Part shown: in pieces, positions 1-64,000 of the stretch | How the letters are laid out: each line of letters begins with the position of its first letter | How positions within the stretch are numbered: the first letter of the stretch is position 1 | Assembly: GCA_030041375.1 (NCBI GenBank) | Contig: JASHOA010000063.1 | Coordinates: 31,814 to 95,813 of the forward strand | Source of the DNA: Acetobacteraceae bacterium | GTDB taxonomy: Bacteria > Pseudomonadota > Alphaproteobacteria > Acetobacterales > Acetobacteraceae | DNA: 64,000 nt | Direction: 5' to 3' | Position numbers and translations under genes: made by a program | Notes under the pieces: generated by a model | What the model was told of the DNA's origin: nothing | Databases searched by the model: none | Seen by the model: only the letters and a program-made list of their open reading frames with translations

Positions 1-398
1 AGGTGAAAGCCGTCGTGGACCGGCTGCGCGCCGCTCAGCGGCCGGAAGCGACCACTCACACGCGCGTCATCCGGCCCTGGGGCTCCTACGAAAGCCTGCT
101 CATGGGCGAGCGCTTCCAGGTCAAGCGCATCGTCGTCAACCCCGGCGGCATTCTCAGCCTGCAGAAGCACTTCCATCGCGCCGAGCACTGGACGGTTGTC
201 GCCGGCAGCGCGCTCGTCACGGTCGGCGAAAAGAAGCAACTGCTCAGCGAAAACGAAAGTATCTACATCCCGCTCGGCGCCGTGCACCGCATGGAGAATC
301 CGGGTCGCATCCCGATGGCCTTGATCGAGGTGCAATCCGGCGCCTATCTCGGAGAGGACGACATCGTCCGCCTCGAAGACAGCTACGGCCGTGCCTGA
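1..398 (+). CDS. manC: Mannose-1-phosphate guanylyltransferase / mannose-6-phosphate isomerase, C-terminal part (5' end outside window)
   Basis: Only the last ~131 codons are present; the gene enters from upstream. The visible part is the cupin-type (type II) phosphomannose isomerase domain of bifunctional ManC/AlgA proteins, which interconverts fructose-6-P and mannose-6-P. The absent N-terminal domain would make GDP-mannose. Diagnostic blocks are [15 protein letters not shown], the metal-site region [18 protein letters not shown], and [16 protein letters not shown] near the end. The GTG at position 3 lies in what should be the interdomain linker, so it is not taken as the start. GDP-mannose is the substrate of the epimerase at 9011 and of Gmd at 23751, so this gene probably feeds the whole polysaccharide locus. 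Confidence 0.9.
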
Positions 399-535
399 GA
401 CGATACGGCCTGGCAGCATGTTCCGCGAACGCCCGCCGATCGGAGGATCCGCCTCTGATGACGGCGTGACTGCCTGTGCGCCGGACGCTGAAACGCTCCG
501 TTTCGTTGCGGGCAGACGGTAACGCCGATCCGCTC

Positions 536-2863
536 ATGACGCGCTGGCCCGACATTCTCGTCGATGCGCGTGCCTTGCAGGACCCGGAGTATTCCCGGCG
601 CGGCATCGGCCGGCTGACCTCCAATCTCGTTGCCTCTGCGCGCACCGCCGCCCCGGAGCTCGAGGCCGCGCGATTCCTGGCACTTGTCGATCCTGCCATG
701 CCGCCGCTTTCGCCTGCGCACCGCGCCCTCTTCGATGCCGAGCGCTGCGCGGCCTCGCCCGCAGCCCTTCACCGCCCGGCCTGGTTCATCGAACCGTCGC
801 CGATGACGCACGATCCTCTCTTCGTCGCCCGCCTGCTCGGAGATTCAGAGATCTTCTCCGCTGCCGTGGTCTACGATTTCATCCCATTCGATGCGCCGGA
901 GCGCTATCTGACCCGCACCGAAACACGCCTCGCCTATCACACGGCTCTGGCCTGGCTTCGCCGCTACCGCCTCTTCCTGCCCATCTCTGCCAGCACTGCG
1001 GCCCGTCTCGCCACGCTGCTCCGCATTCCGGAACGCGACATCGCGACTGCCGGCGCGCCGCTCGATCCTCTCTTCGCCGCTTCCCCCTCCTCCGCGTCAC
1101 GGCGCCACGTGCTGGTGGCAGGAGGGGCAGACCCGCGCAAGAACGTCGAATGTCCGCTCCGCGCGCATGCCACGAGTACGGCACTCAACGCCGCCTGTGT
1201 TCCGATCGTCGTCAGCGGAATCTATCCGCCCTCCGAAGTCGAGCGGCTTGCCGCCCTGCATGAGGCAGAAGGTGGCGAGCCATCCCTGCTTTCCTTTGCC
1301 GGCGGTATCGACGATGCCGGGCTGGCCCGTCTCTACCGCGAATCGCTTGCCGTGGTCGTCGCCTCGCACGCGGAGGGGTTTTCGCTGCCGGTGATCGAGG
1401 CGATGGCGTCTGCCGCTCCGGTCTTCGCCTCCGCCATTCCCGTGCACTCGGAACTGGTCGCCGATTCCTCGTTGCTTTTCCCGCCCGGTGATCCGCTGGC
1501 GCTCGCCCGGCTGCTCGAGCGCGTGCTCCGCGAGCCTTCCTTCGCAGCCTCCGTTGTCGCCGCTCAAGAGGCCGTCTGGCCGCGCTTCCGCGCCGAGAGA
1601 GTGGCCGAGCGCTTCTGGCAGGCGATTGCCGCACGCGCCGCGCCACCCCGCCTTGCAACAGTGGGAATTGCGCGTGGCAGCCGGCCGCGCGTCGCACTCC
1701 TCACGCCTCTGCCGCCTGACCGCACCGGGGTCGCCGATTATTCGGCTGCCTCGGTCCAAGAGCTCGGCCGACGGGTCGAGCTGCATCTCTTCACCGCCAC
1801 GCCGTCCCCTGCGCCTGTGCCGGGCGCCACCAGCATTTGCCCGCTCTCTGCCCTGCCTTTCCTCTCGCACCGCTTCGACCGTATCGTCGGCGTGATCGGC
1901 AATTCGGAGTTTCACCTTCAGATCTTCAATCTGCTTCTGCGCTATGGCGGTGCGGCGATCGCACACGACGCGCGCATGCTCGGATTTTATCGCGTCCTGC
2001 TTGGCATGGAGCGGGCGCGTGCCGTCGCCTCGGCCGAGCTCGGCAGAAGCGTGGCACCCGAAGAGATCGATGCCTGGCTGGCAAACGAGGCCGAGCTTCC
2101 CACCCTCTTTCTCGGTGAGCTGGCCGCCGCCTGCACCCCGCTCATCTTCCATTCCCCGCGCACGGCCCGCCTCGCCGCCGAGCGCTACCACATCCCCGCG
2201 CATTGGCTGCCGTTCTCGCTGCAGCGACCCTGGCAGACCGCAGCGCTGCGGCCGGCAGCCCGCGCCGCAGCGCGGGCTCGCCTCGGTCTCTCCGGTGAGG
2301 AGATCGTGCTCGCCAGCTTCGGTTATGTGCACGAATCGAAATGCCCCGAGGAATGCATCTGGGCACTCGAGATGCTGCGCGGCTGGGGGATCGCGGCGCG
2401 CCTCGTCTTCGTTGGCGCCGTGCAGGGCGATGGCTTGCCGCTCCGGACGGTAGCAGAACGCCTTGCACTTGCCGATCGGGTGCAGTTCCTCGATGCCTAT
2501 ACAAGCGAAGCGGCATATCGTGACTGGTTGCTTGCCGCCGATCTCGCCATCCAGCTTCGCCGCTTCGGCTTCGGCAGCATCTCCGGCGCCCTCTCCGACT
2601 GCATCGCGGTGGCCTTGCCGACGATCGCCAACGCCGAGCTTGCCGAAGCCATGGAAGCCCCTTCCTTCGTTCGCACCATCCCTGACCCCGTCAGTCCGGT
2701 GCTGCTGGCCAATGCGGCAGCGGATCTGATCGCAGAAGGTGCGCACCACTCCCGCCCGCTCGCCGCAAGCGAGGAGTACGCAGCGACGCACAATTTCGCC
2801 CGCTATGCCGAGGGTCTCTGCAATCTTCTCGGTCTCGAGACAGAATGGCGGCAAGCGGCGTGA
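536..2863 (+). CDS. Double-domain GT-B glycosyltransferase
   Basis: A 775-residue protein that looks like two GT4-type glycosyltransferases in tandem. The first half opens with DILVDARALQ and RRGIGR, as in many polysaccharide GT4 enzymes, has an HVLVAGGADPRKN segment at the start of the nucleotide-binding lobe, and EGFSLPVIEAMA around residue 300, the sugar-nucleotide-binding region with its conserved glutamates. The second half restarts at VALLTPLPPDRTGVADY (about residue 385) and has its own C-lobe beginning VLASFGYVHESK. The ATG at 536 puts the first strand at the N-terminus; a GTG at 476 would add 20 unconserved residues. The stop overlaps the next glycosyltransferase, so the two are probably translationally coupled. 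Donor and acceptor cannot be read from sequence. Confidence 0.8.
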   Translation: MTRWPDILVDARALQDPEYSRRGIGRLTSNLVASARTAAPELEAARFLALVDPAMPPLSPAHRALFDAERCAASPAALHRPAWFIEPSPMTHDPLFVARLLGDSEIFSAAVVYDFIPFDAPERYLTRTETRLAYHTALAWLRRYRLFLPISASTAARLATLLRIPERDIATAGAPLDPLFAASPSSASRRHVLVAGGADPRKNVECPLRAHATSTALNAACVPIVVSGIYPPSEVERLAALHEAEGGEPSLLSFAGGIDDAGLARLYRESLAVVVASHAEGFSLPVIEAMASAAPVFASAIPVHSELVADSSLLFPPGDPLALARLLERVLREPSFAASVVAAQEAVWPRFRAERVAERFWQAIAARAAPPRLATVGIARGSRPRVALLTPLPPDRTGVADYSAASVQELGRRVELHLFTATPSPAPVPGATSICPLSALPFLSHRFDRIVGVIGNSEFHLQIFNLLLRYGGAAIAHDARMLGFYRVLLGMERARAVASAELGRSVAPEEIDAWLANEAELPTLFLGELAAACTPLIFHSPRTARLAAERYHIPAHWLPFSLQRPWQTAALRPAARAAARARLGLSGEEIVLASFGYVHESKCPEECIWALEMLRGWGIAARLVFVGAVQGDGLPLRTVAERLALADRVQFLDAYTSEAAYRDWLLAADLAIQLRRFGFGSISGALSDCIAVALPTIANAELAEAMEAPSFVRTIPDPVSPVLLANAAADLIAEGAHHSRPLAASEEYAATHNFARYAEGLCNLLGLETEWRQAA

Positions 2864-3966
2864 ACGAGGTCCTGATCGATCTTTCCGAGCTGGTCACGAA
2901 TCCGCTGCGTACGGGCATTCAGAGAGTGGAGCGTGAGCTCCTGCGCCATTGGCCTGGGCCCGCTTCCCTGGTGCCGTGCTGCTTCGATTCCGAAGCCGGC
3001 ACGCTGGTGCGCCTCTCTGATGACACTCTTGCCCGCCTCCTGAATGCGGGCGGCGAAGCCGAACCCCCGGCCAACGGCGCCGCCGCGCCGATCGCCCCCG
3101 ATCTCGCGGAGCGGATCATCTTCAATCCCGAGCTCTTCTACGACCGCTCTCGCGCCGCCTTCTATCGCCGCCTCTGTGGCGCCGGTGCGTCCCGCGTGAG
3201 CTGGCTCGTCCACGATTTCCTTCCCTGGCTGCAGCCTGCATTCTTCTCCCGCCGCGGCGCTTGCGATCGCATGGACTACCTCTTGGCGCTGCGCGCGGTG
3301 CCGCGCGTCGCGTTCGTCAGCGGGGAGACGCGCGCCGACTATCGGCGCGCGATCATGCGTGACGAGCAGAGTGGCGGGCCGGTCTTTCCCCTCGGCGGCG
3401 ACGGGCCCGGCCTTCCGAAGCAGAGTTTCGATGCGGCGCGGCGGGACTTCGTGGTGCTCGGGACGATCGAGCCACGCAAGAACGTGGCGGTGATTCTCGA
3501 GGCATTCCGGAGTCTCTGGGCAAAGGGAATTTCGGCACCGCTTGTCATGCTCGGGCGCGTCGTTGCCGAGGCGGAGCGCGAGCGGGCCATGCTCGCCGCC
3601 CTCGCCGATTGCCCGCTCTTCACCTTTGCCGAGCACCCGCAGGAGGCAACGGTCCGGGCGGCGCTCTGCCGCGCCCGTGCCCTCGTCACGGCAAGCGCTG
3701 CGGAGGGTTTCGGCCTCACGCCTTTCGAAGCGCTCGCCGCCGGAATTCCCGTCATCACGCCAGCCGACCTGCCCAGCATCCGGCTTCTGCCGGCGGACGG
3801 ACAACTTCGTCTGCCCGGCGTCAGCGCACCGGAAATCGCCGCCGCGGTCAGGCTTCTGCTGGACGATGCCACCGCCGCCCGTCTCTTCGCCGAAGCGGCG
3901 CGCCTTCACGTCCCGACCTGGGCTGATTTTGCCCGCGACATTTCCGCCTGGCTTCAGGAGGCCTGA
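2845..3966 (+). CDS. GT4-family glycosyltransferase
   Basis: A 373-residue GT-B glycosyltransferase. The N-terminus VLIDLSELVTNPLRTGIQRV is typical of mannosyl- and rhamnosyl-transferase-like GT4 enzymes. The C-lobe starts at FVVLGTIEPRKNV and carries AEGFGLTPFEALAAGIPVI, which includes the donor-binding glutamate. It overlaps the preceding gene. The ATG at 2845 gives a 19-bp overlap, while a GTG at 2860 in the same frame gives a GTGA overlap with the upstream stop and is an equally good start. It likely adds a sugar to a lipid-linked surface glycan in the cytoplasm. Substrate unknown. Confidence 0.8.
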   Translation: MAASGVNEVLIDLSELVTNPLRTGIQRVERELLRHWPGPASLVPCCFDSEAGTLVRLSDDTLARLLNAGGEAEPPANGAAAPIAPDLAERIIFNPELFYDRSRAAFYRRLCGAGASRVSWLVHDFLPWLQPAFFSRRGACDRMDYLLALRAVPRVAFVSGETRADYRRAIMRDEQSGGPVFPLGGDGPGLPKQSFDAARRDFVVLGTIEPRKNVAVILEAFRSLWAKGISAPLVMLGRVVAEAERERAMLAALADCPLFTFAEHPQEATVRAALCRARALVTASAAEGFGLTPFEALAAGIPVITPADLPSIRLLPADGQLRLPGVSAPEIAAAVRLLLDDATAARLFAEAARLHVPTWADFARDISAWLQEA

Positions 3967-3968
3967 TA

Positions 3969-4229
3969 CTGGCCACGCGCGCCCTGTCGCCGGCCTCGGG
4001 AGAATGGAGGAGGGAGACGAAGCCGGTCCACACTATTACGATCGGGGACCGCCAGGCCTGGCTCGCCGGTGCGCCTGACGACCCCTTCTGGCAGGCGCAG
4101 AAGGGCTTTGACTCCCGCCACTTTCCGATGGCGCGCTGCATCGGCAGTTCCCTTCCTGAGAAGACCATAACGCTCGACGTCGGGGCCAATATCGGGCTCG
4201 TCACCCTGGTCCTGGCCATGAGGTGCTGA
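3969..4229 (+). pseudogene. Truncated FkbM-type methyltransferase remnant
   Basis: This frame opens directly after the glycosyltransferase stop, without a good start codon (CTG or ATA only), and stops after about 86 codons. Its last 20 codons read as the SAM-binding motif I of FkbM-family methyltransferases (ITLDVGANIGLVTLVLA) and then hit a stop, so everything after motif I is missing. The preceding segment (DDPFWQAQKGFDSRHF) fits the lead-in of such proteins. I read it as the 5' stump of a decayed methyltransferase. A short expressed protein cannot be excluded but would lack the rest of the Rossmann fold. Confidence 0.55.
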
Positions 4230-4286
4230 CTGAACACGCTCTCTCTTGTCTGACCGAGCGGATTCACGTGCTTGCCTCTCCCCTTG

Positions 4287-4305
4287 GGAATCGCGAAGCG
4301 ATTCC
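4287..4305. repeat. Short hairpin between convergent genes
   Basis: Perfect 8-bp arms GGAATCGC and GCGATTCC separated by GAA, in the short gap between the plus-strand remnant and the minus-strand FkbM gene. There is no T-tract, so it is not a classical Rho-independent terminator, although its position between convergent genes would suit one. Confidence 0.4.
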
Positions 4306-4350
4306 AGGAGCACGATCCGCTCCAGGCGGGCGCGCCCGTCGGAGCCCGCT

Positions 4351-5706
4351 TCAGGACGGTTGATCGGGTGCGTGCGTTTCACCCGAAAGCGCAATCGTCA
4401 GCAAAGCCGTTTCCAGCGCCGCCATCTCGGTTCCGGCCGGCGCCTGTTCGGCCAGGAGCCTCGTGGACTCGCCCAGCCGCTGCTGCAGATCTGAGAGTTC
4501 GGCCAGCCGTGCCGGCACGTTCGAGAGTTCGGCCAGCCGCGCCTGCACGTTCGAGAGTTCCGCCAACCGCTCCTGGGTTGGGCCGATCAGGAAGCCCCGC
4601 GCGCGCCAGGCAAGTGGCCGGATGAGAGGCTTCACCGCCCGCCAGAACGGGCGCAGCAGCGCTTTGACGAGCGCGCGCGGCCGGATCCCGGTTGTCGAGG
4701 CGGTCTCGGAATCGACGGCGTGCAGGCCGGGCGGCCCCTCGCTGGGCTGACGCTCGGCGAAGAGCCGCTCGAGCCGCTCTGCTTCCTCCTGCACGTGCCC
4801 CAGTTCCTCGGCAAGACTCCTGTTCTTCGCTTCGCTTTCGCTGAGCTGCCGCTCCCGTTGCGTCTTCGCCTCGAGCTCGCAGAAATAGGCGCGCCGCAGG
4901 GCAAACGCTTCGGCCGAGGCCGCCGCCATCCCGGCCGCGAATTCCTTTTCCTTCCCGGCCAGCACACCCTCGATTCGCAGACAATCGGCGCGGGCAGCGG
5001 CGAGCTCTTGCGCGTGCGCGGCGTCGAAGCGCTCGAATTCATCCCAGACATTGGGCGGGGTGCGAAAATGCGGCGCCAGGTGAGCCTCCTGCTCGGCTGC
5101 CACGTAGAAACGATTGAGGCCGTCGAACCAGGCGAAGCGATAGCCCTGCGCGAGGAGGGCCGGCTCCCATGCCGCGTGACTGGCTTCCGGCCGGCCGGGC
5201 CACGTTGCCTCGATGACGAGAATCCAGGGCCGGAACGCCGAAAAATCCGCACCGGCAAGAACCTCCGCTTCCGCTCCTTCGACGTCGATCTTGAGGAAGT
5301 GGATGGGGCCCGTGGCGTACTCGCGGCAGATTCCACCAAGCGTCCGCACGCTGATGCGCCCGGGTGCGACCGTCCATCCAGCCGCCCGGTGCGCTTCTGC
5401 AATGACCGGATCGAGCGTCGAAAGTCCCGTCTGGGGAATGGTGAAGAAATCCCGCTCACCATCCGTCCTGCCGAGTGCGATGCCGAGAGTGACATCCTCC
5501 GGCCGCGCCGCCAGCACCGCCGCACAAAGCTCCGGCACCGGCTCGACATTCACGCCCCGCCAGCCATGTTCGTAGAAGGCGCGGCTCACCGAGTGACCAT
5601 CGATGATGGCGGCGCCAACGTCGATATAGAAGCCGCGTTGCACCGATTTGAGCGCGCGCCAGAGCAGGATATCCTCGTCGTTCTGCGCGTAGGAAACGAA
5701 CTTCAT
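4351..5706 (-). CDS. FkbM family methyltransferase with C-terminal coiled coil
   Basis: A 451-residue protein. Residues 1-200 are an FkbM-type SAM-dependent methyltransferase: MKFVSYAQNDEDILLWRAL, then FYIDVGAAIIDGHSVS (motif I), GVNVEPVPE (motif II) and FLKIDVEGAEAEVLAG, the conserved family signature. From about residue 240 the protein becomes Ala/Glu/Arg-rich and strongly coiled-coil, and the tail contains three copies of a 10-residue repeat starting RLAELSN. The start was set at the ATG opening MKFVSYAQND because upstream codons in frame are low-complexity and unconserved. Such enzymes O-methylate sugars of surface glycans; the coiled coil may tether it to glycosyltransferases. It is transcribed against its neighbours, so it has its own promoter. 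Confidence 0.8.
   Translation of the reverse strand: MKFVSYAQNDEDILLWRALKSVQRGFYIDVGAAIIDGHSVSRAFYEHGWRGVNVEPVPELCAAVLAARPEDVTLGIALGRTDGERDFFTIPQTGLSTLDPVIAEAHRAAGWTVAPGRISVRTLGGICREYATGPIHFLKIDVEGAEAEVLAGADFSAFRPWILVIEATWPGRPEASHAAWEPALLAQGYRFAWFDGLNRFYVAAEQEAHLAPHFRTPPNVWDEFERFDAAHAQELAAARADCLRIEGVLAGKEKEFAAGMAAASAEAFALRRAYFCELEAKTQRERQLSESEAKNRSLAEELGHVQEEAERLERLFAERQPSEGPPGLHAVDSETASTTGIRPRALVKALLRPFWRAVKPLIRPLAWRARGFLIGPTQERLAELSNVQARLAELSNVPARLAELSDLQQRLGESTRLLAEQAPAGTEMAALETALLTIALSGETHAPDQPS
4491..4580. repeat. Three tandem 30-bp units inside the FkbM gene
   Basis: Three consecutive 30-bp units, the first two nearly identical and the third diverged, encode the repeated RLAELSN decapeptides of the coiled-coil tail on the minus strand. 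A unit length that is a multiple of three keeps the frame, so copy number could vary by slippage without breaking the gene. Confidence 0.75.
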
Positions 5707-6508
5707 GCGATGGGCTGGACTCCCCCGTGGCCAGGATCCGTTGCCTTCCGGCAGAGACATGCAACGGATAGGGCGTGCCCGGCGCCGCGTCCAGCCTTGC
5801 TCCCGGCCCTCCGCCCTGCCCGAGCTTTTCGTGCCGAGTTCCTGCATTGCTGCCCGGAGGGGGGACGGGTCCGCCAGTTCGCCGGTGAAGAGTCGTTGGC
5901 GATAGCTCCGGCCGGTTCCGGCCATGCGCAATTTCGAAGCGAGATGGGCCGGCTTCCCGGCGACCATCGCGCCGAAAATGCCAGCTCATGCGCGGTCGTC
6001 ATCTCGCCGGCACGGGGGGCGCCCGGTGGCCCGGGGGCGGATGGTCGTCTCTTCCGGCCGTCGATCCGGGCATGAGCCCGTGCAATCATCCGGCCGATTT
6101 CATGATCGAACGGAGGCGATCCGCCGCTCTCCGCAACGGCGCCGTCAGACGCCTGTTCCCGTCTCGCCAGCAGTCCGTTCCTCGCCGTTCTTTCCTTGCC
6201 CGGAGGCAATCTTGCCTCGAAAACCGCGCGCCGGTCCCACACCCTCGACGAAGCTCCGCCTTCGCGGGCACGTCTTTCCCCATTGCTTGCCGAAAACCCG
6301 TCATGCTAGAGGCCCCGCGTGTCGTCCGACGGCCCGGTTCGGCCGCCGGCAGAACGACGTTGCGGCGTTACCCGTACGTCGGCTGCGCCCGCCCCGGCTC
6401 GCCACTGTCGGGATGGAAATCTTTGTCGGAATACGGGAAGGCAGGCCGCAAGCGAAGGCGCGCTGACCGGCAGGCCCGCTGCCAGCGGGGCAACTCCGAG
6501 GTGCTGCG
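5707..6508. other. 802-bp stretch without a recognised gene
   Basis: This lies between the divergently transcribed FkbM gene and the large glycosyltransferase gene. Open frames exist on both strands (GC-rich DNA), but their translations are Arg/Pro/Ser-rich without any recognisable motif, and none has a convincing ribosome-binding site. It must contain promoters for both flanking genes. I see no dispersed repeat in it. Confidence 0.5.
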
Positions 6509-8995
6509 ATGCTGTCGATAATCCTCTACGGCCGCAACGACAGCTACGGCTACAACCTGCACAAGCGCGCTGCCTTGAGCCTGAACTGCATGGCCGAGGT
6601 GCTCGGAGCCGAAGGCGACGAGATCCTGTTCGTCGATTACAACACGCCCGACGATTATCCGACCTTCCCCGAGGCGATCCGCGACACGCTGACCGCGCGA
6701 GCGCGCAAGCTCTTGCGTATCTTTCGCGTGCGGCCGGCACAGCACGCGCGATTCCGCGACCGCACGCACCTCCAGGCGATCGAGCCGGTGGCACGCAATG
6801 TCGCACTCAGGCGCTCGAATCCGGCCAATCGCTGGATCCTGTCAACCAACACCGACATGATCTTCGTGCCGCGCACGAATTTGTCGCTGAGCGACGTCGC
6901 CGCCAGGCTGGAAGACGCTCTGTACCACTTGCCCCGTTTCGAGATACCGGAAACACTGTGGGAAAGCCTCGATCGATTCGATCCCGCGGGCACCATCCGC
7001 GAGATCGGGCGCTGGGGGTGGGATCTCCACCTGAACGAAATCGTGCTCGGTTCGGACGCCATCCTGTTCGACGCGCCGGGTAATTTTCAGCTCGCTCCAC
7101 GGGCCGATCTTTTCCGGATCGACGGCTTCGATGAGCGGATGTTGCTCGGCTGGCACGTCGACTCCAACCTCGCCCGCCGCCTCGGCTTTGTGCATGGCCC
7201 GCCGCGCCCGCTTGTCGACCGCTTTTTCGGCTATCACTGCGATCATACACGCCAGGTCACCCCGGCGCACCGTCACGACCGGGTGCAGAACGATACGGAG
7301 CGCTGGATCGACGGCGTGAGCGAAGCGGCCATTCCCGAACAGCGCGAGACTTGGGGCCTGGCTGGCGAAACAGTCGAGGAGATCCGCCTCGGCGACGATC
7401 TCGGCCGGTATCTTCGCTCGCTCCGCGCCGGCATCGGGGAGGCGATGCGCGCGCCATCCGAGGTCGCCTACGTCGCGGAGAACTACGACAAGATCGGCTA
7501 TGATCCCCGGCACGTCATGCCATATCTCGTCGATGCGCTCTCTTGCTACCCGCGGGCAACCAGCATCGGTTGGATTGGAGTGGAACCCGAACTGCTGGCA
7601 CGTTTCGCCGCTGCATGGCGAGCACTCGGTTTCGTCGGTGACTTGTTGATTCCAGTCGAGGCGCACTGGCTCACCGCAGCGACGCCAGGCGTCACCCGCC
7701 GCGTCGGCTTTCCCGAGCTTGCCGATGCGAGCGACGTCTTCGTGACCGACTTCGGGCCTCGACACGCCGACCACAGCAGAGGCAAAACCTGGGCCACGCA
7801 TGCCGTCAGGCTGGTGAATCTCTGGTTCCGCAAGCTGGTCATGAGCGAACGGAGAAGGTTGCAGAACGCTGCGACGGCGCCGCGACGTTTCATCGCGGTC
7901 AACTCCGTGCACGGCGAGTTTCAAGAGCTCGTGCGCGCCCACATCGGCGCGCCGCTCGCTCCCATCGCGACCCGGCTCAGACAGGGTTTCGTGCTGCCCG
8001 CGGACAATGCGATTCGCCCGCTGCTGTCCCTGCTCGAGGCGGGGGTCGCGGGTCGCAAAGAGGGCACAGCCATCGCCGCACTGCGCGGCACCGAGGGTCA
8101 TGTCTTCTATGGCGGCAGCCTCGACCTGCTGGCAGGCACCTACCGCCTCTCGGTCAGCTTCGCGCGGCAGGAGCTCCCGCGCTCCTTCCCCGAGGCGCAT
8201 CTCATGGTGCTCGAAGTCGTGACGGGGAACCATTACTTCGCCTGGCGGGAGATTTCCGCAACCGACCTGGTCGAAGGCAAGGTCGCGCTCGAGTTCGCAG
8301 TGACAGAGGAAGCCTCGTTCTATTTGCTGCCGTTCAGAATCGAGTTCCGGCTCTTCACCCGCGGTCTCGCCGAGGCGCTGGTCACGGGCGTGATGCTGGA
8401 ACCTCTGGAGGCCGCCGCTGGGCAGTCTCCGGCGGAGCCCGATTGGCTCCCCCTGATGTATTTCGGCACCGCCGGCGGACCGCCGCCCAAGCGATCACCA
8501 TGGTGGCGCCCGACTCGCCCCGCGCTCGTCACACACGCCCCGGATGGAATGCGCCGCGCCACTTCCGCCGGGGTTCTCGCGCGCAAGGGCGAAGACGGCT
8601 GCGTCGTGTTCGGCCCGTACGCCACTTTGCAACCCGGCCGGCACCTTCTCGAGGTCGATCTCGCACCCGATCCAGGCGACAGGGAAGGGGTCCGGATCGA
8701 AGCAGGGCAGATCAATCTCGATGTGTTCTCCGTTGGCGACGACGAATTCCTGGCGCAACACGCCCTGCCGGCGCGTGCCCTGGCGGGGGAGACCGAACGG
8801 CTTGAGTTCACGGTCCCGGATCGTCCCGACGGCGCCGGCAACCCGATCCGTCTCGAGTTCCGCGTCTGGTCCTCGGGGGCGATCGGGTTCATGGTCCGGA
8901 GCGTTCGCACCCGCCCGCTTGCGCTGCTGCCGATCGGGCAGGCCCGGGCGGAGCCGGATGCCGTCGAGCCGATGGGAGTGGCGGCAGCAAGCTGA
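6509..8995 (+). CDS. Large glycosyltransferase-like protein with two C-terminal beta domains
   Basis: An 828-residue protein. The N-terminus (MLSIILYGRNDSYGYNLHKR, then EILFVDYNTPDDYPTFPEAI) resembles a GT-A nucleotide-sugar-binding fold. WILSTNTDMIF around residues 110-120 could supply the metal-binding acidic residues, and LFRIDGFDERMLLGWHVDSN around 205 looks like the acceptor-side GT2 region. A middle part (about 310-500) is not recognised. The C-terminal third holds two similar ~110-residue segments predicted to be beta-sandwiches (see findings). No transmembrane segment. It is followed after 15 bp by the GDP-mannose 3,5-epimerase gene, suggesting co-expression. A cytoplasmic transferase in capsule or exopolysaccharide assembly is the best guess. 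Confidence 0.6.
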   Translation: MLSIILYGRNDSYGYNLHKRAALSLNCMAEVLGAEGDEILFVDYNTPDDYPTFPEAIRDTLTARARKLLRIFRVRPAQHARFRDRTHLQAIEPVARNVALRRSNPANRWILSTNTDMIFVPRTNLSLSDVAARLEDALYHLPRFEIPETLWESLDRFDPAGTIREIGRWGWDLHLNEIVLGSDAILFDAPGNFQLAPRADLFRIDGFDERMLLGWHVDSNLARRLGFVHGPPRPLVDRFFGYHCDHTRQVTPAHRHDRVQNDTERWIDGVSEAAIPEQRETWGLAGETVEEIRLGDDLGRYLRSLRAGIGEAMRAPSEVAYVAENYDKIGYDPRHVMPYLVDALSCYPRATSIGWIGVEPELLARFAAAWRALGFVGDLLIPVEAHWLTAATPGVTRRVGFPELADASDVFVTDFGPRHADHSRGKTWATHAVRLVNLWFRKLVMSERRRLQNAATAPRRFIAVNSVHGEFQELVRAHIGAPLAPIATRLRQGFVLPADNAIRPLLSLLEAGVAGRKEGTAIAALRGTEGHVFYGGSLDLLAGTYRLSVSFARQELPRSFPEAHLMVLEVVTGNHYFAWREISATDLVEGKVALEFAVTEEASFYLLPFRIEFRLFTRGLAEALVTGVMLEPLEAAAGQSPAEPDWLPLMYFGTAGGPPPKRSPWWRPTRPALVTHAPDGMRRATSAGVLARKGEDGCVVFGPYATLQPGRHLLEVDLAPDPGDREGVRIEAGQINLDVFSVGDDEFLAQHALPARALAGETERLEFTVPDRPDGAGNPIRLEFRVWSSGAIGFMVRSVRTRPLALLPIGQARAEPDAVEPMGVAAAS

Positions 8996-9010
8996 GGCCG
9001 AGGAGAGAAG

Positions 9011-9997
9011 ATGAGCGCCAGGATTGCACTGGTCTGCGGAGCAGGAGGCTTCATCGGAAGCCACCTGGTCCGACGCTTGAAGGCCGAGGGGCTTTGGGTC
9101 CGCGGCGTGGACCTGAAATTCCCCGCGTTTTCCGAGACCGCGGCCGATGATTTCGTGATCGGCGATCTCTGCGAGCCGGATTTCTGCCGCAGCATCGTCG
9201 ATCGCCGCTTCGACGAGGTCTATCAGCTTGCCGCCGACATGGGTGGTGCGGGCTATATCTTCACCGGCGAACATGACGCGGAGGTGATGCACAATTCCGC
9301 CTCGATCAATCTGAATATGCTGGAGGCGTGCCGCCGCCGCGCGGCCTCGCGCATCTTCTATTCCTCCTCCGCCTGCATCTATCCCCTGTACAACCAGGAG
9401 GACCCGGACAATCCGAACTGCACCGAGCCGAGCGCCTATCCGGCCGCACCCGACAGCGAGTACGGCTGGGAGAAGCTGTTCAGCGAGCGCCTCTATCTCA
9501 GCTACCAGCGCAACCACGGCATCAAGGTGAGGATTGCTCGCTACCACAACATCTTCGGCCCGGAGGGAACCTGGCGGGGTGGCCGGGAAAAAGCCCCGGC
9601 AGCGATCTGCCGCAAGGTGGCCGAGGCTCCGGATCGTGGCGAGATCGAAATGTGGGGCGACGGCAACCAGACCCGCTCGTTCCTCTATATCGACGAGTGT
9701 CTCGACGGCACGCTTCGCCTCACTCGCTCGGATTTTTCCGGCCCGGTGAATGTCGGCTCCGAGGAAATGGTTACCATCAACGAACTGGCACGGATGGCGA
9801 TGCGCATTGCCGGCAAAGAGCTCACGGTGCGGCACATTCCGGGCCCGCTCGGGGTGCGCGGCCGCAACTCGGACAACCACCTGATCCGCGAGAGGCTCGG
9901 CTGGGCCCCTTCCCGGCCGCTGGAGGCGGGTCTTGCCGCGACCTATCGCTGGATCGAGCAGCAGGTGCGCGGCAAAGAGTTGCGGCAGGCAGCCTGA
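9011..9997 (+). CDS. GDP-mannose 3,5-epimerase-like SDR
   Basis: A 328-residue extended SDR. The NAD-binding GxxGxxG is at residues 10-16. It matches plant-type GDP-mannose 3,5-epimerase closely at every diagnostic block: AADMGGAGYI (about 75-83), SSSACIYP with Cys122, YGWEK (Tyr151, Lys155), RYHNIFGPEGTWRGGREKAP with Lys194, EMWGDGNQTRSF, and HIPGPLGVRGRNSDN. Cys122 and Lys194 correspond to the acid/base pair that inverts C3 and C5 in that family. The reaction is GDP-mannose to GDP-L-galactose (and GDP-L-gulose). It is flanked by a glycosyltransferase and a nucleotide-sugar dehydrogenase, so its product probably enters the surface glycan. Confidence 0.85.
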   Translation: MSARIALVCGAGGFIGSHLVRRLKAEGLWVRGVDLKFPAFSETAADDFVIGDLCEPDFCRSIVDRRFDEVYQLAADMGGAGYIFTGEHDAEVMHNSASINLNMLEACRRRAASRIFYSSSACIYPLYNQEDPDNPNCTEPSAYPAAPDSEYGWEKLFSERLYLSYQRNHGIKVRIARYHNIFGPEGTWRGGREKAPAAICRKVAEAPDRGEIEMWGDGNQTRSFLYIDECLDGTLRLTRSDFSGPVNVGSEEMVTINELARMAMRIAGKELTVRHIPGPLGVRGRNSDNHLIRERLGWAPSRPLEAGLAATYRWIEQQVRGKELRQAA

Positions 9998-10024
9998 GGT
10001 CGGAGCGGGGCAAGGAAACAGGGC

Positions 10025-11407
10025 ATGGACCTCGCCGTCATCGGGCTCGGCAAGCTCGGCTCCCCCCTGGCCGCCGTGCTGGCCAGCGTCGGCCACCGCG
10101 TGATCGGCGTCGACGTCAATCCGACCTTCGTCGAAGCCATCAATGCCGGGCGCGCGCCGGTGAGCGAGCCGGGCCTGCAGCGGGTCATCGAAGAAGCCGG
10201 CGCGCGGCTTTCCGCGACCGCCGATTTCAATGCCGCGATCCAGAGCACGGACATCTCGTTCGTGATCGTGCCGACGCCATCCGGGCCGGATGGTGTCTTC
10301 ACCAATCGCTGGGTGCTCGATGCGGTCCGCGCGATCGGCACCGCGTTGCGCGGGACGGAGCGCTATCACGTCGTCAACATCACGAGCACGGTGATGCCCG
10401 GCTCGACCGGCGGCCCGATTCGCGCCGCGCTCGAGCAAGCAAGCGGGAGAAGGGTCGGCGAGGCGGTTGGCCTGGCCTACAACCCGGAATTCATCGCGCT
10501 GGGCAGCGTCGTGCGCGATCTGCTCCACCCCGACATGGTCTTGATCGGTGAGAGTGATCCGCGTGCCGGGGCGATGCTGGAAAGCCTTTATCGTGGCATC
10601 GTCGGGGAGGCGAAGCCGATCCAGCGAATGAACTGGGTGAACGCCGAGATCGCCAAGATCTCCGTCAACACCTTCGTCACCACCAAGATCAGCTACGCCA
10701 ACATGCTGGCCGAACTCTGCGAGAAGCTGCCCGGCGCCGACGTGGAGGTGGTGACGGAGGCGCTCGGCAAGGACAGCCGGATCGGCCCGAAATACCTCAA
10801 AGGTGCGCTCGGCTATGGCGGTCCCTGCTTCCCGCGCGACAACGTGGCGTGGGCGGCACTTGCCCGCTCGCTCGGCGCCGGCGCCGAGATCGCCGCCGCG
10901 ACCGACGCGGTGAATCGCCGCCAGGTGGACCGTGTGGTGGCCCTCGTGCGAGCGGCCCGCCCCCCCGAGGCCTCCGTCGCGGTCCTCGGCATGGCGTACA
11001 AGCCCGGTACTCCGGTGATCGAGCAGAGCCAGGGTGTGATGATCGCCGAACGCCTGACCGAGGCCGGCTACCGCGTCCTGCTCAGCGATCCGCTGGCGCT
11101 CGAAAACACCGCTGCCGCTCTTGGCGAGGGCGCGGTTGCGGTGAGCGACCCTGCGTCCGCCATCGCTCACGCGGATGTCGTCGTCATCGCCGCGCCGATG
11201 CCCGCCTACGCGGCGCTGAGTGCCGGGCAGTTTGCCGGGCGCGCAGCACGGAAGACGGTGATCGATTGCTGGCGCATTCTCGCCCCCGAAATCGCGGCGG
11301 TCGCCGATGTGATCGAGATCGGTCGTGCCCTGGCTCCGCCGGAGCGGGAATCCCCGTTCGATCAGGCCCCGACTGGACCGTCTCTGCTGCGCGTAAGGTC
11401 ACGATGA
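10025..11407 (+). CDS. Nucleotide-sugar 6-dehydrogenase (UDP-glucose/GDP-mannose dehydrogenase family)
   Basis: A 460-residue NAD-dependent dehydrogenase that oxidises the C6 hydroxyl of a nucleotide sugar to a carboxylate in two steps. The Rossmann motif GLGKLG is at residues 7-12. The thioester-forming cysteine is Cys268 in GYGGPCFPRD. The catalytic NPEF is at 153-156 and Lys211 lies in EIAKISVN. The C-terminal NDP-binding domain starts near VAVLGMAYKPGT. Neighbouring GDP-mannose 3,5-epimerase makes a GDP-hexose substrate plausible (GDP-mannuronate or GDP-galacturonate), but UDP-glucose cannot be excluded. The stop overlaps the following methyltransferase (ATGA), so they are coupled. Confidence 0.85.
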   Translation: MDLAVIGLGKLGSPLAAVLASVGHRVIGVDVNPTFVEAINAGRAPVSEPGLQRVIEEAGARLSATADFNAAIQSTDISFVIVPTPSGPDGVFTNRWVLDAVRAIGTALRGTERYHVVNITSTVMPGSTGGPIRAALEQASGRRVGEAVGLAYNPEFIALGSVVRDLLHPDMVLIGESDPRAGAMLESLYRGIVGEAKPIQRMNWVNAEIAKISVNTFVTTKISYANMLAELCEKLPGADVEVVTEALGKDSRIGPKYLKGALGYGGPCFPRDNVAWAALARSLGAGAEIAAATDAVNRRQVDRVVALVRAARPPEASVAVLGMAYKPGTPVIEQSQGVMIAERLTEAGYRVLLSDPLALENTAAALGEGAVAVSDPASAIAHADVVVIAAPMPAYAALSAGQFAGRAARKTVIDCWRILAPEIAAVADVIEIGRALAPPERESPFDQAPTGPSLLRVRSR

Positions 11408-12204
11408 GCGCAACCCATCCCGCCGGAACCGCCCCCATCGAGACGGTGGCGGAGTATTGGAACCGCCGCCCTTGCAACATCCGCCACTCTCCGAGCGAGG
11501 TCGGTTCGCGGCAGTATTTCGACGAGGTCGAGGAGCGTAAATATTTCGTCGAGCCGCACATCCCGGCCTTTGCCGAGTTCAACCGCTGGCGGGGCAAGCG
11601 CGTGCTCGAGATCGGGTGCGGCATCGGCACCGACGCCGTCAATTTCGCTCGCGCCGGTGCCGACTACACGGGCATCGAGTTGTCGCGCGTCAGCCTCGAT
11701 CTCACGCGCCGGCGATTCGAGGTCTTCAGTCTTGCCGGACGCCTGATCGAGGGCAATGCCGAGAAGCTTTCCTCTCTTGTTGCCCCCGCGTCCTTCGACC
11801 TCGTCTATTCTTTCGGTGTCATCCAGCACACGCCGGATCCTCAGGCCGTAATGAGCGAAGTTCGCAATGTGATCCGCCCTGACGGCGAATTCCGCCTGAT
11901 GTTGTACGCGAGAGATTCCTGGAAGAATGCCATGATCGAGGCTGGCCTCGATCAACCGGAAGCGCAGTCCGGCTGCCCGATTGCCCTCACCTACACGGCG
12001 GAGGACGCGCGCGAGATGCTCACTGCTACCGGCTTCGATGTCATCTCGACCGCGCAAGACCATATCTTTCCATACGTGGTTGAAAAGTACGTCCGCTACG
12101 AGTATGATTTACAGCCCTGGTTCGCCGCGATGCCGCAAAAGATGTTTCGCACACTCGAGCAGCGGTTCGGCTGGCATCTGCTGATCAAGGCAAGGCCTTG
12201 CTGA
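11404..12204 (+). CDS. Class I SAM-dependent methyltransferase
   Basis: A 266-residue methyltransferase. Motif I is VLEIGCGIGTD near residue 68, followed by YTGIELS (acidic residue binding the ribose) and FDLVYSFGVIQHTPDP (motif III/IV). The N-terminal AEYWNRRPCNIRHS is characteristic of a subgroup found in polysaccharide loci. The ATG overlaps the stop of the dehydrogenase by four bases. It probably methylates a sugar hydroxyl or a uronic acid carboxyl of the glycan; this is inferred from context. A degenerate copy of its first ~35 codons lies directly downstream. Confidence 0.8.
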   Translation: MSATHPAGTAPIETVAEYWNRRPCNIRHSPSEVGSRQYFDEVEERKYFVEPHIPAFAEFNRWRGKRVLEIGCGIGTDAVNFARAGADYTGIELSRVSLDLTRRRFEVFSLAGRLIEGNAEKLSSLVAPASFDLVYSFGVIQHTPDPQAVMSEVRNVIRPDGEFRLMLYARDSWKNAMIEAGLDQPEAQSGCPIALTYTAEDAREMLTATGFDVISTAQDHIFPYVVEKYVRYEYDLQPWFAAMPQKMFRTLEQRFGWHLLIKARPC

Positions 12205-12418
12205 CGGCTCACTCAAAGCCCAGTGTCCTGCATGGCGCAGCGAGATCGGGATGGAACTCCTGACTGGCAGCACAGGCCTCGTTCGGCTCGTCGGCGAGCA
12301 GTTCGAAACCGACTGGGCTTCCCCGCTCGTGGATGCCGGCTGCCCTGGCGGTCTGGAAACCACGCACGGCACCTTTGGAAAAAGACCGTGTGCCTGTGCC
12401 TCCGACATGGATGGCGCG

Positions 12419-12550
12419 GAGCCGGTCACCGAAACCGCCACCATGGAAGCAGTCGCTGAGTATTCGAACCGCCCGACCTGCCACATCCATCGCTCCCCAA
12501 CGGGTGCACCCGCGCGCCCTCACCTGGGCGAAGTCGAAACGGGGTTCTGA
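12419..12550 (+). pseudogene. Remnant of the 5' end of a second copy of the methyltransferase
   Basis: The frame reads MEAVAEYSNRPTCHIHRS and continues to GEVETGF before its stop. It aligns codon by codon with residues ~12-47 of the upstream methyltransferase (IETVAEYWNRRPCNIRHS ... DEVEERKYF) and then ends. The stop overlaps the ATG of the next gene (TGATG). It is part of an open frame of up to 99 codons beginning at 12251, whose upstream half is not similar to anything I recognise. I call it a decayed duplicate; the small ORF could still act as a leader coupled to the downstream glycosyltransferase. Confidence 0.6.
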
Positions 12551-13578
12551 TGGCGGAGTTCGCCAACACTCTGGACAAGACCTGGGGCTTCCTCGACGTC
12601 GATCACCCGGCCCATCGGCTCTCGGTCATCATTCCGGTGTGCAACGAGGCGGAGAGCATCGAGCCTCTCATGGAACGCCTCTTCAAAGTGTTGGACACGC
12701 AGTTTTCCGGCCTCCCGGGCGCTTTCGAGGTCATCGCCGTCAACGACGGCAGCACGGACGAGTCGCTTCACAAGCTCAAGCAACAGGCCCGGATTCGTCC
12801 CGAGTTGAAGGTGGTGGACTTCCGGAGAAACTACGGCCAGACGGCGGCTTTGCTGGCAGGCATCGAGTTCGCCCGCGGTGAAGTACTGGTCTCGATCGAT
12901 GCCGACCTCCAGAACGACCCGGAGGATATCCCGTTGCTGCTCGCGCGGCTCGCCGAAGGAGCGGACGTGGTCTCCGGCTGGCGCAAGGATCGGCGAGATG
13001 CACGATGGCGCCGCAACTTCGTGAGCCACGTTGCCAACTGGATGATCTCCTGGATCTCCGGCGTGAAGCTGCACGATTACGGCTGCACCCTGAAAGCCTA
13101 CCGCCGGGAGGTGATCAAGGGTGTCAGGCTTTATGGAGAGATGCACCGGTTCCTTCCGGTCTACGCTCGCTGGATGGGGGCGAAAGTCGTCGAGATTCCG
13201 GTCCGCCACAGTCCGCGGCGGTTCGGCAAGTCCCACTACGGGCTCAGGAGAATTGTCAAGGTCACGCTCGACATTCTCGTCGTCAAGTTCCTCGACCGCT
13301 ATATGACGAAGCCGATCTATGTCTTCGGCAGTTTCGGCCTGCTTGCGATCGCCTTCTCTTTCGCGACCCTCGTGCTGGCCCTTTGCCTGCGATTCTTCGA
13401 TGGGATCTCGCTGATCCAGACGCCGCTGCCGCTGCTTGCCGCGATGGCTTTCCTGGTTGGTTGCATGAGCCTGTTGATGGGGTTGCTCGCCGAAATCGTG
13501 GTGCGGACCTATTTCGAATCGCAGCGGAGGCCACCGTTCCTTGTCCGCGAGCTCACCAACTTCGAGGCCGGCGGCTGA
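12550..13578 (+). CDS. DPM1/ArnC-type GT2 glycosyltransferase with two membrane helices
   Basis: A 342-residue GT-A enzyme that typically transfers a sugar from a nucleotide donor to undecaprenyl phosphate. Visible are LSVIIPVCNEAESI, VNDGSTDES, SIDADLQNDPED (DxD metal site near residues 116-118), VSGWRKDRRDARWRRN, and the FGKSHYGL motif of this class. Two C-terminal transmembrane helices (about 257-280 and 295-318) match the ArnC/GtrB architecture. The SMR-type membrane protein at 16498 could be the matching lipid-sugar flippase, as ArnE/F is for ArnC. Its ATG overlaps the stop of the small upstream frame. Confidence 0.85.
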   Translation: MAEFANTLDKTWGFLDVDHPAHRLSVIIPVCNEAESIEPLMERLFKVLDTQFSGLPGAFEVIAVNDGSTDESLHKLKQQARIRPELKVVDFRRNYGQTAALLAGIEFARGEVLVSIDADLQNDPEDIPLLLARLAEGADVVSGWRKDRRDARWRRNFVSHVANWMISWISGVKLHDYGCTLKAYRREVIKGVRLYGEMHRFLPVYARWMGAKVVEIPVRHSPRRFGKSHYGLRRIVKVTLDILVVKFLDRYMTKPIYVFGSFGLLAIAFSFATLVLALCLRFFDGISLIQTPLPLLAAMAFLVGCMSLLMGLLAEIVVRTYFESQRRPPFLVRELTNFEAGG

Positions 13579-13579
13579 G

Positions 13580-15460
13580 ATGTGCGGACTGGCCGGATTC
13601 GCGGGAGACGGCGGTGCCGATGCCCTGCGGCCCATGCTCGATCTGCTTTCCCACCGCGGGCCGGACGGCGAGGGCATCTACGCCGACCCCGATCTTCCTG
13701 TGCGGCTTGGCCACACCCGCCTTGCGATCATCGATATCGCCGGCGGCCGCCAGCCGATGTGGAACGAGGACGGCACCGTCGGCCTGATCTTCAACGGCGA
13801 GATCTACAATCACGCCGACCTGCGCCGCGAACTGACTGCTTGCGGCCACGTTTTCGCAACCGACCACAGCGACACCGAGGTTCTGGTCCACGGGTACGAG
13901 GAATGGGAAAGCCGGCTGCCGGCGCTCCTCAACGGCATGTTCGCTTTCGTCATCCTCGACCGCCGCCGCCGCCGGCTCTTCCTCGCGCGCGACCGGTTCG
14001 GCGAGAAGCCGCTTTTTTATGCGCGTCAGGGTGGACTCTTCCTCTTCGCAAGCGAACTTCCCGCCCTGGCGCGCCATCCAGGCTTCATTCCCCGCCTCCA
14101 GCCGCGCGCGGTGCAGAAGTTTCTCGCGCATGGGTTTCTGCCGGCGCCGCATACGCTCTGGGAGGACGCATACAAGCTGCCGGGCGGCTCGCACCTGACC
14201 TACGACATCGTTACGGGCGAAACGAAGATCGTGCGCTACTGGAGGTTCACCATCGAACCCGACGAGGCGCTCGGGACGCGGCCGGAAGGATCGCTCGCCG
14301 AGGAGTTGCGCGCACTGCTGTTCCAGGCGACACGCCGCCGCCTGATGAGCGACGTGCCGCTCGGGGTTTTCCTCAGTGGCGGCATCGATTCGAGTGCGGT
14401 CCTTGCGGGTGTCAAATCCGGGCGGGAACCGCAGGCGGTGAACACTTTCACCATCGGCTTCAACGAACCCTCCTTCGACGAGTCGGAGCATGCCGCGGCG
14501 GTGGCGCGGGCTTTCGGCACCGCGCATGCCATGCAGCGGGTGGAGCTTCAGGCAGCCCGGGACCTCATCCCCGGCCTTCTCTCCCGGGTCGGCGAACCGA
14601 TCGGAGACGCCTCGATCCTTCCGACCTGGCTCCTTGCCCGCTTCACGCGCCAGCACGTGACCGTCGCGCTTTCCGGCGATGGCGGCGACGAACTCTTTGC
14701 CGGGTACGATCCGTTCAAGGCCCTCTCGCCGGCCCGCCTCTATCAGATGCTGGTGCCGCGCGGGCTGCATCGGGGCCTGCAGCGCCTGGTCGATCTCGTG
14801 CCCGGCTCGGCGCGCAACATGAGCCTCGATTTCAAGTTGCGACGCGCGTTGCTTGGCCTCTCCTATCGTCCCTGCCTTTGGAACCCGGTGTGGCTCTCGC
14901 CCGTCGATCCGCGCTTCATGCAGGAACTCTGCGCCGAGCCGTTGCGTGCCGAGGAGCTTTACGAAGAGGCGATCGATAGCTGGCAGGCGGCCGGCAACCG
15001 GGACCTCCTCGACCGCAGCCTTGAATTCTACGCCAACTACTATTTACCGGACGATATTCTGTTCAAGGTCGATCGCGCTGCCATGCTCAATTCGCTCGAA
15101 AGTCGCGCCGTCTTCCTCGACAACGACCTGGTGGAGTTCTGCCGCCGCCTTCCGGGCCATTTCAAATACCGCAACGGGGAGCGCAAATACCTCCTCAAAC
15201 GCGCGCTCAGGGGCGTCGTCCCCGACGCGGCGCTCGATCGGCGAAAGAAGGGCTTCGGCATACCACTCGCAAGCTGGTTGCGCACGATTCCCGCAAGCCC
15301 TCCCATGGAGCCGCTTCCCGGCATGCGCCTGGAGCGCGTGGCGCAGGCCTGGCGGGATCACCGCTCCGGTGCTGCCGATCACCGGCTGTTCCTGTGGAGC
15401 TGGCTCAGCCTGCAATGGGGTCTGGCTCGGCAGACTGCGGCGGATCCGGTCGCGGCATGA
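13580..15460 (+). CDS. Asparagine synthase-like glutamine amidotransferase
   Basis: A 626-residue protein of the AsnB family. Cys2 (MCGLAGF) is the glutaminase nucleophile, followed by SHRGPDGEG and FNGEIYNH. The synthetase half carries the PP-loop FLSGGIDSS near residue 265 and SGDGGDELFAGYDP. Residues 350-600 complete the synthetase domain. Such genes in O-antigen and capsule loci (WbpS-type) are thought to amidate uronic acids instead of aspartate. The nucleotide-sugar dehydrogenase four genes upstream would supply the uronic acid. The start ATG follows the glycosyltransferase stop by one base and the end overlaps the next methyltransferase by ATGA, so it sits in a tightly coupled operon. 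Confidence 0.85.
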   Translation: MCGLAGFAGDGGADALRPMLDLLSHRGPDGEGIYADPDLPVRLGHTRLAIIDIAGGRQPMWNEDGTVGLIFNGEIYNHADLRRELTACGHVFATDHSDTEVLVHGYEEWESRLPALLNGMFAFVILDRRRRRLFLARDRFGEKPLFYARQGGLFLFASELPALARHPGFIPRLQPRAVQKFLAHGFLPAPHTLWEDAYKLPGGSHLTYDIVTGETKIVRYWRFTIEPDEALGTRPEGSLAEELRALLFQATRRRLMSDVPLGVFLSGGIDSSAVLAGVKSGREPQAVNTFTIGFNEPSFDESEHAAAVARAFGTAHAMQRVELQAARDLIPGLLSRVGEPIGDASILPTWLLARFTRQHVTVALSGDGGDELFAGYDPFKALSPARLYQMLVPRGLHRGLQRLVDLVPGSARNMSLDFKLRRALLGLSYRPCLWNPVWLSPVDPRFMQELCAEPLRAEELYEEAIDSWQAAGNRDLLDRSLEFYANYYLPDDILFKVDRAAMLNSLESRAVFLDNDLVEFCRRLPGHFKYRNGERKYLLKRALRGVVPDAALDRRKKGFGIPLASWLRTIPASPPMEPLPGMRLERVAQAWRDHRSGAADHRLFLWSWLSLQWGLARQTAADPVAA

Positions 15461-16368
15461 GGATCGCCGCCCGCAACGGGCACGCGAGCCTGACCAAAGC
15501 CGGCTCCCCGGACCGGTTCGGCTACGAGTGGCGCGAGTATTCGGAGATGCGCCCCGAATACGAGACGCAGTTCCGGCGCTGGACCACCCATCTCAGGCCC
15601 GAGGATTGGCAGGGCAGGAGCTTCCTGGATGTCGGCTGCGGCATGGGCCGCAACAGTTACTGGCCGCTGAGCTACGGAGCGTCGCGTGGTGTCGCGATCG
15701 ACGTAGACCAACGGTCCCTCGCAGCCGCGCACCGGACTCTGGCCCGGTATCCGAACGCGGCCGTCCTCGCCGCCAGTGCCTACGACATCCCGTTCGCCGG
15801 CGCGTTCGACATCGTGTTCTCGATCGGTGTCATCCATCACCTCGAACAGCCGCGCCGGGCGGTTGCAGAGATGGTCCGTGCGGCCCGGCCCGGTGGCCGC
15901 GTTCTGATCTGGGTCTATGGCCGGGAGAACAACGGCTGGATCGTGACTTTCGTCGATCCGCTTCGCAAGGTGCTCTTTGCCCGACTGCCCGTGGCATTCG
16001 TTCATCATCTCTCGCTCTATCCGGCCGTCGTGCTCTGGTGCGCGCTCAGGCTCGGGTTACGCCGCGTGGACTATTTTCGCTTTCTCGGCCAATTCTCTTT
16101 CCGTCATCTACGGTCGATCGTCTTCGATCAGCTTCTCCCGCGCATCGCACATTACTGGCCACGCGAGACCGTCGAGGCAATCATGCAGGAAGCCGGACTC
16201 GCGGATATTCGCGTCTCCTGGATCAACGAGATCTCATGGTCGGCGATCGGCACAAAGCCCGCTCCTGCGGACGACCGCCGCCCCGACCGCGAGCGGGCGG
16301 GGGACGCCGCCGACGGGACTCCGCACCCCTTCTGCACGGCCCGCCATCGTGGCCCGGCGAGTCCGTGA
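15457..16368 (+). CDS. Class I SAM-dependent methyltransferase
   Basis: A 303-residue methyltransferase. After FGYEWREYSEMRPEYETQF comes motif I FLDVGCGMGRN (about residue 60), VAIDVDQRS, and FDIVFSIGVIHHLEQPRRA. The central and C-terminal part (FVDPLRKVLFARLPVAFVHH, hydrophobic around 185-205) could contact the membrane. The last ~35 residues are Arg/Pro-rich and probably unstructured. The ATG overlaps the preceding stop. Likely modifies a glycan or lipid-linked sugar in the same pathway; the exact target is unknown. Confidence 0.78.
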   Translation: MRIAARNGHASLTKAGSPDRFGYEWREYSEMRPEYETQFRRWTTHLRPEDWQGRSFLDVGCGMGRNSYWPLSYGASRGVAIDVDQRSLAAAHRTLARYPNAAVLAASAYDIPFAGAFDIVFSIGVIHHLEQPRRAVAEMVRAARPGGRVLIWVYGRENNGWIVTFVDPLRKVLFARLPVAFVHHLSLYPAVVLWCALRLGLRRVDYFRFLGQFSFRHLRSIVFDQLLPRIAHYWPRETVEAIMQEAGLADIRVSWINEISWSAIGTKPAPADDRRPDRERAGDAADGTPHPFCTARHRGPASP

Positions 16369-16497
16369 AACCATGCGTATGCAGCACCAACAACGATAAG
16401 GCGCTTTCAACATGCAGGACCGCGGCACGCCGTTCCGGCCGGGACCTCGATGCCGCGGCTTTGAGACTGCCGCCGCGCCCTTGAAGGAGCAGAAGTG

Positions 16498-16848
16498 ATG
16501 CCGAGAACGTTGCTGTTCCTCGCATGTGTCATACTCAGCACGGTGGCAGCCAATCTGCTGCTGAAAGCCGGGGTTGCCGCCGATCCGACCGGCGGCTTCA
16601 TCACGAAGCTCCTGCAACCCCATGTCCTGCTTGGCCTGGCCCTGTTCGGCGCGGGGGCGATGCTCTATCTGCTCGTCCTCGCAAGACTGCCGCTGAACGT
16701 CGCGCAATCTGCGCTTGCTTTGCAATATGTGGGCGTCATGCTTGGTTCCGTCGTGGTGCTCGGAGAGCCGATGCCCCCCGCCCGTCTGCTCGGCGCCGCA
16801 TTGATCACGAGCGGGGTGATTCTCGTCGGGCTGTCAGCCACCGGATGA
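16498..16848 (+). CDS. SMR/EamA-type four-helix membrane protein (ArnE/ArnF-like)
   Basis: A 116-residue, highly hydrophobic protein with four predicted transmembrane helices, the size and layout of SMR-family proteins. Motif-like features include the N-terminal helix LLFLACVILSTVAANLLLK and a C-terminal helix LLGAALITSGVILVGLSA preceded by VVVLGEPMPPARL, as in EamA/ArnE proteins. A strong AAGGAG site lies 9-14 bases before the ATG; an adjacent in-frame GTG at 16495 is less likely. Near a DPM/ArnC-type glycosyltransferase it may translocate undecaprenyl-phosphate-sugar across the inner membrane. A drug-efflux SMR function is possible but less fitting. Confidence 0.72.
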   Translation: MPRTLLFLACVILSTVAANLLLKAGVAADPTGGFITKLLQPHVLLGLALFGAGAMLYLLVLARLPLNVAQSALALQYVGVMLGSVVVLGEPMPPARLLGAALITSGVILVGLSATG

Positions 16849-16911
16849 CCGGCGTCCCGGATCAAGACCCGATCGTGCTCGCAGGCGATCGGACAAGGAT
16901 TTGAAAGGCCA

Positions 16912-17649
16912 ATGCTCGAAGCGACCTACGCCGTAGAAGCAGCGATCGAGGAAACGCACTGGTGGTTCGTCGGGCGGAGGCGGCTTTTCGGTCGCGAGCT
17001 GGAGGCCGCCGGAATACGGCTCGATGCCCGAATTCTCGATGTCGGAACAGGCACCGGCTCGAACCTCCGGATGCTGCGCGACCTCCGATACTCGGCGGTC
17101 GAGGGCCTCGACATGAGCGAGGAGGCGATCCGGTGGTGCGCCGGCAAGGGACTGGGCCCGGTCCGCCGCGGCAGCATTTGCGATATGCCGTTCGAGGAAG
17201 GACGGTTCGATGCGGTCCTCGCGACCGACATCATCGAGCATGTCGAAGACGACGAACGGGCGCTCACCGAGCTCACCCGCGTCATCAGGCCGGGTGGGAC
17301 AGCACTCATCACGGTCCCGGCATTTCCTGCACTGTGGGGGCTTCAGGACGAGGTCGCTCTTCATCGGCGGCGTTATCGGATGAGGCCTTTGCTGCAGCTG
17401 GTGCGTGCATCGGGACTTTCTGTCGCCCGCGCCTATCACTTCAACTACCTTCTGTTCCTGCCGATCTGGGGTGCGCGGCAGGTGATGCGTCTTGCCCGGA
17501 CACGACTGGAGAGCGAGGGCCAGGTCCGCGGACCAGTGCTGGATCGGATACTCTCAGCCATTTTCACGTTCGACATTCTGACCGCCCCGCGGCTTCATCC
17601 CCCGTTCGGCGTATCGATCCTGATCCGCGCCATCAAACCGGCCCGATAG
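16912..17649 (+). CDS. Class I SAM-dependent methyltransferase
   Basis: A 245-residue methyltransferase. It starts MLEATYAVEAAIEETHWWFV, a lead-in seen in methyltransferases near glycosyltransferases. Motif I is ILDVGTGTGSN (about residues 43-53), then VEGLDMSEEA, CDMPFEEGRFDAVLATDIIEH and GGTALITVPAFPALW. Residues ~170-195 (FNYLLFLPIWGARQVM) are hydrophobic and may associate with the membrane. The gene is followed after two bases by the large membrane protein gene, so the two are probably translated together, perhaps acting on a polyprenyl-linked product. Confidence 0.78.
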   Translation: MLEATYAVEAAIEETHWWFVGRRRLFGRELEAAGIRLDARILDVGTGTGSNLRMLRDLRYSAVEGLDMSEEAIRWCAGKGLGPVRRGSICDMPFEEGRFDAVLATDIIEHVEDDERALTELTRVIRPGGTALITVPAFPALWGLQDEVALHRRRYRMRPLLQLVRASGLSVARAYHFNYLLFLPIWGARQVMRLARTRLESEGQVRGPVLDRILSAIFTFDILTAPRLHPPFGVSILIRAIKPAR

Positions 17650-17651
17650 CC

Positions 17652-19484
17652 TTGGACCGGCGATCAAATGGCGCGCCCGGCATCGCCCGGCACCGGCACG
17701 TGCCGGTCTTCGCCGGGCTGGCCGCCGCGCTCGCACCTTTGACCCTCCTGATCTGGAATCGGGACTGGTTCTTCACTCCCGTTGGGTACATCGACCCCTG
17801 GACCTATCTGGGGTTTTTCAATTTCTACGGCAATCCGCATTACTTGCCGCACCTCTACAAGCTGGCTCGTCTGCCCTGGATCCTGAGCGGCTGGCTGATC
17901 TATCACCTGTTCCCGCCGCTCGCCGCCGCATACGTCCTGCACGGGACCTTTCTGGCTCTTGCCGTCGGCGGGATGTTCGCGACCGTCTATCTCGCCTTCG
18001 ATGATCTGCTCGTCGCATCCGCTGCCGCTCTAGTCCTCGGTTTCCTGACCCCGTTTCACGGCAGCGGCGGCTGGGAGTACCACAACACCGGAGCGGGTGC
18101 CTTCTATCTGGTCGGCACCGCCTTGCTGCAGTGGGCGATCGTCGCACCGCGCTGGCGCGGGCGCGCCATGGCGCTCTGGGGCGCCGCCTTTGGTCTCACC
18201 GTCCATTCGAACATCGCGTTCATCAACCTGTTTCCGGTCCTGACTGTCCATTACTGCGCATCGGTCTGGTATGCGGAGGGCCGTTCGCGCGGCGCCGCGA
18301 CCTACCTGCTGCCCTTCGTCTACGCCGCCCTCGCGGCCATCGGCGTGACCGCGCTACTCTCGGTGATCAACGTCGCCGTGGGTCGTGGGCCCTGGTTCTT
18401 CCTGTCTCTCCTCGAGATCACGCTGCGTGATGTCGGCGATGCCAAGTTTCAGGCCAGGTGGTGGCTGCCCTGGAGTGTCCGGTGGCTCAAACCGGAGTTT
18501 GCTTATCTGGCCGTCCCGGCGGCCACGGCGATCGCCGGCGCCATCGCCCTGTCGTTTCAGAGACCACGTGCATCCGCTCGCCGCCTCGCGGCGTTGCTCT
18601 TCATTTCCGAGCAAGTATTCCTGGTGCTGCTCTGGGTAATCTGGCAAACGTTTGGCCAGACCGCTTTCCAACCCGACTACTTCGCGTATCCACTTCTGCC
18701 TCCTTCGGTGCTGGCCATCGCCGGGATGCTCTTCCTCGGCGCGTACCGCCCGCAGGGCACGCGCGGCCTACCGGTCGTCGTGATCGGCTGGGCTTTTCTC
18801 TCCATTGCGCTCGCATTACTCAATGAGGACGCGATTTTCCAGCTTTCTCCGGCGATGGCCCGCGTCTGGCTTCTGGTTCCGATGGGCCTCATCCTCGGGG
18901 GGCTGCTGCTCCACGGCGCCTTGCGGGGCACCATGGCCGCATGGCTCATCTTTTTTGGCCTCTTCGCTGTCGCCAACGCAGCCGCTGTGCCCTACGGGTT
19001 CGCCATCGCCAACGCGGCCGATTATCCTCACGGAGCGCCAAGTCCGTATCGAGTGAACGACAACTGCCGGCTTCAGCCAGCCTTTTACATGACGATCATG
19101 AACGCCGCGCGAGCCCTCGGCGCTGCCGATCCAGGCCTCCACAAGGAGCGCCTATGGTTCGACCAAAAGGAGCTACTGAGACCCTTGTCCGGCTGCGACA
19201 TTGAGATGCGAAGCGTTGCGTACTCGCTGGCCGGTGTCATTTGGGACTCTCTTGCCGGCCTTTACCCTGCTCCTCCGCTGGACCGGATTCCCAAACAGGA
19301 CCTCGTTGCTGCAGGTCGAAACGGCTTCCTCGTTGTCGTTCCGACCAACCGGCCCCAGACCATCGCACAACTCACGGCGCGATTTGCCGGTGCCGGGGTC
19401 GCAATCACGAGCATTGAGCGCACTGCGGTGGGTGCGCCGCCGGTCAAGCTCGAACTCTATCTGCTCCGGGCCGCGACACGTTGA
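17652..19484 (+). CDS. Large polytopic membrane protein, function unknown
   Basis: About 610 residues. Roughly ten or more transmembrane helices occupy residues 15-455, then a ~150-residue soluble C-terminal domain follows. An Asp in the first loop (VGYIDPWTYLGFF) and a periplasmic-looking loop near HGSGGWEYHNTG recall GT-C glycosyltransferases and O-antigen membrane enzymes, but no diagnostic signature was found. The start is uncertain: TTG at 17652, two bases after the methyltransferase stop, or GTG at 17700 just before the first helix; no ATG fits. It is convergent with another large membrane protein at 19557. A GT-C transferase or a polymerase-like role is a guess. Confidence 0.6.
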   Translation: MDRRSNGAPGIARHRHVPVFAGLAAALAPLTLLIWNRDWFFTPVGYIDPWTYLGFFNFYGNPHYLPHLYKLARLPWILSGWLIYHLFPPLAAAYVLHGTFLALAVGGMFATVYLAFDDLLVASAAALVLGFLTPFHGSGGWEYHNTGAGAFYLVGTALLQWAIVAPRWRGRAMALWGAAFGLTVHSNIAFINLFPVLTVHYCASVWYAEGRSRGAATYLLPFVYAALAAIGVTALLSVINVAVGRGPWFFLSLLEITLRDVGDAKFQARWWLPWSVRWLKPEFAYLAVPAATAIAGAIALSFQRPRASARRLAALLFISEQVFLVLLWVIWQTFGQTAFQPDYFAYPLLPPSVLAIAGMLFLGAYRPQGTRGLPVVVIGWAFLSIALALLNEDAIFQLSPAMARVWLLVPMGLILGGLLLHGALRGTMAAWLIFFGLFAVANAAAVPYGFAIANAADYPHGAPSPYRVNDNCRLQPAFYMTIMNAARALGAADPGLHKERLWFDQKELLRPLSGCDIEMRSVAYSLAGVIWDSLAGLYPAPPLDRIPKQDLVAAGRNGFLVVVPTNRPQTIAQLTARFAGAGVAITSIERTAVGAPPVKLELYLLRAATR

Positions 19485-19556
19485 GATCGCTTGCGAACCG
19501 ACCACTGCCATAGCCATCTGCGCGACCTTGCTGCGCCCGGCGGTACCCGGGGCGCT

Positions 19557-21143
19557 CTAGCGTGCGCGCACCACGGGCTGCTCGATGCGAAAAATTTCGA
19601 AGAAGCTGCCCGCGACCAGAAGGTGCAGGTGAGACGGCACGTCTTTCGGGGGAGACCCGAAATCGATCCACAGCAGATAATCGAATTGGTCAGGCCAGTC
19701 CCACCAGTACGGCCGCTCGCCAAAAATATTGCGCCGGGCATCGAGCGACTGCCGCTTGGTCGGATCAGCGCCTCTGCGCAGCTCCTCCGGCGTCGCAGGC
19801 AATCCAATCGGCTCCGCGACGTCGCGGTTGCGCGGCGTCACGTCTATCGTCGACCACCCGGTGAAGACGTCGGGCACAAAGATTGAGCGATCGATGATCG
19901 CCAGCTCCGGCATGTGCCAGTACGCCTCGCGGTGACGAACCGCGAAAAACCTTGGCACGCCGGGCAGCCTCGCTGCGCCTTCCGGGATTGCGCCCTCGAC
20001 GATCATCAGTCGCGATCCCGGCGCGATGACCCGCGAGGCGGCGCGGAATTCGGCAAACTGGCGGTCATAGTCACGCCAGCTTTGGCTCACCGCCCAGATA
20101 CGCAGGCCGAGCACGCAAAACGCGATCGCCGCGAAAGTCGCGGTCGTCCGGCGCGACGCTATTCGCACCTGGCTGCTGGCGATCAACAGGAACGTGAGAG
20201 CGACCGGCAGCCTCAGGTCCGCCGCCCAGCTCCCGCTCAGCGTATTCGGCATCGCTATCGCCACAACCGCCATGATGGCAAGCGGTCGGCGGAATTCCGG
20301 CGCCAGGTTGAGCGAGCGCGTGCGGATTGCCCAAACAAGGAAGGCAAATGCCAGCAATCCAACGATCAGGTCGAATGGCGTTGGGACGTAGCCAAACGTA
20401 AACGGCGCGATCAGCGCGTGCAGCTTGTCGCCCAGGCTGCCGTACAAGGTGACCGTCGGACCGCCATGCTTGAGGCTCACAAACCAGAGCACCAAGCCGG
20501 GCACGAATTGCGCCCCGGCGGCGATCAGCGATAAAGTGCCCGACACCGGGATTCGGCGCTCCCTGACGAGGCTATCCAGTTCATAGAGCGCAACCGTCAG
20601 CCCGTAGAACCCGAAGGCGAACAGGTGGAAGAGAAAAAGCAGGCTTGCAACGGCTGAGAAGACGAGGATTCGCGGGGCGGGGCGCCACCCCCGCGTCGCG
20701 ATCCAGCCGCTCAGCGCGAACAGAGAGGCGCCGATCCCAAAGAGGCAGCTGAGAAAGCCCCAGAACAAGACGGCGTTGTAGACGAACAATGCCGACCACA
20801 GCGGCCACACGGCCCACCGCCCATAGAGGACGCGGTGCAAACTCGCCGTGCCGCCGATCAATGTCAGTACCGTCAAGGCAATGAAAACGCGCCCGGCTGC
20901 CTCGATCGACACGACTCTCGAGATCGGCGGGACGATCAGATCCATCGCCAGGTCGGGCAAGATCCGCCAGTGGATTTGGTAATTTGCGGCCAGCGCCGGT
21001 ATGTTTCCCCGCTGGGCAAGTATCCACATCCGGGCGAGATGATCGGGGTAGTCGACAAGTGCAGGCACGCGGACCCAGAGCAGCGGCGAGATTGGGGCAA
21101 TCATGAAGAGGACGTAAAGCGCGAGCCGTGAAGCTCTTGTCAT
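19557..21143 (-). CDS. Large polytopic membrane protein, function unknown
   Basis: 528 residues from the ATG opening MTRASRLALYVLFMIAP, which places the first helix at the N-terminus; the frame remains open ~190 bases further upstream without conserved sequence. Around nine or ten transmembrane helices span residues 8-385. A loop after helix 1 has VRVPALVDYPDHLARMWI, with acidic residues in the place where GT-C enzymes carry their catalytic Asp. The C-terminal ~140 residues are soluble (YWHMPELAIIDRS, YWWDWPDQFDYLLW). Not assigned to a family here. The DNA is somewhat less GC-rich than the neighbours. Convergent with the membrane protein at 17652; the 72-bp gap holds no obvious terminator. 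Confidence 0.65.
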   Translation of the reverse strand: MTRASRLALYVLFMIAPISPLLWVRVPALVDYPDHLARMWILAQRGNIPALAANYQIHWRILPDLAMDLIVPPISRVVSIEAAGRVFIALTVLTLIGGTASLHRVLYGRWAVWPLWSALFVYNAVLFWGFLSCLFGIGASLFALSGWIATRGWRPAPRILVFSAVASLLFLFHLFAFGFYGLTVALYELDSLVRERRIPVSGTLSLIAAGAQFVPGLVLWFVSLKHGGPTVTLYGSLGDKLHALIAPFTFGYVPTPFDLIVGLLAFAFLVWAIRTRSLNLAPEFRRPLAIMAVVAIAMPNTLSGSWAADLRLPVALTFLLIASSQVRIASRRTTATFAAIAFCVLGLRIWAVSQSWRDYDRQFAEFRAASRVIAPGSRLMIVEGAIPEGAARLPGVPRFFAVRHREAYWHMPELAIIDRSIFVPDVFTGWSTIDVTPRNRDVAEPIGLPATPEELRRGADPTKRQSLDARRNIFGERPYWWDWPDQFDYLLWIDFGSPPKDVPSHLHLLVAGSFFEIFRIEQPVVRAR

Positions 21144-21379
21144 TGTGAGCTCGCCTGCCTGCGCCAGGAACGGCGCCCGGAGGATCCGTTCGGAGTTCAT
21201 TTTCGATTCATGAGTCACGGGCCATCCGCTGCTTGAGGCTAGCTGTCTGAGCGGGAAGCGTATACGATGTACTAGTACAGCGTTTCCATGGTTCGAATCA
21301 TATCGCCGCACCCGCTGCGTGCCCAGGCGACTCATGGCGGAGCGACGGGGAAATGATCGCTTTCATGGAATCGATGTAC

Positions 21380-21437
21380 TAGTGTGCCGACTCCAACGCT
21401 TGATACCGTAGGATGCACTCTAGTGGTCGGCACACGC
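21380..21437. repeat. Short inverted-repeat element (apparent empty copy of the element at 42259)
   Basis: About 56 bp bounded by perfect 10-bp inverted repeats GTGTGCCGAC (21382-21391) and GTCGGCACAC (21426-21435). The block 21379-21418 is identical over 40 bp to 42258-42297. Its interior has a single CTAG at 21420-21423, the point at which the other copy carries a ~100-bp CTAG-bounded repeat. Confidence 0.7.
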
Positions 21438-21462
21438 CTCTTTATTTTCAGGGGTCTCTCAT

Positions 21463-21501
21463 CCCCTTTCGTTTGCTGCCGGCGGCAGCAAACGAAAGGG
21501 G
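21463..21501. repeat. Perfect 18-bp inverted repeat (hairpin)
   Basis: Arms CCCCTTTCGTTTGCTGCC (21463-21480) and its exact reverse complement (21484-21501), separated by GGC. A very stable hairpin between the short inverted-repeat element and CTAG repeat copy A. No T-tract follows, and no coding region is adjacent, so it is more likely part of a mobile or palindromic element than a gene terminator. Confidence 0.7.
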
Positions 21502-21508
21502 CAGGACA

Positions 21509-21615
21509 CTAGACCCGTGTCGGGCTGACCGTGCAGCCCGACACCGGTCTCGCGCTTTATTCGAGCCCGCGATTCACGCCCTCCGACGATTCCGCCTCGG
21601 GCGATCGCGGGCTAG
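21509..21615. repeat. CTAG-bounded dispersed repeat, copy A
   Basis: About 107 bp beginning CTAGACCCGTGTCGGG and ending ATCGCGGGCTAG. Two hairpins: a left one with 17-bp arms (one mismatch in this copy) and a right one with AGCCCGCGAT/ATCGCGGGCT arms enclosing ~30 bp. Nearly identical copies are at 29579, 42299 and 55227, all intergenic. Confidence 0.85.
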
Positions 21616-22827
21616 GAAGGCGGGCTTTCCGATGGCAAGTTGAACGGATGCAGCCGAATGCCCGCCTGCCCGAAGCCAGCCACACGCCCGGCGTGTTCAT
21701 CGCTTCGGCGGTGGCGGCCGTCATGGTTGCGGCTACCCCACTGGCCGCGCCCGGCCAGCAACGGCAGCGAGCATTGTTGCCGATCCTCCATCGTGGTTTC
21801 CCTTACAGGGATCCGAGCTGTGCCGCGCGAACGCTTGCGGCGTGCAATCGCCGGTCTGAGCGACCCCGAGTGAGCCCGATGCATTCGAATCCATAGACCT
21901 TCACGCTCGGCGATTGGCGGCCGGGCTCTCGGTCATTGATCCGATCCGCAGCGAGGCCCAGGGCACGGACCCTCTGATGGGGCGCCTTTACGAATCTGCA
22001 GCGGGACGAGACCGGCACCGCACCAACCAGACTCGATCCCTGCCTCCTCGCTGCCGGGATGCCCCGAATTTGCCGCTTCTTCTTCCAGGCAATCCTGCCC
22101 CCTCGGCATGCAAGAAAGCGCCGGCGCAATCAGCACTGCGCGACCTCGGTCGCGGTCGCTTGCGCGGATAGCCGGGGAGGTCGGGACCAATCGTTACTCT
22201 TGTCGAGCCGAGCGCAATCCTCCGGAGCACCCACCGCATTGCGTGACCGCTCGGGTCTGTATGCCGTTCCACGGAATTCGTGGGTCGGAGAGATGATCTG
22301 CGCTACGTACCGCATTGCCGTCCTCCTTCGCGGCAGGCTCATCATGGCCGCCGGTTCTGCGCCCGGCTCGGAAGCGCGTACGCTGGAGTCGGTCCGGCCC
22401 TGTGCATGCGCACGCATTGACTCCGAGGACACGCTTGCATGAAAGGGTAGGATTGCCCGAAAGAGGCTCGCTCCCGCCGCTCCCGATCTCGCGGCCGAGT
22501 TCAATCGCCGTGAGCGCCGGCCCAGAGCGCGGGAGCCGGCGTCGGCCGACGCGAATGCCTCGGTTCGGCCGGCTTCCCGGGCCGCGCGAACGGGATTCTG
22601 CTTGGCGGATAGCGGTTCGCAAACGAATCAGTCCGCTTTTTTTCGACAGGATCCGCATCGATGGCCGCCACATAATGGACATAGTCGCCAGCCATGCACG
22701 AATGCGCTGCCGTTTCTGTGCTTTGCTGCCGAACTCCTGCGATCGGCAGACCAATCGTTGACAGAAACAAAACCGCCCCGCCGGTTCACGAGAGAAAGCG
22801 GGCGGAGAGTGATGCGCGTCCGTTCGA
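21616..22827. other. 1.2-kb stretch without a recognised gene
   Basis: Frames up to ~230 codons are open on both strands, but their translations show no motif, no membrane segments and no clear start signals. The stretch follows a cluster of small repeats, so it may be decayed DNA from earlier insertions. I see no transposase fragment that I can name. Confidence 0.5.
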
Positions 22828-24737
<1,910 letters not shown>

Positions 24738-24738
24738 G

Positions 24739-25695
24739 TTGCCACCACAGCGAATTCTCCTCACCGGCGCCGGCGGCTTCGTCGGCCGGCACCTCCTCGC
24801 ACTCTGCGCCCGGCGCTTTCCCGGCGCGCAGGTGCTTCCGACAGGAGAACGCGAACAATCGGGCATTCGCCGCCTCGACGTGACCGACCTTGCCGCCGCG
24901 CGCACCATCATCCGGGAGTTCCGCCCCGATGCGGTGGTCCATCTCGCCGCCGTCGCCGCCGTGCCGGAGGCGAATCGCGCCGCCCCGCGCACCTGGCGCG
25001 TCAATCTCGGCGGCACCTGCCGGCTTGCCCGGGCCGCCCTCGAGGCGGCGCCGGCGGCGCATTTCCTCTTCGCATCCAGCGCCGCCGTGTACGGCCGCTC
25101 CTTCCGCACCGGGCTCCCCCTCGCCGAAACGGCACCGCTCGCGCCGCTCGATACCTACGCCGCAACCAAGGCTGCCGCGGAGATGGCGCTCTCGGGCATG
25201 GTGAGCGAGGGGCTGAGGCTGATCCGCCTCCGTCCCTTCAATCATATCGGGCCCGGCCAGTCGGAAGCCTTCGCGATCGGTGCCTTCGCCGCTCAGATCG
25301 CCCGCATCGAGGCGCGCCAGCAGCCGCCCGAACTCGCGGTGGGTTCGCTCGACGCCTGGCGCGACTTTCTCGATGTCAGGGATGTCTGCGCGGGCTACCT
25401 GGCCGCTCTCGAGCGGGCCGAGACACTGGACAGCGGGATCGCGATCAACCTCGCCTCCGGCACTGCGCGCCGTATCGGAACCGTGCTCGACGAACTCCTG
25501 TCGCTCGCCCGCCTCCGCATCACGGTACGCACGGATGAGCGGCGCCTCCGCTGGTCAGACCTCTCACTCAGCGTCGGCGATGCCGCTCTCGCCGCCCGCC
25601 TTCTTGGCTGGCGTCCCGCCATCCCCTGGGAAAAGACGCTGGCCGATCTTCTGGCCGATTGGCGCGAGCGGGTTGCTCTCTCTCCCCAGCCCTGA
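24739..25695 (+). CDS. rmd: NAD(P)-dependent sugar reductase/epimerase, probable GDP-4-keto-6-deoxy-mannose reductase
   Basis: 318 residues from the TTG at 24739, one base after the gmd stop; no ATG is available in frame before the Rossmann motif. GAGGFVGRH is at ~10-18, FASSAAVYG at 111-119, and Tyr140/Lys144 in YAATK. RPFNHIGPGQS and the WRDFLDVRDV block are characteristic of the Rmd branch of SDRs. Following gmd directly, it most likely reduces the 4-keto intermediate to GDP-D-rhamnose. The assignment rests on motif plus context; a 4-epimerase activity is possible. Its end is only 12 bp from the convergent lysR gene. Confidence 0.75.
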   Translation: MPPQRILLTGAGGFVGRHLLALCARRFPGAQVLPTGEREQSGIRRLDVTDLAAARTIIREFRPDAVVHLAAVAAVPEANRAAPRTWRVNLGGTCRLARAALEAAPAAHFLFASSAAVYGRSFRTGLPLAETAPLAPLDTYAATKAAAEMALSGMVSEGLRLIRLRPFNHIGPGQSEAFAIGAFAAQIARIEARQQPPELAVGSLDAWRDFLDVRDVCAGYLAALERAETLDSGIAINLASGTARRIGTVLDELLSLARLRITVRTDERRLRWSDLSLSVGDAALAARLLGWRPAIPWEKTLADLLADWRERVALSPQP

Positions 25696-25707
25696 CCAAC
25701 GCGGTTC

Positions 25708-26610
25708 TCAGCGCTGGCCGGCCATCTCGCCGAGCAGGAAATCGCGAAACACCGCGACCCGTTTGGAATTGCGAAGCTCTTCCGGATAAACGAAATAAAC
25801 TCCGACCTTCGGCGCCTTGAGATCGGCCAGCACGCGAACAAGGCCGGCCGTTTCCTTCGCCATGTAATCGGGCAACGCGCCGATACCGAGCCCGGACTGC
25901 ATGGCCAGCACCATGCCCTGCAGCGAGTTCACCTCGAGCACGGCGCGCCGCGGTGACCCCGCCCGCCGCCCGGCGGAGGCCAGCCAGTTCATGTCCGTCA
26001 CCGGCGGATGATAGTCCCCGAACAGCACCAGCCGGTGCTCGTCCAGCTCTTCCGCCCGCTGCGGCACGCCATGCCGCTTCAGATAGGCAGGCGAAGCGCA
26101 GACATGCCAGTCCATGTCCATCAGGTGGCGCTGGACCAGCTCGGGCTGGCGCGGCGGATGCATCCGGATCGCGACATCCGCTTCCCGCATGGCGAGATCG
26201 AGATCGAGGTCGTCGAGCAGGAGCGTCATCGTGACGTCCGGATAGAGCTCGAGGAAACGCTGCAGTCTTGGTGCCAGCCAGGTCGCGCCGAACCCGACCG
26301 TCGTCGTCACCTTGAGCCGCCCGGCCGGCTTCTCCTTGCTCTCGGTGAGCAGCGCTTCGGTCATCGCCAGCTTGGCGAACACTTCCCGCACCGTCCGGTT
26401 CAGCGCCTCGCCTTGCTCGGTGAGAATCAGGCCTCTGGCATGGCGGTGGAACAGCGGCACCTGCAGCGCCTCTTCGAGCGCCGAAATCTGCCGCGAGACC
26501 GCAGACTGGCTCAAATTCAGGGTCTCGCCCGCATGCGTGAAGCTGCCCGCCTCCGCCACGGCGTGAAAGACCCGCAGCTTGTCCCAGTCCATCGTGTCAG
26601 CCATCCCCAC
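25708..26610 (-). CDS. LysR-family transcriptional regulator
   Basis: Up to 300 residues. The N-terminal winged HTH is MDWDKLRVFHAVAEAGSFT through LNLSQSAVSRQISALEEAL and HRHARGLILTEQGE. The co-inducer-binding domain follows from about residue 95 (GRLKVTTTVGFGATWLAPRL). Several ATGs lie at the front (codons 1, 3 and 7), and codon 7 (MDWDKL) would match the usual LysR start best. It lies 100 bp downstream of trxB on the same strand and may be co-transcribed with it. Its effector and targets are not evident. Confidence 0.85.
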   Translation of the reverse strand: MGMADTMDWDKLRVFHAVAEAGSFTHAGETLNLSQSAVSRQISALEEALQVPLFHRHARGLILTEQGEALNRTVREVFAKLAMTEALLTESKEKPAGRLKVTTTVGFGATWLAPRLQRFLELYPDVTMTLLLDDLDLDLAMREADVAIRMHPPRQPELVQRHLMDMDWHVCASPAYLKRHGVPQRAEELDEHRLVLFGDYHPPVTDMNWLASAGRRAGSPRRAVLEVNSLQGMVLAMQSGLGIGALPDYMAKETAGLVRVLADLKAPKVGVYFVYPEELRNSKRVAVFRDFLLGEMAGQR

Positions 26611-26710
26611 GCATCCTGATCCGCCCGGACGCCTTGCTCGATCCGCTCCGGCCGAGAGGGAAAGATCTCAGTGCCATCGGTGGCCGGCTGGCCGATGGGG
26701 ATTCCGCGCT

Positions 26711-27679
26711 CTACTCGGCCGCGAGCAGAGGACGATTCTCTGCCGCGGCCAGCCATTTCTCCGCTTCCAGGGCGGCCATGCAGCCGCTGCCGGCGGCCGT
26801 CACGGCTTGCCGGAAGATGCGGTCCTGCACATCCCCGGCCGCAAACACGCCGGCAACGGAGGTGCGCGTCGAGCCGGGAGCGGTCAGGATATAACCTTCA
26901 TTGTCCATCGCCACCTGGCCCGCAAAAATCTTCGTGTTGGGCTCGTGCCCGATGGCGACGAACACGCCATCCACCGCCAGCTCGGCTGTTTTGCCCGTGC
27001 GCACGTCGATCAGCCGCAGCCCCTCTACCGTCTCCGGCGTGCCGCCGCCCAGTATCTCCTCGACCCGGCTGTTCCACATCACCCGGATCTTCGGGTTCGC
27101 AAACAGCCGCTGCTGCAGAATTTTCTCCGCCCTGAGCACGTCACGCCGGTGAATGAGCGTCACCTCCGCGGCGTGATGCGTCAGAAAAAGTGCCTCCTCG
27201 ACCGCCGTGTTGCCTCCGCCCACCACGGCAACCCGCTTGCCCCGGAAGAAGAACCCGTCACAGGTGGCACAGGCAGAAACACCCGCGCCACGCAGCTGCT
27301 GCTCCGATGGCAGACCAAGCCAGCGCGCCTCGGCGCCGGAGGCAATGATCACGGCATCGGCCTGATAGCTTGCACCCGAATCGCCGCGGCATACAAAAGG
27401 CCGGCGCGACAGATCGGCTCCCGTGATCACGTCCTGGACGATCCCTGTCCCGACATTTGCCGCCTGCGCGATCATCTGCTCCATCAGCCACGGCCCCTGG
27501 ATCACCTCCGCGAAGCCCGGATAATTCTCCACATCGGTGGTAATGGTGAGCTGTCCTCCGGGGCTGAGACCCGCCACCAGGATCGGCTCCAGCGCCGCCC
27601 GTGCGGCATAGATGGCGGCCGTGAGACCCGCCGGCCCCGCTCCGATGATGAGGACGGGGCTCTGTCGCGACTCGGCCAT
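26711..27679 (-). CDS. trxB: Thioredoxin-disulfide reductase
   Basis: A 322-residue flavoprotein that reduces thioredoxin with NADPH. The FAD-binding GAGPAG is at 13-18, the redox-active cysteines are Cys137 and Cys140 in CATCDG, the NADPH-binding GGGNTA is at ~154-159 with HRR near 177, and the C-terminal FAD motif is GVFAAGDVQD. Length and order match the low-molecular-weight bacterial enzyme. An Lrp/AsnC regulator is divergently transcribed from the same intergenic region, an arrangement common in alphaproteobacteria. Confidence 0.95.
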   Translation of the reverse strand: MAESRQSPVLIIGAGPAGLTAAIYAARAALEPILVAGLSPGGQLTITTDVENYPGFAEVIQGPWLMEQMIAQAANVGTGIVQDVITGADLSRRPFVCRGDSGASYQADAVIIASGAEARWLGLPSEQQLRGAGVSACATCDGFFFRGKRVAVVGGGNTAVEEALFLTHHAAEVTLIHRRDVLRAEKILQQRLFANPKIRVMWNSRVEEILGGGTPETVEGLRLIDVRTGKTAELAVDGVFVAIGHEPNTKIFAGQVAMDNEGYILTAPGSTRTSVAGVFAAGDVQDRIFRQAVTAAGSGCMAALEAEKWLAAAENRPLLAAE

Positions 27680-27886
27680 TTGGTCCTTCCCGTTCGTCTG
27701 CCGAATGAGGATATTGGCCGAGCGGTGCGGCGCGCAAGAAAAGACCGCCCGAAAACCAATCGCGAATGGCGAACGACCGGGGTGCGATCGCCACTTGCAG
27801 TGCAGTGCCCATGCAATAATATTTCACGTAGGCGAGGTGCCTGGAAACGATCCCAAAGCCTGACCCATCTGTTGAAGAATCATCCG
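27680..27886. promoter_or_regulatory. Divergent promoter region between trxB and the Lrp-type gene
   Basis: 207 bp separate the divergent starts and must hold both promoters. It is visibly less GC-rich near 27780-27870 (for example GCAATAATATTTCACG), as expected for promoters. I could not fix individual -35/-10 boxes. Confidence 0.5.
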
Positions 27887-28366
27887 ATGAAGAGCCGCCA
27901 AGCGGACGTGCCTCACCTGGACGCCATCGACCGCCGGATCCTGGCCGAGCTGCAGGACGACGGCAGGATCACCAATGTCGAGCTGGCCCGGCGCGCCGGC
28001 ATTTCCGCGCCGGCCTGCCTCCGCCGGGTGCGCCGGCTCGAAGAGGCCGGCGTGATCAAGGGCTATCATGCCGATCTCGAACGGCATCAGCTTGGCTGGT
28101 CGATCACCTTCTTCGCCATCGTCGGCCTGGACAGCCAGAAGGAAAGCGTGCTCTCCGCCTTCGAGCGGCTGGTTGGCGAGTGGCCGGAGGTCCGGGAATG
28201 CCACATGATCCGCGGTGGCGGAGATTTCGTGCTGAGGCTCGTGGCCCGGGACGCCGCCCACGAGAACCAGCTCACCGAGCGGCTGACCGGGGCGTCCCAG
28301 GTCAGCCAGGTGCGCACCTTGCAGACGATCCGCACCAGCCGCGACCTGACCGGCGTGCCGCTCTGA
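27887..28366 (+). CDS. Lrp/AsnC-family transcriptional regulator
   Basis: 159 residues. The N-terminal HTH is visible as LDAIDRRILAELQDDGRIT followed by NVELARRAGISAPACLRRVRRLEEAGVI, the Lrp/AsnC signature. The C-terminal RAM ligand-binding and oligomerisation domain starts at about residue 75 (GWSITFFAIVGLDSQ) and ends with a TLQTIRTSRDLTGVPL tail. The ATG at 27887 was chosen because it sits just ahead of the HTH; a long upstream extension of the frame is the antisense of trxB. It may control trxB, but its own effector cannot be read. The GT2 gene follows after 12 bp. Confidence 0.88.
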   Translation: MKSRQADVPHLDAIDRRILAELQDDGRITNVELARRAGISAPACLRRVRRLEEAGVIKGYHADLERHQLGWSITFFAIVGLDSQKESVLSAFERLVGEWPEVRECHMIRGGGDFVLRLVARDAAHENQLTERLTGASQVSQVRTLQTIRTSRDLTGVPL

Positions 28367-28378
28367 GTTCCCCGCCCG

Positions 28379-29554
28379 ATGGCCGAACAGGCAACGGCTG
28401 AGCCTGCTCACGCCGCACTCGTATCCTCCGCTCTCGCTTTGGGAGAGGGGGCGGGGGTGAGGGTTGCCGCGCCGGAACTCACGGTCGTCGTCCCCTGCTA
28501 CAACGAGCGAGCGAACGTCCGCCCCCTCGTTCGCCGCCTCGAGGCGGCGCTCTCGGGCCTGCGCTGGGAAGTCATCTTCGTCGATGATGCGAGCCCCGAC
28601 GGCACCGCCGCCGAGGCCCTGCAGCTCGCCGCCTCCGACCAACGCATCCGCTGCATCCGCCGCATCGGCAGGCGCGGCCTCTCTTCTGCCGTGATCGAAG
28701 GCGCGCTCGCCTCCTCGGCTTCTTTCATCGCGGTGCTCGACGGCGATCTCCAGCACGACGAGACCCGGCTTCCCGCAATGCTCGCCCTGCTCAGCGATGG
28801 CGCGGCCGACATCGCGGTCGGCAGCCGCCACGCCGCGGGCGGGGATGCCTCGGGCCTCGGCTCGGCCTGGCGGCATTGGCTTTCCGGGCTCGGCATCCGG
28901 GCCGCGCAGGCTTTTCTGCCGGTCCGGCTTTCCGATCCGCTCAGCGGTTTTTTCATGCTGTCACGGCCGCTCTTCGACCGTCTCGCACCGCATCTCACGG
29001 GCGTCGGCTTCAAGATCCTGATCGAGGTCCTGCTCGCCGCCGGCCACAACGTGCGGATCGTCGAAGTGCCGTTCGTCTTCCGCCCGCGCACGGCCGGCGA
29101 AAGCAAGCTCGATCTCCTGGTCTCGATGCAGTTCGCCGCGGTGCTGATCGAACGGCTTTTCCGCGGCCTCCTGCCGGTGCGCTTTCTTGCCTTTGCCGCG
29201 GTCGGCGCGCTCGGCATCCTGGTCAATCTCGCCGCGCTCGCCATCCTGACCAAGCTGATCGGCCTTGGCTTCGAATGGTCCCAGGGCCTCGCCACCCTGG
29301 TTGCGATGCTCGCCAACTTCGAGCTCAACAACCGCATCACCTATCGCGACCAACGCCTCGTCGGCCGCCGCGTCTGGCAGGGCCGCTTGGTCTTCGTCCT
29401 GGTCTGCAGCATCGGCGCCATCGCCAATGTCGGCATTGCCGGCATGCTCTATCACCAGCACGCCGGCTGGAGCCTGGCCGGCACCGCCGGGGCCGCCATC
29501 GGCGTGGTCTGGAACTACGCGGTCTCGGCAACGCTGGTCTGGCGCGCCCGCTGA
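28379..29554 (+). CDS. GT2 (dolichyl-phosphate-mannose-synthase-like) glycosyltransferase fused to a GtrA-like membrane domain
   Basis: 391 residues from ATG 28379. Residues ~35-260 are a GT-A domain: LTVVVPCYNERANV, VDDASPDGTA, VLDGDLQHDE (metal site), DPLSGFFMLSRPL and FVFRPRTAGESKL. Residues ~270-390 form four transmembrane helices of GtrA/DPMS type. In most bacteria these are separate proteins, but the fusion is a known architecture; it would make and possibly flip a polyprenyl-phosphate sugar. Codons 12-28 overlap a short repeat-like stretch (28427-28461), and the GTG at 28457 just before VAAPELTVVV could be the real start. Putative CTAG repeat copy B lies 25 bp after the stop. Confidence 0.82.
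   Translation: MAEQATAEPAHAALVSSALALGEGAGVRVAAPELTVVVPCYNERANVRPLVRRLEAALSGLRWEVIFVDDASPDGTAAEALQLAASDQRIRCIRRIGRRGLSSAVIEGALASSASFIAVLDGDLQHDETRLPAMLALLSDGAADIAVGSRHAAGGDASGLGSAWRHWLSGLGIRAAQAFLPVRLSDPLSGFFMLSRPLFDRLAPHLTGVGFKILIEVLLAAGHNVRIVEVPFVFRPRTAGESKLDLLVSMQFAAVLIERLFRGLLPVRFLAFAAVGALGILVNLAALAILTKLIGLGFEWSQGLATLVAMLANFELNNRITYRDQRLVGRRVWQGRLVFVLVCSIGAIANVGIAGMLYHQHAGWSLAGTAGAAIGVVWNYAVSATLVWRAR
28427..28461. repeat. REP-like GC-rich palindromic stretch in the 5' end of the GT2-GtrA gene
   Basis: The segment (TCCGCTCTCGCTTTGGGAG, then GGGGGCGGGGGTGAGGG) resembles the family of short repeats of the form CTCTCCC-GC-GGGAGAG...GTGAGGG that is widespread in intergenic DNA of many proteobacteria. 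If it is such a repeat, the annotated N-terminus is artificial and translation starts after it. Confidence 0.4.
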
Positions 29555-29578
29555 GGGCATCGGTTTCAGGCATCCCCT

Positions 29579-29683
29579 CGACCCGTGTCGGGCTGGCTGT
29601 GCAGCCCGACACGGGTCTCGCTGTCTATTTGAGCCCGCGATTCACGCCCTCCGACGATTCCGCCTCGGGCGATCGCGGGCTAG
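29579..29683. repeat. CTAG-bounded dispersed repeat, copy B
   Basis: About 105 bp, from CGACCCGTGTCGGGCTG to ATCGCGGGCTAG. The left hairpin arms are perfect. The left border reads TCGACCCG rather than CTAGACCCG, so the CTAG is kept only at the right end. It lies between the GT2-GtrA gene and iolD and could terminate transcription from the former. Confidence 0.85.
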
Positions 29684-29733
29684 CACCTCGAAGCCCTGCT
29701 TCAAACGGCTGCCACCTCTGCCTTGAAGAAGCG

Positions 29734-29790
29734 GATCATCCGGAATCGCGCCGACGAAGAGCCGCGCGGACTGCGCGATCCCGGATTATC
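29734..29790. promoter_or_regulatory. Imperfect inverted repeat upstream of iolD
   Basis: Arms GATCATCCGGAATCGCG (29734-29750) and CGCGATCCCGGATTATC (29774-29790) match in 15 of 17 positions as inverted repeats with a 23-bp spacer. It sits ~135 bp before the iolD start, in an otherwise empty 240-bp stretch, and may be an operator or just a remnant palindrome. Confidence 0.3.
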
Positions 29791-29924
29791 TTCGCGTGGG
29801 ACTTCTTGCTAGCATCAACCCGGTAGAGCGTGCTGCCGACGCAAACCGCGCCGCAACGATTGGCCGCAAAGCATCTCGATGCGCGACGCCCGGTTCGATC
29901 CGGCTCAGAGCGGGAGGAGACCCA

Positions 29925-31796
29925 ATGACGCAGGCAACCATCCGCCTCACCATGACGCAAGCGCTGGTTCGCTGGCTCACCAGGCAGTTCACCGAAATCG
30001 AAGGCCACCATGTGCCCTTGTTCGCTGGTGTTTTCGGCATATTCGGTCATGGCAATGTGACCTGCCTCTCGGAGGCGCTGGAGGCGGTCAAGGACCAGTT
30101 GCCGACCTGGCGCGGGCAGAACGAGCAATCGATGGCACTGGCCGCGATCGGTTTCGCCAAGGCCAAGCGCCGGCGCCAGATCATGATCGCCACCTCGTCG
30201 ATCGGTCCCGGAGCGCTAAACATGATGACCGCGGCCGGGACGGCTCATTCCAACCGGCTGCCGGTTCTGCTTCTGTCCGGCGACACATTTACCAACCGGC
30301 TGCCTGACCCGGTGCTGCAGCAGGTCGAGCATTTCGGCAATCCGGCCATCACGGTGAATGATGCCTTCAAGGCCGTGACCCGCTACTGGGACCGGATCAC
30401 CCATCCGGCGCAAATCCTCGGCTCGCTGCCCCAGGCCACAGCGACGATGCTCGACCCGGCCGATTGCGGTCCCGCTTTCATCGCCCTGCCGCAGGACACT
30501 CAGGAGGTCGCATTCAATTACCCTGAGGTCTTCTTTGAGCCGCGTGTCTGGAGGATTCCGCGCCCGCGCCCGGACCGACGCAAAGTGGCCGAGGCAGCGG
30601 CGTTATTGAGAACCGCAAAGAAGCCGATCCTGATCTCGGGCGGCGGCGTGCGCTATTCCCAGGCCGAGGACGCGGTGGCGAGGTTTGCTGAGGCGCGCGG
30701 CATTCCGATCGTCGAAACGGTTGCGGGAAAGGGCGGCGTTACCCATTACCATCCGGCGCATGCCGGTCCGATCGGCATCATTGGCTCGACTTCCGCCAAT
30801 ACGCTCGCCGCGGAGGCGGACGTGGTGCTGGCGATCGGGACACGGCTCCAAGACTTTACCACCGGTTCCTGGACCGCGTTCGCGCCCGAAGCACGGTTCA
30901 TCTCGATCAACGCGGCGCGGTTCGATGCCATGAAGCATCGCGCCCTCGCCGTGGTCGGCGACGCACTGGAGACGGTCACGGAACTCGACGCCGCACTCGG
31001 AGACTGGCGCGCGGATGCGGCGCACATGGCGCGCGCGCAGGCGCTGTTCAGGGAGTGGGACGCACTTCTGCACAAGTACCAGGCACCAACCAACGCACCG
31101 GTGCCGACTTACGCGCAGGTGGTCCAGGTCGTGAACCAGGCTGCCGGTGAGAAGGACACGCTGATCACTGCGGCCGGCGGCCTGCCGGGAGAGGTGGCCA
31201 AGGGCTGGAGAGTCAAGACGCCGAACAGCTTCGATCTCGAATTCGGTTTCTCCTGCATGGGCTACGAGATCGCGGCCGCCTGGGGCCATGCGCTTGCCGG
31301 CACCGGCCCGGGCGCGCTCTCCGGCACGCCGCTGGTGATGGTCGGAGACGGCAGCTACATGATGATGAACTCCGACATCTATTCAACCGTCCTGACGGGC
31401 CACAAGATCATCGTCGTCGTCTGCGACAACGGGGGTTTCGCCGTTATTGACCGGCTGCAGAAATTCAAGGGTGTGCCGGGATTCAACAATCTTTTCACGA
31501 ACTGCCGCGTGCAGCACGCCGATCACCCTCTGCACGTCGATTTTGCCAGGCACGCCGAGGCAATGGGGGCTTATGCTCGCCGCTGCGACAGCCTCTCGGA
31601 CCTTGCGGCCGCGCTGGAATGGGCCAAGGGCAACGACCGCACCACGGTTCTCTCCATCGTCACGGATGCGAATGCGTGGGTGCCCGGCGATGCCGATTGG
31701 GACCTGGGCGTGCCGGAAGTGTCTGCCCGCGCCACGGTTCGCAAGGCGCGGGCGGAACAGGAAGAGATCCGTTCCAAACAGCGTGTCGGAGTGTAA
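29925..31796 (+). CDS. iolD: 3D-(3,5/4)-trihydroxycyclohexane-1,2-dione acylhydrolase
   Basis: A 623-residue TPP-dependent enzyme of myo-inositol catabolism that hydrolytically opens the cyclic dione. It has the three-domain ThDP layout: N-terminal pyrimidine domain with HVPLFAGVFGIFGHGNV and WRGQNEQSMALAAIGFAKA, the middle domain KPILISGGGVRYSQAEDAV, and the C-terminal PP domain with MVGDGSYMMMNSDI and the CDNGGFAVI continuation. The length and these blocks match IolD rather than acetolactate synthase. GGGAGGAG lies 8 bases before the ATG at 29925. The next gene, iolE, starts 7 bp after the stop; other iol genes are not in the window. Confidence 0.9.
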   Translation: MTQATIRLTMTQALVRWLTRQFTEIEGHHVPLFAGVFGIFGHGNVTCLSEALEAVKDQLPTWRGQNEQSMALAAIGFAKAKRRRQIMIATSSIGPGALNMMTAAGTAHSNRLPVLLLSGDTFTNRLPDPVLQQVEHFGNPAITVNDAFKAVTRYWDRITHPAQILGSLPQATATMLDPADCGPAFIALPQDTQEVAFNYPEVFFEPRVWRIPRPRPDRRKVAEAAALLRTAKKPILISGGGVRYSQAEDAVARFAEARGIPIVETVAGKGGVTHYHPAHAGPIGIIGSTSANTLAAEADVVLAIGTRLQDFTTGSWTAFAPEARFISINAARFDAMKHRALAVVGDALETVTELDAALGDWRADAAHMARAQALFREWDALLHKYQAPTNAPVPTYAQVVQVVNQAAGEKDTLITAAGGLPGEVAKGWRVKTPNSFDLEFGFSCMGYEIAAAWGHALAGTGPGALSGTPLVMVGDGSYMMMNSDIYSTVLTGHKIIVVVCDNGGFAVIDRLQKFKGVPGFNNLFTNCRVQHADHPLHVDFARHAEAMGAYARRCDSLSDLAAALEWAKGNDRTTVLSIVTDANAWVPGDADWDLGVPEVSARATVRKARAEQEEIRSKQRVGV

Positions 31797-31802
31797 AGGG
31801 GC

Positions 31803-32702
31803 ATGCGGGCGAGACTTGGCATAGCCCCCATCGCCTGGTGGAACGACGACCTTGAAGAGCTTTCCGACGACGTCACGTTGGAGGAATGCCTCCGCCAGGT
31901 GAGTCTGGCCGGGTTCGCCGGCGCGGAGACGGGGCGGCGATTCCCGATGAACATGAGCGAGCTTGGTCCGATCCTTCGCAAATTCCGGCTCTCGGTGTGC
32001 GGTGGATGGTTCTCGGGCATGCTGCTCGACGGCGACATCGAGGCGGAAAAGGACCGCATTCGCGTTCAAATGGACTTCTTCACCGCCGCCAAAGCTCCTT
32101 GCATCGTGTACGGCGAGGTCGCGCGGTCGATCCAGGGCGAGAGGACGAAGCCGCTGGCGACCAAGCCCCGGCTGAATGACGAGGAGATCAAGGCATATGG
32201 CCGCCAGATGACCCGGTTCGCCGAATGGTGCGCCGAACAAGGAACCCCGATTGCTTACCACCACCACATGGGGGCGGTCATCGAAACGGAACCCGAACTC
32301 GACCTCCTGATGAAGAATTCCGGCGCGGCATTGGGGCTTCTCTTCGACACCGGCCATCTCGCCTTTGCCGGGGGCGATGTGCTGAGGGCGATCGATCATC
32401 ATCACGAGAGAATACGCCACGTCCATACCAAGGACGTGAGAAGGCACGTCATCGACCGGATCGACCGCGAGCGGGACAGTTTTCTGGATGCGGTGGTCAG
32501 GGGTGCCTTCACCGTGCCGGGCGACGGCTCGCTCGACTTCACCGCGATCGTCAAGCGGTTGGTCTCTTACGGTTACGAAGGATGGTTCGTCGTCGAGGCG
32601 GAACAGGATCCGAAGCGCAACCCGCCGCTCGAAATGGCGAAGAAGGGCCACGAAGAGCTGATGCGCGTCATGGCCGCCGCGGGATACGAGGTCGTGTCGT
32701 GA
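31803..32702 (+). CDS. iolE: Myo-inosose-2 dehydratase
   Basis: A 299-residue TIM-barrel protein of the xylose-isomerase-like fold. MRARLGIAPIAWWNDDLEEL at the start, CGGWFSG, HHHMGAVIE, FDTGHLAFAGGD and HVHTKDVR are the blocks that carry the metal-binding Glu, Asp, His and Glu residues of IolE. The enzyme dehydrates scyllo-inosose to the dione used by IolD, which is immediately upstream. The pair forms a short operon. Substrate is inferred from context and these motifs; other TIM-barrel isomerases share the fold. Confidence 0.85.
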   Translation: MRARLGIAPIAWWNDDLEELSDDVTLEECLRQVSLAGFAGAETGRRFPMNMSELGPILRKFRLSVCGGWFSGMLLDGDIEAEKDRIRVQMDFFTAAKAPCIVYGEVARSIQGERTKPLATKPRLNDEEIKAYGRQMTRFAEWCAEQGTPIAYHHHMGAVIETEPELDLLMKNSGAALGLLFDTGHLAFAGGDVLRAIDHHHERIRHVHTKDVRRHVIDRIDRERDSFLDAVVRGAFTVPGDGSLDFTAIVKRLVSYGYEGWFVVEAEQDPKRNPPLEMAKKGHEELMRVMAAAGYEVVS

Positions 32703-32719
32703 ACCGGATGGCCAGCTAG

Positions 32720-33241
32720 CTAGTCGAGCTCTCGATTGCCAAAATCAATTCGCGTGACAGCGCAACCTCGTCGCAAAATTTCCTCGTCTGACAGGTTGGG
32801 AAACATTCGTCCGTACCGATCGAGCAATGCCGCTCGTAATTGATCCTGAGAACGAATATTCGGGAGCGAGTCCGCGAATAGCGCCGCTGTCACCTTGTTA
32901 AGAGGCAGGCGTTGGATGATTTCTGTACAAATGCCTCGCCGTGCTGGTACCGGATCAATGACGGGAAGCACTTCTCGTCCGTCTGGAAGACGCTTTCCGG
33001 CTTGCACTATGGGAACGACTGCGTAATGGCGCCCGAGCTCATTCAGCGTGAACTCCAAATTGAAATGCACAAAGCTGCGACAGTCATGGGCTAGTTGAGC
33101 GAAATCGATCGAGTGTAGGCGAATGAGAGCATCAACACGAAAGCGACGGCGAAGCTCGTCGATGAGGACGACACGCTCACCACAACCATCGCGAATACCA
33201 ATGTGTGTTGTGTTTGATAGCGGCAAGCAATCAGGAATCAT
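32720..33241 (-). CDS. Orphan protein of unknown function in lower-GC DNA
   Basis: A 173-residue soluble protein that I do not recognise. It has no signal peptide or membrane segment. The most conserved-looking stretch is ALFADSLPNIRSQDQLRAAL near residue 120, which is not diagnostic. The coding sequence is clearly less GC-rich than everything around it, and its codon use is unlike its neighbours, which suggests recent acquisition. It is transcribed against iolE and has no partner gene. The stop lies 17 bp from that of iolE. Confidence 0.6.
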   Translation of the reverse strand: MIPDCLPLSNTTHIGIRDGCGERVVLIDELRRRFRVDALIRLHSIDFAQLAHDCRSFVHFNLEFTLNELGRHYAVVPIVQAGKRLPDGREVLPVIDPVPARRGICTEIIQRLPLNKVTAALFADSLPNIRSQDQLRAALLDRYGRMFPNLSDEEILRRGCAVTRIDFGNRELD

Positions 33242-33413
33242 GCCCCTGCCTCGTTTGGATTCTTTGCAAAGACCCCTACTGCCCGAGCAAATGTTTGACC
33301 AGCCCCATCACGAACCGCTACTGCCGATAATCTCGGCTGCCCGCGGTTCTCTTTCCGGCAAGCCGCCGGCATGGAGGCACATCGGGGCAGCGGGAGAGCG
33401 CGAGAAGATCTGT

Positions 33414-34469
33414 TCACGCTCCGGCACGCCAATCGAATGTCGATTCACCCGCGTGTACCGTCGGTTCTCCGAGCGAAAATTCCCGGGCCAGCAGCGCGTA
33501 GGACCGTCGCCTGGCTCCGGGATCATGCACCGTCGTCAACACCGCGATCTCCGTGACCGCGAGTTCCCCTGCCAGTGCGCGCAGCCGTTCCGCAACGCCC
33601 GGCCCCGTGCCCGCAAACATCCGGGCCCGCATCCGCGCCATCCGCGCCCGATCTTCCTCGGTGTAAGGATAGGCGGCGGCTTCCTCCGGGCTCGGCAGCG
33701 GCGGAAATTCGCCCCGATTGCGATAGAGGCGCCATAGCGCGCGCGAGGCGAAGAGCCGCTCCGCTTCCGCTTCCGTCTCGGCGGCCAGCGCGAAGACGCA
33801 CAGTGCGGCCAGCGGCTCCGGATGGCGTTGGCTCGGCCGATAGGCACGGCGGTAGATTTCCAGCGCCTCCGCCGCACCTGTCCCGTCGGTGATGAAATGC
33901 GCGAAGCAATAGGGCAGGCCGAAATAGGCGGCGACCTGGGCGCCATAATCGGAACTTCCGAGCATCCATACTTCCGGCACGCCCGGCCCTTGCGGCTGCG
34001 CCCTGACGCTGTGGAACGGATGACTCTGAGGCAAGCCGGAACCCGTGAGCCAGGCCAGGATCTCGGCCACCTGGGCCGGGAAATTCTCGGCTGCGATCTC
34101 CGCGTTCGGGTTCAGCGCATAGGCGGTCCGCCCGTCCGAGCCGGGGGCACGGCCAAGCCCGAGATCGATCCGTCCCGGTGCAATCGCCTCGAGCACGCGG
34201 AACTGCTCTGCGACCTTGAGCGAGGCGTAATGCGGCAGCATCACCCCGGCGCTTCCGACCCGGATGCGCGACGTGGTCGCGGCGATGGCGCTGATCAGGA
34301 TTTCCGGCGCGGTGCCGGCCTGGCTGTCCGAGTTGTGGTGCTCGGCGAGCCAATAGCGTGCATAGCCGAGCGCCTCGCAGTGGCGTGCCAGGGCGAGACT
34401 CTCGCGGATCGAGGCAGCGGGCGAGCGCCCCGAAACGATCGTTGATTGGTCGAGCACGGAAAGCCGCAT
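33414..34469 (-). CDS. LLM class flavin-dependent oxidoreductase (MsnO8-like)
   Basis: A 351-residue luciferase-like monooxygenase fold. Typical features are LSVLDQSTI at the N-terminus, YWLAEHHNSDSQAGTAPE, RIRVGSAGVMLPHYASLKVAE, GRIDLGLGRAPGSDGRT and, near the C-terminus, a YTEEDRARMARMR segment. The GRIDLGLGRA block and LAEHH are the hallmark of the MsnO8 subgroup, which uses FMNH2 and O2 or related chemistry. The ATG before RLSVLDQ was chosen; the frame extends ~140 codons upstream without conservation. Substrate unknown; its neighbours give no hint. Confidence 0.88.
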   Translation of the reverse strand: MRLSVLDQSTIVSGRSPAASIRESLALARHCEALGYARYWLAEHHNSDSQAGTAPEILISAIAATTSRIRVGSAGVMLPHYASLKVAEQFRVLEAIAPGRIDLGLGRAPGSDGRTAYALNPNAEIAAENFPAQVAEILAWLTGSGLPQSHPFHSVRAQPQGPGVPEVWMLGSSDYGAQVAAYFGLPYCFAHFITDGTGAAEALEIYRRAYRPSQRHPEPLAALCVFALAAETEAEAERLFASRALWRLYRNRGEFPPLPSPEEAAAYPYTEEDRARMARMRARMFAGTGPGVAERLRALAGELAVTEIAVLTTVHDPGARRRSYALLAREFSLGEPTVHAGESTFDWRAGA

Positions 34470-34495
34470 GTCGCTCCCTCCAATCCGTCCACCCC

Positions 34496-35779
34496 TCAAT
34501 AAAGGCCGGTCGGTCCGAATGTCGCACGCAGCACGGCATAGACAATCCCACCGACCAGGAAGCCCACCAGCGAGCCGTTGACACGCACGAACTGCAAATC
34601 GCGGCCGACGAACAATTCCAACCGATCGACCAGCATCGCGGTGTCCCATCTTCCGACCACGCCGGCAATGAAACCCGAAAGCTCCGCCCGCGCTGCCGGG
34701 AGCAGCGAGACCACCGCGGCCTCGAGCGCATGTTGCAGCCGCGCCCTCGCCGCGGGCTCGGCGGCCAGCAGGGCCGCCATGTTGCCAAGCATCTGCTGCA
34801 GGAACGCGATGCTGTGCCCTCCTTCGTTGGCAACGTCCTTCTCGATCCCCTCGCGCAACCGTCGCCAGACGTCCCACAGCCATGCCTGAACCGTGGGGTG
34901 CGCCAGCACTTCCTTCAGGCCGGCACCCAGCTCGGCGGCACGGCTCGGGTCCTCTTCGATGCGGTCGATCTCACGTCGCACCCATTCGTCGAACGCAAGC
35001 CTGATTTCCGAGCCGTCGGGCCCCATCTTGTCGAGTTCGGCATTCACTGCGGCCAGCACGCGCTTGGCGATCGTCGCCCCGAGCGCCCAACCCACCAGCC
35101 GCCCGCCCTGTTCCCTGACCCGCTCCTCGATCGCGGTGCGCAGTTGCTCCTCCTTGTTCGCGAGCGTCGTCCGAAGCTCGCCGACGATGAACCCGAACAC
35201 CTCCTGGTGCCGCCCGCCCGCGACCAGGCCTCTGAGGACCCTGACCAGCACGCGCCCGCCGGCGGCGCCGCCGAGAAGGCGGGGAATGAGGCGCGAGATG
35301 AGCCGCCGCGCGCGCCCGTCCTCGACCGCGGCCAGCAGGCGCGGCAGCATCGCCGCAAGCGCCGTGGCAGCTGCGTGCGCCGAGTCAGTGTTGCGGAAGA
35401 ACCGCTCGAGTATCGCCGCCAGGTCGAGACCCGAGAGCGTGCGTGCAACCTCATCCTTCGTGAACACATGATTGGCGACGAAGCGGCCGAGCGCGTGTCC
35501 AAGCCTTTCCTTGTGCGTCGGAATGATCGCAGTGTGCGGAATCGGCAGGCCGAGCGGATGACGGAACAGCGCCACTACCGCGAACCAGTCAGCAATCCCG
35601 CCGATGAAGCCCGCCGTCGCCGCTGCCTCCAGGAGGCCCCTGAAATAGCCTGCCGGCAGCCAATGCGCCGCCAGTGCCAGGACTCCCATCACGACCAGAA
35701 GCAGGGTCGCGAAGCCGCGGTGACGGGCAAGAGAGCGGCGCGCTGTACGATCGGGATCTGTGGCGGGATCTGTGGTCAC
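34496..35779 (-). CDS. DUF445 family membrane-anchored protein
   Basis: 427 residues. A hydrophobic segment near residues 24-45 and a second one in the GIADWFAVVALFRHPLGLPIPHT block (the DUF445/YjiN signature) are followed by a long, mainly helical region rich in Ala, Leu, Arg and Glu. The protein ends with LVGGIVYAVLRATFG, a further hydrophobic helix. The function of the family is unknown; an envelope role is usually proposed. Its start is 27 bp upstream of the LLM gene on the same strand, so the two might be co-transcribed. Confidence 0.85.
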   Translation of the reverse strand: MTTDPATDPDRTARRSLARHRGFATLLLVVMGVLALAAHWLPAGYFRGLLEAAATAGFIGGIADWFAVVALFRHPLGLPIPHTAIIPTHKERLGHALGRFVANHVFTKDEVARTLSGLDLAAILERFFRNTDSAHAAATALAAMLPRLLAAVEDGRARRLISRLIPRLLGGAAGGRVLVRVLRGLVAGGRHQEVFGFIVGELRTTLANKEEQLRTAIEERVREQGGRLVGWALGATIAKRVLAAVNAELDKMGPDGSEIRLAFDEWVRREIDRIEEDPSRAAELGAGLKEVLAHPTVQAWLWDVWRRLREGIEKDVANEGGHSIAFLQQMLGNMAALLAAEPAARARLQHALEAAVVSLLPAARAELSGFIAGVVGRWDTAMLVDRLELFVGRDLQFVRVNGSLVGFLVGGIVYAVLRATFGPTGLY

Positions 35780-35899
35780 CGGTGAAGGCTATCACGCACG
35801 CGCTCGCCGACGGCAATCCAACCCGTGCGCCGCTCGCCCCGGCAGTGCGTGCCGGCCCGTCGCTCGGATTTGCGGCATGTGGCCAGCAATCCCCCGAGA

Positions 35900-35928
35900 T
35901 TGACTTCCGTTCGTTCCGGGCCCTAACT
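35900..35928 (+). promoter_or_regulatory. Candidate sigma-70 promoter of the sugar ABC operon
   Basis: A TTGACT hexamer at 35900-35905 is followed 17 bp later by CTAACT at 35923-35928, ahead of the first binding-protein gene. The -35 box is good and the spacing canonical, but the -10 box is weak, so this is a guess. Confidence 0.3.
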
Positions 35929-36035
35929 CCATTCCGTGGCCCGAAACGGGCTCAGGGCGCCCTTTCCCCGAAGTTGGGGGCTTGGTGCGGCTGACAATGC
36001 CTGCAAGGCAGGGATCAATGCGAGGAGGAGCGTCC

Positions 36036-37124
36036 ATGCGCGATCAATCGAACGAAGCGTTTGCAAAGGTGGCCGCCTCCCGCCTGCCACGGCGGGCGAT
36101 GATGCATGGGGTCGGCGTCACCTCGGCTGCCGCCATCCTCGCTGCAACCGTGCGCACCGCCGGCGCCGCCGGCGTCGGCCCATTCCCCGAGCATCCGAAA
36201 TGGCGCTTCGTGTTCGTCAATCACGTCACCACCAACTCGTTCTTCGTGCCCACCCAGTACGGCATCCAGGATGCCTGTGCCCTGCTCGGTTGCACCTATC
36301 AGTGGACAGGCTCGGAGACGAGCGACGTTGCGCAGATGGTCAATGCGATGAACGCGGCGATCGCTGGCAAGGCGGACGGCATCGCGGTCGCGATCGTCGA
36401 TCCGAAGGGATTCGATGCGCCGACCGCGCGCGCACTCGAGGCCGGGATTCCGGTGTTCAGCTACAACGCCGATGCGCCACCCGGCAGCCCGAACCGCAGG
36501 CTTGCCTATATCGGCCAGGATCTCTTCCAGTCGGGCGTGCAGATGGGAGAGCGGATCGTCAAGTCGGTCGGCTCCGGCGACGTTGCCATCTTCATCGCCA
36601 CACCCGGCCAGCTCAACCTGCAGCCGCGCGTGGATGGCGCCATGGCGTCGATCAAGAAATCGGGAGCCCCGATCAACGCCACCATGATTGCGACGGACCC
36701 CACTGCGAACGTCTCGCTCTCCAAGATCCGCGCCTACTATCTCGGCCATCCGAACGTCAAAGGACTGTTCGGCACCGGTGCCACCGACACCGACAACATC
36801 GGCGTCGTCATGCGGCAGTACGGTTTGCCGAAGAAGGGCATCCACGGCGGCGGCTATGATCTGCTGCCGCGATCTCTCGCCTCGGTGCGCGATGGTTATC
36901 TCGATTTCGTGATCGACCAGCAGCCCTACCTGCAAGGCTTCTACACGGTGATGGAGATGTTCGTCTTCAAGGTCTCGGGTGGTCTGACGGGCCCCGCCGA
37001 CATCAATACCGGCCTCAAATTCGTCACCAAGGAGGGCGTCACACCGTACCTCACCACCCAGACCCGCTATGAAGGAAGTTCCTCCGCAGCCCAGATCGTG
37101 CCGCGCTCCGGCCCGATCGGCTGA
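36036..37124 (+). CDS. Sugar ABC transporter substrate-binding protein, paralog 1
   Basis: A 362-residue periplasmic binding protein of the RbsB/FrcB type. The N-terminus SRLPRRAMMHGVGVTS followed by a hydrophobic stretch and AGAAG looks like a Tat-type signal peptide. The mature part begins PKWRFVFVNHVTTNSFFVPT. Two lobes include AQMVNAMNAAIAGKADGIAV (lobe 1) and the GLPKKGIHGGGYDL block (lobe 2). GAGGAGGAG lies six bases before the ATG at 36036. A nearly identical gene of exactly the same length lies 195 bp downstream. Substrate is probably a monosaccharide or polyol; the FrcA-type single ATPase suggests a fructose-importer-like system, but the ligand is not known. Confidence 0.88.
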   Translation: MRDQSNEAFAKVAASRLPRRAMMHGVGVTSAAAILAATVRTAGAAGVGPFPEHPKWRFVFVNHVTTNSFFVPTQYGIQDACALLGCTYQWTGSETSDVAQMVNAMNAAIAGKADGIAVAIVDPKGFDAPTARALEAGIPVFSYNADAPPGSPNRRLAYIGQDLFQSGVQMGERIVKSVGSGDVAIFIATPGQLNLQPRVDGAMASIKKSGAPINATMIATDPTANVSLSKIRAYYLGHPNVKGLFGTGATDTDNIGVVMRQYGLPKKGIHGGGYDLLPRSLASVRDGYLDFVIDQQPYLQGFYTVMEMFVFKVSGGLTGPADINTGLKFVTKEGVTPYLTTQTRYEGSSSAAQIVPRSGPIG

Positions 37125-37318
37125 GGGCCGGTGCGCGGGCGGCGAGCACAGCGACGGCGGTGTTGACTTCCCGGGCCTCGCGGCCATTATCGCCATGACA
37201 AAGAGAAGTCCGGGCGGGCATTTTCCCGCCGAGACCGCAACCAGGGGCCCGGCCCCCCGCTTCGGCCGTGGCCGGCACTCGCCAAAGCAAGCGGCATGAC
37301 AATGGAGGAGGCACGTTG

Positions 37319-38407
37319 ATGACAGACGATCCGGAAGAGAGACTGTTTCGCCGTGCGGAAGCGCGGCTGCCGCGCCGGGCCATGATGCACGGGGTGAGTG
37401 CGGCATCCGTCGCTGCCGTCCTTGCCCAGGGCATTCGTCCCGCTCGCGCCGCCGAAAGCGGTCCCTTTCCCGCCCATCCGAAATGGCGCTTCGTGTTCGT
37501 CAACCACGTGACGACGAACCCGTTCTTCGTCCCCACCGTCTATGGCATCCAGGACGCCTGCGGGCTGCTCGGCTGCACCTACCAGTGGACGGGCTCGGAA
37601 ACCAGCGACGTCGCCCAGATGGTGAATGCGATGAACGCGGCGATCGCCGCCAAGGCGGATGCGATCGCGGTCGCGATCGTCGATCCGAAGGGTTTCGATG
37701 CGCCAACCGAGCGTGCGCTGCAGGCCGGCATTCCCGTCTTCAGCTACAACGCTGATGCGCCGCCGGGCAGCGGCAACAGGCGCCTCGCCTATATCGGCCA
37801 GGATCTCTACCAGTCCGGTGTGGATATGGGCGGGCGGATCGTCAGCCTCGTCGATTCCGGCCTGGTTCCGATCTTCATCGCCACCCCGGGCCAGCTCAAC
37901 ATCCAGCCCCGTTTCGACGGTGCCAAGGCGGCCATCGAGAAGTCGGGCAAGAAGATCGATGTCGAGATGATCGCCTCCGGCCCGACCGTGAACGAGGAGT
38001 TGACCAGGATCAAGGCGTACTATCTCGGCCACCAGAGCCTCAGGGGCATGTTCGCCGTCGATGCCGGGAGCACCCAGGGTGTTGCCGAGGTCATGCAGCA
38101 GTTCGACCTGCCGAAGAAGGGCGTCCATGCCGGAGGCTACGACCTGCTGCCGAAGACCTTGCAACTCATCAACGACGGCTTCCTCGATTTCACCATCGAC
38201 CAGCAGCCCTATCTGCAGGGTTTCTACACGGTCATGGAGATGTTCGTCTTCATGGTTTCCGGCGGCCTGACGGGCCCGGCCGACATCAATACCGGCCTCA
38301 AGTTCGTGACCAAGGAATCGGTGAAGCCCTACCTCACCACCCACACCCGCTACGAAGGAAGCTCCTCCGAAGCGCAGATCGTGCCGCGCTCCGGCCCGAT
38401 CGGCTGA
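37319..38407 (+). CDS. Sugar ABC transporter substrate-binding protein, paralog 2
   Basis: 362 residues, the same length as paralog 1 and, by eye, about three-quarters identical over the mature part (for example the shared PQWTGSETSD-like region and the C-terminus RYEGSSSEAQIVPRSGPIG). It keeps a Tat-like signal (ARLPRRAMMHGVSAAS). The largest differences fall in the second lobe around residues 205-245, which could tune ligand choice. GGAGGAG precedes the ATG at 37319 by eight bases. It is followed after five bases by the permease gene. It may bind the same sugar or a different one for the same permease. Confidence 0.88.
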   Translation: MTDDPEERLFRRAEARLPRRAMMHGVSAASVAAVLAQGIRPARAAESGPFPAHPKWRFVFVNHVTTNPFFVPTVYGIQDACGLLGCTYQWTGSETSDVAQMVNAMNAAIAAKADAIAVAIVDPKGFDAPTERALQAGIPVFSYNADAPPGSGNRRLAYIGQDLYQSGVDMGGRIVSLVDSGLVPIFIATPGQLNIQPRFDGAKAAIEKSGKKIDVEMIASGPTVNEELTRIKAYYLGHQSLRGMFAVDAGSTQGVAEVMQQFDLPKKGVHAGGYDLLPKTLQLINDGFLDFTIDQQPYLQGFYTVMEMFVFMVSGGLTGPADINTGLKFVTKESVKPYLTTHTRYEGSSSEAQIVPRSGPIG

Positions 38408-38412
38408 ACAGC

Positions 38413-39438
38413 GTGGACACGACTCCTCGCGGGGCGGGCGGCGCCAAGGCGGCGTCTTCCGCCCCGCCTCGTCGCTGGGGGGCCGGGCATGCGTTTCGCG
38501 GCTTCCTGATCCAGCGCGAGGCAAGCGTCATCCTGGTTGCCGTACTGCTGATCATCTACTTCGGATTTGCCAACCCCAACTTCATCACCAACAACAACAT
38601 CGTCACGCTTTCGCAGTTCGTCGCCGCCCCCGCGATCATCGCCTGCGGCGAAATCATGCTGCTGATCTGCAAGGAAATCGATCTTTCCGCCGGCCAAACC
38701 TTCGCGCTCGCTCCCTTCCTCGTCTTCTTCGGCGCCCGCTTCGGCCTGCCGATCGTGGTCGCCATTCTGGTCGCGCTCGCCATCTGCGCGGCGATCGGCC
38801 TCCTGATCGGCCTCGTCACGGTGCTGCTCGAGGTCCCCTCGTTCGTCACCACGCTCGGTACCTTCTTCCTCATCACCGGGATCACGCTCACCATCTCGCG
38901 CGGCTTTCCGGCCACCCCGCCCGGCGGCAAGTTCCTGGCCGGCATCCTCGGCGCCTTCAGCTATTCCGAGATCATCTGGGCGCTCGTGATCGTGTTCCTG
39001 ATGCACATGCTTCTCAGGCATACGCGCTGGGGCCTGCATACCATCGCCGTCGGCGGCAACGACATCGCCGCCGCCGAGGCGGGGATCAAGGTGAACCGCA
39101 TCAAGGTCGGAAACTTCATGCTGACCGCGGCACTCGCCGGATTCACCGGCATTCTCGAGGCCTACCGCGTCGGCTCGAGCGATCCGCTTGCCGGCGGCGC
39201 CAACATCATGTTCTTCGGCGTCGCCTCCGGCGTCATCGGCGGCACCGCGCTCACCGGCGGAGCCGGGACGATCGTCGGCGGGTTGATCGGTGCCATCGTG
39301 CTGGGCGTCCTGCAGGATGGCTTCACTCTGCAGGGCATCAACGCCTTTCTGTTCGATGGCATCATCGGCGCCGCGATCCTGATCGCCATGGTCGTCAATA
39401 TCCGCCTCGGGCGCTTGCAGCAGAGCCATCTCAGATGA
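38413..39438 (+). CDS. Sugar ABC transporter permease (RbsC/FrcC type)
   Basis: 341 residues from a GTG start. The N-terminal ~25 residues are hydrophilic, then about ten transmembrane helices (first one near SVILVAVLLIIYFGFA) follow. NNNIVTLSQFVAAPAIIACGEIMLLI and the GAGTIVGGLIGAIVLGVLQDG block are typical of BPD_transp_2 sugar permeases. The stop overlaps the ATPase gene (ATGA). It works with the ATPase just downstream and one or both binding proteins upstream to move a sugar into the cell. Confidence 0.88.
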   Translation: MDTTPRGAGGAKAASSAPPRRWGAGHAFRGFLIQREASVILVAVLLIIYFGFANPNFITNNNIVTLSQFVAAPAIIACGEIMLLICKEIDLSAGQTFALAPFLVFFGARFGLPIVVAILVALAICAAIGLLIGLVTVLLEVPSFVTTLGTFFLITGITLTISRGFPATPPGGKFLAGILGAFSYSEIIWALVIVFLMHMLLRHTRWGLHTIAVGGNDIAAAEAGIKVNRIKVGNFMLTAALAGFTGILEAYRVGSSDPLAGGANIMFFGVASGVIGGTALTGGAGTIVGGLIGAIVLGVLQDGFTLQGINAFLFDGIIGAAILIAMVVNIRLGRLQQSHLR

Positions 39439-40205
39439 GTGGCAATGGAGTAGCCGAGGCGATCCGCGCCGAAAACATCGTCAAGCGCTTCGGCAGCATC
39501 GTCGCCCTGAACGGCGTTTCCATCAAAGTCCATCGCGGCGAGATGCTCGGCATCCTCGGCGACAATGGGGCCGGCAAATCGACACTGATCAAGTGCATGA
39601 CCGGCTTCCACCAGCCCGACTCCGGCCGCATCTTCGTCGACGGCACCGAGGTCGTCCTTGACTCGGTCGATCGCGCCCGCAGCTTCGGCATCGAGTGCGT
39701 CTATCAGGATCTTGCGCTCGTCAACACGCTTTCCGTCTATCACAACATGTTCCTCAACAGAGAACTGCGCAAACCGCCGTTCGGCCTGCTCGATCACGCC
39801 GAGATGCGCAGGCGCACGGCGGACGCGCTCAATGACATCGGGGTTGGCGTTCCGTCGGTGGAAGAAGAGGTGGCGCGGCTCTCCGGCGGCCAGCGCCAGG
39901 CGATCGCGGTCGCCCGCGCGGTCTATTCCAATGCGCGCATTCTCCTGCTGGACGAGCCGCTGGCCGCGATGGGCGCCCGCGAATCCGGCCTGATCATCGA
40001 TCTCATCGAGCGGCTGCGCACCCGCGGTGACATCGCCATGATCATGATCGCCCACAACTACGCTCAGACACTCGATGTCTGCGACCGCGTGGTTCTCGTC
40101 CAGCACGGCGAGATCACCTTCGAGGGCCGCTCGGCTGAAACCTCGGTCGAACAACTGCTCGAGATCGTGCGCCGCGAATACCGCGCCGCGCGGCGCGGCT
40201 TGTAG
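39435..40205 (+). CDS. Sugar ABC transporter ATP-binding protein, single-domain (FrcA-like)
   Basis: A 256-residue ATPase. Walker A is GDNGAGKST, the signature motif LSGGQRQA, Walker B ILLLDEP, and the switch histidine region is MIAHNYAQ. Ribose-type systems usually use a fused double ATPase of ~500 residues; this one has only one domain, as in the alphaproteobacterial fructose importer FrcA. The ATG overlaps the permease stop by four bases. It energises uptake by the permease and binding proteins just upstream. Confidence 0.9.
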   Translation: MSGNGVAEAIRAENIVKRFGSIVALNGVSIKVHRGEMLGILGDNGAGKSTLIKCMTGFHQPDSGRIFVDGTEVVLDSVDRARSFGIECVYQDLALVNTLSVYHNMFLNRELRKPPFGLLDHAEMRRRTADALNDIGVGVPSVEEEVARLSGGQRQAIAVARAVYSNARILLLDEPLAAMGARESGLIIDLIERLRTRGDIAMIMIAHNYAQTLDVCDRVVLVQHGEITFEGRSAETSVEQLLEIVRREYRAARRGL

Positions 40206-40231
40206 GCATATAAAACGCAATCGAGGATCCC

Positions 40232-41005
40232 ATGGCCGAGGACATGCGCGCCGTCTACCCGAGCCTCAAAAACCGCGTGGTCCTGATCACCGGCGGGGCG
40301 AGCGGCATCGGCGCGGCGCATGTCGAGGGCTTCTGCCGCCAGGGTTCCAAGGTCGCCTTCATCGATATCGAGGCGGCGGCGGCCAAGGCCCTCGGAGAAA
40401 AGCTGGCCGGTCTCGGCTACCCGGCGCCGCTCTTCCGCCGCGTCGATCTGGTCGACATCCCCGCCTTGCAGGGTGCCGTCAGCGAGATCGCGCAAGCGCT
40501 CGGCCCGATCACCGTGCTGGTCAACAACGCCGCCAACGATCAACGCCACCGCGTCGAGGACGTGACGGTCGAATACTGGGACGAGCGCCAGCGCGTGAAC
40601 CTGCGCCACCAGTTCTTTGCCGCCCAGGCGGTCTGGCCGATCATGCGCTCGGCCGGCGGCGGCTCGATCATCAACTTCGGCTCCGTAAGCTGGCACCGCA
40701 AGACCGGCGGGATGCCCGCCTATACGACCGCCAAGGCGGGTGTGGAGGGTCTCACCCGCAGCCTCGCGCGTGATTTCGGTCCGGACAGGATCCGCGTCAA
40801 CTGCGTCATACCAGGCTGGATCATGACGGAGCGTCAGATGCGCCTCTGGTTGACGCCCGAGGCGGAGGTCGATCTCCTGAAGGAACAGTGCCTGAAAACC
40901 AAGCTCGTGCCGGACGACGTCGCCAACGTCGTGCTCTGGCTCGCAGCCGACGATTCCAGAATGTGCAGCGCCCAGAATTTTGTCATCGACGGCGGCCTGA
41001 TCTGA
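40232..41005 (+). CDS. SDR-family oxidoreductase
   Basis: A 257-residue classical short-chain dehydrogenase. GGASGIG lies near residue 23, NNAAND near 87-92, and the catalytic Tyr/Lys are in YTTAKAGVEGL near residue 165. VNCVIPGWIMTERQ follows. It lies 26 bp after the ABC ATPase and is probably transcribed with the sugar importer, so it may oxidise the imported sugar or polyol. NAD versus NADP preference and substrate are not evident. Confidence 0.82.
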   Translation: MAEDMRAVYPSLKNRVVLITGGASGIGAAHVEGFCRQGSKVAFIDIEAAAAKALGEKLAGLGYPAPLFRRVDLVDIPALQGAVSEIAQALGPITVLVNNAANDQRHRVEDVTVEYWDERQRVNLRHQFFAAQAVWPIMRSAGGGSIINFGSVSWHRKTGGMPAYTTAKAGVEGLTRSLARDFGPDRIRVNCVIPGWIMTERQMRLWLTPEAEVDLLKEQCLKTKLVPDDVANVVLWLAADDSRMCSAQNFVIDGGLI

Positions 41006-41173
41006 CGCGTTCGGTGCCGCGACCGTCGCCCGCGCCGACGGTTGCGGGCGAAGTCGTGTCGATCATGAAACGGTTGACCTGCCCCGCAATGCCCGCACGG
41101 CAAATGCCGCCCGCGAGCACCAGACTCTCGCCGCCAGATCGGGGCATGGGGAACGCGGCGGCGCGGCAAAGCC

Positions 41174-41839
41174 ATGGCAACGCACCCTGAGAGACCGATC
41201 TCTCCGCCAGTCCTCTTCGGCCTGATCACGCTCTCGACCGCGCTTTTCCTCGGTGGTTGCGCCGTCCCGCCTCTGCCGGGTGACCCAGGTCCGAAAAACG
41301 AAACCGTCGCCGTGATCGCTCGCGGCTGGCATACAGAGCTTGGCCTGCCCGTCGCCTCGCTCCGCCCGCCGCTTGCCGAGCTGGCCGCCGGGTTCCATGG
41401 CGCCACCACCCTCACCTTCGGCTTCGGGGACCGCGCCTTCGTGCTCGCCCGCCATCGTGGCCTTGGCGATGCTCTCGGCGCGCTTTTTCCCAACCCGGGC
41501 CTCGTCCTGCTGACCGTGCTGGCGACCTCGCCCGCGGCGGCGTTCGGCGCGCATGACGTCGTCCTGCTGCACGTCTCGCGCACCGGATTCGCCGCTATCG
41601 CCCAATTCATCTGGAAGAGTCTCGCAACCGAAGGCGATGAACCGCCCAAGCCCTACGGACCCGGCCCCTATCCCGGCAGCCTCTACTATGCGGCGAGCAT
41701 TCCGTACGATGCGTTCTATACCTGCAACACCTGGATCGCCGAGGCACTGCGCGCCGGCGGCGTCCCGGTTCAGGCCGCGGGCGTGCTGTTCGCCTCCGAG
41801 ATCATGCGCGAAGCACGCCGCGCCGCTGCCTCACACTGA
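41174..41839 (+). CDS. DUF2459 lipoprotein
   Basis: A 221-residue protein with a signal peptide and lipobox (LFLGGCAVPP, Cys near 29), so it is probably an outer- or inner-membrane lipoprotein. The DUF2459 pattern includes VIARGWHTELGLPV, LTFGFGDRAFVL, GPGPYPGSLYYAA and TCNTWIAEALRAGGVPV. The conserved His of GWHTE, and the Cys-Asn-Thr of TCNTW suggest a papain-like or NlpC-like active site, but this is an inference. A paralog is at 58003. Function is unknown. Confidence 0.82.
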   Translation: MATHPERPISPPVLFGLITLSTALFLGGCAVPPLPGDPGPKNETVAVIARGWHTELGLPVASLRPPLAELAAGFHGATTLTFGFGDRAFVLARHRGLGDALGALFPNPGLVLLTVLATSPAAAFGAHDVVLLHVSRTGFAAIAQFIWKSLATEGDEPPKPYGPGPYPGSLYYAASIPYDAFYTCNTWIAEALRAGGVPVQAAGVLFASEIMREARRAAASH

Positions 41840-41870
41840 GTGCAGCCGATCGCGGGCTCATGCCTCACCC

Positions 41871-42041
41871 TCAGCAAGGTGGTGCCGTCCCGTTCGGGCA
41901 GGTGGCCGGCGCACCGTTCTGCGGGACCACCACCGTCGTGTTCGATTTCGGCGGCGGCGGGTTGCTGCTGCTCAGGCTGATGCAGCCGGCGAGCATGAGC
42001 GGGATCAGAATCACGGGGGCAAGCCGGGTTACCAGACGCAT
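41871..42041 (-). CDS. Small lipoprotein, 56 residues
   Basis: A short lipoprotein: MRLVTRLAPVILIPLMLAGC gives a signal peptide with an LAGC lipobox, and the mature peptide of ~37 residues is Pro/Asn/Ser-rich and ends with two Cys in PATCPNGTAPPC. A GAGGAGG site lies a few bases before the ATG. It has no recognised family. It is convergent with the DUF2459 gene. Confidence 0.65.
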   Translation of the reverse strand: MRLVTRLAPVILIPLMLAGCISLSSSNPPPPKSNTTVVVPQNGAPATCPNGTAPPC

Positions 42042-42258
42042 GATTCCTCCTCGGGCCCGGGCGAGCCCGTTTTTCTGCCACTCCGGATGGCGGGGCAAGG
42101 CGGTCTCCCCTTTAGCCGTCCTGGGCGGCGAATGCCAGGGCTTTGCGGCCGTCTCTGGCAAAAAACCGGGCTTGAATCAGGCCAGATCCTGGTGACACGG
42201 CAAGACGAGCGAAAGGAAGCGAGCACCTGGCCTCTGGAAAGTCGAGATTGAGACTTCC

Positions 42259-42419
42259 TAGTGTGCCGACTCCAACGCTTGATACCGTAGGATGCACCCT
42301 AGACCCGTGTCGGGCTGACGGTGCAGCCCGACACGGGTCTCGCGCTTTATTCGAGCCCGCGATTCACGCCCTCCGACGATTCCGCCTCGGGCGATCGCGG
42401 GCTAGCGATCGGCACACTA
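42259..42419. mobile_element. Composite inverted-repeat element containing a CTAG repeat
   Basis: 161 bp bounded by perfect 11-bp inverted repeats TAGTGTGCCGA (42259-42269) and TCGGCACACTA (42409-42419). The left 40 bp are identical to the short element at 21379-21418. Here the interior is interrupted at CTAG by CTAG repeat copy C, with CTAG now present on both sides of the inserted segment. It encodes no protein, so it would have to be mobilised in trans. Confidence 0.65.
42299..42405. repeat. CTAG-bounded dispersed repeat, copy C
   Basis: About 107 bp, CTAGACCCG to GGGCTAG. The left hairpin is perfect: AGACCCGTGTCGGGCTG and its exact reverse complement around a 6-nt loop. Best-preserved copy of the family and the one nested in the inverted-repeat element. 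Confidence 0.88.
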
Positions 42420-42465
42420 CCGTCTGGTACCGCTCGAATCCGATTCCGGATATCCCGGCAGTCGC

Positions 42466-43284
42466 TCACCCGCCCTTCGCCGCAGCCAGCGCCGTGAGAT
42501 ACCGGTACGGATCGCTCGTATAGACGGCGCCACCTGAGACGAGCAGCACCGCACCAGACACCCACGAAGCCTCGTCGGAAACGAGATAGAGGGCCGCTGC
42601 CGCCACGTCCTCCGGCTTGCCGACGCGGCCGAGCGGATAGAGCGCCGAGCGCGCCGCACGATCCTCCGCCGTCCGTAGCCAGGGCTCGGTCAGGGCCGTT
42701 TCGATGACCGCCGGTGCGATCGCATTGACCCGGATGCGATACTGGCCAAGCTCGACCGCCATGGTCGCGGCGATATGGTTGATGGCAGCCTTGCAGGCCC
42801 CGTACATGCCTTCCCCGCCCGGCGTGGCGTAAAGGCTGTCGATCGAGCTGATGAACAGGATTGCGCCACCTCCCGTCTTTCGCATGGCACGCGCCGCCGC
42901 CTGCGCACCGAACACCTGCGCCATCACGTTCAACCGCAGCATCGCCTCGATCGCATTGGGCTCGGCATCGATCCATTCGGCCATCCCACCACGCTCCGGC
43001 GTCAATCCGCCGGCATTGTTCACCCAGATATCGATCCGTCCGAACCGCTGCTCTGCCGCCTCTGCCAGCGCTGCGACAGAAGCCGGCTCCGTCACATCCG
43101 TCCGCCACGCGAGCACCTGGCCGCCGCGGCCGTTGATCGCCTCGGCTCCGCGGCCGATCTCCGCTTCGGTGCGCGCCGCGAGCACGACACTGGCGCCGCG
43201 CTCGGCGAACCGTTCGGCGATCGCAAGCCCGATTCCGCGCCCGGCGCCGGTGACGACCGCCGTCTTTCCCGCCAGCGAGAACAC
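42466..43284 (-). CDS. SDR-family oxidoreductase
   Basis: A 272-residue classical short-chain dehydrogenase. The NAD(P) motif GAGRGIG is near residues 13-19, NNAGG near 89, and the active-site Tyr/Lys in MYGACKAAINH near residue 160. It ends with a WVSGAVLLVSGGAVYT stretch typical of the family. Last gene of the minus-strand catabolic cluster, 15 bp after the TPP enzyme, so likely expressed with it. Oxidises or reduces an alcohol of the imported compound; the substrate is not known. Confidence 0.85.
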   Translation of the reverse strand: MFSLAGKTAVVTGAGRGIGLAIAERFAERGASVVLAARTEAEIGRGAEAINGRGGQVLAWRTDVTEPASVAALAEAAEQRFGRIDIWVNNAGGLTPERGGMAEWIDAEPNAIEAMLRLNVMAQVFGAQAAARAMRKTGGGAILFISSIDSLYATPGGEGMYGACKAAINHIAATMAVELGQYRIRVNAIAPAVIETALTEPWLRTAEDRAARSALYPLGRVGKPEDVAAAALYLVSDEASWVSGAVLLVSGGAVYTSDPYRYLTALAAAKGG

Positions 43285-43299
43285 GGAAAATTTCGCCCT

Positions 43300-44928
43300 T
43301 CAGAAAGCCGAGATCGAGACTTCCTGGCTGGTCAGGAACTCGAGCAGCGCCGGCTGCCCGCGCTCGGTCGCGGCAATGCCGCGCTTGATCGCGGGTACGA
43401 TCTCCTCCGGCCTCGCCACCCGTTCCCCATAGCCGCCGAACGCGCGCGCCATCGCGGCATAGTCGCCGGAGATGTCCGTGGCGCGATATTTCTCCGTCGA
43501 AACCGGCATCACTTTGAGCTCGATCGCCATCGAAAAATTGTTGAGCAGAACGGAAAGTATCGGAATGCGCTCGCGCACCGCGGTTTCGAAATCCATGCCC
43601 GTGAAGCCGATCGCCGCATCGCCCCAGAGATTGATGCAGAGCTTCTCAGGGTGCGCGAGCTTGGCGCCCATGGCGAGCCCAAGCCCGTAGCCGAGCTGCG
43701 TCGTCTTGCCCCAGCCGATATAGGAAAGCGGCACCGGCGAGGTCCAGAACGGCGAAAGCTGATCCCGCGGACTGCCGGCATCGTGGGTGATCACGGTCTT
43801 CGCGCGATCGACCGTGTTGTGCAGGTCCCAGATCACGCGATAGGGCGAAAGCGGTGTCGCGCTGGAAGTCAGCTTGGGCAGCCATGCGGCCATCCACTCG
43901 GCGCGGATCGCGGCAATCTCGCCGGCAACCGGCGCCGGGTCGCGCCGCTGCGGCAGCATGTCCTCCAGTGCGGCGTTGAGTGCCGAAAGAGTGAGCGCCG
44001 CATCGCCGGCGAGCGCATCGGCGATCGCGACATCCTTGCCGAGATCGTTCGGATCGAGCGTCGCCTGGATGATCGTCTTGCCGGCCGGCATGCGGACGCC
44101 GAAGTTGGTTTCCGTGAAGCTGCAGCCGATGCCGAAGATCACATCGGCCTTGGCCAGGAAATCGTGCACCATCTTCGGAACGGCACGCCCTCCGGAGCCG
44201 AGCGAGAGCGGATGCTCCTCGGGAAACGCGCTCTTGCCTTGCAGGCTCGTGGTCACCGGCGCGGCCAGCCGCTCGGCGAGCTTCCTCAGTTCCTCCCAGG
44301 CGCGCGCGTAATGCACGCCCTGCCCGGCATAGATCACGAGGCGCTTCGCTCCGGCGAGCGTCTTCGCCACGCGTTGCACCGCATCCGGGTCGGGACCGGT
44401 CCTGGTCGCAGGCACCGCCCGGTAATCGAGCGGCTCGGGAAAATCCTCCGCCAGTACGTCGGAGGGGATTTCCACCAGCACCGGTCCGCCACGACCGTTG
44501 CGCAACCGCCCGAAGGCACGGCGGAACACGTTCGGGATTTCCCGCGCGCCGGTCAGCGGCTCCGCCCATTTCGTGACATGCGCCATGTTGGCGACCGAAT
44601 TGAAGTTGGGCGGAATGTGCGCGATGCGCCGCGGATAGCCCATCGGCAGCACCAGGATGGGGGACGATTCTCCGAACGCCTGGGCAACGCCGCCGAACGC
44701 ATTCTCTGCTCCCGGGCCATGCTGCATCGCGAACACGCCCGGCTTCGCCCCCGACGAGACGCGCGCCATCGCATCCGCCATGTGCAGCCCGATCCGCTCC
44801 TGGCGGACGATGATGGTCCTGATATCCGCCCGCGCCGCGTGCTCGAGAACGTGGTTCACCGGATAACCGATGATGTTGGTGATCCCCTCGCTCTTGAGGA
44901 TTGCGGCGATCGCGTCTCCCGCCTTCAT
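43300..44928 (-). CDS. Thiamine pyrophosphate-dependent enzyme (acetolactate synthase-like)
   Basis: A 542-residue ThDP enzyme. The catalytic glutamate is in VRQERIGLHMADA near residue 44. The middle domain contains KRLVIYAGQGVHYARA. The ThDP pyrophosphate-binding motif is GDAAIGFTGMDFETAVRERI with LLNNFSMA at the other end. No regulatory subunit is adjacent and the gene lies in a transport/catabolic cluster, so decarboxylation or carboligation of a 2-keto acid from the pathway is more likely than valine biosynthesis. The hydroxyacid dehydrogenase upstream could produce or consume its substrate. Confidence 0.85.
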   Translation of the reverse strand: MKAGDAIAAILKSEGITNIIGYPVNHVLEHAARADIRTIIVRQERIGLHMADAMARVSSGAKPGVFAMQHGPGAENAFGGVAQAFGESSPILVLPMGYPRRIAHIPPNFNSVANMAHVTKWAEPLTGAREIPNVFRRAFGRLRNGRGGPVLVEIPSDVLAEDFPEPLDYRAVPATRTGPDPDAVQRVAKTLAGAKRLVIYAGQGVHYARAWEELRKLAERLAAPVTTSLQGKSAFPEEHPLSLGSGGRAVPKMVHDFLAKADVIFGIGCSFTETNFGVRMPAGKTIIQATLDPNDLGKDVAIADALAGDAALTLSALNAALEDMLPQRRDPAPVAGEIAAIRAEWMAAWLPKLTSSATPLSPYRVIWDLHNTVDRAKTVITHDAGSPRDQLSPFWTSPVPLSYIGWGKTTQLGYGLGLAMGAKLAHPEKLCINLWGDAAIGFTGMDFETAVRERIPILSVLLNNFSMAIELKVMPVSTEKYRATDISGDYAAMARAFGGYGERVARPEEIVPAIKRGIAATERGQPALLEFLTSQEVSISAF

Positions 44929-44985
44929 TCTCTTCCCTTTCGGCTTTTCGCTTGATGCGAGCGCGGGCGGAACGCCCGCGACGTC

Positions 44986-46032
44986 TCAACTGTTCGGGCC
45001 ACGATCCATCGCGTGCGGCTGCCAGCGCCTGAGATCGCTCGTCGGCAGCACGGTCGGGTTGACACAGCTCATCGGCCAGCGTCCGCCCAGCACGAGTGCA
45101 ATCTCGTGGCCCACTCGCCGCCGGCGCGCCGGGTCGAAACGCGCCGAGGCCGAGGCCACGTGCGCGGTCAGGATCACGTTGTCCATCTTGAGCAGCGGGT
45201 TGTCCGGCGCCGGCGGTTCAGTCTCGAGCACATCGAGCCCGGCGCCCGCGATCCAGCCCTCCTGCAAGGCGCGGATCAGGCCTTTCTCCTCGACAGTCGG
45301 GCCGCGGCCGGTATTGATGAAGCAGGCCGATTTCTTCATCTGCCGGAACTGCGCCTCGGTGAGCATGTGATGCGCCTCCGGGGTCGCCGGCGCGTGCATC
45401 GAAACGAAATCGGATTGCGCGAGCAGCTCCGACAGGCTCGCCGGCTCGACGCCATAGGGCGACATCGCCAGCTCCTCCACGAACGGGTCGAAGGCAATCA
45501 TCCGGAGCCCGAACGGCCGCGCCCTGACGGCTACTGCCCGTGCCACGTGGCCGAACGCAATGAAGCCGAGGGTCTTGCCCATCAGGCGCGGAATTTTCAA
45601 AAGCTGCGGCCGCCCTTCCGCCCAGCGCCCGGTCCGCACCATCCGGTCCTGCTCCACGAGGTTGCGGAACACGCCGAGCAGCAACGTCATCGCATGATCG
45701 GCCACTTCCTCGATGAAGGTATCCGGAACGTTCGTTACCGGGATGCCTCGCGTGGTCGCCGCCGCCACGTCGACCGAATCGACACCGACACTGCCGAGCG
45801 AGATCACCTTGCAGCGCTCCAGCCGGTCGATGATCGTCTTCGTGATCGGAATCCCCTTGGCGTACAGCGCATCGGCGTCGCGTGCCACGGCGATGAACTC
45901 CTGCGCGGTCGTCCCTGGCGCCTCGACGATCTCGGCATCGATCCGCGAAAGGGCCTCCATCTCATAGCTATAACCGCCGCCGGCAACCGAGAAGCTCGCC
46001 CCGACCGGGGTTACCACCTTGAACCGTGCCAC
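44986..46032 (-). CDS. D-2-hydroxyacid dehydrogenase family (CtBP-like)
   Basis: A 348-residue protein of the D-isomer 2-hydroxyacid dehydrogenase fold. VISLGSVGVDSVDVAAAT, NVPDTFIEEVADHAMTLLL, the catalytic arginine in FINTGRGPTVEE and a VLETEPPAPDNPLL segment are typical. Odd: the nucleotide-binding loop reads AFGHVARA where most family members have GxGxxG, so the first and third glycines are missing. The C-terminal catalytic histidine appears in ILTAHVASA. It is expressed between the MalG-type permease and the TPP enzyme. The altered loop may change NAD affinity; reading errors cannot be excluded from a single sequence. Confidence 0.82.
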   Translation of the reverse strand: MARFKVVTPVGASFSVAGGGYSYEMEALSRIDAEIVEAPGTTAQEFIAVARDADALYAKGIPITKTIIDRLERCKVISLGSVGVDSVDVAAATTRGIPVTNVPDTFIEEVADHAMTLLLGVFRNLVEQDRMVRTGRWAEGRPQLLKIPRLMGKTLGFIAFGHVARAVAVRARPFGLRMIAFDPFVEELAMSPYGVEPASLSELLAQSDFVSMHAPATPEAHHMLTEAQFRQMKKSACFINTGRGPTVEEKGLIRALQEGWIAGAGLDVLETEPPAPDNPLLKMDNVILTAHVASASARFDPARRRRVGHEIALVLGGRWPMSCVNPTVLPTSDLRRWQPHAMDRGPNS

Positions 46033-46065
46033 TCCATCTCCCTCCCGCGCTATGCGAACCGGCGC

Positions 46066-46938
46066 TCACTCCTTCACCGCACCGGTCAGGCTGGAAACAT
46101 AATATTCCGCAAACAGCGAATAGAACAGGGCCACCGGCACCGAGCCGAGCAGCGCGCCAGCCATCAGTGCTCCCCACTGATAAACGTCGCCGGTCACCAA
46201 CTCGGTGAGTACCGCCACCGGTACGGTCTTGTTGCCGGTGGACTGGATGAAGGCGAGCGCATAGATGAATTCGTTCCACGAGAGGGTGAAGGCAAAGATC
46301 CCCGCCGAGATCAGTCCCGGCACCGAGAGCGGCAGCACGATCCGGCGCAGAATCTGCCACCGGGATGCGCCGTCGATCAGCGCACACTCTTCGAGTTCAT
46401 ACGGAATCGACTTGAAGTAGCCGATCAGGAGCCAGGTACAGAACGGAATGAGGAAGGTCGGGTAAGTGAGGATCAGCGAGATCGGACTGTTGTAGAGACC
46501 GAATTGCACCACCATCGTCGCCAGCGGAATGAAAAGGATCGTCGGCGGCACCAGGTACGCGAGGTAGATCGCCAGTGCTACATGGGTCGAGCCGCTGAAA
46601 CGCAGCCGCTCGATCGCATAGGCGGCCAGCACGCTGCAGAAGATCGAAAGAATGGTCGTGCCGACCGCAACCGAGATCGTGATCAGCATCCAGCGCGGGA
46701 ACTGCGTATGAAACAGCAGCACGTTGAAATTGTGCAGTGTCGGCGAGCTGATCCAGAACGGGCTGTGATGCGCGTAGTCCTCCATCTCCGAGTCCGGCTT
46801 GAACGCCGTGATCGTCATCCAGTAGAAGGGGAACAGCAGCACGATCACGAACAGCGCCAGCGGTACATAGACCGTCACCACCCGCCTGGCGCGCGAATCC
46901 CAGGAGAGCAGTTCGTCGCCTGCCGCCGCCTCACTCAT
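46066..46938 (-). CDS. Carbohydrate ABC transporter permease (MalG type)
   Basis: A 290-residue inner-membrane permease with six predicted helices. The EAA loop reads EECALIDGASRWQILRRIVLPLSVPGLISAG in parts and contacts the ATPase. The N-terminus is hydrophilic, followed by VVTVYVPLALFVIVLLFPF as first helix. It overlaps the end of the partner permease (46931) by eight bases. It works with the MalF-type permease, the binding protein and the MalK-type ATPase at 51034, which is separated from them by the P450 cassette. Confidence 0.9.
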   Translation of the reverse strand: MSEAAAGDELLSWDSRARRVVTVYVPLALFVIVLLFPFYWMTITAFKPDSEMEDYAHHSPFWISSPTLHNFNVLLFHTQFPRWMLITISVAVGTTILSIFCSVLAAYAIERLRFSGSTHVALAIYLAYLVPPTILFIPLATMVVQFGLYNSPISLILTYPTFLIPFCTWLLIGYFKSIPYELEECALIDGASRWQILRRIVLPLSVPGLISAGIFAFTLSWNEFIYALAFIQSTGNKTVPVAVLTELVTGDVYQWGALMAGALLGSVPVALFYSLFAEYYVSSLTGAVKE

Positions 46939-47899
46939 TGGCCGGGCCCTGCTGCCATTTGCGCCGCGCCAGGCCGAAATAGTTGATCGCGGTGAGCGCC
47001 ACCAGGAACGGAATCATGGCAACCGCGATCGCCGCACCTTGTCCAAGCTCCGAGCCCGGGATGGCGACCTGGTAGGCAAGGGTCGCCATGATCTGCGTCG
47101 TATTGAACGGCCCGCCATCCGTGATCGCGTAGACGAGCTGGAAGTCCGAGAAGGTGAAGAGCGTCGAAAGCGTCAGTGCCACCGAGAGAATCGGCAGCAG
47201 CAGCGGCACGGTGATGAAGCGGAAGCGCTGCCAGGAACTCGCCCCGTCCAGCAGCGCCGCCTCGTAGAGCGAGGGCGGAATCGTCTGCAGGCCCGCCAGC
47301 GTGATGATGGCAACGAACGGGATACCGCGCCACGTATTGGCCACCACGAGCGACCAGCGTGCCGGCCAGGCCGAGCCGAGGAAATTGATGTAGGTCGAGC
47401 GGAGATGCAGGACGTTCACGAGGATATAGGAGATGATCGAAAACTGCGGCGAGTACATCCACCACCAGACGATCGCCGACAGCACGGTCGGCACGATCCA
47501 GGGCAGCAGCACGATGGCCCTGAGAAACGATTTGAACGGCAGATGGTGGTTGAGCAGCAGCGCGAGCCAGAGCCCCAGCCCGAATTTTCCGACCGTCGCC
47601 GCCGCCGTGTAGAAGATCGTATTGAAAACGGAAAGCTGGAATACCGGGTCGCTGAGGACGGAGATGAAGTTGGCCAGCCCGACGAAATGCCCGCGCTGGC
47701 CGATGGTGGAATTTGTCAGCGCAAGCCAGAAGCCGAGCCCGAGCGGATAGGTCAGGAAGACGACCAGGAGGCCGATCGCGGGCGCGAGGCAGAGCCCGAT
47801 CAGGAACGGCTTGTAGTCGAAGAGGCGCGTGATCCAGCTATCCGGGCGCCGCGCGAGCCTCCAGGTTACGACGGCAGCTTCGGCAGTCGCTGCATCCAT
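46931..47899 (-). CDS. Carbohydrate ABC transporter permease (MalF type)
   Basis: 322 residues from the ATG at 47899, which has AGGAG seven bases ahead; upstream in-frame ATGs lack such a site. Six helices are predicted, the first at FLIGLCLAPAIGLLVVFLTY. The EAA-type loop is near YEAALLDGASSWQRF. It pairs with the MalG-type permease downstream. Gene order binding protein, MalF, MalG is the usual CUT1 arrangement. Substrate unknown; the surrounding enzymes suggest a sugar acid or an aldonate-like compound. Confidence 0.9.
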   Translation of the reverse strand: MDAATAEAAVVTWRLARRPDSWITRLFDYKPFLIGLCLAPAIGLLVVFLTYPLGLGFWLALTNSTIGQRGHFVGLANFISVLSDPVFQLSVFNTIFYTAAATVGKFGLGLWLALLLNHHLPFKSFLRAIVLLPWIVPTVLSAIVWWWMYSPQFSIISYILVNVLHLRSTYINFLGSAWPARWSLVVANTWRGIPFVAIITLAGLQTIPPSLYEAALLDGASSWQRFRFITVPLLLPILSVALTLSTLFTFSDFQLVYAITDGGPFNTTQIMATLAYQVAIPGSELGQGAAIAVAMIPFLVALTAINYFGLARRKWQQGPANE

Positions 47900-47965
47900 G
47901 GCGTCTCCTGCCTCGGCCAGCATCGGATGGGCCGTGGCGCACCTCGGCGCCACGGTCGCACCGGA

Positions 47966-49336
47966 TCAGGCCTTGTAATAGCGCTCCGCCTGCCTGGCCG
48001 CGAACGCCGCCGCATCCTTTGCGCTGGCGTTGCCCGTCGCGACCTTGGCAAACATGTCGACCAGTATGTAGTTGGCGGCGAGGGCGCTCGAATTGGCGCT
48101 GATCGGCCCCTTGTAGCCGTCATAGTAGGGGGTATTCATGCCCTCCTTGTACGCCGCGATCTTCGGATCCCCGTTCCAGAAGGCCATCTCCGAGTACGCT
48201 TTCAGCGGGTTCGACCAGTAGCCGTAGCAATCGGAAAGCCAGGGGCCGTACTGCGGCGCTTCCATCATGAAGCGGATATAGTCCTTGGCCGCATTCGGGA
48301 ATTTGCTGTGCTGGAACAGCATCGCGTTGATGACCAGCGCCGACATCGGCGGATGCCCCTTCGAAAGCCCGTACGGCGGCAGCACGTTGTTGGTATCCGC
48401 CGCGATCTCGTTCAGCCGCTTGTCCTTCGCGTTCTTGAGCACGTAGTAGATCGAGACGCCGTTGAAGGTGAGGCTGATCTCGCCCGCCGCAAACGCCTGG
48501 TTGTTGCTGGCATCGTTCCAGGAGGTGGTGCCCGAGATCAGGTTCGGATACAGCTCCTTGCAGTAGTTGAGTGCATTGATCATCTCCTGCGAATCGATCG
48601 CGACCTTGCCGTGCTCGTCGATCGCATAGGCGCCGTGCGACCACATCAGCCAGTCGGCGTAGCCGTTCGCATCGCCGACCGCGTGACCGAGCGCCCAGCC
48701 CGCGGGATGGCCGATCTTCTTGAGCTTCTGCACGAGTGTCAGGAGTTCGTTGAGGTCGTTCGGAATCGCGTCGTACCCGGCTTCCTTCACCCAGGAAATC
48801 CGGTACACGGCGGGGCCGGTGCCGCCGCCGAGCGGAATGGCGATCCATTGCTTGCCGCCCGAACCCCACTTGGTGCCATAGAGAGTGGCAAGGTCGAACC
48901 AGCCGCCATATTTCGCTCCGAGATACTCGCCGACGTCGGTGAGATCGACCAGCTTGCTCGCGTAGATCTGGGGATCGGCACTCCAGCCGACGATGATATC
49001 GGGCCCGGCGCCGGTGTTGGCGGTGACCGCGGTCTGCGGCCGAAGCTGCTCCCAGCTTATGAAATCGAGTTCGACTTGCACCCCGGTCTGCTCGATGAAC
49101 TTCTTGGTGTTCGCCCGAAACCAAGCCTCGTCCGGGTCGATGAACTTGGCCGGCCGCAGCACCTTCAGCGTCGCTCCCTTCTCGAGCGCGAAGCTCGGCG
49201 GCTTGACATCGGCAACCGGGACTCCGGCCTCCATGGTCGCGGCCAATGCGCCGCGCCCACTCAAGGTCGTCATTCCGAGCGCGCCCGCACCCAGAAGCAG
49301 CGACTGGCGGCGTGTCAGACGATCCATTTCCTGCAT
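47966..49336 (-). CDS. Extracellular solute-binding protein of the CUT1 family
   Basis: A 456-residue family 1 binding protein. The N-terminus DRLTRRQSLLLGAGALGM with ALAATM is a Tat-type signal. The mature part includes QTGVQVELDFISWEQLRPQT, INALNYCKELYPNLISGTTSWNDASNNQAF and the WLSDCYGYWSNP block. GGAGGAGGAG precedes the ATG at 49336; the ATG at 49327 is an alternative. It delivers its ligand to the MalF/MalG permeases downstream. Upstream, the P450 cassette starts 105 bp away. Confidence 0.9.
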   Translation of the reverse strand: MQEMDRLTRRQSLLLGAGALGMTTLSGRGALAATMEAGVPVADVKPPSFALEKGATLKVLRPAKFIDPDEAWFRANTKKFIEQTGVQVELDFISWEQLRPQTAVTANTGAGPDIIVGWSADPQIYASKLVDLTDVGEYLGAKYGGWFDLATLYGTKWGSGGKQWIAIPLGGGTGPAVYRISWVKEAGYDAIPNDLNELLTLVQKLKKIGHPAGWALGHAVGDANGYADWLMWSHGAYAIDEHGKVAIDSQEMINALNYCKELYPNLISGTTSWNDASNNQAFAAGEISLTFNGVSIYYVLKNAKDKRLNEIAADTNNVLPPYGLSKGHPPMSALVINAMLFQHSKFPNAAKDYIRFMMEAPQYGPWLSDCYGYWSNPLKAYSEMAFWNGDPKIAAYKEGMNTPYYDGYKGPISANSSALAANYILVDMFAKVATGNASAKDAAAFAARQAERYYKA

Positions 49337-49440
49337 CTCCTCCTCCAGGCCGTCCTTCCCGAACGTCCATTCGCGGGCAGCCTAAACTTTGTGCGGCCTG
49401 CCGGCAATTCCTGTATCTTTTTTCAGATTCTGCCCATCGA

Positions 49441-49466
49441 TAGTGTCTCAGTTTGAATTTCGGCTC
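49441..49466. repeat. Left terminal inverted repeat of the P450 cassette
   Basis: 26 bp beginning TAGTGTCTCAG. It is an exact reverse complement of 51011-51036; identity stops sharply on the inner side. Confidence 0.9.
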
Positions 49467-49557
49467 AGGGTGGTTTTGCGACGGTCGGCTTCGAGACTGT
49501 CTACTCGATAGCGGACACGAGGTGGGATTGAGCGCCATTGGCGCCGTCGGGATCAGC

Positions 49558-50766
49558 TCAATGGCTTGCCATGACAGGCAGTCGCTCGATGGCCCGGATA
49601 CCCGCTCGAGTGCGCCAGCGAATGCGTGAATCCTCCATCGCCAGCTCCAGATTCGGCCAACGTTCGAACAAGGCTTGTAGCGCGCACCTGGCTTCGATAC
49701 GCGCGAGCTGATGGCCGAGGCAAAAATGAATGCCCGCACCGAAGGCGACGTGCCGGTTAGGTTTTCTCTCGAGATCGAGCTTTTCCGGATGGTCATTCGC
49801 TTGGGGGTCGAAGTTGCCGGCAACCAGCATGGGCATGATTTTCTCGCCCTTCTTCAACCGGACTCCCCCGAGTTCCACGTCCTTGCGCACGAAGCGCGGC
49901 TTGGGGAACTGTACCGGGCAGACGAACCGCAGAAACTCCTCAACGGCGTGGTCGGCACGCGTCCAATCTTCTTGCAGCCAATTGCGTAGTCCGGGGTTAC
50001 GAAGGAACTCGCGGACGGACCCGCTGATGAGGTGTGTCGTGGTTTCGTGGCCTGCGAACAGGAGCAGGAACAGCATCGACACCATCTCGTCGCGGCTGAT
50101 GACCCCTCCTTCCTTTTCGATGCGGACAAGCTCCGCGATCACTCCTGCGCCGCCGCTCTCCCGGGCGGCGTCCAGGCGCCCCTCCATGTAGCGCTTCATG
50201 GCGAACATCTTCGGAATGATGCCGAAGAAGCTGAAGACGCCCTTGAAACGCGTGAAGCCGCTGGCCCAGTTGGTAAACTTCGGTCGGTCAGCAACAGGCA
50301 ACCCGAGAAGCTCGCAGATCACCGAAAGCGGGAGTCGCCGCGCGTAGCGGTCGACGAGATCGGCAGGGGTTCCTTCCGCGAATAGCGCGTCGGCCAGTTC
50401 GCTCGCGAGCGCCATGATGTGCGGCTCCATTTCAAGCACGGCTCGTCGGCGAAACACCTCGTCGACGATGCCCCTCAGGCGGGCGTGGTCCGGCTCGTCG
50501 GCCGACAGCATATTGTTCGAGATCGTACGCACGATTTTTGGCATCCACCACTGAAGCCCGACGACGTCGCCGTCGTCCTTGCGCAGGGTGAAGGTGTCGT
50601 TGTCTCTCAACACCTGATTGGCCATGTCTTGCGTCGTGGTCGTCCAGACCGTTCCGACGAGTGGGAACCGAACCTCGACGACCGCTCCCACCGCCCTCAG
50701 CTTCTCAACCTCGACGGCTGGGTTGCGGAAGTACTCCTGACTGGTGAAATCCGCGTAGAGCGTCAT
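49558..50766 (-). CDS. Cytochrome P450
   Basis: A 402-residue soluble bacterial P450. The I-helix oxygen-activation motif is LLFAGHETTTH near residue 240, the K-helix ExxR is in VEEFLRF, and the heme-ligand loop is FGAGIHFCLGHQLARIEAR with Cys near residue 350. It has no membrane anchor and fits the class of CYPs that act on small hydrophobic molecules with a ferredoxin partner; no ferredoxin or ferredoxin reductase is nearby. It is the only gene of a terminal-inverted-repeat cassette and differs in base composition from the surrounding transport genes. Substrate unknown. Confidence 0.92.
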   Translation of the reverse strand: MTLYADFTSQEYFRNPAVEVEKLRAVGAVVEVRFPLVGTVWTTTTQDMANQVLRDNDTFTLRKDDGDVVGLQWWMPKIVRTISNNMLSADEPDHARLRGIVDEVFRRRAVLEMEPHIMALASELADALFAEGTPADLVDRYARRLPLSVICELLGLPVADRPKFTNWASGFTRFKGVFSFFGIIPKMFAMKRYMEGRLDAARESGGAGVIAELVRIEKEGGVISRDEMVSMLFLLLFAGHETTTHLISGSVREFLRNPGLRNWLQEDWTRADHAVEEFLRFVCPVQFPKPRFVRKDVELGGVRLKKGEKIMPMLVAGNFDPQANDHPEKLDLERKPNRHVAFGAGIHFCLGHQLARIEARCALQALFERWPNLELAMEDSRIRWRTRAGIRAIERLPVMASH

Positions 50767-51010
50767 GGGCGCATCCTACAGGCGGCGTTGGTGTCGTACG
50801 ACATGCGCTCTGCCGACGCCTTGTGCAAGCGTTCGACGACAGGATCGGCCGTCCTTGGGCAGCTCACGCGAAAGCGATCTCGACTATCTGAAGAAGCTTA
50901 ACCTCGGGCCTGCGCTAAGCCCGTTTCGGACGTACCGACGATCATTGTTAGCAAGGGATGTCCGCTGTCGGGGACGGGTACTGCGCCAGCGAGCGACCGG
51001 CTTGGGTCGC

Positions 51011-51036
51011 GAGCCGAAATTCAAACTGAGACACTA
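51011..51036. repeat. Right terminal inverted repeat of the P450 cassette
   Basis: 26 bp, exact reverse complement of 49441-49466. Its outermost three bases supply the TAG stop codon of the MalK gene read on the minus strand. Confidence 0.9.
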
Positions 51037-52101
51037 CCCGCCCATCCCTATCCTTGCCGTACTCTCGGTATCGAACAGATGTACGTGCACGGGATCGGCC
51101 GATATGCGAATGCTTGCGCCCGGTCGCGCGGCAAGCCGCTCGCGCAGCACGCAAACCACCGGCTGGCCGGACACCTGCCCGATCACCTGGGTCTCCGATC
51201 CGGTGGGTTCGACCACCTGCACCTCGAGAGCGAGGCCGTGCTCAGCCAGCGGCAGGTGCTCCGGCCGCACTCCGTAGATCGCCATCCGGCCCGCATGCCG
51301 AGCGGCAAGCTCCTGCCCGAGCGGCCACAGCACACCGTTCTCGGCGCGGAAGCCGCCCGGCTCGACGGCGCCGGCGATGAAATTCATCGCCGGGCTGCCG
51401 ATGAATCCGGCAACAAACAAATTGGCCGGCCGGTCGTAGAGCGCCAAAGGATCGCCGATCTGCTCGACGTGGCCGCCCCGCATGACGACGATCTTGTCGG
51501 CCATGGTCATCGCCTCGATCTGGTCGTGCGTGACATAGACCGTCGTCGTCTTGAGCCGCTGGTGCAGTTCCTTGATTTCGGCGCGCATCTGCACGCGGAG
51601 CTTGGCATCGAGGTTGGAGAGCGGCTCGTCGAACAGGAACACCTTGGGATCGCGCACGATCGCCCGCCCCATCGCCACCCGCTGGCGCTGCCCGCCGGAA
51701 AGCTGGCGGGGATAGCGGTTGAGATAGTCGGCAAGGCCGAGGATCTCCGCCGCCCGCGCCACGCGATGCTCGATCACCTCGGCCGGCGCCTTCGCCAGCC
51801 TGAGCGAGAACGACATGTTGTCGCGCACGGTCATGTGCGGGTAGAGCGCGTAGTTCTGGAACACCATCGCGATGTCCCGCTCTTTCGGCGGCAGGCGGTT
51901 GATGACCTGCCCGTCGATCGCGATCTCGCCGCCGCTGATGTTCTCGAGCCCGGCAATCATCCTGAGCAGCGTCGTCTTGCCGCAGCCGGACGGTCCGACC
52001 AGGACCACGAATGCCCCGTCCTCGATCTCGACATCGACGCCATGGATCACCTCGAGCGGGCCGAAGGACTTGCGCACCCCGCGGATCGAGACCTCGGGCA
52101 T
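51034..52101 (-). CDS. Carbohydrate ABC transporter ATP-binding protein (MalK/UgpC type)
   Basis: A 355-residue ATPase from the ATG opening [14 protein letters not shown]. Walker A is GPSGCGKTT, the signature LSGGQRQR, Walker [13 protein letters not shown], and the switch His in [11 protein letters not shown]. The C-terminal TOBE domain starts near residue 240 ([10 protein letters not shown]). It energises the MalF/MalG permeases 3 kb downstream in the transcription direction. The stop codon (51034-51036) is the outer TAG of the cassette inverted repeat, so the last residues (ARIGMGG) may differ from the original. MalK-type proteins are commonly ~355-370 residues, so any loss is small. Confidence 0.92.
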
Positions 52102-52109
52102 CTTCCGGC

Positions 52110-53285
52110 TCAGCCCTTCGGCGGCCGGGCGCGGACCGCGGCCTCGTTCACCTCGATCCCCCAGCCCGGCCTTTCCGGCAGAACAAGCTCGCCGTGTTCG
52201 ATCACCGGCAGCCCGACATAGAACTCGTCGCGCCACCGCACGCTGTCGATGTCGATCTCCATGATGCGGAAGTTCGGCACCACCGCCGAGAAATGCGCGC
52301 TCATCATGCTGCACAGATGACCATAGAAATTGTGTGGCGCGACATTCATCTCGTAGGCTTCGGCCATGGCCGCGATCTTCACCGATTCGATCATTCCGTT
52401 CCACGGCACGTCGATGATCGCCACGTCCACCGCGTAGGTCTCGAAGTATCGTTTGAACTCGCGCCGCGACGTCAACACTTCGCAGGAGGCAATCGGGCAA
52501 GGCGCGCCGCGCCGGATGAACGCCAGTGCATCGGGGTCGTAGGTATCGAGCTCGAGCCAGCTCAAATGGAACGGCGCCACGGCTTCCGCCACCCGCCGGA
52601 AGCCCTCGGTCTTGAAGTGGAAATTGATATCGAGATGCAATCCGGCCTCCGGCCCGATCGCGTCGCGGAAGGTCTGCAACTGCCGCCGCGCCGCCTCCAG
52701 CACGGCGGGGCTCCAGTTCAGCTCCGGAAAGCCGGGACTCCTGCCGAAGCCCGGATTGTAACTCGCGAAACCGCCCTCGGCCGGCACCAGGATGTTGGTC
52801 TTGAGCGCCCGGAAGCCGCCCCGCTTCACCTCTTCGCCGAGCCGGAACAGGTCGTCATAGGTGCGCAGACCGGGCGTGCCGCACAGCTCGGCGCTGCGCA
52901 CCCGGTAGGTGCCGCAATGCGACCAATAGAGCGGAATTCTGGTCCGGATGGCGCCGCCGAACAGATCGTACATCGGCACCCCGAGGCTCTTCGCCTTGAG
53001 GTCGAGCAATGCGTTCTCGATGGCCGCGATCGCCAGGTGATTGAGCCCACCGCGCGCCGGCACCACCTTGGTGTAGAGCGTCGAAGTGATCAGCCCGATC
53101 CGCCTCGGGTCCTGGCCGATCAGGCTCTTGCCCAGCGTCTCGACCACGTTGCCGAGCCCGGCGGTGCCGAACCCCTCGTTGAACTCGGCCCAGCCGACGA
53201 TCCCATCCGCGGTCGCGATCTTGAGGAACGAGAAATTCCGCCACCCCGCGTCGCAGTGCAGGGTCTCGACGTGGCTGATTTTCAT
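52110..53285 (-). CDS. Mandelate racemase/muconate lactonizing enzyme family protein
   Basis: A 391-residue enolase-superfamily enzyme. After the capping domain (MKISHVETLHCDAGWRNFSF) the barrel shows ALKTNIL (a single Lys-x-Asn where mandelate racemase has Lys-x-Lys), the metal ligands LHLDINFHF (Asp), SWLELD (Glu) and ASCEVLT (Glu), and APHNFYGHL, which probably carries a catalytic histidine. This pattern fits sugar-acid dehydratases of the superfamily better than a racemase. First gene of the minus-strand cluster, 8 bp from malK, so it probably acts on the imported compound. Exact substrate not known. Confidence 0.85.
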   Translation of the reverse strand: MKISHVETLHCDAGWRNFSFLKIATADGIVGWAEFNEGFGTAGLGNVVETLGKSLIGQDPRRIGLITSTLYTKVVPARGGLNHLAIAAIENALLDLKAKSLGVPMYDLFGGAIRTRIPLYWSHCGTYRVRSAELCGTPGLRTYDDLFRLGEEVKRGGFRALKTNILVPAEGGFASYNPGFGRSPGFPELNWSPAVLEAARRQLQTFRDAIGPEAGLHLDINFHFKTEGFRRVAEAVAPFHLSWLELDTYDPDALAFIRRGAPCPIASCEVLTSRREFKRYFETYAVDVAIIDVPWNGMIESVKIAAMAEAYEMNVAPHNFYGHLCSMMSAHFSAVVPNFRIMEIDIDSVRWRDEFYVGLPVIEHGELVLPERPGWGIEVNEAAVRARPPKG

Positions 53286-53446
53286 TCCGTTCCTCCACCC
53301 ATCGGGCGGCATGGGCCGCCCTTTCTTTTCCTGCATGATCCGAAGCACAGCGGCCACGCCGCCGCAAGGTCGCCCGGCCGGGGCGGCCTTGATCGGCCGG
53401 CAGCCATGCCCGATGGTCGCGCATCCGAAGTCACGTGGAGGAAAGG
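53286..53446. promoter_or_regulatory. Divergent promoter region of the catabolic cluster
   Basis: About 160 bp separate the divergent enolase-superfamily and SDR genes and should hold both promoters. No clear -10/-35 pair or operator palindrome was found. Confidence 0.45.
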
Positions 53447-54208
53447 TTGAGAAAACTCGAAGGCCGTGTGGCGTGGGTCACCGGTGCCGGCTCCGGGATC
53501 GGCGAAGCCGCCGCACTCGCACTGGCGGGCGAGGGGGCGCGCCTCGTGCTCAGCGGCCGGCGCGAAGCCCCTCTCGCCGAACTGGCCCGCCGCATCGCCG
53601 CGGCCGGCGGTGAGGCGGACGCCAGCCCAGGCGACGTGACGAGCCCTCCGGCGGTGGCCGGGATCGGCCGCTTCATCGAGGAAAAATTCGGCCGCCTCGA
53701 CATCCTGGTCAACAATGCCGGCGCCAACATCGTCGAGCGCGAGTGGCATCGCCTGACCCCGGCTGGAATTGCGCAGGTGATCGCCGCCAATCTCGAGTCC
53801 GCCTTCTACTGCGTTACCGTCGCCCTGCCTTTCATGCGCAAGCAGAAGGACGGCATCCTCATCCATACCGCTTCCATAGCCGGCCGCTTCGTCGCTCCTG
53901 TCAGCGGTGCCGCCTACACGGCTGCCAAGCACGGCGTCGTCGCGATGAGCCACAGCCTCAACATGGAAGAGTGCACGAACGGCATCCGTTCGACCGCCAT
54001 CTGCCCCGGCGAGGTGGCAACGCCGATTCTCGATAAGCGGCCTCTACCGGTCAGCCAGGAGGACCGCGCGCGCATGCTGCAGCCGGCGGATTGCGGCGAT
54101 CTCATCCGCTACATCGCCTGTCTGCCCCCGCATATCTGCATCAACGAGGTCCTGATCACGCCCACCTGGAACCGCGGCTATGTCGCCGCGCAGGCCCGTC
54201 GCATCTGA
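53447..54208 (+). CDS. SDR-family oxidoreductase
   Basis: 253 residues from TTG at 53447, chosen because GGAGG at 53437-53441 lies six bases ahead; a GTG at 53435 is in frame but overlaps that site. The protein has GAGSGIG near residues 12-18, LVNNAGAN near 87-93, the Ser of HTASIAGRF and Tyr/Lys in YTAAKHGVVAM near residue 153. It is divergent from the enolase-superfamily gene and followed by a hydroxyacid dehydrogenase, so it likely belongs to the same catabolic pathway. Substrate unknown. Confidence 0.83.
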   Translation: MRKLEGRVAWVTGAGSGIGEAAALALAGEGARLVLSGRREAPLAELARRIAAAGGEADASPGDVTSPPAVAGIGRFIEEKFGRLDILVNNAGANIVEREWHRLTPAGIAQVIAANLESAFYCVTVALPFMRKQKDGILIHTASIAGRFVAPVSGAAYTAAKHGVVAMSHSLNMEECTNGIRSTAICPGEVATPILDKRPLPVSQEDRARMLQPADCGDLIRYIACLPPHICINEVLITPTWNRGYVAAQARRI

Positions 54209-54249
54209 ACCGCTTTTCTTCCCCCAATCGACAGGAACAGACCCCGCTC

Positions 54250-55230
54250 ATGCCGGCCAACCGAAAGAAAGTACTGCTGCCCGAAAATCTCGCCCGCGCC
54301 GGATGGGACCTCATCCGCACCCGCGAAGACGTCGAACCGATCGCTTACCCGCCATCGCTCCCCGCACCCGTATTCCATCGCTTCCTTGCCGAGGCCGACG
54401 GCGTGGCCCTTTCCTTCACCCCGTACTCGGCCGCCGAACTTGCCGCCTCGCCCGCCATGCAGGTCGTGGCACGCATCGGCGTCGGCTACGATGCGGTAGA
54501 TGTTCCCGCCCTTACGGCACGCCGCATTCCCCTCATGATCGCCGGCACCGCCAATTCCGTCAGTGTCGCCGAGCATGCTCTCTTCATGATGCTGCTGCTC
54601 GCCAAGCGCTCGATGGTGCTCGATCCCCTGGTCCGTGCCGGAGGCTGGCGTGAGCGCTACGCCGACATGCCGGTCGATCTCGCCGGCCGCACCGTCCTCG
54701 TGATCGGCTTCGGCCGCATCGGCACCCGCATTGCCGCCCGCTGCCTGGCCATGGACATGACGGTGCTGGTCTCGGATCCCTATGTGGCCGCCGACGCAAT
54801 CCGGGCCGCAGGATGCGAACCCGTCACCGATCTCGACGCCGCCCTGCCGCGCGCAGATTTCGTCACCCTCCATTGCCCGAAGACAGCGGAGACCTTGGGC
54901 CTCATCGATGCCCGGCGCCTGGCGCTGATGAAACCGTCCGCCTTTCTCGTGAACACTGCTCGCGGCGGCATCATCGATGAGCGAGCGCTGGCCGGTGCGC
55001 TGGCCGGCAAGCGGCTGGCCGGCGCCGGGATCGATGTCTTCGCAACCGAACCGGTTCCTGCCGACAACCCGCTGCTCGGACTCTCCTCGGTCGTTCTTTC
55101 CCCGCACATGGCTGGCGTCACCGTCGAGGCAACGGCACGCTCGTCACGCGCCGCGGTCGGCAACATCCTGAGCGTCTTCGACGGCCGGCCCATTCGCGAA
55201 AACGTCGTCAACAAGGAAGTGCTCGACTAG
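54250..55230 (+). CDS. D-2-hydroxyacid dehydrogenase
   Basis: 326 residues. It has a canonical NAD-binding GFGRIG near 155, unlike its relative at 44986, plus ARIGVGYDAVDV, the active-site Arg in VNTARGGIIDE, Glu in VFATEPVPADNPL and His in LSPHMAGVT. Family members reduce 2-keto acids or oxidise D-2-hydroxyacids. The last codon is followed directly by a TAG stop at 55228-55230 that belongs to CTAG repeat copy D, so the native C-terminus may have been altered. Second gene of the plus-strand pair in the catabolic cluster. Confidence 0.88.
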   Translation: MPANRKKVLLPENLARAGWDLIRTREDVEPIAYPPSLPAPVFHRFLAEADGVALSFTPYSAAELAASPAMQVVARIGVGYDAVDVPALTARRIPLMIAGTANSVSVAEHALFMMLLLAKRSMVLDPLVRAGGWRERYADMPVDLAGRTVLVIGFGRIGTRIAARCLAMDMTVLVSDPYVAADAIRAAGCEPVTDLDAALPRADFVTLHCPKTAETLGLIDARRLALMKPSAFLVNTARGGIIDERALAGALAGKRLAGAGIDVFATEPVPADNPLLGLSSVVLSPHMAGVTVEATARSSRAAVGNILSVFDGRPIRENVVNKEVLD

Positions 55231-55333
55231 ACCCGTGTCGGGCTGACTGTGCAGCCCGACACAGGTTTCGCGCTTTATTCGAGCCCGCGATTCACGCCCT
55301 CCGACGATTCCGCCTCGGGCGATCGCGGGCTAA
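55227..55333. repeat. CTAG-bounded dispersed repeat, copy D
   Basis: About 107 bp, CTAGACCCG to ATCGCGGGCTAA. The right arm of the left hairpin carries two changes and the right end has CTAA for CTAG. It overlaps the stop codon of the upstream gene and could end its transcript. Confidence 0.85.
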
Positions 55334-55361
55334 CGCCACCGGCTGGAATTGCCGATCGGCG

Positions 55362-55847
55362 TCACATCCGCTGGTGCAGCACGGCAAGCAGCGTGAAAAG
55401 ACGCCGCGCCGTTTCGAGATCGATCACGACCTTGCCGGCCAGCCGCTCCGTCATCAGCCTGGCAGCCTCGTTGTGCAGCCCGCGCCGGCCCATATCGATG
55501 GCCTGCAACCTGGCTTCCCGGCCCTCCTGGACCGCCTTGCCGTAACTTTCCACCAGCAGGTGGTAATCCTTGATCAGCCGGCGGAACGGGCCGAGCGCCA
55601 GCAGGTGCGCAACCAGCGGCCGTGAATCGGCATTCCGGATATCGAAGACAAGCCGCCCCTCCTGGATCGAAAGCCTGAGCTCATAGGGTCCCGGCCCGAC
55701 ACCAACCGGTTCGAACCGGTTTTCGCGCTCGAGGTCGGCGATCGCCTGCGCGCGGTCCGCCTCCAGCTCCTGAGGAAGCCCGCTCGGTGCCTCGCCCTCC
55801 AGCACGATCCGGACCAGCGAGACCTGTGGCGGAGGGAGATCACTCAT
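55362..55847 (-). CDS. UPF0262 family protein
   Basis: A 161-residue soluble protein. IVLEGEAPSGLP, ERENRFEPVG, LRLSIQEGRLVFDI, GPFRRLIKDYHLLVESY, AIDMGRRGLHNEAARLM and LETARRLFTLLAVLH are the conserved blocks of UPF0262, an alphaproteobacterial family often found near hisD. Here the neighbours are different. Its biochemical role is unknown. The ATG at 55847 was chosen at MSDLPPP; the frame stays open upstream without similarity. Confidence 0.85.
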   Translation of the reverse strand: MSDLPPPQVSLVRIVLEGEAPSGLPQELEADRAQAIADLERENRFEPVGVGPGPYELRLSIQEGRLVFDIRNADSRPLVAHLLALGPFRRLIKDYHLLVESYGKAVQEGREARLQAIDMGRRGLHNEAARLMTERLAGKVVIDLETARRLFTLLAVLHQRM

Positions 55848-56057
55848 CTTCGTTGCAGCCTGACCGGCGATGACCAGCGCTCCACCACGCCCGAACCGGG
55901 CCCGGTACCCTGGCGCCTTTTCGCGGTTGCAGCAAGAGACCCGGCGCGCCGCCCCGGAACCTGTTGCGCGGCCGCCCAGGCTGCGCGACTCTGCCGGGCC
56001 ATGCCGCCGGCGCGCGCGCACCGCCGCGACGGCGACGCGAAAAAGGGGAGGGGGCCG

Positions 56058-56918
56058 ATGGCACATCATCTGCAGGGCAGGCTGAGCCGGCGCGGGCTCG
56101 CAGGCGCGGCGGCGTTGCTGCCGGCGGCAGCGATCGCAGCCCCGGCCGCCGCCGCTCCGGCCGAAGGCGAAAGCACCTTCGCGCGGGTGATGCGCACCAA
56201 GAAGCTGCGTGTCTCGGCGCTCTCCGGAGAGCAACCCTATTTCGACAAGGACCTTGTCAGCGGCAAGTGGAGCGGCTTCTGCGTGCCGATGGCGATCGAC
56301 ATCGCCAAGGTCTTCGCCGCCGAAGTCGTCTATATCGATTCGACATGGGGCACTTCGGTGCTCGATCTGCAGTCAGGCAAGGTCGATCTGTCCTTCGCCC
56401 TCAACCCGACACCGCAGCGGGCGGTGGCGATCGGCTTCACCGAGCCGCTCTTCATCCACCCCTTCGGCTGCATCGCCAAGCCGGGCTTCATGCCCTCCAC
56501 CTGGGCCGATCTCGACAAGCCCGGCCTCAGGATCGCGGTTTCCGTCGGCTCGCTCTATCAGACCCTGGCCAGGCGCTATGCGCCGAGGGCAACTGCGGTC
56601 GGCCTGACCAGCACGGATCAGGGCATCCTCGCCCTGCAATCGGGCCGCGCCGACGCCATTCTCCTGGCTGCCATCCCCGGGCTCGGCATGATCGGCAAGA
56701 ATCCTTCGCTCGGCACCTACCGGCTGATCAGCGGGCCCACGGTCGCCCTGCCGAGCAGTCTCGGCATCCAGCGCGAAACGGATACCCGCTTCCGGGACGT
56801 GCTCAATGCCTGGCTCGAATATCACGGCGGGGTCGGAGACATCCGGCAGTGGGTCATCGAGGCGCTCGAGGCCGAACATATAAAGCCGAGCCAGTTGCCG
56901 GCCGGCCTCGCATTTTGA
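56058..56918 (+). CDS. Amino-acid-type ABC substrate-binding protein (family 3)
   Basis: A 286-residue periplasmic protein. The N-terminus SRRGLAGAAALLPAAAIAAP is a signal peptide, possibly Tat. The mature part starts TFARVMRTKKLRVSAL and has the SBP_bac_3 layout: GFCVPMAIDIAKVFAAEVVY, VLDLQSGKVDLSFALNPTPQRAVAIGFTEP, and a second lobe with DQGILALQSGRADAILL. GGGGAGGGG precedes the ATG at 56058. It is followed by one permease gene; no ATPase gene is present. Ligand is probably a polar amino acid or related compound. Confidence 0.85.
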   Translation: MAHHLQGRLSRRGLAGAAALLPAAAIAAPAAAAPAEGESTFARVMRTKKLRVSALSGEQPYFDKDLVSGKWSGFCVPMAIDIAKVFAAEVVYIDSTWGTSVLDLQSGKVDLSFALNPTPQRAVAIGFTEPLFIHPFGCIAKPGFMPSTWADLDKPGLRIAVSVGSLYQTLARRYAPRATAVGLTSTDQGILALQSGRADAILLAAIPGLGMIGKNPSLGTYRLISGPTVALPSSLGIQRETDTRFRDVLNAWLEYHGGVGDIRQWVIEALEAEHIKPSQLPAGLAF

Positions 56919-56979
56919 GGCCTCGGGCGGCGCGTCACCACGCCGGATCAGGTCCGCCCGTGCGCCGCTCGAGCGGCTG

Positions 56980-57651
56980 ATGACCTATCACTGGAGCTTC
57001 GGCTTCCTCTGGCAGTACCAGCATCTGTTCCTCCTCGGCGCGGGCGTCACGCTCGCCTTTACGATCGGAACGGTTCTGCTCGGCCTCATGGTCGGGCTGC
57101 TCATCGGCATGGCACGGCTCAGCCGCAACTGGGTAGTCAGCACGCCGCTGATCGCGGTCTCGGAAGCCTTCCGCTGTACTCCCCTCCTCGTGCAACTGAT
57201 CTGGGTCTACTACGCGCTGCCGGTCGTGCTGCACATCTCGCTTTCCGCGGTGACCGCCGCCGTCATCACGCTCAGCATGTATGGCGGCGTCTTCTATGCC
57301 GAAATCTTCCGTGGCGGCATCGTTTCGATCGAGCGCGGCCAGTGGGATGCGGCGCGCGCCCTCGGCCTCTCCTGGTGGCGCATGATGCGCCTCGTGATCC
57401 TGCCGCAGGCCATTCGCCGCATGATCCCGCCGTTCATGAACCAGTCGATCACCCAGCTCAAGAACACCTCGCTCGTGTCGGTGATCGCGGTGCCCGACCT
57501 GCTCTATCAGGGTGAGCTGGTCACGGGAAATACCTACCGCCCGCTCGAGGTGTACACGCTGGTCGCGATCATCTACTTCGTGCTGCTGTTTCCGAGCACG
57601 ATGCTGATGCAGGCTTACGAGAGGCGCCTCGCCGCGAAGAACGCGACATGA
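56980..57651 (+). CDS. Amino-acid-type ABC transporter permease (HisM/GlnP family)
   Basis: A 223-residue permease with five predicted transmembrane helices. The N-terminal helix FLLGAGVTLAFTIGTVLLG, EAFRCTPLLVQLIWVYYALP and the EAA loop ARALGLSWWRMMRLVILPQAIRRM are diagnostic of polar-amino-acid permeases. It is 61 bp downstream of its binding protein. No ATPase gene or second permease lies nearby, so it would have to use one encoded elsewhere, or form a homodimer. Confidence 0.87.
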   Translation: MTYHWSFGFLWQYQHLFLLGAGVTLAFTIGTVLLGLMVGLLIGMARLSRNWVVSTPLIAVSEAFRCTPLLVQLIWVYYALPVVLHISLSAVTAAVITLSMYGGVFYAEIFRGGIVSIERGQWDAARALGLSWWRMMRLVILPQAIRRMIPPFMNQSITQLKNTSLVSVIAVPDLLYQGELVTGNTYRPLEVYTLVAIIYFVLLFPSTMLMQAYERRLAAKNAT

Positions 57652-57859
57652 AAGTGGCTGCCGATCGAAACCCGTCCGACCGCCACTTTGCCCTATTGCG
57701 GGCCGCCCCCGGCCATTGTTTCGACATTCCCCCCGTTATCCTCGACGCGCACCTGTTCTGGATCTTCTGCGTCGGCCGGTCGTTGCAGCCTCCGCCGCAT
57801 CCGCCCGGCCGGGCAGGGTTCATGCGCTTGTGAGGCGCCATGGCGCCGCCGGAGGTTTG

Positions 57860-58015
57860 ATGGTCGGTCTCAGGATTCTTGCGCTGGCGCTCGCTCTCAC
57901 CGTTCCGCTTGCGGCGTGCGCTGTTTATGTCCCGCCGCGCCCCTATCCTGCCGCGGTCTGGGTGCCCGGCCATTGGGGCCCTTATGGCCGCTGGGTCCCC
58001 GGTCACTGGGCCTGA
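57860..58015 (+). CDS. Small lipoprotein with PGHW repeats
   Basis: 51 residues: a signal peptide (VGLRILALALALTVPLAAC) with LAAC lipobox, then a short tail with two VPGHW repeats (VWVPGHWGPYGRWVPGHWA). The YxWxPGHW pattern occurs in small envelope proteins of proteobacteria. GGAGG lies five bases before the ATG. The stop overlaps the 3' end of the convergent DUF2459 gene. Role unknown, probably outer membrane. Confidence 0.65.
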   Translation: MVGLRILALALALTVPLAACAVYVPPRPYPAAVWVPGHWGPYGRWVPGHWA

Positions 58016-58749
58016 TCGGGCATCGCTCCGGCCCCCTGTCGTGACGGCGAAGGAACCGTCGGATCGGCTCTGAGAGCGCGGACCTGGCGCATGACCTGAC
58101 CGGCGAAAATGACGCCGGCGGTCCGGACCGGCAGGCCCGCTTCGCTCAGCGCCTCCGCGGTCCAAGTATTGCAGGTATGCCCCCCGTCGTAGGTGCCGGT
58201 CGCGGCATAGAATGCACTGGCGGGATAGGGCCCAGGGCCAAGACGGTCGGGCTCGCCTGCTTTCGTCTGGGCGAAGCTTCGCCAAAGGAACGCGGCAAGC
58301 TCCCTCTCGCCTGCCGGGCGAAGCGGCAGCGCCGTCACGCGGATCCCCGCAACGAAGGCCCGCGAGGGCACCGTGCCGAGGGCAAGCACCAGCAGCACGG
58401 CGCGGGCCGGCAGCAGGGCCCGGAGCGCTTCGGTCCAGGTGGGGGAGGGGCTCATATAGAAGGCACGCTCGCCCCACCCGAAGGCAACGTACGCGGCACC
58501 CGGAAAGTCGCGCCGCACCGCCGCGAGAGGTCCGCCGAGCAGAGCCGCCGGCAGGCCGATTTCCGTATGCCATCCGTTGGAGATGACATAGACCTCGGTG
58601 GCCGGCGCGGCGCCATGTGTCGCCTCTGCGCCGCAGCCGAGCGCGAGAAGCGCCAGGACCGTTGCTTGCAGCCAGCGGCGGCCTTTGGCAAAGGGGCGGT
58701 CCGGGTTGTTGGTGGATCGCCTTCCGGCCCATCGTAAGAGGTCCGGCAT
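58003..58749 (-). CDS. DUF2459 family protein, second copy
   Basis: 248 residues from the ATG at 58749. An N-terminal hydrophobic stretch (WLQATVLALLALGCGAEA) looks like a signal peptide with a near-lipobox cysteine. NGWHTEIGLPAALL, YVAFGWGERAFYMS, GPGPYPASAFYAATG and TCNTWTAEALSEAGLPV repeat the pattern of the protein at 41174. Both share the His of GWHTE and the TCNTW block. The C-terminal ~30 residues are Pro/Ser/Arg-rich. Not adjacent to any related gene, so the two paralogs seem independent. Confidence 0.8.
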   Translation of the reverse strand: MPDLLRWAGRRSTNNPDRPFAKGRRWLQATVLALLALGCGAEATHGAAPATEVYVISNGWHTEIGLPAALLGGPLAAVRRDFPGAAYVAFGWGERAFYMSPSPTWTEALRALLPARAVLLVLALGTVPSRAFVAGIRVTALPLRPAGERELAAFLWRSFAQTKAGEPDRLGPGPYPASAFYAATGTYDGGHTCNTWTAEALSEAGLPVRTAGVIFAGQVMRQVRALRADPTVPSPSRQGAGAMPDQAQ

Positions 58750-58874
58750 CGAGCGGCTCCCTATGCCCCCGCGCCGGCGGGTTGCCGTGTTGCGCCTCGC
58801 TCCGACATCGGGTCGCGCGGCGGGCCGCACAAGACTTCGGCCGGATTGCGGTCCAACCGCGGGAGAGTGGGTCG

Positions 58875-60080
58875 ATGAAGCAACAGACTGCGGCGGGTCG
58901 CAATCGCGTCGCGGAGTCGCGAGCGGGGCGGCATTTCCTGCAAATCCCCGGGCCTACCAACGTTCCCGAGCGCATTCTCCGCGCCATCGACAACCCCACC
59001 ATCGACCATCGCGGTCCGGATTTCGGCCGTCTCGGCCGGGACATCCTGGCCATGCTCAAGCCCGTCTTCCGCACCGCCGGCCCGGTGGTGATCTACCCCG
59101 CATCCGGCACCGGTGCCTGGGAGGCCGCGCTCGTCAACACGCTTTCCCCGGGCGATCGAGTCCTGATGTGCCGCACCGGCTGGTTCGCCACCCTGTGGAA
59201 GGAGATGGCGGAAAGGCTCGGCCTCGATCCCGTTTTCATCGAAACGGACTGGCGCCGCGGCGCCGATCCCGAGGCCATCGGCGCTCTGCTCGCCGCCGAC
59301 CGGGAGCACCGGATCAAGGCCGTTTGCGTCGTTCACAACGAGACCTCGACCGGTTGCGTAAGCCCGGTTGCTGCGGTCCGCGCCGCGATCGATGCGGCCC
59401 ATCATCCCGCCTTGCTGCTCGTCGACACCATCTCCTCGCTCGCCAGCATCGATTACCGGCACGACGAATGGGGCGTCGATGTCACCGTTGCCGGCTCGCA
59501 GAAGGGGCTGATGTTGCCGCCGGGGCTGTCATTCAACGCCCTCAGCCGCAAGGCTCTGGCCGCGGCCGCGGCGGCCCGCCTGCCGCGCAGCTACTGGGAC
59601 TGGCAGGCCATGCTGAAGGCGAACGCGGACGGCTATTTCCCCTACACGCCCGGAACAAACCTGCTGTTCGGGTTGCGCGTCGCCCTGGAGATGCTGGACG
59701 AGGAGGGGTTGCCGCAGGTGTTTGCCCGCCACGCCCGCCACGCCGAGGCAACCCGCCGGGCCGTCCGCGCCTGGGGACTCGAGATCCAGTGCGCCGAACC
59801 AAGCGACTATTCCTCCTCGCTCACCGCCGTCCGGGTGCCGGAAGGCACCAGCGCCGATGCGCTGCGCGCCGTGATCCTGGAGCGGTTCAACATGAGCCTC
59901 GGCAACGGCCTCGGGCCGCTCAAGGACCGCGTCTTCCGCATCGGCCATCTCGGTCATTTCGGCGATCTCGAGCTGATCGCAACGCTCGGCGGCGTGGAGA
60001 TGGGCCTTGCCCTGGCGGCCATTCCGCATCGGCCGGAGGGCGTGCAGGCGGCGCTCCAGTTCCTCTCCGGCGCGCCCTGA
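58875..60080 (+). CDS. Class V aminotransferase, probable serine/alanine-glyoxylate aminotransferase
   Basis: A 401-residue PLP enzyme. IPGPTNVPERILRA at the N-terminus, YPASGTGAWEAALVNTLSPGD, VHNETSTGCVSPV, LLVDTISSLASIDYRHDEW with the Asp that binds the PLP pyridine nitrogen, and GSQKGLMLPPGL with the Schiff-base lysine are the family hallmarks. These sequences match serine--glyoxylate aminotransferases (SgaA type) used in one-carbon or photorespiratory metabolism, but alanine--glyoxylate activity is possible. Start at ATG 58875, because an in-frame extension upstream overlaps the divergent DUF2459 gene. Confidence 0.87.
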   Translation: MKQQTAAGRNRVAESRAGRHFLQIPGPTNVPERILRAIDNPTIDHRGPDFGRLGRDILAMLKPVFRTAGPVVIYPASGTGAWEAALVNTLSPGDRVLMCRTGWFATLWKEMAERLGLDPVFIETDWRRGADPEAIGALLAADREHRIKAVCVVHNETSTGCVSPVAAVRAAIDAAHHPALLLVDTISSLASIDYRHDEWGVDVTVAGSQKGLMLPPGLSFNALSRKALAAAAAARLPRSYWDWQAMLKANADGYFPYTPGTNLLFGLRVALEMLDEEGLPQVFARHARHAEATRRAVRAWGLEIQCAEPSDYSSSLTAVRVPEGTSADALRAVILERFNMSLGNGLGPLKDRVFRIGHLGHFGDLELIATLGGVEMGLALAAIPHRPEGVQAALQFLSGAP

Positions 60081-60113
60081 ACGCGCCAGCAAACCAACAG
60101 AAGGAGAACATGG

Positions 60114-60809
60114 ATGATCGAGGTGTGGAGCTGGCCGACCCCGAACGGGCACAAGGTGCATATCGCTCTCGAGGAACTCGGCCTCACCTGGCGCGTCGTT
60201 CCGGTCAATATCGGCCAGGGCGAGCAGTTCAGCGCCGAGTTCCTGGCCATCACCCCGAACCATCGCATTCCGGCGATCGTCGATTCCGATGGTCCGGGTG
60301 GGCAGCCGATCGCCCTCTTCGAATCGGGAGCGATCCTGATCTATCTCGCCGAAAAGGCGGGCAAGCTGATCCCTTCCGATCCGCGCCTCCGTTACGCCTG
60401 CCTGCAATGGGTCATGTTCCAGATGGGCGGCGTTGGCCCGATGTTCGGCCAGTACAATCACTTTGCCGCCTATGCCCCGGAAAAGCTCCCGTACGCGATC
60501 GAACGCTACAGTAACGAGGTGAAGCGGCTGCACCGGGTGCTGGAGAAGCGGCTGGCAGCATCGGAGTACCTTGCCGGCCCGGAATACTCGATTGCGGACA
60601 TCGCGACCTTCCCATGGATCCGCAACCCTGACCGCCGCGGCATCGACCTTACCGCCTACCCGGCCGTCAAGCGCTGGCACGATGCCATTGCCGCGCGTCC
60701 CGCGGTCGAGCGTGGCGTTGCCACGCTGGCCGACCGGCAGCGCCGTGGGACGATCACCGATGTCGAACGCGAAAATTTGTTCGGCACGCGCCAGTTCGCG
60801 ACGCGCTGA
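60114..60809 (+). CDS. Glutathione S-transferase family protein (YfcG/Nu-like)
   Basis: 231 residues. The N-terminal thioredoxin-like domain has WSWPTPNGHKVHIALEE, where the T-P-N-G stretch is the GSH-activating region of the Nu/YfcG class, then NHRIPAIVD with cis-proline and LFESGAILIYLAEK for GSH gamma-glutamyl binding. The helical domain includes WVMFQMGGVGPMFGQYNHF, YSIADIATFPWI. It follows the aminotransferase gene by 33 bp. Probably a disulfide-bond oxidoreductase or GSH conjugator; substrate unknown. Confidence 0.88.
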   Translation: MIEVWSWPTPNGHKVHIALEELGLTWRVVPVNIGQGEQFSAEFLAITPNHRIPAIVDSDGPGGQPIALFESGAILIYLAEKAGKLIPSDPRLRYACLQWVMFQMGGVGPMFGQYNHFAAYAPEKLPYAIERYSNEVKRLHRVLEKRLAASEYLAGPEYSIADIATFPWIRNPDRRGIDLTAYPAVKRWHDAIAARPAVERGVATLADRQRRGTITDVERENLFGTRQFATR

Positions 60810-61050
60810 GGCCGCCATGCTCGGCTATGCTCGTTACGGTCCCTTGCTGCTTGCCGATTCTTCGCGCGGGTGTCGAGGGTTGACCCAGCGTTAACCACGA
60901 TCTGGCCTTGATGGGGTTGCCCTGGAACCTGGGCGAAAGGGTGATGCCGGATTCTTCTCTGCCGCAGAGCGGCCGGTGCCAACTCGCGCCCGCCTCAGCA
61001 CAAGAGCATCCTCCCGCGCCCTCCAACGACGGGGCGGAGACGAGGCCGGT

Positions 61051-62418
<1,368 letters not shown>

Positions 62419-62536
62419 GCCCAGCGGCAAGCTTGCTGCGAAGTCCGCTCCTACAAAGCAATAAAACCGCACCTCCTGCCCTCGGCCGATCGCGGATCTG
62501 TCGCTTACGTTCGGTAAGCGGCACCTCGACCAAGCG

Positions 62537-62557
62537 ATTAACCGGATCCCGGTTAAT
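62537..62557. promoter_or_regulatory. Perfect palindrome upstream of pdhA
   Basis: Arms ATTAACCGG and CCGGTTAAT separated by ATC, about 105 bp before the pdhA start, in an AT-rich patch of an otherwise GC-rich intergenic region. It has the form of an operator, but no regulator can be named. Confidence 0.4.
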
Positions 62558-62661
62558 TCTCAGCATTGCATTGCAACATAATGATTTTTCCCGATCGATT
62601 CTTGCTGGCAGCGATCTTCGGGCGCTACTCTCCGGCGGTGGAACGCGCCAGGAGCGAGGCA

Positions 62662-63681
62662 ATGGCACAGGCAACCGAGGTCAGGCGGCGCAACAAGGGA
62701 CGCGAGCTTTCCATGTCGCTGGAGGAGTTCACCAAGGCCTATCACGACATGCTGCTGATCCGGCGTTTCGAAGAAAAGGCCGGTCAGCTCTACGGCATGG
62801 GACTGATCGGCGGCTTCTGCCACCTTTATATCGGCCAGGAGGCCGTCGTTGTCGGCATGTTGAGCGCCATCAGCGAAGGCGACCAGGTGATCACGTCCTA
62901 CCGCGACCACGGCCATATGCTCGCCTCGGGCATGGACCCGCGCGGCGTCATGTCGGAACTGACCGGCCGGCGGGACGGCTATTCGCACGGCAAGGGCGGC
63001 TCCATGCACATGTTCAGCAAGGCGCGCCATTTCTTCGGCGGGCACGGCATCGTCGGCGCGCAGGTGAGCCTCGGCACCGGCATTGCCTTCAGCAACTGGT
63101 ATCGCAACAACGATCGCATCTGCCTGACTTTTTTCGGCGAGGGCGCAGCCAATCAGGGCCAGGTCTTCGAAAGCTTCAATCTGGCCGCGCTTCTCAAGCT
63201 TCCGGTGGTCTATGTCATCGAGAACAACCGCTACAGCATGGGAACCAGTGTCGATCGCGCCACCACTGCCAAGGACCTTGCCCACAACGGCGCGGCTTGG
63301 GGAATCCCCGGCGCCCAGGCCGACGGCATGGACGTGGTCGCGGTCAAGGAGGCGGCCGAGATCGCGGTGGCCTGGTGCCGCGCCGGCAAAGGTCCCTATC
63401 TCCTCGAGGTGAAAACCTACCGCTACCGCGGCCACTCGATGTCAGACCCCGCCCGCTACCGCACGCGCGAGGAGGTGCAGCAGATGCGGGCCGAGCATGA
63501 CTGCATCGAAGGCGCCCGCGCGAAGCTGCTCGCACTCGGAGTCGAAGAGGCGGCACTGAAGAAGATCGACGACGAGGTCAAGCGCATCATCCAGGATGCG
63601 GCCGACTTCGCCGAAAAGAGTCCCGATCCCGATCCCGCCGAACTCTTCACCGACGTCCTGAAAGAGGACGCGGCCGCATGA
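62662..63681 (+). CDS. pdhA: Pyruvate dehydrogenase E1 component, alpha subunit
   Basis: A 339-residue ThDP subunit of the pyruvate dehydrogenase complex. The blocks [45 protein letters not shown], the ThDP motif [12 protein letters not shown] with [14 protein letters not shown], and [15 protein letters not shown] are typical of E1 alpha. The ATG at 62662 has AGGAGCGAGG ahead of it; an upstream ATG would add an unconserved tail. The stop overlaps the ATG of the following subunit. Together they decarboxylate pyruvate and acetylate the lipoyl groups. Confidence 0.93.
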
Positions 63682-64000
63682 CCACGCAGATTCTCATGCC
63701 CGCCCTCTCGCCGACCATGACGGAGGGCAAACTTTCGCGCTGGCTCAAGGGTGTCGGCGACGAAGTCAAATCCGGCGACGTGCTCGCCGAGATCGAGACC
63801 GACAAGGCAACGATGGAGGTCGAAGCCGTCGACGAAGGCCGGATCGCGCAAATCCTGGTGCCCGAAGGCACCGATGGTGTTGCCGTGAACACGCCGATCG
63901 CGGTGCTCGCGGCCAACGGCGAATCCGCTCCGCAAGCCGCGCCGGTGCCGACGGCACCCCGCGCGGCGCCTGCCTCGCCCGCCCCGGCCGCCGCGCGCCC
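63678..64000 (+). CDS. pdhB: Pyruvate dehydrogenase lipoyl-domain subunit (E1 beta PdhB or E2), 3' end outside window
   Basis: Only the first ~107 codons are here. [41 protein letters not shown] with the lipoylated lysine, and [17 protein letters not shown] are a lipoyl domain, followed by an Ala/Pro-rich linker. In alphaproteobacteria pdhB (E1 beta) carries such an N-terminal lipoyl domain and follows pdhA directly, so PdhB is more likely than the E2 subunit. The ATG overlaps the pdhA stop by four bases. The catalytic part would decide the assignment. Confidence 0.75.

Follow-up and report, generated by a model that had tools for sequence, protein, structure and literature searches.

The window, i.e. 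the whole 64,000-nt stretch of Acetobacteraceae DNA analyzed here, contains a complete 1600-bp cassette (49439..51038) that has been inserted at a CUT1 sugar importer locus. From sequence comparisons, we propose that this is a transposase-free mobile insertion cassette with one cytochrome P450 gene, whose insertion was probably catalyzed in trans by a transposase from a related IS1-like transposon.

The cassette is framed by 26-bp inverted-repeat arms (49441-49466 and 51011-51036) that are 100% complementary. This confirms the exact repeats claimed by an earlier sequence-only reading. No arm matches were obtained in 100 shuffles, and the window is otherwise devoid of further copies of the arms at up to three mismatches. 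That reading was correct about the arms but stopped short of the true extent of the element, which reaches two bases further out on each side. The left terminal inverted repeat (49439..49466, plus strand) consists of GA followed by TAGTGTCTCAGTTTGAATTTCGGCTC and then by a subterminal GGGTGG (L-type end), and the right one (51011..51038, minus strand), read inward, of GG followed by TAGTGTCTCAGTTTGAATTTCGGCTC and then by a subterminal CGACCC (R-type end). Immediately outside are two copies of an 8-bp target-site duplication, TGCCCATC on the left (49431..49438) and CGCCCATC on the right (51039..51046), which are identical at 7/8 positions. In a genome of the same genus that is 97% identical (G235), the window segments 46900-49438 and 51040-53400 are found on one contig with a 7-base overlap and no insert, the transporter locus is thus uninterrupted, and base-level alignment shows that the target is present in a single copy. 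The flanking octamers and this empty site, together with the duplication offset of related elements described below, define the element as 49439-51038. In a second genome (G299), both flanks are on one contig, 194 bases apart and without the element, in a context too diverged for the target to be aligned. Among the matches listed for G239 and G300, none spans the insertion site, and the P450 part of the query had no match, again among the matches listed, in any of the four genomes that make up the genus sample besides the host. No relative turned up with the P450 gene at this position and no flanking repeats, a finding that would have spoken against mobility.

As the sequence-only reading had also noted, the insert splits the importer. 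The gene for a MalK-like CUT1 ATPase (51034..52101, minus strand), at the 3' end of which the insertion occurred, is on one side, and the genes for the substrate-binding protein (47966..49336, minus strand, downstream of the insert) and, beyond it, the permeases (46931-47953 and 46066-46938) are on the other; all are open reading frames (ORFs) whose functional names were assigned by reading. The in-frame stop codon of MalK is the TAG of the terminal repeat GGTAG (window 51034-51036), and its C terminus reads ...STARIGMGG* instead of ...STARIGTG* in G235, i.e. it is one residue longer.

The cargo gene (49558..50766, minus strand) encodes a 402-aa cytochrome P450, identified by PF00067 (E=3e-19), with CYP267B1 as its best PDB match (E=2e-60); CYP267B1, a vitamin D hydroxylase and PikC are the nearest solved structures. 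It displays the motifs FGAGIHFCLG and AGHETT, found by reading, which we take to be the heme loop and the I-helix, respectively. It is the only long ORF accepted between the arms; the shorter overlapping ORFs on the opposite strand were considered spurious, and tblastn with 10 transposases, including the cognate one, found no transposase similarity in the element. The claim of a single P450 gene with no transposase inside was therefore confirmed, and so was the lower GC content of the insert (0.609, compared with 0.656 for the window). Only 1.8% of 1600-bp windows have a GC content below that of the cassette, and GC3 is 0.77 for the P450 gene, lower than in the genes for the binding protein (0.85) and MalK (0.87). 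When at most five candidates were scored per genome, among the rows listed, the P450 was found at E<=1e-110 in 1 of 337 sampled genomes of the class and at E<=1e-130 in 8 of 398 sampled genomes of the phylum, the other seven being 63-68% identical and all from one genus. Four of the loci with these 63-68% homologues (L171-L174, inspected among L171-L177) are without cassette-like ends. Two plasmid records encode P450 proteins that are about 40% identical (E<=1e-80). A scenario in which the P450 gene was originally present here and G235 lost it, the repeats being unrelated to transposition, is hardly credible. Homologues with 91-92% identity do exist in public sequence sets, but what G235 lacks is bounded precisely by the repeats and a single target copy remains there, which contradicts this scenario. 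The low GC content, the presence of the P450 in a single genome of the 337, and the unrelated cargo found within the same ends elsewhere also argue against it.

The ends of the cassette belong to a family defined by GGTAGTGTCTCAGTTTGAA and 8-bp duplications. In the order sample, 24 of 299 genomes contain the 20-base end at no more than one mismatch. The host genome has 11 sites within three mismatches of GTGTCTCAGTTTGAATTTC, two of which are at the cassette (reversed control, 0). One pair, with more diverged ends, frames a second cassette that carries a methyltransferase gene (L162, 4013-5007) and is flanked by an 8/8 duplication, CAGCCCAC. Other sites of the 11 belong to a miniature element, L032, which is 349 bp long and has a duplication of 6/8, and to L029, where an end adjoins a SnoaL-like gene not far from the edge of its contig. 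When species genomes were searched for an exact 21-base match, 21 stretches were retrieved, from Mesorhizobium, Neorhizobium, Chelativorans, Microvirga, Parvularcula, Rhodospirillaceae, other MAGs and one Chromatiales MAG. In viral contigs, the general end was matched in 101 stretches, 80 of which were examined further, and the consensus of the exact convergent loci is GGTAGTGTCTCAGTTTGAAAT. The ends thus frame different cargo, both in the same genome and elsewhere, as would be expected for mobile cassettes, and a repeat confined to this locus that never bounds another element was not what the searches returned. A variant end, GGTAGTGGGTCAG, pairs with a second subgroup of related transposases in an M. 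loti plasmid (L168) and in L148, and adjoins the transposase copies of G235 and G239 (L147 and L146, respectively, with one end seen in each), which suggests that transposase and end variants have co-evolved. One locus (L017) has one end of the general kind and one of the variant kind.

Target duplications at a fixed offset point to transposition in this family. Among 30 convergent pairs, a duplication of at least 7/8 is present in 18 (8/8 in 14) exactly two bases outside TAGTG, compared with 0.09% of 11,272 shifted comparisons, and with 3/30 pairs when the right flank is moved by one base either way. Six of the 12 pairs that fall below 7/8 at the strict offset recover by a one-base shift or a gap: L084 and L093 reach 8/8, and L089, L014 and L025 reach 7/8, when shifted by one base, and L022 reaches 7/8 once its repeat is gap-aligned. 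In the other six, L018 and L032 (6/8) and L010, L017, L081 and L083 (lower), the duplication was not recovered by shift or gap. L016, which is outside this 30-pair catalogue, has an 8/8 duplication. In viral contigs, where pairs were retained only if the duplication matched at 6/8 or better, a pair was found in 26 of the 80 stretches and all 26 have 8/8; four of these are one insertion in four contigs (L195, L227, L245 and L255), leaving 23 distinct pairs. For the exact convergent loci in viral contigs, which were picked regardless of duplication, an 8/8 duplication is present in 15 of 19, or in 13 of 17 distinct loci, since three of the 19 are one insertion in three contigs; the remaining four (L181, L184, L211 and L236) show no duplication of at least 6/8.

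Full transposons with related, although not identical, ends do exist, as had been anticipated. Complete transposase-bearing elements were identified in L076, L078, L079, L089, L156, L157 and an Acidiphilium plasmid (L166), and the outer core GGTAGTGTCTCAGTTTGAA is common to the cassette and to L076, L078, L079, L156, L157 and L166, which depart from it further inward, in the rest of the extended repeat. Transposases encoded between such ends are about 290-330 aa long (364 aa in L078, using the longest start). Two other candidates were rejected as spurious: a plus-strand ORF in L076, where the real transposase is on the other strand, and an ORF in L082, which is without transposase similarity. 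PF03400 scores above its gathering threshold for L041, L079 and L076 and below it for L078 and L089, and NF033558 gives 50-67 bits in all three proteins tested (cut-off 100). Nine transposases are 65-81% identical to a tenth, and in all 10 D113, D150 and E215 are invariant, making them putative DDE residues; the predicted structure is poor (mean pLDDT 50). The transposase profile matches 26 of the 299 genomes, short fragments counted, and ends and transposase occur together in 15 genomes versus 2.1 expected (hypergeometric p=1e-12, uncorrected for kinship and with fragments counted). This co-occurrence makes mobilization of the cassette in trans well supported as a reading of the sequences. 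When all 21 candidates from the host assembly were scored against the transposase profile, no match was found (nor did any turn up in an earlier scan, which scored 7 of 16), and PF03400 gave none either, with a positive E. coli control. The helper would thus have been elsewhere, been lost, or be missing from the 95-contig assembly.

Other transposase families were also considered. IS66, raised by the 8-bp duplication and by GTAA-like ends, was dropped once IS1-like transposases had been found between the ends. That the element is an IS1595-family or Tn3-family cassette is very improbable. The host does have three matches to IS1595-type transposases, which made IS1595 a candidate helper, but the loci of about 3 kb inspected around these genes are without cassette-like ends, and the only clear repeat pair there, in L044, reads GGTCATAGCGTCGG. 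In addition, it is IS1 profiles that are matched by the transposases lying between cognate ends, and an 8-bp duplication that peaks at one offset is unlike Tn3. L044 itself is an unrelated insertion sequence, with an IS1595-type transposase flanked by inverted repeats that are exact over 25 bp or more.

The end of the P450 cassette is a special case within the family. It is extended to ...TTTCGGC, commonly followed by CGACCC at one end of the cassette and by GGGTGG at the other, and recurs in Mesorhizobium and others. No IS1-like transposase was seen at any of the 23 loci that have this exact end, nor at L037, whose end is a near match, so that the searches yielded no autonomous partner with the same ends. 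In viral contigs, a 20-base core of the extended end gave no exact match. A rule that cargo is always oriented from CGACCC towards GGGTGG fits the window cassette, L008 and L037 but was dropped, since L016 and L022 break it. It could be argued from the missing transposase at all 23 loci, and from the absence of the extended core in viral contigs, 101 stretches of which match the general end, that a different, so far unseen transposase is specific to the extended 27-bp end (CGACCC, GGGTGG), with the IS1-like outer core reflecting common descent. We regard this as quite unlikely, because the first ~19 bases, the GG/CC edge and the 8-bp duplication are the same as in transposase-bearing elements. 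Moreover, in five of the 21 database stretches (L005, L013, L015, L019 and L024), all stretches being no longer than 8 kb, less than 1 kb of interior is visible; L010 is not counted among these since its short element is complete.

The cargo of the family bears on whether the cassette ever had a transposase of its own. Transposase similarity was tested for in 33 elements: 19 show none, four contain short remnants and 10 have a long match. The transposase-free ones carry a hydrolase-cyclase (L008), a hydrolase (L016), a lipocalin-like protein (L022), LysR and MFS proteins (L018, duplication 6/8), TacA1 and GNAT proteins (L025, duplication only if shifted), SEC-C (L084), DUF4238 (L085), ImmA/IrrE (L082), a methyltransferase (L162) and, by record annotation, DUF899 (L037) and an NTF2-like protein (L040) for which no Pfam match was found. 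The rest of the 19 have no Pfam match, are unprofiled, or are miniature. Transposase-bearing elements also carry passengers: Xre/ImmA-IrrE (L079, L089, L168, L231 and L244), P63C (L076, L157 and L235), NYN and AAA (L078), AAA_21 (L148 and L209) and an SDH protease (L166). Two elements of 1.3-1.4 kb in viral contigs (L192 and L230) contain little beyond the transposase. It is fairly unlikely that the P450 arrived in an autonomous transposon whose transposase gene was later deleted, with no helper acting in trans. Passengers in transposase-bearing members and deletion derivatives with transposase remnants (L083, L091, L093 and L095) are what such a history would produce, but 19 of the 33, the window element among them, show no transposase trace, and exact ends recur around cargo-only cassettes in several genera. 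Insertion by a helper transposase in trans is therefore the reading we prefer.

Xre/ImmA-IrrE proteins, when present beside a transposase, are possibly a maintenance module; those tested scored below the cut-off of the spr1629-type repressor/antitoxin profile. When partners were sought for 16 end-bearing loci, the search returned five known pairs and one new candidate, in L009; the remaining ten gave no convincing partner. In L009 (176 to about 1740), a Shedu (SduA) gene is located between an R-type end and an L-type end that is degenerate, and the duplication is shifted and matches nearly, which makes this unit a candidate defense cassette. Phage-profile queries from the flanks in viral contigs were matched in 8 of 10 cases, and five loci (L247, L231, L240, L192 and L230), all with perfect 8-bp duplications, have genes for a terminase, a portal protein, a head-tail adaptor, a tail sheath or a minor tail protein. 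Family members hence sit in phage genomes, and it is likely that phages carry this transposon family.

Taken together, these findings suggest how the cassette could have reached its present site. An IS1-like transposase would bind the GGTAGTGTCTCAGTTTGAA core common to both cassette ends, excise or copy the cassette, and reinsert it through an 8-bp staggered cut. Landing at the very 3' end of malK, the cassette would have supplied, in the TAG of its end, the stop codon of the interrupted gene. No sigma-70-like promoter was found inside the cassette, and the P450 gene has the same orientation as the transporter genes, so that read-through from upstream would express it.

If such ends are mobilized in trans, any gene between them would become a mobile single-gene trait with no transposase marker, which annotation would overlook; here, the P450 resembles a member of a sugar-transport operon. 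One searchable mobility signal would then tie metabolic genes (P450, hydrolases, methyltransferase and transporter) to candidate defense and toxin-antitoxin genes, and passenger-carrying transposons would extend to an IS1-like group with members inside phage genomes. A broader picture, which we put forward tentatively and with some doubt, is that a pool of single-gene cassettes lacking a transposase is common to Alphaproteobacteria and some Gammaproteobacteria and is shuffled, much as in integrons, by means of transposon ends, the 27-bp CGACCC/GGGTGG ends being reserved for cargo and driven in trans by phage-riding IS1-like transposons.

Several known systems invite comparison. Gene cassettes of integrons are single-gene units with interchangeable cargo. 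Unlike these, the elements described here have terminal inverted repeats and target duplications that mark DDE-type transposition, and the target duplications speak against an integron cassette. Members of the IS1 family generate target duplications of 8-9 bp. The present transposons resemble them in their 8-bp duplication; their transposases match PF03400, above its threshold in some of those scored, and NF033558, below its cut-off, and the ends agree with one end of an E. coli IS1 (L178) at 12/23 positions, with GGTA.TG.CTC in common, and with the other at 9/23. In contrast to E. coli IS1, which uses a programmed frameshift, they have one uninterrupted frame of ~300 aa and carry passenger genes. 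IS1595 "transporter IS" elements, which Siguier in 2009 is said to have described, reportedly carry passenger genes and generate 8-bp duplications. The two groups are alike in these features but differ in transposase family. Tn3 elements have Tn3-type ends and a 5-bp target duplication, and the IS231 transposase is of the IS4 type. The cargo of mobile insertion cassettes (MICs) is a gene that has nothing to do with transposition. In our case, the ends match those of a transposase-bearing element over the outer core, there is no transposase, the cargo is a P450 gene, the duplication is 7/8, and an empty site exists. As far as the accessible parts of the sources go, Tn3-derived MICs and TIMEs (qnrD MIC, PMC3913671; TnXax1, PMC6304161; TIMEs, PMC4133298) likewise consist of cargo or miniature elements between cognate ends, the MICs carrying resistance or virulence genes whereas the window cassette carries a P450. 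The cassette behaves like a MIC in the sense of the definition, exemplified by MIC231 of IS231, given in the ISsaga paper (PMC3129680). It differs from MIC231 in that the cognate transposase is IS1-like and was not found in the host assembly, and in that the same family carries many unrelated cargo genes in several genera. MICs as such are a known kind of element; an IS1-like set of them with such varied cargo was not found in the literature at the level of titles and beginnings of abstracts, and the letters of the repeat were not found in print.
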